Notes under the pieces: model-generated
Databases searched by the model: none
What the model saw: only the letters and a program-made list of their open reading frames with translations
What the model was told of the DNA's origin: nothing
Shown here: positions 1 to 22,501 of the stretch, one piece after another
Position numbering within the stretch: position 1 is the first letter of the stretch
Layout of the letters: each line of letters begins with the position of its first letter
IMG/VR virus record: IMGVR_UViG_3300022220_000024
Coordinates: 1-22,501 of that record
DNA from: a virus
Length of the DNA: 22,501 nt
Reading direction: 5' to 3' (one strand)
Translations under genes and position numbers: made by a program

Positions 1-110
1 TCATTTCCTGTTAAGTACCCAGCGTCAGTATGACTATTTACACTTGCTGAAACACAAACGGCTGCTACACTTCCTGTTATTTGCGCCCTTCGTTGATAAT
101 CTTTGTCCAT
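1..110 (-). CDS. Partial gene at left edge, unknown function
   Basis: The reading frame starts with ATG at 110 and runs off the left end of the window, giving 36 codons without a stop (MDKDYQRRAQITGSVA...). It lies 18 bp downstream of the stop of the 569-aa tail-tip gene and in the same direction, so it is most likely the next gene of the tail operon. The start is preceded by an A-rich leader, like its neighbours. An Ala/Val/Ser-rich stretch after residue 12 could be a hydrophobic segment, but too little is present to assign a function. Confidence 0.6.
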   Translation of the reverse strand, partial: MDKDYQRRAQITGSVAAVCVSASVNSHTDAGYLTGN

Positions 111-128
111 TTTTTATTCTTTTTTATT

Positions 129-1838
129 TTAATCTGTTGTTACTGTCCAATATGTTTTTAATTCCGTTGTTATTACTGCCATACTTCCCGAAGTAGGCGG
201 TGCGCTAGGATTTTGGCTGTCTATGACAACTCCACCACTACTTGCTACCTTACCATTCTTTACTGCGTCTAAAAGCATAACTATAACTTTATCTACTTCT
301 ACTGTCGGTAGTTTATTCCCGTCTAAACCTAGATTATTTAAACTACCGTCACCTTGTAAAAATAATCTATTATTAATAAACTTCAATGCGTCATTATCCA
401 ATGTCAAGTCTGTTAGCGTTGTAATAACTTGACCGTCCAAAGTAATTATACCGTCTCCTGTATCTGTGCTTATCTGTAAATCTAATTGGTCTTTGAAGTA
501 ATAGTAGCACGTTTTAATTCCGTCTGCGCTGTATAAATTAAAAGTAGTTGTAGTGGAAGCCATATTATCCTGTGTACCGTCACCCCAAATAACAGCATTA
601 TTTTCTGCAATACCTGTCTGAAAGTCTAGCGTAGGCGCACTAGCAGTATCTATATCTAAACCAATCCAATTAGTAAGTAAGCCTGTTAAACTTGGTGAGT
701 TAGTCGAAAACCAAGTATCAGTTGTAGCGTCATTAGGCAGTGCTAGTATTTCATTATCACTTGTCAAAATAATTGAAAGGTCTAAACTGTAAGTAGTAAT
801 AAGCCAATCCTGTAAGAATGATAAAAAACTATTTTGACTTGTAAACTGCTGTTCTAAGGAAACAGGAGAAGCAGCTACGGTTATACTCTGTAAATAGAAT
901 CTATCACTAGCTGGCATTTCACCAAAGGAATAGTCATTACCTTGATCGTCACTTAATTCTACACTATCGGGATTATTCTTTTCACGCAAAACAATACTCC
1001 ATTCCGTTAAAGGGTAATTCTTACTTCTACTAGCTTCTAATCCACCGTCTTCGGAAATAGTGTATAAGGTATCGTCAATCTTTAAAGTATCACAACATAA
1101 AGCCCTTGTTACTTTATCTGCCATATAATCGGGAATAGGTTTTCCATTGCCACCTAGAATAAACTGCCATTCTCTATAAGGTCTGCCACTTAATAATGTT
1201 TGATTTAACGGCTGGTCTTCGTAAGTTTCTACCTTTGCTTTCGGGGTCATTTCAATCATTGAACCGTGAACTCGCATTTGAAAAGTTACACTAGCATAAT
1301 CGAATAAAACGTTTAAAGCATTATAACTATTTGTGTAGGTAAGCAATACGGTATCTTCGTGAGTATCTTTTACTTCAAAAGGTTCACTAATCATATACTC
1401 TTTTAAAGTACCGTTAGCATATTTTATTTGTGCGTAATAAATACCTTCCTCTAAATCCCACATTTTAAGGTCGTACTTAAAGCAAGTAACACTACCTAGA
1501 GTATAATTACTAACGCCTGTATCATTGTAAGGAATAGTCTTAACAATATCTCCTTTACAATCTAAAATGTATAGCTCATATCCTGTTAGTGAAAAAGAAC
1601 TATCGTGTCTGTTATATATCGCGACCTTATCTCCTTTCTGAAATGGTTGTACATAAATTACATTGTCTTGCCAATCCTTTAAGTTTCTTAGGAAGAAATC
1701 TGCGTCAAATGGTCTGCTGTTATAATTAGAATTAAAACCGCCCAAGTTTATATCAGTTGTTGTCAATGCGCCTGTTAAATCCGTTTGTCGGAAGAATCGT
1801 AAAGGTTGTGCTAAAGGAAGCTCAAAAGTGTTTGCCAT
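129..1838 (-). CDS. Probable tail-tip/baseplate protein (569 aa)
   Basis: A 569-residue structural-type protein whose ATG overlaps the stop of the upstream 718-aa gene (TAATG), indicating translational coupling. The sequence is rich in beta-strand formers, Asp, Thr and aromatic residues. It has no signal peptide or membrane segment. The first ~160 residues include a beta-rich segment in which Tyr and hydrophobic residues alternate (YELYILDCKGDIVKTI), and the C-terminal ~100 residues are Leu/Asp-rich. I do not recognise a named family. Its position, second gene after the tape measure, is where distal tail, tail-associated or receptor-contact proteins of siphophages lie, so a tail-tip role is inferred from context only. 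An adhesin function is the main alternative. Confidence 0.7.
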   Translation of the reverse strand: MANTFELPLAQPLRFFRQTDLTGALTTTDINLGGFNSNYNSRPFDADFFLRNLKDWQDNVIYVQPFQKGDKVAIYNRHDSSFSLTGYELYILDCKGDIVKTIPYNDTGVSNYTLGSVTCFKYDLKMWDLEEGIYYAQIKYANGTLKEYMISEPFEVKDTHEDTVLLTYTNSYNALNVLFDYASVTFQMRVHGSMIEMTPKAKVETYEDQPLNQTLLSGRPYREWQFILGGNGKPIPDYMADKVTRALCCDTLKIDDTLYTISEDGGLEASRSKNYPLTEWSIVLREKNNPDSVELSDDQGNDYSFGEMPASDRFYLQSITVAASPVSLEQQFTSQNSFLSFLQDWLITTYSLDLSIILTSDNEILALPNDATTDTWFSTNSPSLTGLLTNWIGLDIDTASAPTLDFQTGIAENNAVIWGDGTQDNMASTTTTFNLYSADGIKTCYYYFKDQLDLQISTDTGDGIITLDGQVITTLTDLTLDNDALKFINNRLFLQGDGSLNNLGLDGNKLPTVEVDKVIVMLLDAVKNGKVASSGGVVIDSQNPSAPPTSGSMAVITTELKTYWTVTTD

Positions 1839-3994
1839 TATCTAATTAGTTTTGTTATGTCGTTACTGCTTGTCAAAAGTAAAGTTATTTCTTGACTAGC
1901 TTTTGTTTCGGGGTTTTCCATAGCGGACAATAAAAATGCTGTGTAGCTATTATCTAGCCACTCGCAATCAATATATCCATAAGGGTTAGTATCTAGTAGT
2001 GATTGTATCTGCTGGTATATAGCCGTCTTACCTTTTAATATAAAATTATAAAACATAGCAGAATCCAATGTGCTAATTAAAACGTCTGCATTTTCCGTTA
2101 CATTCCCCGAACCAATATCTGTTATTAAATCCTGGTTTCGGTCTGCTGTATTAAATACTAAAGATTCTGAATCCATTAAAGTAAGTATGCCACGCAAATA
2201 ACTACCGTTGCGCTCTAAATTTCTCTTTGGCGTTATATCTAAATTGTAAACGTCATTAGGGAATGTTAAACCACTTGAACCTACCAATGTATAACGCTTT
2301 AAATCGTAATAATCACGACCATTATAAGTACCAGCAATGGAACTTTCAATACGCATTATATAAACATTGTTATCCTCTTTCGCAATAGTCGTATCTTGTC
2401 CGTCTAAGTTTGCCCTATATATTTCTATTTCGTATGGATCGGCAATATAAGCAGAAGTCATATCCAATGTTCTATCAGCACCTTCTAAGGGTGAACTAAA
2501 TTCAAACTTACAATTAAACGCTTCTTTACCATTCAATCCTTCAACCTTGATTTCGGGATAGCCTATCAATAATTTATTAAATAATATCTCTTGGTTCTGA
2601 TATATTTCAACGTCTGTTAAATCCCCTATATCCAATATTTGAGTAGCACCGTCAAAAAGGTCTTCACGTTCTACGATAATATGTTCTTCATTTATTTTAT
2701 CGTAGTATTGACCAAGACAAAAAATATTAGAAAACGACTGCCAAAAGTCATTGAAATTAGTCTTTAACTTAGCGTCAGCTAAAGCCCTTAACGCATTACC
2801 CGAAGTGAGAACATAATCGTCATTATTATCTAAAAATGTAGAATCTGCAACAACCGCAGAATCGCTTATTTCGTCAACCAAGTCTGTAAATAAATCATTA
2901 CACCTCTTTACTTCTATATAGCTGTCTTCTAATTGATAGTCAAAATTCATTGTAATAGTACCTTCCTCAATCGCTATATCGTATTCCCAATTAGAAACAG
3001 AAGGAAACGTCTGCCACGTTACACCGTGAGAGATAAATATTTTTTGACCTTTTAGGATTGGGTTTGTAGGCGCTACTGTGAATTGGAAATTATATATTGT
3101 AGTCGCACCCGAAGGCACTTGCCAACTTGGTGTAGTATAAAGTACTTCCGTTGTATAACTACCGTCTGTATCTTGTATTGTTATGTATAAACGCAACTTA
3201 ATATCGTCTTGGGTACCACCGCCCCCTATACCTTGATTTCGCAGTGCTACCTTGTAATCTAAATCCATTGAAAGTTCCGAATCTCGATTAGCAGCCATAA
3301 GAAAGTTAGTAGCTAATGGATTAAGATTAGCACCTAAATAATTATTAACCAAGCTGTATTGCCCTTGAAAATATCCTACCAATTCCGAACCGTCGTCATC
3401 AATAACAGCAAGTCCAATCTGCAAAGATTGAGTAAACCTAATATTATCATACATAGTAGGGAATGGAGAACCTTTTTCGTCAATCGTAGTTAAAGTAACT
3501 TTTGAGCGTAGGCTCATTCCGTCCATTCTTACATAAAAAGAATTATCTAAGTCTAACTCGTAATCGGTACTCTTTAAGTTCTTTAGGTTTTCAGAGTAAC
3601 TACCGTCTGAAACAGGCGCACCAATATTTGTATATCTATCGCTAACCTCATTAAAATCAATCTCGCCGCTAAAATATTTACTGTAAGTCTGTGCGCTATC
3701 GTCTAAAACCTCAATATAAAGTAAGCAGTAAGCATTAGCACCATAAGTATAAAATAGGTGTCGTAATATCTTAGCTGCGTCTAATACATAATCAAGACTA
3801 TCAGTTACATTAGTTACAATACCGTAAGATTCAAAACCACGTACCCACTCTAAAACCTTATCGTCCCACGCTTTAGGTGCAAAAGGTATCTCTATTGCAC
3901 TTGCTTGTGTTAGTACTGCACCTGTACTATCAACGTAGTAATAATCACCCGAATCGTCTTTAAAGTAGTATTTATATCTGTTGTTTTGTGCCAT
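1838..3994 (-). CDS. Probable tail-tip/baseplate (Tal-like) protein (718 aa)
   Basis: A 718-residue protein directly downstream of the tape measure, separated by 6 bp, and coupled by TAATG to the next gene. The N-terminal ~130 residues (KAWDDKVLEWVRGFESYGIV, then YFSGEIDFNEVSD) resemble the opening of large structural proteins that follow the tape measure in Bacteroidota siphophages. That is recognition by pattern and was not searched. A central segment (about 250-310) is beta-rich, and a Tyr/Asp-rich region continues to the C-terminus. No membrane segment or enzymatic motif is evident. By position it corresponds to the Dit/Tal hub, but no specific fold can be assigned by eye. Confidence 0.72.
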   Translation of the reverse strand: MAQNNRYKYYFKDDSGDYYYVDSTGAVLTQASAIEIPFAPKAWDDKVLEWVRGFESYGIVTNVTDSLDYVLDAAKILRHLFYTYGANAYCLLYIEVLDDSAQTYSKYFSGEIDFNEVSDRYTNIGAPVSDGSYSENLKNLKSTDYELDLDNSFYVRMDGMSLRSKVTLTTIDEKGSPFPTMYDNIRFTQSLQIGLAVIDDDGSELVGYFQGQYSLVNNYLGANLNPLATNFLMAANRDSELSMDLDYKVALRNQGIGGGGTQDDIKLRLYITIQDTDGSYTTEVLYTTPSWQVPSGATTIYNFQFTVAPTNPILKGQKIFISHGVTWQTFPSVSNWEYDIAIEEGTITMNFDYQLEDSYIEVKRCNDLFTDLVDEISDSAVVADSTFLDNNDDYVLTSGNALRALADAKLKTNFNDFWQSFSNIFCLGQYYDKINEEHIIVEREDLFDGATQILDIGDLTDVEIYQNQEILFNKLLIGYPEIKVEGLNGKEAFNCKFEFSSPLEGADRTLDMTSAYIADPYEIEIYRANLDGQDTTIAKEDNNVYIMRIESSIAGTYNGRDYYDLKRYTLVGSSGLTFPNDVYNLDITPKRNLERNGSYLRGILTLMDSESLVFNTADRNQDLITDIGSGNVTENADVLISTLDSAMFYNFILKGKTAIYQQIQSLLDTNPYGYIDCEWLDNSYTAFLLSAMENPETKASQEITLLLTSSNDITKLIR

Positions 3995-4000
3995 TACTTA

Positions 4001-7000
4001 TTAATATATTTTTGAGTTTCGGTAGCTTCTATCTCTGTTATTATAAGTAACACTTAAATTCTTCTTTTTCAAGGTATCGTTTAGAATATCTAACTTGTGA
4101 TTTGTTTCGTTAAAATCTACTATTGTTGCACCTGTTGAAGTAGAACTAAATCTATTTATTCTTGGGTTAGCATAAAGGTAAGAATCTAAATTATGATTAG
4201 GAATTACTTTTGATCCTTTCGGTAATTCAACTAAAGTATCTGTACTAGGAGTAATATATTTCTTACCACTCGGCTCAATTACTAACTCTTTCCCTCTCTC
4301 ACCTACGATTGCATAACCACCAGGTGCGCTTGACGTACCTTCTGCGAATTGTGGTATCGGTGCTGCGATTGCTTTTGCTAATGCAGCAGCACCAGTAAGA
4401 CCAGCAGCAATAGAGCGTGGTAGTCTTGTAGCAGCTAGTCCGTCTTTCCACTGTGTTATGATTGCTAAAGCCGTTGTAGATATTATCGCTGCTATATTCA
4501 CCGCCTTATCAAACTTCGCTTGCCGTTGTCTAATTCTTAAACTTTCTTCCGCTAGTACTCTTTCTTGTGTAGCCCTTTGTAGTGTTAATCGTGTTATTTT
4601 CCTGTCTTTCTCCTCTTGTGTATCGGCACTATGGGTAATTAGTTTTTCTTCTAAATCATATCTTATTTTTAATGCGTTCATTTCAGCACCAATAGCTTCT
4701 AACCTTGCTTCGGTAGCAAGTGCGCTAAAGTCTTTAAGAGAACCAGCAAGTTCTTCTATAATTTTCTGCAAGGTTGCGTAATGCTTACGCATTTTCTCTA
4801 ATTCCTTTTCGTCTTGGAGTTCTTGTTTTTCTTCGTTCTCTTCTCTTAACTCTTGCGTTATTTTGTTTATATGCCTTTGAAGTTTAATTTTTTCGTCACC
4901 TAGAAGTTCTTGATTCTCTAATATTGTTTCAGCTATTTCTAGTTGCTCTATTAAACTTACTATTCCGCTTTGTTTTGATATTTCAAATTCTTTATATAGT
5001 GATTTTGAATGTTCTTCTGCCCTCTTTAATTCTTTTTCGTCTGCTTTAACTATTATATCATAGGATTTTTTCCTGTGTTCGGCTAAGACTTTTTCTCTTT
5101 CCCTTGTAGCTTTAACGTGAATTAATTTTATTTGACTTGTCGTTAGCTTCGATTGCCCTAACTCTTTCTTTTCTTGTGCGTCAACAATCGCTAACTTATT
5201 TTCTGCATATTGATAGGCTGCTTCTAATCTTTGGTCTAAACTGTTGTTTTCATTATCACGCAAATTCTTATTACCGTCAGATTGTATTTGCAGAAGTTCT
5301 ACCATTAAATCCCACTTAGCTTTCCTTTCCAATTCTGCTAATCTTGCTTTCTCTTTAGCAATTCTTTTTGCTTCTGCTGCTGCTGCTTTAGCACGTCTTT
5401 TTGCTGCTGCAATTTCTTCTTTAGTTAGTTCTGCCCCAGCCTGTTTTCCTGGTGTAGTCGGTTGTCTTACTAACTTTTTTTTATCCCCTACAAAATAGTC
5501 AACCGTTATAGGCTCACCGCTAGGACTTGCACCAGCTTTCCAACCTCTTAAAGCAGCATTACCAAGCGATTTAAAGTAATTATAATATCCTGTAAGTTTT
5601 GTACTTAAATCTGCTTTTAACGAAGCTAAATCACCACTAAAAATATCTTTTAATACCTTAGATAGTTTTACTGATTCTTTTTCCATTGCCTTAACGTGCG
5701 TCTTAAACATTTCCCCGAAAGCGTTTGTGGCAGACGATAAAAACTTTAAACGCTCTGCCCAAACGTCTAGTACTTTAGTTACAAAAGGAATCCATATTTT
5801 AGAATAAAACCAGCCTACTACACTTGCAAGTCTCTTGAAAATAGCACCTACCGTTTCAACTAAAGGCTTAAAAGAATTTACTAAGCTACTTGTTGACTTG
5901 CTTAATTTTTTAACCGTTTCATTACTTTCTTCTAATTTCTTAAAATTGCGGGGGATTTTTAAAATTTCTATTCCTAATTCCACAACAGCAGAAGTCAAAC
6001 TAGCAATAACAGGTAAAAGCGATACGCCTAATTCGGTTCTCATATTTTCCCACGCTGATTGCGCTCTTAATAGTGAGCTTTGCGTTAAGTCTATCGCCTT
6101 CCCGCTATTCTGTTGTTCTTCTTCAATTATCTTACCAACGGCTTCGGCTACTTGACCAACAGACGCAGAAGCTGCTGCAACACCACCCAACTTATCTTTT
6201 AGGGCGATTGCGCTAATACCTAGATTGTCAAGTATTAATGGTGATTTTCTACCGATACCTTTTACAATACTATCAACCAAATAATCTACGCTTTCTCCTG
6301 TTTCTAAGGCTCTTTGTTGTGCGAATCCAAATAACGTACCTAGCTGCTTAATCGGTACACCCAAGTTCTTAGCTTGTACACCCGCTTTCATTAGGTCTAA
6401 ATTATTAACCGTATTTTTTGTAGCCTTTTGTAGGTTAGATAATAGCTGTGGATCGTTTAGTTTGTCAAAGGCTATCTTAACACCTTCTAAAGTCCTAGCG
6501 TCACCCATTCCCTTTTTTATCTGTGAGAATACAGCAGCCATACCAGCACCTACGGAAAGAAAGCCTAACATAGTATATCTTAAACCGCCTAAAGCCTTGT
6601 TATAATTACCAATATTCAATCGTTGCTTTTCTACCGAATTAATATTTGCTTTTCTAAATTTATCCGCTTTAGCGATTGCCTTATTGTACGCTTTATTTAA
6701 TCTAACTCCTTCCTCTGTTGCCGTATTTAATTTTGCTTGTTCTCTCGTCCATTTGGCAATTAATAAATTAGCTCTGCCTATTGAATTTCTTGCAGCGTCT
6801 TTTAACTTCTTTTCTTCTCTTATTAGTCTATTTGTTTCTGCTAAATCTACTTTTCGCTGTATCGCTAATTTATGCGCCTTAGTTTCAGAAACTATTATCT
6901 TATGATTAGTTACAACAGCAGCCTTAACCGCCTTTTCTTGCTCTGTGAGTGCTTTAGTTACTTTTTTAATAGGTTCTGACGGATCACCCTTTTTACCTTC

Positions 7001-7135
7001 TAATTCTTTTGTAAATTTTGTTGCTACTTCTGTTGCTTTACTAAAATCGCTTAATAAACTATTGAGTAATTTTTTTAACTCTTTGACCTGTTCTAATGCG
7101 TCTTTTGATACTATACTATCTATTATATCTGCCAT
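4001..7135 (-). CDS. Tape measure protein (1044 aa)
   Basis: The longest gene in the window. Residues 1-180 are a charged, helical Lys/Glu/Ala-rich region likely to form coiled coils. Residues 183-205 are hydrophobic (LRYTMLGFLSVGAGMAAVF). A long Lys/Glu/Arg-rich coiled-coil stretch follows from about residue 560 to 830, and a second Ala/Ile-rich hydrophobic stretch lies at about 880-930. The C-terminal segment has the YAIVGERGKELV motif (about 941-952), common near the C-terminus of siphophage tape measures. The protein sets tail length and enters the cell envelope during DNA delivery. At roughly 0.15 nm per residue the tail would be about 150 nm long (inference). The start overlaps the preceding small membrane-protein gene by 20 bp. 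Confidence 0.93.
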   Translation of the reverse strand: MADIIDSIVSKDALEQVKELKKLLNSLLSDFSKATEVATKFTKELEGKKGDPSEPIKKVTKALTEQEKAVKAAVVTNHKIIVSETKAHKLAIQRKVDLAETNRLIREEKKLKDAARNSIGRANLLIAKWTREQAKLNTATEEGVRLNKAYNKAIAKADKFRKANINSVEKQRLNIGNYNKALGGLRYTMLGFLSVGAGMAAVFSQIKKGMGDARTLEGVKIAFDKLNDPQLLSNLQKATKNTVNNLDLMKAGVQAKNLGVPIKQLGTLFGFAQQRALETGESVDYLVDSIVKGIGRKSPLILDNLGISAIALKDKLGGVAAASASVGQVAEAVGKIIEEEQQNSGKAIDLTQSSLLRAQSAWENMRTELGVSLLPVIASLTSAVVELGIEILKIPRNFKKLEESNETVKKLSKSTSSLVNSFKPLVETVGAIFKRLASVVGWFYSKIWIPFVTKVLDVWAERLKFLSSATNAFGEMFKTHVKAMEKESVKLSKVLKDIFSGDLASLKADLSTKLTGYYNYFKSLGNAALRGWKAGASPSGEPITVDYFVGDKKKLVRQPTTPGKQAGAELTKEEIAAAKRRAKAAAAEAKRIAKEKARLAELERKAKWDLMVELLQIQSDGNKNLRDNENNSLDQRLEAAYQYAENKLAIVDAQEKKELGQSKLTTSQIKLIHVKATREREKVLAEHRKKSYDIIVKADEKELKRAEEHSKSLYKEFEISKQSGIVSLIEQLEIAETILENQELLGDEKIKLQRHINKITQELREENEEKQELQDEKELEKMRKHYATLQKIIEELAGSLKDFSALATEARLEAIGAEMNALKIRYDLEEKLITHSADTQEEKDRKITRLTLQRATQERVLAEESLRIRQRQAKFDKAVNIAAIISTTALAIITQWKDGLAATRLPRSIAAGLTGAAALAKAIAAPIPQFAEGTSSAPGGYAIVGERGKELVIEPSGKKYITPSTDTLVELPKGSKVIPNHNLDSYLYANPRINRFSSTSTGATIVDFNETNHKLDILNDTLKKKNLSVTYNNRDRSYRNSKIY

Positions 7136-7301
7136 ATTTCAAATTTTTTATTTTTATTACTTTTCTTAATAACGCTAACAATAGAGAAAATGCAGCATAT
7201 ATAGCCAAACCCTTCCAGCTAAATAGTATAAATACAATTACAGGAATAGCAAAAGGAATTATAAATATTATGTACATTAATGTTATTCTAATTATTCTCA
7301 T
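7116..7301 (-). CDS. Small two-helix membrane protein upstream of tape measure
   Basis: A 61-residue protein with an ATG start that overlaps the stop of the upstream gene (ATGA), while its own end overlaps the tape-measure start by 20 bp. This tight packing supports a real, translationally coupled gene. Residues about 4-28 and 31-45 are strongly hydrophobic (IIFIIPFAIPVIVFILF and LAIYAAFSLLLALL), followed by a Lys/Arg-rich tail (LRKVIKIKNLKYGRYNR). That layout of two membrane helices and a basic tail is typical of small holins. However, no endolysin gene is adjacent, and the position between tail-chaperone-type genes and the tape measure is not the usual lysis location. Function is therefore left open. 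Confidence 0.68.
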   Translation of the reverse strand: MRIIRITLMYIIFIIPFAIPVIVFILFSWKGLAIYAAFSLLLALLRKVIKIKNLKYGRYNR

Positions 7302-7912
7302 TTTGTTTTATTCTGCTGTTTAATTAAATTTTCAATATGCCTGTTCAACTGATTTACATAGCTACAATACAAAGCTACCGAAATTTCATTTGGTATTAAA
7401 ACCACTTTTAAATGCTCACCAATTCCTACTAAGGTATCGTAGTAAGATTCAGCCGTTGGTTTAACGTCCTTTTCAGCCTTAGTTTCCAGCTTCTTTGCCA
7501 TACCATTAAGCTTGACAATATCTGCCTTTAAATAGGCTCTAAATCGTTTTAAAGAGGCGTGTAGATTATCTACGGTAACTGTACCTATTGGGTACTTAAA
7601 TGATTCAAGCATTTCTGCTATCATTTTATGTGCTTCTTCAACTTGGTATAGTTCAAGTAGCATACTAGCACGTCTTATTTTAGATTCTAATAAGGTGTAG
7701 TCTTTTACGTCTTGTAGTTTGCTTTGGAATTGTGATCCGCTTACAGCTTTTACATACTGCTGGAATAATTTATCCCAAACTACTTTTAATTCTTCTTCTG
7801 TTGGATTGCCTTGTAGTACAAGTACGGATAAGTCGTTATCACAATGCGCTGTTATAAAATCGGATAGTTTTATATCCTTAATATGGAGATAGCACTTGTA
7901 AGATTTCTTCAC
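7298..7912 (-). CDS. Possible tail assembly chaperone-like protein, GTG start
   Basis: An alpha-helical, charged protein of about 204 residues with two conserved-looking parts: LSDFITAHCDNDLSVLVLQG near the N-terminus and a long helical C-terminal half. The frame has no ATG for its first ~100 codons. A TTG at 7969 would overlap the upstream gene by 92 bp. A GTG at 7912 gives the more natural start (MKKSYKCYLHIKDIKL) and only 35 bp of overlap, so it is preferred here. Position just upstream of the tape measure suggests a tail assembly chaperone role, but the family is not recognised. A +1 frameshift fusion with the upstream 64-codon gene is also possible, because both frames are open across the overlap. 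Confidence 0.72.
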   Translation of the reverse strand: MKKSYKCYLHIKDIKLSDFITAHCDNDLSVLVLQGNPTEEELKVVWDKLFQQYVKAVSGSQFQSKLQDVKDYTLLESKIRRASMLLELYQVEEAHKMIAEMLESFKYPIGTVTVDNLHASLKRFRAYLKADIVKLNGMAKKLETKAEKDVKPTAESYYDTLVGIGEHLKVVLIPNEISVALYCSYVNQLNRHIENLIKQQNKTK

Positions 7913-8072
7913 CTTGCCTTTTAGCCAAAGTTTCAGTTGTAATACGATATTTCTTATCTTCTTTATCAAAATATACTGCTAAGTATGTTTTATTTTCTAT
8001 TGCCCTTTGTTTTGCTTTATCTAAGAGAAACGGCAATTTCTTTTTCTCCCTTTCACAAGGTATGCACCTCAC
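7878..8072 (-). CDS. Small CxxC protein, GTG start
   Basis: A 64-residue protein that starts at a GTG overlapping the TGA stop of the preceding gene (GTGA), which supports this start. It begins MRCIPCEREKKK, and the CxxC pair at residues 3 and 6 could bind a metal or form a disulfide. Only one pair is present, so a full zinc ribbon would require dimerisation or a partner. The remainder is a basic helix followed by a short beta hairpin (TYLAVYF, KKYRITTETL). It lies inside the gene group between tail tube and tape measure. Function is unknown. Confidence 0.65.
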   Translation of the reverse strand: MRCIPCEREKKKLPFLLDKAKQRAIENKTYLAVYFDKEDKKYRITTETLAKRQGEEILQVLSPY

Positions 8073-8506
8073 AGTTGTAGTATATCTTTTACTTTATTTG
8101 CTAGTGCATTTCTATATGTTTCTTCTATAAATTCCGACCTACTCTTTCCTGTCATTCCGTAAATTTCACCATACTTCGCTTGTAAGTCACTTGCTTTGCC
8201 GTCAGTACTCTTAATCTCATACTCTGTGCCTTGTGTAGCTTCAAGTACAAAACCTTGCCAAAATGCACCTGTGTACTTTAAATCGGGATTACCCATTCCA
8301 GGCTTAGGATTCATTTGGTTCTTCTCTACTGCGTAATCTTGCCAAGCGTACTGCTTCATATTATTTCCGTTAGCGTCAAAACCCTCGTCAAGTTGGTCTA
8401 AGTTCTTTTCTATAACTAAGGCTTTCTTATCTAACAATACCTCTACCAAAACCTTTTCAATGTCAAAGGCTTGAAATCTCTCGTTAAATGCTTTTATCGT
8501 AGCCAT
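8069..8506 (-). CDS. Probable tail-completion/virion morphogenesis protein (145 aa)
   Basis: An upstream TTG at 8539 would add 11 residues, but the ATG at 8506 (MATIKAFNERFQAF) has an A-rich leader and overlaps the stop of the previous small gene by only 13 bp, so it is chosen. The protein is about 145 residues long and mixed alpha/beta, with LDEGFDANGNNMKQYAWQDY in the first half. It ends in a YGEIYGMTGKSR segment and a C-terminal helix. This arrangement is reminiscent of small phage head-tail or tail-completion proteins. The family assignment is tentative, but the position between tail tube and tape measure fits. Confidence 0.65.
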   Translation of the reverse strand: MATIKAFNERFQAFDIEKVLVEVLLDKKALVIEKNLDQLDEGFDANGNNMKQYAWQDYAVEKNQMNPKPGMGNPDLKYTGAFWQGFVLEATQGTEYEIKSTDGKASDLQAKYGEIYGMTGKSRSEFIEETYRNALANKVKDILQL

Positions 8507-8637
8507 AGCTTTACTATTTTCACTATCCTTTGAATCCAAGTATCTTCATATCTAGGCTTATACCTACCACTTCGACAATCAACTTTTGGTTTTATTATTT
8601 TATCACTTATCGGATATGGTGGGAGTATTCTAGGCAT
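8494..8637 (-). CDS. Small hypothetical protein (47 aa)
   Basis: A 47-residue basic, Pro-rich ORF from ATG 8637 (MPRILPPYPISDKIIKPK...). A longer version starting at 8685 would begin past the stem of the terminator hairpin, so the shorter one is preferred. Its end overlaps the next gene's ATG by 13 bp. A/T-rich bases precede the start. It is the first gene after the intrinsic terminator. No domain is recognised, and it could be a spurious ORF within the leader of the following gene. Confidence 0.5.
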   Translation of the reverse strand: MPRILPPYPISDKIIKPKVDCRSGRYKPRYEDTWIQRIVKIVKLWLR

Positions 8638-8649
8638 AATTAATTTATT

Positions 8650-8682
8650 TAAAAAAAAGGGTGGGTGCAACTTACCCACCCT
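8650..8682 (-). terminator. Intrinsic terminator within the structural block
   Basis: A perfect 9-bp GC-rich stem, AGGGTGGGT (8658-8666) pairing with ACCCACCCT (8674-8682), has a 7-nt loop. On the minus strand it is followed immediately by eight T residues (the A-run at 8651-8658). This is a textbook rho-independent terminator. It is placed 9 bp after the stop of the 76-aa gene and before the tail-assembly genes. Confidence 0.85.
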
Positions 8683-8691
8683 CACTAATAT

Positions 8692-8922
8692 TTATTTCTT
8701 AGTCGATTTTTTCTTTTTTGTTGCCGACTTCTTTTTAGTTGCCACTTTAGCTTCCTTTTTAGGGTGCGCTTGGGAATAGACTTTAGCTAATAGTTCCTTG
8801 CGTTTGTCTTCGTCTAAATTCTTGTAATTACTATCCAAGAAGGTATTAATAAACGATTCTTCGCTTTTGTACTTTTTAACTGCGTCTAAATTCCAACCAA
8901 CACCGTCTAATACGAAGCCCAT
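8692..8922 (-). CDS. Small protein with Lys-rich C-terminal tail (76 aa)
   Basis: A 76-residue protein starting 1 bp after the tail-tube stop codon. Residues 1-55 look like a small folded helical domain (GVGWNLDAVKKYKSEESFIN and DEDKRKELLAKVYSQ). The last ~22 residues are an almost pure Lys/Ala/Thr/Ser tail (ATKKKSATKKKKSTKK). Such tails bind DNA or other polyanions. Function is unknown. Its place directly after the tail-tube gene and before a terminator suggests co-expression with the abundant virion proteins. Confidence 0.75.
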   Translation of the reverse strand: MGFVLDGVGWNLDAVKKYKSEESFINTFLDSNYKNLDEDKRKELLAKVYSQAHPKKEAKVATKKKSATKKKKSTKK

Positions 8923-8923
8923 A

Positions 8924-9880
8924 TTACACTACTGTTACGCTTGGTGAAGTTGCACTTTCATAACCAGGTACACTTGCTGCCTCTAAAACACTAGGCGCAG
9001 CCAAAGTAACCGTAATAACCTCTGCTGCACTTAAAGCAGCTACGGTTATATCGAAAGTGTCAGCACCACCACCTGTTGCTGCACAACCTGTTGCAGCAAC
9101 ACCAGCAGCACCGTCAACCGATACTAAAAATTCAGTACCACCACCAGCTACAAATTCACTCTCATAAAGAGTAAACATATTTGTTCCAGCAGCCAATAGT
9201 CTAACTTGCAAAGTAGTTGAAGTATCAGTAGCACCCGAAACGATTGTTGGTTGTACCGTAACCAAACCGTCAACCATATCCATTACCGCAATCGAATCGT
9301 CAAACTGTACAAGACTAAAGTTCTGCAAGTCTTGAACCGATTTAAGACCGAATGTAATCATATAGTTGAATGGATTTGATCCGTCATTCATTTTAGGCGT
9401 AGAAACTGAAAGTTGATTTAAAGGAAATCCAGCGAATCCACCGCTAGAAGTCCCCTTACCCCAAACTACATTGTTTTCTTCGTCCATAAACAATGCACTC
9501 CATTGGGTTTCTTGATTGTCAAACGCTTTTAACTGCGACCAACTATACAAACCGTCTTGAAGTTCAAATTGCCATACAGGCTTTCCGCTTCTCATTTTAG
9601 TTATATCACCATAACCGCTTTCATTAGTCGTATCGTCAGTTGAATTGTCCGACATACTACGAAATCGCTTGATAGGATAAACTCTTGAAGCTGCGTTATC
9701 CACTTTTGCAGCCGCCACTAACACAGTATCTAGCGTTGCCGCTTGTGTAGCTGTGTACTCTACACTTGAAGGTACTAATATAGCACCCGTTATGTTTGCT
9801 GGTACGAATTGACAATCGGGATTACCCGTGTTTCCAACTCCTTGACCAATACATAAAAATCTATTAAGTATATTACTCAT
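8924..9880 (-). CDS. Major tail tube protein
   Basis: A 318-residue, beta-rich protein located after the head-tail connector genes and before the tail-assembly genes, the standard position of the tail tube subunit. It contains a tube-like core in residues ~1-200 (KPVWQFELQDGLYSWSQLKA, NPFNYMITFGLK). This is followed by an Ala/Gly/Thr/Val-rich C-terminal part (about 210-318) that resembles the Ig-like surface domain often appended to siphophage tube proteins. ATG start at 9880 with an A/T-rich leader. The assignment rests on context and composition, not a diagnostic motif. Confidence 0.82.
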   Translation of the reverse strand: MSNILNRFLCIGQGVGNTGNPDCQFVPANITGAILVPSSVEYTATQAATLDTVLVAAAKVDNAASRVYPIKRFRSMSDNSTDDTTNESGYGDITKMRSGKPVWQFELQDGLYSWSQLKAFDNQETQWSALFMDEENNVVWGKGTSSGGFAGFPLNQLSVSTPKMNDGSNPFNYMITFGLKSVQDLQNFSLVQFDDSIAVMDMVDGLVTVQPTIVSGATDTSTTLQVRLLAAGTNMFTLYESEFVAGGGTEFLVSVDGAAGVAATGCAATGGGADTFDITVAALSAAEVITVTLAAPSVLEAASVPGYESATSPSVTVV

Positions 9881-9901
9881 TTTTTATTTTATTTATTTGT
9901 T

Positions 9902-10495
9902 TTAATTTATTATTCTGTTTTCTTTTGTTGCCTTTAAGCAGTTAGAATAGTTAAGTTTTAATCTTAGCTTCAATTCTATACCGTCAATACGTTCACCAAA
10001 CTTAGCTTCTGTATTTCCCAAACCAGCGACATACCTACCCCAATCGGGACGGTCTGTTTTATCGTGTTCAACACCTTTAGCCATATCAATAAAGAAGTAC
10101 CCACTTCTGCGTACCCAACTAATTAATGATTGCCATATAGGATATAAAAACGGTTCAAAGGTATCTGTATAACGAACTTCATAATCTGTATTCTTTACAC
10201 TTGGGTACATTATCCAAATAGTAAGTTCCGTTTCATTGTAATACTTTGTTTCGCCAAACTTCTCTGTGAAGTTGTGAACCAAAGCGATTAATGGAAAACG
10301 AGTTGTCTTACTTGTTGGTGCTTTACTCATACGAGCCAAACGATTGTTTAATTCATTTGGTGTGCCGTGTAAGTAAGTGTAACCTGTGATATTAGAATCG
10401 GCTGCACTAAGCGTTGTAGATAGTCCATTATCCCAAGCCTTAGATACCATTGTACCTATTACTTGTGGAATTACTATGACTTCTGTTGCACTCAT
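9902..10495 (-). CDS. Probable tail terminator / head-tail joining protein
   Basis: A 197-residue protein whose ATG lies directly after the preceding stop codon. The middle part (RFPLIALVHNFTEK, then ELTIWIMYPS, and FEPFLYPIWQSLISWV) alternates beta strands and amphipathic segments. Its C-terminal ERIDGIELKLRLKLNY strand resembles the joining or terminator proteins that sit between connector and tail tube in siphophages of Bacteroidota. This is recognition by layout and was not searched. It likely caps the tail tube or attaches it to the head. Confidence 0.7.
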   Translation of the reverse strand: MSATEVIVIPQVIGTMVSKAWDNGLSTTLSAADSNITGYTYLHGTPNELNNRLARMSKAPTSKTTRFPLIALVHNFTEKFGETKYYNETELTIWIMYPSVKNTDYEVRYTDTFEPFLYPIWQSLISWVRRSGYFFIDMAKGVEHDKTDRPDWGRYVAGLGNTEAKFGERIDGIELKLRLKLNYSNCLKATKENRIIN

Positions 10496-11128
10496 TTACA
10501 AACCTAGATAATTTTGTTTTACAAATAGCTTCTGATTCGGTTCTAACTTAGAACTGTTTAGTGGATTCAATACAGGTGAATAAGTATGACCAATGTAATC
10601 GGGATAATCGCTTTCGTTTTCAACTAAGAAATCGTGCATTACCCAATTCATATCAACCATTTCATTCCAAGCGAAAGCCATTCTGCTGTTCGAGTTAACT
10701 CTAATAGAGTTTTCGGGTTTCACAATAGCTTCTCCTGTTCCTGTCGTTTGAGTTTCCATTTGACGCATATATTGGTAGTAACAATAATTCGCTATTGGCG
10801 AAGTAAGGTAACCACCACCAGCTACATTTATTATCTCACCTGTAAGTCCAAGCGTCTTGTTTTTAACTCCGTCAGACATTGTATATTCTGAACCTTGAAT
10901 AAGACTTGTGTAGATTGCGCTAACACCGTCAATCGGATCATTACCGAAATTAGTTTGCCCAAGTACCGTGTCAAAGAATTCATAACCTAGTAAGTCTGTC
11001 AAAAAGATAGACTGCTGTTTAGTTATCAATACCTCAAGTTGTTCTATTACGTCTGCGGAAGTAACATTAGGTATGCTTATATCACCTATGAAATAATCTG
11101 TTGTTATGTAGCTATTTATTAATGCCAT
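10496..11128 (-). CDS. Probable head-tail connector (adaptor) protein
   Basis: A 210-residue protein directly downstream of the capsid genes. The N-terminal part (INSYITTDYFIGD, then VIEQLEVLITKQQSIFLTDLLGYEFFD) looks like the helical start of head-completion adaptors in Bacteroidota phages. The C-terminal part contains helical segments rich in Met and aromatic residues (ANYCYYQYMRQMETQ, WNEMVDMNWVMHDFL). Position between major capsid and the joining protein supports a connector ring role. The family name is uncertain. Confidence 0.68.
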   Translation of the reverse strand: MALINSYITTDYFIGDISIPNVTSADVIEQLEVLITKQQSIFLTDLLGYEFFDTVLGQTNFGNDPIDGVSAIYTSLIQGSEYTMSDGVKNKTLGLTGEIINVAGGGYLTSPIANYCYYQYMRQMETQTTGTGEAIVKPENSIRVNSNSRMAFAWNEMVDMNWVMHDFLVENESDYPDYIGHTYSPVLNPLNSSKLEPNQKLFVKQNYLGL

Positions 11129-11130
11129 TA

Positions 11131-11391
11131 CTATTTAACTTTTGCCCACCCTAAAGCAATCATTTTCTTAGCTGTATTTTCTGCTACGTTGATTTCTGCA
11201 CCGCTTTTATGTGCTGGTGCTTTACTCGTAGCAATTAATTCAACTCGTCCATTGACCACCTTTAGGGCAGCAGACTTTTTAGGTGCTGCTGCCTTTTTGG
11301 TTGGAGTTTTAGCAACCTTTTCAACCGTCTTTACAACGGCTTTCTTGGCTACCTTTTTCTTAACTGCTTTCTTTTTTGCTTTCTTTGCCAT
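11131..11391 (-). CDS. Histone H1-like Lys/Ala-rich small protein
   Basis: An 86-residue protein placed 2 bp after the major capsid stop. Residues 1-45 are almost entirely Lys, Ala, Val, Thr and Pro (KKAKKKAVKKKVAKKAV), like the tail of histone H1. Residues 46-86 form a small folded segment (LKVVNGRVELIATSK, then NVAENTAKKMIALGWAKVK). The basic tail could bind packaged DNA or the inner capsid surface. A decoration or head-completion role is an alternative. Function is inferred from composition and position only. Confidence 0.78.
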   Translation of the reverse strand: MAKKAKKKAVKKKVAKKAVVKTVEKVAKTPTKKAAAPKKSAALKVVNGRVELIATSKAPAHKSGAEINVAENTAKKMIALGWAKVK

Positions 11392-11393
11392 TA

Positions 11394-12641
11394 TTAAGGA
11401 GTTGTGATAGCTGTTACAATGTCAGAAATAGCGTCATACACGAAACAAGAAACGTGATTATCAGCAATATAGTGGTGCAATCTGCGCTCACCTCTTACCG
11501 TAACCATATTTTTCGTGAAATCGTCAGCATCATAACCATACTCAACAGTAAATGGTTTGTAGTTACGAACAATAGATTTAGACATATCTCCTACTAGGAT
11601 TTGACCTACTGTAATCTCATTGCTTTCAACGATATTATAAGGTAACATACGCATCATACCGTCTATAATTACATAGTAGCCTGTGCTTCCTGTTGTGATT
11701 CCCAAGTTAGTATAATCAACAGGGTTTAAGAAAACGTGAGTTGCACGACCATTATTTACTTTAACTTGCGTTGCGGCAGCACGAATTACGTCATATAAAT
11801 TTGGCGTAGCACCCGAAGTTGCAGCAACAGTTGTCAAAGTGTAACCAGCAGTTGCGTAAGTAGTGATTCCTTTTAAGTTATCACCTGTACCGTCACCACT
11901 TAAAATACCACCACTAGCAGCATAGTTAATTTGATAACGTAGTTCACCTTCAATCGCAGCAGCCATAAACTGAATGTCCTCTAACATTTCGTCAGAAACT
12001 TTGATATAATCAGCAACTTTCTTAGCTGTACTTGTGTTCTTAACTAAGTCAAAGTCAATCAAGTTTTTAGCGTCACCCTCAGCAATGAAGATTGTAGAAC
12101 CGTCACGATTCTTCTTTTCTACATAAATGATATTCGCTGAACTTGTATTAGCTGTATTACAATAGCTTTCCATTAATGGTTCAACAGGTAAAATATCAAT
12201 TAAACCAGGTACTACACTTGTACTAGCTACGTTTATTGCGTCTGCACTAACGTTACCAGCAACAGTCATTGTAGCACTCGCTTTATCTACTAAAGTAAAC
12301 TGGAATGAGTTAGATTTCTTGCTTTTAAATGCCTCAAAACCTTCTTTATTAGCTTCGATTTGCTCACGGATTTGGTCTGCATAACTGCCTACTCGTACTG
12401 CACTTGCTTTAGTTTCAATTAATTCATTGATTTTCTCGCCTTGTGCTTTACTAGCTGTTACAGTTGCTTCCAATTCAGCTTTTGTAGCTGCTAATTGCTC
12501 TTTTACTATTTCAACTTCTGCTTTATTAGTTGCAGTAGCTTCTTTTGTTACCTCTAATGAAGTAATCTTTTCGGTTAAGTCGGTAATACTCTTATTCAAA
12601 CCGTCAACCACTTCTTTTTGTTGTGGAGTTAATTCTTCCAT
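11394..12641 (-). CDS. HK97-fold major capsid protein
   Basis: A 415-residue protein. Residues 1-110 form a charged coiled-coil N-terminal region (Glu/Lys/Ala-rich), equivalent to the delta scaffolding domain that the prohead protease removes. The body from about 125 onward has the HK97 layout: VVPGLIDILPVEPLMESYC, then a DFDLVKNTSTAKKVADYIKVSDEMLED segment region, ILSGDGTGDNLKGI, VFLNPVDYTNLG and a late VTVRGERRLHHYI strand. It is immediately preceded by the protease and portal genes, in canonical order. It assembles the icosahedral shell. The cleavage point near residue 110-130 is inferred. Confidence 0.93.
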   Translation of the reverse strand: MEELTPQQKEVVDGLNKSITDLTEKITSLEVTKEATATNKAEVEIVKEQLAATKAELEATVTASKAQGEKINELIETKASAVRVGSYADQIREQIEANKEGFEAFKSKKSNSFQFTLVDKASATMTVAGNVSADAINVASTSVVPGLIDILPVEPLMESYCNTANTSSANIIYVEKKNRDGSTIFIAEGDAKNLIDFDLVKNTSTAKKVADYIKVSDEMLEDIQFMAAAIEGELRYQINYAASGGILSGDGTGDNLKGITTYATAGYTLTTVAATSGATPNLYDVIRAAATQVKVNNGRATHVFLNPVDYTNLGITTGSTGYYVIIDGMMRMLPYNIVESNEITVGQILVGDMSKSIVRNYKPFTVEYGYDADDFTKNMVTVRGERRLHHYIADNHVSCFVYDAISDIVTAITTP

Positions 12642-12642
12642 A

Positions 12643-13482
12643 CTAAAAATTTATTTGTTTTAAAATGTTTGTGAATGTGTCTTGTTGAGTGTCATTTGAC
12701 GGCTCGGTTTTTAAAGTGTTATTACTAACGGCTTCAATATTTTTATTATTATTTAATGTCGGTGTTATATGATTGCTACCTATCGGAACTGCACTACCTT
12801 CAACTACTTTTGCTTCGGTAATTGCCCAAAACATACCTTCCACTTCTGCACGATCCTTATTAGCAACCTTATCAATGTACTTATCCCAAACAGCTTTCTC
12901 GTCTTCTGCGTAATCTTCCGTACTATTTACAGCTAATTCCATTTTCACATAGTACATACCTACGCTGTGGTTATTCACTCTAGCTTCTTTATACTGCTGA
13001 AACATATAAGAATTACGCCCAGCTTTAACCGTACTGTCGAAAACAAGTGCTTGTGTATCTCCTTCGTACTCATAACCAAGCTCTTTCCAAGAAAAAGTCT
13101 GTGCATAAGCGTTAAGATCAACACCGTCTGCAATTATCTTATCAAATTGCATTTGGTGTTCTTGCAAGTGCATAATTGTTTTGTTTTCTTGTAGGCTCTT
13201 TTTCCATATACCAGGAAAGTGTACGTCACCGTGAGAATCCATAACATTCGTAGTATTTATTACTGCTTGTACCTTTAATACGCTTATATCGCCAATAACA
13301 GGCTCATTTGCCTTTGTTAGCATAGGAATACCATTCGATAAGCTGTTAGCTACACTTACACCGTCTGCTTTCTTTAAGATAGCTTTCTTCTGTGCTATAA
13401 TAGCTTTCTTATTCTTGATAACTGCTTTAAACTTAGCTTCCTTAGTATCAAATTCCCTATTTAGTTCCTTGCATAAATACAT
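12643..13482 (-). CDS. HK97-family prohead maturation protease
   Basis: A 279-residue serine protease. The N-terminal 40 residues are Lys-rich. Catalytic-type motifs follow: VMDSHGDVHFPGIW (80-93), LQEH with His109, and NHSVGMYYVK with Ser173. This matches the His/Ser arrangement of phage prohead proteases. It cleaves the N-terminal scaffold part of the capsid protein during maturation. It lies between portal and capsid genes, the usual place. The C-terminal ~40 residues are Asn/Thr-rich and may be auto-cleaved or flexible (inference). Confidence 0.88.
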   Translation of the reverse strand: MYLCKELNREFDTKEAKFKAVIKNKKAIIAQKKAILKKADGVSVANSLSNGIPMLTKANEPVIGDISVLKVQAVINTTNVMDSHGDVHFPGIWKKSLQENKTIMHLQEHQMQFDKIIADGVDLNAYAQTFSWKELGYEYEGDTQALVFDSTVKAGRNSYMFQQYKEARVNNHSVGMYYVKMELAVNSTEDYAEDEKAVWDKYIDKVANKDRAEVEGMFWAITEAKVVEGSAVPIGSNHITPTLNNNKNIEAVSNNTLKTEPSNDTQQDTFTNILKQINF

Positions 13483-13485
13483 AGC

Positions 13486-13593
13486 TTACGATTTTATCAT
13501 TAATTTTCTCATTGCCTTTTTCTTCTTAGCAACCATTTCTTTAATCTCTTTCTTGGTTAATTTCTTATCCTTCTTCTCCTTCTCTACTTTCAT
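13486..13593 (-). CDS. Tiny Lys-rich ORF between portal and protease (35 aa)
   Basis: A short ORF from ATG 13593 to TAA 13486 encodes MKVEKEKKDKKLTKKEIKEM followed by a basic helix; 15 of 35 residues are Lys. It overlaps the 3' end of the portal gene by 29 bp and ends 3 bp before the protease ATG, so it exactly bridges the two genes. That packing is typical of real, coupled small phage genes. It could equally be a by-product of A-rich sequence. No function can be assigned. Confidence 0.45.
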   Translation of the reverse strand: MKVEKEKKDKKLTKKEIKEMVAKKKKAMRKLMIKS

Positions 13594-14899
13594 TTTCAAT
13601 AGTTTTTAGCCATTCTGAATAATATAATTCCCCACTAGCAACAGGTGGTTTCTCCTGTAACTCTAAAATTTCGTTTCTAGTCATTAAATCACTTTTCCAA
13701 TACCTTTCGTAAGTATTAGCCCAATCCCTTGCACTTCTAGCTTTATTTAATTCGTCTTCTTGCATAGCTGGTACGTGAGAAAAGTCAACAACTATCTCAT
13801 AAGGTGCTTCTTTACCAAATAAACATTCGGTTTGCTGTTGGTATAAATGCGTTGCTTCGGGAATAATAGTCATATCGTACAAGTCTTTACTCGCTTGATT
13901 CGCATTTTCATACGTTCTATTACCACCTATTCCTAATAAATCGGCTGGGTAACCTAATTTATCTGCAATAGCCTTAGTATAATCCTGTATTTGCTCACTT
14001 AAAGCTAAATCCTTAATAGGCATACTCATTTGTTGATAATCAAGGTTTAAGCTAGTGATAATTACCTTAAATTGATCTTTACCTAATCCATACTTTAATC
14101 TGTAATCGCTCTGCAACTCATTAATGCTATCTCGGTCTATCTTACTCGTACCTACGCCTTGTATCTCGCCTTTATTAGACAGAATACCCATAGCACCATT
14201 GTTTTTAATCAATGATCCACTCGCTTCGTAAGCTAAGACGGTGTTTTTAATAGGATATTCCAATCCGCACAACGGACTATCGGGAAGATTTACGTTTCCT
14301 GTCGGACAGGCGTTTAAATGTGTGTAAATATATACGTCTTCCTTACGGATAGGATATTTTCTACCGTTAATATCAAAGGAAATTGATAGGATTCTATTGC
14401 CTTTTGTAGTGTGGAAATAAGGACTTTCCGACCATTTTATATCTAAATGCTGGTTCGGAAGCACCCACATAGCACTTAAACTTGTCGGATCATTCTCATA
14501 TCCGAAAGGGTGCGACTTTAAAACTACGGCATAACCGTAAATATGTAGGTATGTGTATAGCTGTGATTCAAATTGCGTCTGCGTTTGCAGTGGATTGGGA
14601 TTGTCAAGCAGCTTATACCAATTATCTACTCCTTTTGCTTCCTCACCACTCTTTTTATCAACAATGGTAGTTACTCCATTGGTAAAGGCATTTGATTTTC
14701 TACCTATAATCGTTGATAATGGTGGGCATTTGCAGTAATCACTTAAAAAGTTATTGTTTTCCCCAAAAACGTATGAATTACCACCACCGATAAGTTGAAA
14801 ATAGTCTCTAGCACCGCCATTGACTAAAGGGTAAAAGGTTGGTGCGCCTTTGGCTATTATACCCATTTTTTGTAGCCGTTTCGTAATAAAATTTGCCAA
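13565..14899 (-). CDS. Portal protein (HK97/phage portal family)
   Basis: A 444-residue portal. Recognisable parts include CKCPPLSTIIGRKSNAFTNG near residues 57-76, LLDNPNPLQTQTQFESQLYTY with GYAVVLK (about 96-127), the GLEYPIKNTVLAYEASGSLI stretch, then KLGYPADLLGIGG and the C-terminal clip/crown region with MTRNEILE. It forms the dodecameric DNA channel at one capsid vertex. The frame begins at TTG 14899 (MANFITKRLQKMG). The next in-frame ATG is at 14866 and also has an A-rich leader, so the exact start is uncertain. A promoter box lies just upstream. Confidence 0.92.
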   Translation of the reverse strand: MANFITKRLQKMGIIAKGAPTFYPLVNGGARDYFQLIGGGNSYVFGENNNFLSDYCKCPPLSTIIGRKSNAFTNGVTTIVDKKSGEEAKGVDNWYKLLDNPNPLQTQTQFESQLYTYLHIYGYAVVLKSHPFGYENDPTSLSAMWVLPNQHLDIKWSESPYFHTTKGNRILSISFDINGRKYPIRKEDVYIYTHLNACPTGNVNLPDSPLCGLEYPIKNTVLAYEASGSLIKNNGAMGILSNKGEIQGVGTSKIDRDSINELQSDYRLKYGLGKDQFKVIITSLNLDYQQMSMPIKDLALSEQIQDYTKAIADKLGYPADLLGIGGNRTYENANQASKDLYDMTIIPEATHLYQQQTECLFGKEAPYEIVVDFSHVPAMQEDELNKARSARDWANTYERYWKSDLMTRNEILELQEKPPVASGELYYSEWLKTIENESREGEEG

Positions 14900-14921
14900 T
14901 GTTTTTACTATTTATTCCAAC

Positions 14922-14929
14922 CAAAGATA
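14922..14929 (-). promoter_or_regulatory. TATCTTTG -7 box upstream of portal
   Basis: On the minus strand TATCTTTG fits the Bacteroidota -7 consensus TAnnTTTG. It lies 22 bp before the portal TTG start in the 88-bp gap after the LamG gene, preceded by a CTTTTTATTAC stretch. No convincing -33 TTG is present at the expected distance. It would start a transcript for the head and tail genes. Confidence 0.5.
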
Positions 14930-14987
14930 GTAATAAAAAGTTATAGTTATACTTGCCCTTTAAGTAGAAGGCGTAACTGCTTATATA

Positions 14988-15698
14988 TTAAGGGTTTATG
15001 TCTGTTCCCGCTAGTTCTGCCGTAGCGATTGCACTTACTTCGTCTGCGCTTAATTCCTTATCCCAAAAGCGTACAACGTCTAAATCACCGTCAAGATAAT
15101 AATACGCACCCCAGCCACCACGACCTTGAACTACCCAAGCGGTTGTATCACTCATTCCTGTATAAGTACCTTGTAGGTATTGCGTAGTACTTTGTAGAAC
15201 ACCGTCTAAGTAAATTTCTTGTCTTCCACTACCAGCATAAGTCATTACAACGTGATACCATTGCCCAAGCGTAGGAGAAAAGGAAGGGTAATATTCCCTC
15301 TTATAATTTGCTGTACCGCCACCACTCATTATATCAAATACCAAGCGACCACCACTTGCTGTTTCCCAAGCACATTGATACTCTGTATAAGAACTATTCC
15401 TTTTGGTAACGAACATACAGCTACTAGCCGTATTGAAGTTAAACATAAAGGAAATAGAAAAGGGTAAATCCGATCCGTCAGTAAAAGACAGTGTACTAGA
15501 ATCAGCAACACTAACATAAGAACTTGTACCGTTAAAAATACCGTGCTTACCTACTCCACCTGTACCATACGTTATACTCGTAGCCGTTCCGTTATTACTA
15601 CCGACCGTATCTGTTACGTCGTCCTCATACTTATATTCTGAAATGATATTTTCAACAGGGAAAGTTTCACCGAATCTATGTGGATTTATTATGTGCAT
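14988..15698 (-). CDS. LamG/concanavalin A-like domain protein
   Basis: A 236-residue protein with a LamG (Laminin_G_3-type) jelly-roll fold over most of its length. Diagnostic segments are GIFNGTSSYVSVADSSTLSF (53-72), the LGQWYHVVMTYAGSGRQEIY strand pair followed by LDGVLQ, and the closing LDVVRFWDKELSADEVSAI. The family binds carbohydrates, so a virion surface role in attachment to host glycans is likely. It is the last gene of the host-recognition module and is followed by an 88-bp gap and the portal promoter box. It lacks a signal peptide, consistent with a virion protein. Confidence 0.82.
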   Translation of the reverse strand: MHIINPHRFGETFPVENIISEYKYEDDVTDTVGSNNGTATSITYGTGGVGKHGIFNGTSSYVSVADSSTLSFTDGSDLPFSISFMFNFNTASSCMFVTKRNSSYTEYQCAWETASGGRLVFDIMSGGGTANYKREYYPSFSPTLGQWYHVVMTYAGSGRQEIYLDGVLQSTTQYLQGTYTGMSDTTAWVVQGRGGWGAYYYLDGDLDVVRFWDKELSADEVSAIATAELAGTDINP

Positions 15699-15703
15699 AA
15701 AAT

Positions 15704-16285
15704 CTAATAATTATCTGTTATGTACTTAGCGACTTTCGCTTTAAATAGGTCAAATAAGGCTAATAATTTTGCATTTGTAGGTGGAGTAGCTGCATTTAAA
15801 TTGGATTTAACCAACTTCCATAAACCTACATTCAGAGGGTTTAATATTGGGTACATATCGTGCTTGAATTTCTTAGCCTGTACCGTAGTTAAATTCCCTT
15901 TTAATTTCTGCCTAATTACTTTAGCATAGAACTTATCAAACATAGTAGAACCGTCTTGTTTGCGCTCACTATGAATCATAGCAGCATTATCCATACTTTC
16001 TGCTTGTTCCTTATAATCGTCTTGCTCTTTCTGCGTCATAGCAACCACATTAAAGCTAACTTCATACGTCTTCAAGAAAGAGTGTGTAGGGTGCGTATTC
16101 GTAGTTGCACTTTCTACCTTTTCTAATCGCTCTGTTTCGGGATTATAAGTAGGCTTTTCCAGCTTAACCCAAGCATACCATTCTAGGTTTGCGTCAAGAC
16201 CTACGATTTCTTCAATCTTTGCACTAGGATATTTACCTATCTTAATTACTTCTCCTGTGGATTTCTTTATTAATACTGCTTTCAT
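15704..16285 (-). CDS. Probable tail fibre assembly protein
   Basis: A 193-residue protein immediately downstream of the large fibre gene (5 bp gap) and just upstream of the LamG gene. The N-terminal part (MKAVLIKKSTGEVIKIGKYP, then ANLEWYAWVKLEKPTYNPET) resembles the start of fibre-assembly chaperone-type proteins. The remainder is helical and Lys/Gln/Asn-rich (MTQKEQDDYKEQAESMD). No catalytic motif is evident. Role as a fibre chaperone is inferred from neighbour and N-terminal pattern. A minor structural protein is the alternative. Confidence 0.6.
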   Translation of the reverse strand: MKAVLIKKSTGEVIKIGKYPSAKIEEIVGLDANLEWYAWVKLEKPTYNPETERLEKVESATTNTHPTHSFLKTYEVSFNVVAMTQKEQDDYKEQAESMDNAAMIHSERKQDGSTMFDKFYAKVIRQKLKGNLTTVQAKKFKHDMYPILNPLNVGLWKLVKSNLNAATPPTNAKLLALFDLFKAKVAKYITDNY

Positions 16286-16290
16286 TATCG

Positions 16291-17907
16291 TTATGCTATC
16301 GTTCCTATTAAATATACTTTTAATCCAGCACCAGCTACCGTACTGCCTATGGTATCAATGTCAATCGTAATTTCCGCATCATTGGCGAGTGCTGTATCAC
16401 TTATAACAGGCGGTGTAGCTGCCGTTTCACTCGTTTTCTCTGTTGCGTCTATCGTAATCTTTGTACTCAATATCGTAGTACCGCTTTCGTTTATATCTAC
16501 CGTTAATACGCTTCCTGTGGGTGCTGTCGTTACACTTGCTCGTACCTCTGTTAAAGTCATTGCATAAGGCATACGGAAAGTAGTTACGGCTGTACCTGTT
16601 TCTAAGTCGGTTTCTTCGTCACTACAAGCCATAGATATTACCGCTAAACCTAAATCAACGTCTGCGTCGGGCATTGTAATTGTCCTAGTAGTAGCAGTAG
16701 TTATACCACTAGCGTCAAAGGCTATTTCCTTAGTTTCGTCTGCTTCGTCAAATATACGAAAGACATTATCGGGAAATTCTACGTCACCTGTAACACCACC
16801 ACCAGCAGCAGTACTAGGGAATAAACCCCTTAAATCTTCATTCTGAATAATGGTATAAGTACCCGCATTTTCACGCACTGTTAAACGTGCTATCAAGAAT
16901 CCTGTACCTCTAAAATCAGAAGGGATTGTATAGATAGCTGTATTGTTATCGTCATTACTAGCTTGACCACTATTATCATTAGGATATGCACCATTAGGAA
17001 CATTTACCATTAACTTACAATCTTCCTCTACCTCATTTACAACTCCCCAAATAACTAGATTATAGAAATCTGTATTAGCACCACCTAAAGCGTCACCATT
17101 AGCGTCGTCGGGAATACTCGTTAAAGTTAAATCACCAACACGATTATATGCCGTAGTAAAATCATTAACTACATAAATATCACTCGTAGAACCTGTGTCA
17201 AAAGCTGGGTAAGTATGGTCGTGTAACTGTAAAACACTACCACTACTCGTAGCTACGTCAAAAGTACTCGCACCAACCGTAGGCGTTAAAGCTACACCAC
17301 TTTCCCAAGTAGCAGGCTGCTGCCTTATCCAATAATTAATATGACTAGCGTGTCCATTATCATTACCACCCTTTAAGTGATCACTCCAAGCGTGAACTTT
17401 ATAAGCACCGTAAGTTTGTACACTAGCTGCACTCTGTACCAAAGCAGTACCAACAGGTGCATACTGCGCTGCTGGAAAACCTACCGTACTTGCCGTTAAA
17501 GTATTCGTACTCTGTAAAATGTAAATGTAATTAAGCTGCGGTGAAGTATCACTACCAGCAGTTAAAGCTACACTTGCCGTAGGAGTTGCGTCAAATGTAC
17601 TTTCTACACCATTAAAGATAATTTCTATATCTCCACCACCCGATAATTCAAAAGTAGCCGTAACAGTTACACCGTCACTCGTTACGTCAAAAGTAGTACC
17701 TTCAACCGTACTGCCATTAAAATAAGTATCTGTATCACTACCACCAGCAGCACCGAAATAATCTAAAGAAGACCAAGCCGTTACACCGTCACCCCACTTA
17801 AACTTTAAAGTGTCAGTTTCTAAACCCATTTCACCGTCTGCTAGTATCGGATCTTCAGTAGTCCAATCTGCTGCCGTGTCTCTGCGTAATTGTATAATAT
17901 CTGCCAT
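16291..17907 (-). CDS. Tail fibre / receptor-binding protein with Mtd-like N-terminal domain
   Basis: A 538-residue protein. Residues 4-51 (IIQLRRDTAADWTTEDPILA, GEMGLETDTLKFKWGDGVTA, WSSLDYF) match the N-terminal virion-attachment domain of Major tropism determinant-type receptor-binding proteins. A long Thr/Ser/Asp-rich beta region follows. It is then succeeded by the motif VFRIFDEADETKEIAFDASG with TTATTRTITMPDADVDLG, a linker common in phage fibres. The C-terminal ~120 residues form a beta-sandwich-like tip (FRMPYAMTLTEVRASVTTAP onward). No C-type lectin domain or reverse transcriptase is present, so this is not evidence for a diversity-generating element. It probably contacts the host surface. 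Confidence 0.82.
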   Translation of the reverse strand: MADIIQLRRDTAADWTTEDPILADGEMGLETDTLKFKWGDGVTAWSSLDYFGAAGGSDTDTYFNGSTVEGTTFDVTSDGVTVTATFELSGGGDIEIIFNGVESTFDATPTASVALTAGSDTSPQLNYIYILQSTNTLTASTVGFPAAQYAPVGTALVQSAASVQTYGAYKVHAWSDHLKGGNDNGHASHINYWIRQQPATWESGVALTPTVGASTFDVATSSGSVLQLHDHTYPAFDTGSTSDIYVVNDFTTAYNRVGDLTLTSIPDDANGDALGGANTDFYNLVIWGVVNEVEEDCKLMVNVPNGAYPNDNSGQASNDDNNTAIYTIPSDFRGTGFLIARLTVRENAGTYTIIQNEDLRGLFPSTAAGGGVTGDVEFPDNVFRIFDEADETKEIAFDASGITTATTRTITMPDADVDLGLAVISMACSDEETDLETGTAVTTFRMPYAMTLTEVRASVTTAPTGSVLTVDINESGTTILSTKITIDATEKTSETAATPPVISDTALANDAEITIDIDTIGSTVAGAGLKVYLIGTIA

Positions 17908-17917
17908 ATCTTATTTT

Positions 17918-18382
17918 TTAAGCACTACCACCGTCATAATTTTGCTCGGCTAGATATACCGAATCAGCTACCCCACCGTCAATATTACTATCTCCACCAC
18001 CTACAATACTACCATTCGTCATAGTCCACTCCGTACCGTCACAATGTAATATCCCTGTATCAAACGCAACTACTTCAATACTAGCTGCGCCATTTATCAA
18101 CTCACCACTATATCCCTCTATCGTTACCGTTCCTGTCGAACCAGGTGAAACCCTAAAAGAAACAAAACCATTCGTACTATCAGCAGCTTCGGGTAAAGTA
18201 ACTGGGTAATCTCCACTAACAGCGTCAATTAAATGCCTATTGCTTAATGTAAAATCGTCTGCCTCACTAATACTCACTTCGGGAACACCATAAGCTAAAG
18301 GATTAAGGTATTCTACACCCTGTCCGTTTATATTTTCAATATACGCTAACTTACCAGCAATGGAAATATCATTTAATGCCAT
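17918..18382 (-). CDS. Small fibre-like structural protein
   Basis: A 154-residue, beta-rich protein, first gene of the host-recognition module. Segments such as LIDAVSGDYPVTLPEAADST and GTVTIEGYSG are typical of phage fibre and appendage repeats, where a field of positions is set in a beta-solenoid. The C-terminus has a Gly/Asp-rich tail (GGGDSNIDGGVADSVYLAEQ then NYDGGSA) of a type that recurs in phage fibre proteins. It probably attaches to, or trimerises with, the downstream fibre. The ATG lies only 5 bp after a TATCTTTG box. Confidence 0.65.
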   Translation of the reverse strand: MALNDISIAGKLAYIENINGQGVEYLNPLAYGVPEVSISEADDFTLSNRHLIDAVSGDYPVTLPEAADSTNGFVSFRVSPGSTGTVTIEGYSGELINGAASIEVVAFDTGILHCDGTEWTMTNGSIVGGGDSNIDGGVADSVYLAEQNYDGGSA

Positions 18383-18387
18383 TTCGC

Positions 18388-18395
18388 CAAAGATA
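18388..18395 (-). promoter_or_regulatory. TATCTTTG box at start of fibre module
   Basis: TATCTTTG on the minus strand matches TAnnTTTG and lies 5 bp before the ATG of the 154-aa fibre-like gene, just after a terminator. If used, the transcript would be leaderless or nearly so. No clear -33 element is present. Confidence 0.4.
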
Positions 18396-18400
18396 AGAAA

Positions 18401-18437
18401 TTAAAAAATAAAAAACCGTCACTATAAAAATGACGGC
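18401..18437 (-). terminator. Intrinsic terminator after zinc-ribbon gene
   Basis: On the minus strand CCGTCA and TGACGG (18431-18436 and 18416-18421 on the plus strand) form a 6-bp stem with a 9-nt loop, followed by a T-rich tail (TTTTTTATTTTTTAA). It insulates the zinc-ribbon gene from the fibre module. Confidence 0.82.
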
Positions 18438-18470
18438 TTCCTATATAACCAAAATACAATCCAATGACTG

Positions 18471-18490
18471 CAAAGATAAGGTAAAAAATT
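18471..18490 (-). promoter_or_regulatory. Promoter-like element, downstream copy of an 18-bp repeat
   Basis: The minus strand reads AATTTTTTACCTTATCTTTG, ending in a TATCTTTG box. The first 18 bases are identical to the sequence just upstream of the zinc-ribbon gene (18721-18738). It abuts the stop codon of that gene and faces the terminator 35 bp downstream, so any transcript from it would be very short. Confidence 0.45.
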
Positions 18491-18714
18491 TATGTCTGTA
18501 TTATCAAAGGCTCATTACCAAGTTTTGTTATCATAACTCTATATGTTCCCCTCTTTATCGCTTCTTTTAATCCGTCTTCGCATTTAATATTTATACACTT
18601 CCTTTCTCCGAATAACCCAAAGAAGTACTTTCGCTTCATTGGTTTTTTGCAGTTATCACATAGAAATTCTCCCTTTGAAGCGGTTGCTGTTACTTGTATT
18701 GTTTCTCTTGGCAT
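18490..18714 (-). CDS. Small zinc-ribbon protein
   Basis: A 74-residue protein with four cysteines, CDNC at 19-22 and KCINIKC at 39-45, in a pattern expected for a zinc ribbon. A basic loop (KKPMKRKYFFGLFGERK) lies between the two pairs. It probably binds zinc and possibly nucleic acid or protein. Its gene stands alone: it is bounded on both sides by the same 18-bp promoter-like sequence and followed by a terminator. It may therefore be a separately expressed accessory gene (moron). The family is not recognised. Confidence 0.68.
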   Translation of the reverse strand: MPRETIQVTATASKGEFLCDNCKKPMKRKYFFGLFGERKCINIKCEDGLKEAIKRGTYRVMITKLGNEPLIIQT

Positions 18715-18718
18715 AACG

Positions 18719-18738
18719 CTAAGATAAGGTAAAAAATT
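18719..18738 (-). promoter_or_regulatory. Promoter-like element, upstream copy of an 18-bp repeat
   Basis: The minus strand reads AATTTTTTACCTTATCTTAG, 4 bp before the ATG of the zinc-ribbon gene. The first 18 bases match 18473-18490 exactly. Its TATCTTAG differs by one base from the TATCTTTG box seen elsewhere in the window. The very short gap to the start codon implies a leaderless message if it is a promoter. Confidence 0.4.
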
Positions 18739-18860
18739 ATTTACACGAAATGACCATTTAGATAAAGGGTAATAATGTGTAAATAGGGAGTACGCCCTAA
18801 ATGCCGAAAGCTAGTAATAGCAAGGTGTCCACCAAAACCACCAAAACCACTTTTGTAACC

Positions 18861-18895
18861 ACCAAAATAAAAGTGTATGCAATACCCATAGAATA
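18861..18895. repeat. Imperfect direct repeat, copy 1
   Basis: It begins ACCAAAATAA, continues GTGTATGCAATACC and ends TAGAATA. It matches 18991-19023 with two substitutions and a 2-nt length difference. The last third of this copy is also the first unit of the 11-bp array. A 7-bp inverted pair CACTTTT/AAAAGTG (18848-18854 and 18869-18875) lies over its start. Confidence 0.8.
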
Positions 18896-18955
18896 CCCAT
18901 ACGTTACCCAACAAATACCCATATAATACCCCTAAATCCCGTATAAATCCCGTAT
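18881..18955. repeat. Seven-unit 11-bp phased repeat array
   Basis: CCC triplets occur at 18885, 18896, 18907, 18918, 18929, 18938 and 18949, so the spacing is 11, 11, 11, 11, 9 and 11 bp. Four units share AATACCC followed by A or C, one is GTTACCC, and the last two are AAATCCCGTAT. An 11-bp unit does not preserve a reading frame, which argues against a protein repeat. It resembles iterons or a row of operator sites on one face of the helix. Confidence 0.8.
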
Positions 18956-18990
18956 AAAAGTAAAATTGTAGTACTACACTACCTACTACA

Positions 18991-19023
18991 ACCAAAATAA
19001 AGTTGTATGCAATACCTAGAATA
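18991..19023. repeat. Imperfect direct repeat, copy 2
   Basis: It begins exactly 130 bp after copy 1 and overlaps the 3' end of the methyltransferase gene (stop codon at 19016-19018). It shares ACCAAAATAA, TTGTATGCAATACC and TAGAATA with copy 1 apart from two substitutions and a 2-nt deletion. A 5-bp inverted pair ACAAC/GTTGT spans its start. Confidence 0.8.
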
Positions 19024-19744
19024 ACTTAAATTCAGAAGCCTTTACCCGTTCCCCTGCAATAGCATAATATTTAGCGTCCATTTCTATACCTATGCCATTC
19101 CTACCTGTGTTTTGACAAGCTACCATTGTGCTACCACTACCCATAGTAAAATCTAAAACAGTTTCGTTTTCGTTGGTGTAGGTTTTTACAAGGTATTCCA
19201 TTAAATCTAATGGTTTTTGTGTAGGGTGTATGTTTTTTTGAGTGTTAGAAAACCTTAATATTTGTCTTGGATAATTAGTGTATTTTCTTGTAAAACCACC
19301 TACCAATCCAGTTTTGCCATAAACGTTTGGCTGTTCATTGCTTTTTCTGTTTACTTTTTTTTCTTTTATGTCAATTAATCCTTGCGGATTATAGCTTGGT
19401 AGTTTTTTATAGAATAAAGAAATCGTTTCGTAAGATTTTAACGGCATTTTATTACAATTCCCAAATCCAATTGGCTTTGTTTTTTCCCATACCCAATCAT
19501 ACCTATAGTTTTTAATATTACTCATTCTTAAAGCACTACTAAATGGTTCACTACCAAATAAAACTATTGCACCGTTTGGTTTTATAATTCTATTAAGTTG
19601 TTCCCACATTAAATCAAAGTCAATAACACTATCCCATTTACACGCTGTCGTTCCGTATGGCGGATCTGTTATAATAGCGTCTATACTGCTATCCTCAATA
19701 CCTTGCATAACCTCTAAACAATCGCCTAATCTTAAATCTATCAT
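19016..19744 (-). CDS. DNA methyltransferase (N6/N4, beta class)
   Basis: A 242-residue DNA methyltransferase. The catalytic motif DPPYG (27-31) comes before the SAM-binding motif FTMGSGST (199-206), the order of beta-class N6-adenine/N4-cytosine enzymes. THPTQKPLDLMEYL precedes the SAM motif, as in that family. It transfers methyl groups from S-adenosylmethionine to a short DNA target. No partner endonuclease is adjacent, so it is probably solitary and may protect phage DNA from host restriction or act in regulation. Its ATG overlaps the terminase stop (TAATG). The stop codon lies within one copy of the direct repeat. Confidence 0.92.
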   Translation of the reverse strand: MIDLRLGDCLEVMQGIEDSSIDAIITDPPYGTTACKWDSVIDFDLMWEQLNRIIKPNGAIVLFGSEPFSSALRMSNIKNYRYDWVWEKTKPIGFGNCNKMPLKSYETISLFYKKLPSYNPQGLIDIKEKKVNRKSNEQPNVYGKTGLVGGFTRKYTNYPRQILRFSNTQKNIHPTQKPLDLMEYLVKTYTNENETVLDFTMGSGSTMVACQNTGRNGIGIEMDAKYYAIAGERVKASEFKLF

Positions 19745-21072
19745 TAATAACTACCTTTAGCAATAACAACATAGCGAATTGCGTCGATTAGATGATTCCA
19801 ATTATCAATAGGACGATCAAGGCTATTACCGTTTTTATCCACAGCATAACAATAACTAACTAATTCCCTCTGTAAATTAACACTCCTCTCCGTTACAAAT
19901 ATTTTCATTCCCAACATTAAACCAATTCCCGACATTATACTCCCTTGACCTTTCTTAGCTGGAATAATATTAAATCCCTTTCTTAACTGTGGGTACAACT
20001 CCAAATCCTTATTATCTAATATCCCAAACTTCTCAAAGCCATAATACAACCTTTGAATAGTCTTTGGCTCTGCACCGTCAGCTATTATCAACTGCTTTTC
20101 GTCAAAACCTAACTCACAATACTTAATACCTATCTCCTTTACTCCCATACCTAAATAGTTCAATTCGTCTAAATACAAGTTATTACCCTCAATCTTTACA
20201 TTTACCATTGCAGCTGGACTTGCCGTACCGAAATCCTGTCCAATAACCTCTCTAGCGTCTACCTCATTAAACTCGTCTAAAGTGATTGTAGAATAATTCT
20301 TGAATATTTGACCTTTCAAGCCTGTACTTGCATATCCTTTGATAGCCGTTAAATAATAATGTTCGTTATACAAATGACTTTCGGTATCCCCATAACCTTC
20401 GTATTGCTCAACTGTCTTTGCTGGTAGATACGGATTATCTTTGTAGCTTGTCTGCACTGTGTAAACTCCTTTAATATCTTTAGGCTGCAATTTAAAGTAA
20501 CCGTCCTTTTCACTCGGCATTAAATTAAAATACCGCTTTACGATCCAATGATTAATGTCCGGAGTATTTAATATGATTATGATAAAAGAGTTCGGCTTAC
20601 GAATACTATCGGCAAAGGTGTTATACTTATCCTGGTCTCTAATATCCTCTGCCTCTTCAATTACTGCTATATCAATGTCTGAAACCGACTTGAGGTTAGC
20701 GCGTTGACTACTACTCGAAGCTCTAAAACCTTTAGTGAATACCGACATTCGACCTGTTGCAATGTCTTTAATACCTGTATCCATACGAGTATAGTAACCG
20801 TCTAAGAATCCACTTGTATTTGCAGTATCGTATCTCATTAATACTTCATTTAAGATTGATTCTTTAATGTGGGCTTTCTCATCCCTTAATATTTGAATAC
20901 GTTTCTTACCTATCGTAGAATGGTAAGCAACCGCTTTACTTACTTCGTAAGTCTTCGATCCACCGCGTCCACCAATGAAGATAAGTAAACTACAATCTGC
21001 TGGAATATCGTACAATATCTTGAATGGTTCAAGACATTTTACATTCAACTGTGGTATTGCTAATTCAGTCAT
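19744..21072 (-). CDS. terL: Terminase large subunit
   Basis: A 442-residue packaging ATPase/nuclease. Walker A GGRGGSKT lies at about 34-41 and Walker B IDIAVIEEAED at about 133-143. The coupling motif LNTP follows (about 168-171). The C-terminal nuclease has GQDFG (278-282), ADGAEPK (331-337) and the acidic NHLIDAIRYV near the end. This is a Terminase_3/PBSX-type architecture. The ATG at 21072 (MTELAIPQLN) is chosen over an in-frame TTG six bases upstream. It drives DNA into the prohead through the portal and cuts the concatemer. It is coupled to the methyltransferase by TAATG. Confidence 0.95.
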   Translation of the reverse strand: MTELAIPQLNVKCLEPFKILYDIPADCSLLIFIGGRGGSKTYEVSKAVAYHSTIGKKRIQILRDEKAHIKESILNEVLMRYDTANTSGFLDGYYTRMDTGIKDIATGRMSVFTKGFRASSSSQRANLKSVSDIDIAVIEEAEDIRDQDKYNTFADSIRKPNSFIIIILNTPDINHWIVKRYFNLMPSEKDGYFKLQPKDIKGVYTVQTSYKDNPYLPAKTVEQYEGYGDTESHLYNEHYYLTAIKGYASTGLKGQIFKNYSTITLDEFNEVDAREVIGQDFGTASPAAMVNVKIEGNNLYLDELNYLGMGVKEIGIKYCELGFDEKQLIIADGAEPKTIQRLYYGFEKFGILDNKDLELYPQLRKGFNIIPAKKGQGSIMSGIGLMLGMKIFVTERSVNLQRELVSYCYAVDKNGNSLDRPIDNWNHLIDAIRYVVIAKGSY

Positions 21073-21078
21073 AATCAA

Positions 21079-21378
21079 TTATTTATAACGGTTACTTAAA
21101 GTTATTATTTCACTGCGCAAATTTACTGCGTAAAAGCCTGTGAATATAATATTTTGGTGGATTGATTTGATTAGCTTATGGTGGACCTTTGGTATCCTTT
21201 GTTGGTCCTGTGGTCCTGTTAGTGGTCCAATATTCACTATTGATTTTAACGTACCAAATTTGGCATATCTTTTTCGAGTTAACAAAGTACCCATAAAAGT
21301 ATTTAAGATTGAAATTTGCCCTATTTCTGTGCCATTAAAAGGTATTGTAGGTATTAAAGATAACTGCTGTTTATTCAA
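21079..21378 (-). CDS. Doubtful ORF filling the gap between small and large terminase
   Basis: A 99-codon frame that begins at TTG 21378, overlaps the small-terminase stop by 8 bp and ends 6 bp before the large-terminase ATG. It therefore fits the gap well. The translated sequence (starting MNKQQLSLIPTIPFNG; GPLTGPQDQQRIPKVHHKL in the middle) has no recognised domain. There is no early ATG. The middle carries four GGWCC motifs in 46 bp. It could be a small coupled gene or a non-coding spacer with a binding site. The opposite-strand frame is Trp/Cys/Ile-rich and less plausible. Confidence 0.35.
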   Translation of the reverse strand: MNKQQLSLIPTIPFNGTEIGQISILNTFMGTLLTRKRYAKFGTLKSIVNIGPLTGPQDQQRIPKVHHKLIKSIHQNIIFTGFYAVNLRSEIITLSNRYK

Positions 21379-21778
21379 AGGTAACTTTTAAATCATTCAA
21401 ATCAATCTGTTTTACATTTTGGTTAATCGTCTGTGGTGCTTTACCAATAAGCCTATCCAGGCAAGCGTTGAATGCTGCGGTATCGCTCTCTATGACTGCC
21501 TTTCGTACTTGAGTTAGGATTAGTAAAATCTCTAAAGTTATTTCGTTATTGGCTAATCCTAAGCCTAACTTGTCGCTTAACTCCTTTGCCTGTGTCAACG
21601 CCTGTCCTGTTATCGCTGTACGTGCTAAAGCTTCTAAAGTTCTACGCTTCCTTTGCCCTCTTGACATTGCTTCCTTACTCGGTTGATAGTCCTTTGAAAA
21701 CTTTACTCCTTTCTTGATATTTTCTTTACCAATTTCGATATATGATTTTCTATCGCTGTTGCTATCGTTATTCACCAT
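21371..21778 (-). CDS. terS: Terminase small subunit
   Basis: A 135-residue protein upstream of the large terminase. The N-terminal segment (FSKDYQPSKEAMSRGQRKRR) matches the Gly-rich basic opening of small terminase-type proteins found in such phages. A helical core follows (TLEALARTAITGQALTQAKE, then EITLEILLILTQVRKAVIES). It ends in IGKAPQTINQ. The protein would recognise phage DNA and recruit the large subunit. The ATG at 21778 is preferred over a TTG three bases upstream. A TACTTTTG box lies 5 bp before it. Confidence 0.82.
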   Translation of the reverse strand: MVNNDSNSDRKSYIEIGKENIKKGVKFSKDYQPSKEAMSRGQRKRRTLEALARTAITGQALTQAKELSDKLGLGLANNEITLEILLILTQVRKAVIESDTAAFNACLDRLIGKAPQTINQNVKQIDLNDLKVTFE

Positions 21779-21783
21779 CAACC

Positions 21784-21791
21784 CAAAAGTA
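21784..21791 (-). promoter_or_regulatory. TACTTTTG -7 box upstream of small terminase
   Basis: TACTTTTG on the minus strand fits TAnnTTTG and lies 5 bp before the small-terminase ATG, in the 24-bp gap after the HTH gene. A TATTTTTTG stretch precedes it. No -33 TTG is seen at the usual spacing. Confidence 0.35.
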
Positions 21792-21802
21792 CAAAAAATA
21801 TT

Positions 21803-22021
21803 TTAATTGCTGTTGATTATCAATTTACCGTTAACGATTTTAGTTGAATTGCCTAACGATTTTCTTTTGTGCTGTCCTTTGCCTTTTCCTTTTGCTGGTA
21901 TTCCAAATTCTTTTAAAATTTTCATTAGCGTTGGCAAACTCATTCCAAGCTCTTTTGCTAACTCTCTTGAATTACTATTGTAATACTTTTCCTTTAACTG
22001 TAATTTGCTGTATTCTTTCAT
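21803..22021 (-). CDS. Small helix-turn-helix DNA-binding protein
   Basis: A 72-residue protein. Residues about 17-39 (SNSRELAKELGMSLPTLMKI...) form a helix-turn-helix of the recombinase/resolvase or AsnC-like type, with the GMSLPTL turn. A basic Gly/Lys-rich tail (AKGKGKGQHKRK) follows. It probably binds DNA. As the first gene of the leftward late block it could be a regulator of late transcription, a binder of the adjacent repeats, or a packaging accessory. The choice among these is inference. ATG start at 22021 is preceded by TACCTTTA, one mismatch from the -7 consensus. Confidence 0.78.
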   Translation of the reverse strand: MKEYSKLQLKEKYYNSNSRELAKELGMSLPTLMKILKEFGIPAKGKGKGQHKRKSLGNSTKIVNGKLIINSN

Positions 22022-22210
22022 TTCTTAAAGGTACTAAATTATAAGCAGAAAAAAAACAACAAAAAAGATAGTATTTATTTTATTTCTTTTTATTCATTTC
22101 CTTTTATTGCTATAAGGGTGCCCAGTAGCCTCCCTAATAGCCCCCCTATGAACATACCATAAATAGAAGCATACAAGTATATAAGAAAAATGTAATATAA
22201 AAAACATTAC

Positions 22211-22259
22211 AGTATTGCAATACTATCGAAAATACTCCTAGAATACTATCAAAATACTC
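22211..22259. repeat. Palindrome plus phased AATACT repeats
   Basis: AGTATTGCAATACT (22211-22224) is a perfect 14-bp palindrome. AATACT then recurs at 22219, 22231, 22242 and 22253, spaced 12, 11 and 11 bp. Two longer units, AATACTATCGAAAATACTC (22219-22237) and AATACTATCAAAATACTC (22242-22259), differ by one base. This is the layout of an operator array for a dimeric regulator. Confidence 0.75.
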
Positions 22260-22380
22260 TTATTTGAGCTGGTAAAATTCCCTATTATTTAAGCATTTTT
22301 ACCACTATATATATGAGCTTATAATTGTTAATGTATAGTTATTCAATATAATAACTTATGTAAAGTATTCTAGTGTTACC

Positions 22381-22388
22381 TATCTTTG
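22381..22388 (+). promoter_or_regulatory. TATCTTTG -7 box for rightward gene
   Basis: TATCTTTG fits TAnnTTTG and is preceded by TTACC, as in the boxes around the zinc-ribbon gene. It lies 26 bp before the plus-strand ATG at 22415, a normal leader length. AGTATTCTAG, an inverted copy of a repeat in the nearby array, lies 8-17 bp upstream, in the spacer region where a repressor could act. Confidence 0.6.
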
Positions 22389-22414
22389 TGTAAACAATTA
22401 AACAATACAAAAAA

Positions 22415-22501
22415 ATGACAAACGAAAATCAATTAACAGAATTAAAGAAAGGATGCAGAAAAATAATTACATTATCTGCTGATGGAAGTACTAAGTATTA
22501 C
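22415..22501 (+). CDS. Partial rightward gene, unknown function
   Basis: The frame opens with ATG at 22415 and runs off the right end after 29 codons (MTNENQLTELKKGCRKIITL...). It has an A-rich leader (CAATACAAAAAAATG) and a good promoter box upstream. It is the only gene on the plus strand, so it probably begins the opposite, perhaps early, transcription unit. Too little is present to assign a function. Confidence 0.7.
   Translation, partial: MTNENQLTELKKGCRKIITLSADGSTKYY

Follow-up and report, generated by a model that had tools for sequence, protein, structure and literature searches.

The window analyzed here, an IMG/VR record of 22,501 bases taken whole and classed as linear, is probably a fragment of a phage genome. 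Its hosts are predicted to be Bacteroidota, judging from the nearest named phages (Polaribacter, Flavobacterium, and Cellulophaga) and one Chitinophagaceae contig. In leftward order, the genes encode an HTH protein of 72 aa, a candidate small terminase of 136 aa, the terminase large subunit (TerL), and an N6/N4 methyltransferase; then come a 301-base noncoding gap, a 74-aa protein gene, and structural genes that include portal and capsid (Table 1). Array 1 occupies the gap, and array 2 is in the noncoding stretch between divergent genes, ahead of a rightward gene with its ATG at 22416. With its two flanking 21-nt repeats and a terminator-like hairpin after it, the 74-aa gene adjoining array 1 resembles a moron. 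No replication module or initiator gene was recognized in the 22.5-kb fragment, and no partition gene among the scanned proteins of this incomplete genome. A fold search with the 72-aa HTH protein yielded no significant match. The window had no match in a near DNA search against annotated phages, a distant search of the same phages with the array region returned nothing beyond 30 bases, and capsid and portal searches retrieved no close relative. The best TerL relatives scored 53 to 59%, with gene orders that differ from that of the window.

Table 1. Coordinates of genes, repeats, and putative promoter elements in the window
Feature	Position	Strand	Description
TATCTTAG, imperfect -7 element	18719..18726	-	Upstream of 74-aa gene, ~155 bp from array 1
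29-nt repeat, copy 1, ACCACCAAAATAAAAGTGTATGCAATACC	18858..18886	+	Ends with first unit of array 1; contains GTATGCAATAC
Array 1	18881..18955	+	Noncoding, between methyltransferase and 74-aa gene
Perfect 12-bp palindrome, TGTAGTACTACA	18967..18978	.	Beside array 1
29-nt repeat, copy 2, ACAACCAAAATAAAGTTGTATGCAATACC	18988..19016	+	130 bp further; 90% identical to copy 1
DNA N6/N4 methyltransferase	19016..19744	-	Last gene before array 1
TerL (terminase large subunit)	19744..21078	-	Pfam Terminase_3
72-aa HTH protein	21803..22021	-	Predicted to form three helices; nearest gene leftward of array 2
GATAGTATT	22067..22075	-	Inverted copy of array 2 AATACTATC units; overlaps TATCTTTT element
Perfect 14-bp palindrome, AGTATTGCAATACT	22211..22224	.	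Longest in window; overlaps first unit of array 2
Array 2	22219..22258	+	AATACT at 22219, 22231, 22242, and 22253; between divergent genes
AGTATTCTAG	22364..22373	-	Exact inverted copy of CTAGAATACT (22238-22247); between -33 and -7 of the putative rightward promoter
TATCTTTG, -7 element	22381..22388	+	35 bases before rightward ATG at 22416; consensus match

Two arrays of helically phased repeats

Array 1 consists of seven units with CCC starting at 18885, 18896, 18907, 18918, 18929, 18938, and 18949 (spacing of 11, 11, 11, 11, 9, and 11 bp), and the AATAC motifs of array 2 are spaced by 12, 11, and 11 bp. The recount thus reproduced exactly the coordinates and spacings given in the first-pass annotation. 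Its description of the array 1 units as mostly AATACCC holds for four of the seven; the others read GTTACCC (one unit) or AAATCCC (two units, at 18934 and 18945). TACCC fits this array better than AATAC because it occurs in five units at exactly 11 bp (18883, 18894, 18905, 18916, and 18927); AATAC taken alone forms a chain of only two.

Dinucleotide shuffles of the whole window (n = 300) and local shuffles (n = 2,000 for each array) served as chance models. The AATAC chain never exceeded two units in the former, and neither a TACCC chain of five nor an AATAC chain of four was found in any of the 2,000 local shuffles, in line with the enrichment over shuffled sequence that the first-pass annotation required. 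When any 5-mer was allowed, shuffles of the array 1 region (region A) yielded a chain of four once in 1,000 and never one of five, and those of the array 2 region (region B) gave three at most. Arrays 1 and 2 are the only chains of at least four units in the 22.5-kb record, and both are real and above chance.

The 8-mer TAGAATAC, noted in the first-pass annotation as present in both arrays, is no more than chance would give: shuffles predict 14.5 shared 8-mers, and the two regions have 12 in common. GTAT(T)GCAATAC opens both arrays (18875 and 22212) and recurs at 19005 within the second copy of the 29-nt repeat; 0.0045 occurrences are expected per 4.5 kb, in a count made post hoc. The record contains only two perfect palindromes of at least 12 nt, one in each array region, and both arrays face the same way with respect to late transcription. 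The common AATAC core, the orientation, and the dyad GTAT(T)GCAATAC are only suggestive of a relationship between arrays 1 and 2.

GC content is 28% in the 60 bases to the right of array 1 and 25% in region B. Cumulative GC skew changed sign neither at the arrays, a check suggested in the first-pass annotation, nor anywhere else within the window; nor did it at the array of contig G001, and GC skew was therefore rejected as an origin signal. Folded as DNA, the array region gave z = -1.86, an effect mainly of the two flanking dyads. An RNA element was also rejected, since an Rfam search gave no match and the fold on the leftward strand was not unusual (z = -0.14).

Putative promoters around the arrays

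The Bacteroidota -7 consensus is TAHHTTTG (PMC6847099). TATCTTTG fits this consensus and occurs five times, four of them intergenic and just upstream of genes (18478, 18395, 14929, and 22381). Two inverted AATACT half-sites are present, one within the rightward promoter spacer (22364) and the other on the TATCTTTT element (22067), both promoters being consensus matches only. This latter element would drive the leftward HTH and terminase genes. Array 2 and its surroundings thus look like an operator region.

Eleven-bp arrays in other phages

An IMG/VR scan for four exact cores at 11-bp spacing retrieved 114 stretches for TACCC, 66 for AATAC, and 56 for the control core CTCAC. Because of this control count, 11-bp arrays must be regarded as common in phages and the core alone as saying little; it was rejected as a diagnostic feature. 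Many TACCC arrays and some AATAC arrays lie in frame within initiator-like genes, with purine-rich DNA often following, and the array genes tested against PHROG profiles matched replisome organizer or replication initiation O-like proteins. Similarly, the sole chain of at least four units in the Polaribacter phages Danklef_1 and Freya_1 is inside a gene annotated as "transcriptional regulator" that matches the same initiator profiles. TACCC/AATAC arrays were confined to one place in 16 of 17 other contigs, the exception being G025 (L242), with the core at two places ∼290 bases apart; two arrays as a general rule were rejected on this count. The TACCC phages with TerL nearby had no second array within the locus examined.

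Arrays at the place of array 1, in the gap that precedes the structural genes, were found in two lineages. Five loci (L220, L221, L228, L230, and L233) carry AGCAAATG arrays ∼110 bases after the methyltransferase gene, in a noncoding gap of 438 to 578 bases before a structural gene. The 30-kb contig G001, which belongs to this L220-type lineage, has its array at the gap only. The second lineage is represented by L243, identified in the AATAC scan; its gap from TerL to the first structural gene holds GTATTACTAGC units spaced 11 bp apart. They read GTATT on the TerL strand, i.e., with the core and orientation of the window. All 19 L243-group loci that could be read beyond TerL, several of them near-identical and thus not all independent, contain a gap chain of at least three units at 10 to 13 bp; spacing is 11 bp in the loci examined in detail. 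Most units are GTAGCAATGC(C/T) at 11 bp, followed by TAAAAGAATAGAAAAGAAAAG, and in the GCAATGC members the array lies 91 to 115 bp before the first structural gene. The purine fraction beside most of these gap arrays is 0.74 to 0.82 over 50 nt. A purine-rich tail is not clearly present at array 1 of the window; the best 40 nt of its region reach 0.675 and lie away from the array. Among more distant relatives of the same TerL, a gap array was found in only 1 of 14.

Five L243-group contigs carry the same iteron at two sites

In five L243-group contigs (G006, G007, G008, G010, and G011), the gap iteron with its purine-rich tail recurs 7.6 to 8.5 kb away, in frame inside a gene for a 193- to 194-aa protein that is directly followed by the DnaB helicase gene. 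Both sites of G006, G007, and G011 have the junction GCAATGCTAAAAGAA, and those of G008 share GCAATGCTAAC; the gap array of G010 has two full units only and was left out of this comparison. Because the junctions match within the former three contigs and differently within G008, the gap and in-gene sites vary together. Pfam gave no match for the 194-aa protein, and its PHROG matches are all unnamed. Its short relative in G001 matches a primosomal protein profile; this match, the gene's place, and the in-frame iterons point to a putative replication initiator.

Homologs of this gene in the complete phages morran9-1 and Arctus_1 contain GCAATGC-like units and a purine-rich tail, and the short TerL-portal gap of the two phages has no array units. 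None of the complete Flavobacterium and Leeuwenhoekiella phages that encode a related initiator has an array at this place. A literature search retrieved no description of such paired arrays in Bacteroidota phages, which is not proof of absence.

Interpretation of the two arrays

The closest precedent is phage SPP1, whose gp38 protein recognizes direct repeats in two places: oriL, within gene 38 itself, and oriR, which with three moron genes interrupts the structural region (PMC6316719). Once on oriR, gp38 is believed to halt the fork and set off the change to concatemer synthesis (PMC3485210). By sequence, arrays 1 and 2 are both predicted to be helically phased protein-binding sites, and by analogy at least one of them probably controls replication, as the second origin of SPP1 does. 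Array 1 lies at an oriR-like place beside the moron-like 74-aa gene, which is why we read it as an oriR-like initiator-binding array, an assignment that we regard as about evenly balanced. The units would be bound, in head-to-tail order along one DNA face, by a phage replication initiator whose gene lies beyond the fragment. Placed between packaging and structural genes, the array would then be a second (late) origin or a fork barrier, the latter easing the change to concatemeric DNA for packaging. Array 2, with its AATAC core between divergent promoters, would act as an operator cluster for the same protein or for another phage regulator, a role at least as likely for this array as an origin-type one. 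The combination of oriR-type iterons in array 1 with an operator in array 2 is our best explanation, held at slightly short of an even chance.

Origin function, already suggested by the first-pass annotation, thus gains from the L243-group iteron that is present in both the initiator gene and the gap, against which stand the lack of a recognized initiator gene in the window record and of a clear purine-rich tail beside array 1, the scarcity of gap arrays in more distant relatives and their absence from the complete phages, the abundance of arrays with arbitrary cores, and the restriction of arrays to one place in most other contigs. The proposal of one phage protein acting on both arrays has a precedent in the five L243-group contigs, but the cores in the window share AATAC only; it can be put forward, as can an origin or barrier function, as a conjecture from the comparison. 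As to the binder, the 72-aa protein is HTH-like but nothing links it to the arrays, and an initiator encoded outside the fragment is the likelier candidate for array 1. Control of late genes may apply, mainly to array 2.

Alternatively, the two arrays would be unrelated, with initiator iterons in array 1, the operator of a different protein in array 2, and AATAC in both by chance. This reading agrees with our best explanation on array 1 and differs on array 2 only, hence the probabilities given to the two overlap; we consider it a serious possibility, though one that would more often be wrong than right. It accommodates the chance-level number of common 8-mers, the divergent conserved cores (TACCC in array 1 versus AATACT in array 2), and the abundance of 11-bp arrays with many cores, and it has to treat as coincidence the same orientation, the 5-bp core, and GTAT(T)GCAATAC at both arrays, even though same-core pairs do exist in the L243 group. 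Rather doubtful, in turn, is that both arrays are operators of one phage regulator (the 72-aa HTH or an early protein) acting on two leftward late operons. Such control would leave the L243-group module inside the replication-initiator gene unexplained, and each array is about 150 bp upstream of its leftward -7 element, a long distance for an activator in bacteria; moreover, the promoters are consensus matches only. The idea draws on the location of array 2 between divergent promoters, the inverted half-sites on the rightward promoter spacer (22364) and the leftward TATCTTTT (22067), the TATCTTTG elements just upstream of four genes, and the like orientation of both arrays relative to late transcription.

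Sites of the pac/cos type are usually found upstream of small-terminase genes. Array 2 is so placed with respect to the HTH and putative small-terminase genes, and the two arrays flank the terminase genes; recognition of array 2 (or array 1) by the small terminase is nonetheless improbable, as duplication of the L243-group gap array in the initiator gene points to the initiator rather than to the terminase. ParR systems use 11-bp direct repeats, a likeness that would fit a centromere-like partition site of a plasmid-like prophage. This last reading is the least credible of all, given that the neighbors are terminase, methyltransferase, and structural genes, that the scanned proteins include no partition gene, and that the L243-group gap arrays track the initiator gene; the segregation role considered in the first-pass annotation thus found no support.

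SPP1 is the main studied case of a second initiator site in the late region, and a two-site layout in several phages of another phylum, with covarying sites, would make the concatemer-switch idea testable by comparison. Paired arrays also point to where origins may be sought in poorly studied phages. A bolder extension, to which we give little credence, is that an as yet undescribed two-origin system is widespread in Bacteroidota phages, with the initiator's 11-bp iterons duplicated between terminase and structural genes and the initiator acting late to block or restart replication and so to couple concatemer formation to packaging; in the window, where the core is also found between the divergent promoters ahead of the terminase operon, one protein would then coordinate replication, packaging, and late expression.

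Comparison with known systems

Evenly phased direct repeats with a common core, as expected of an iteron-type phage origin, are what both arrays present. The in-gene iterons of lambda O-type initiators resemble them in their 11-bp direct repeats, and TACCC/AATAC arrays do occur in such genes elsewhere; those of the window, in contrast, are located outside coding sequence, next to packaging and structural genes. Operators made of tandem half-sites are exemplified by the PhoB-type 11-bp direct repeats and the TTGC-N6-TTGC site of lambda CII. They share with the window arrays short cores arranged head to tail on one DNA face, but the latter have more units and are farther from the promoter; no regulator of this type was identified for them. 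The likeness to SPP1 extends to the presence of direct repeats at two sites far apart, one within the structural gene region: the L243-group array inside the initiator gene recalls oriL, and array 1, between the terminase/methyltransferase and structural genes, occupies the morphogenesis region. Differences are the host phylum, the repeat sequences, and the window record itself, which contains neither an initiator gene nor a clear unwinding element by array 1; compared with the oriL/oriR pair, its two arrays are both noncoding and have only AATAC in common. The two-site arrangement is of a kind known from SPP1; it is varied here by its recurrence in other phages, where the sites covary, and by an additional array ahead of the terminase operon.

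A moron-like gene beside the array and hairpins in other phages

The gene for a 74-aa CxxC protein, adjacent to the 11-bp array downstream of the methyltransferase gene, has one copy of a 21-nt repeat on either side, and both copies contain a putative -7 element of the Bacteroidota type. This gene, with its flanking repeats and hairpin, looks like a moron insertion. Elsewhere in the window, a 538-aa protein matches Mtd_N, the N-terminal domain of the Major tropism determinant, at its start (2.3e-12).

Three other phage loci (L220, L228, and L172) carry a hairpin in the gap after the methyltransferase gene, with an identical loop (AGTCGGCAAAAGAGCGTT), a covarying stem, and a T run 3′ of it. Rfam gave no match for this hairpin.

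Features and their coordinates
Feature	Location	Remark
21-nt repeat, two copies	window 18470-18490 and 18718-18738	95% identical
Terminator-like hairpin	window 18444-18408	after 74-aa CxxC protein gene
538-aa protein	window 16291-17907	Mtd_N domain match
Hairpin with loop AGTCGGCAAAAGAGCGTT	L220 939-968; L228 about 4793-4826; L172 about 5338-5365	
AATACAAC arrays, two	L242 (G025 21424-21461 and 21711-21748)	
Genes annotated 'transcriptional regulator'	L370 29039-29929; L366 36748-37638	Polaribacter phages Danklef_1 and Freya_1

In phage locus L242 (contig G025), the AATACAAC arrays are oppositely oriented and spaced about 290 b. The 'transcriptional regulator' genes of Danklef_1 and Freya_1 contain 11-bp arrays and, in profile searches, matched replisome organizer and DnaD-like profiles.
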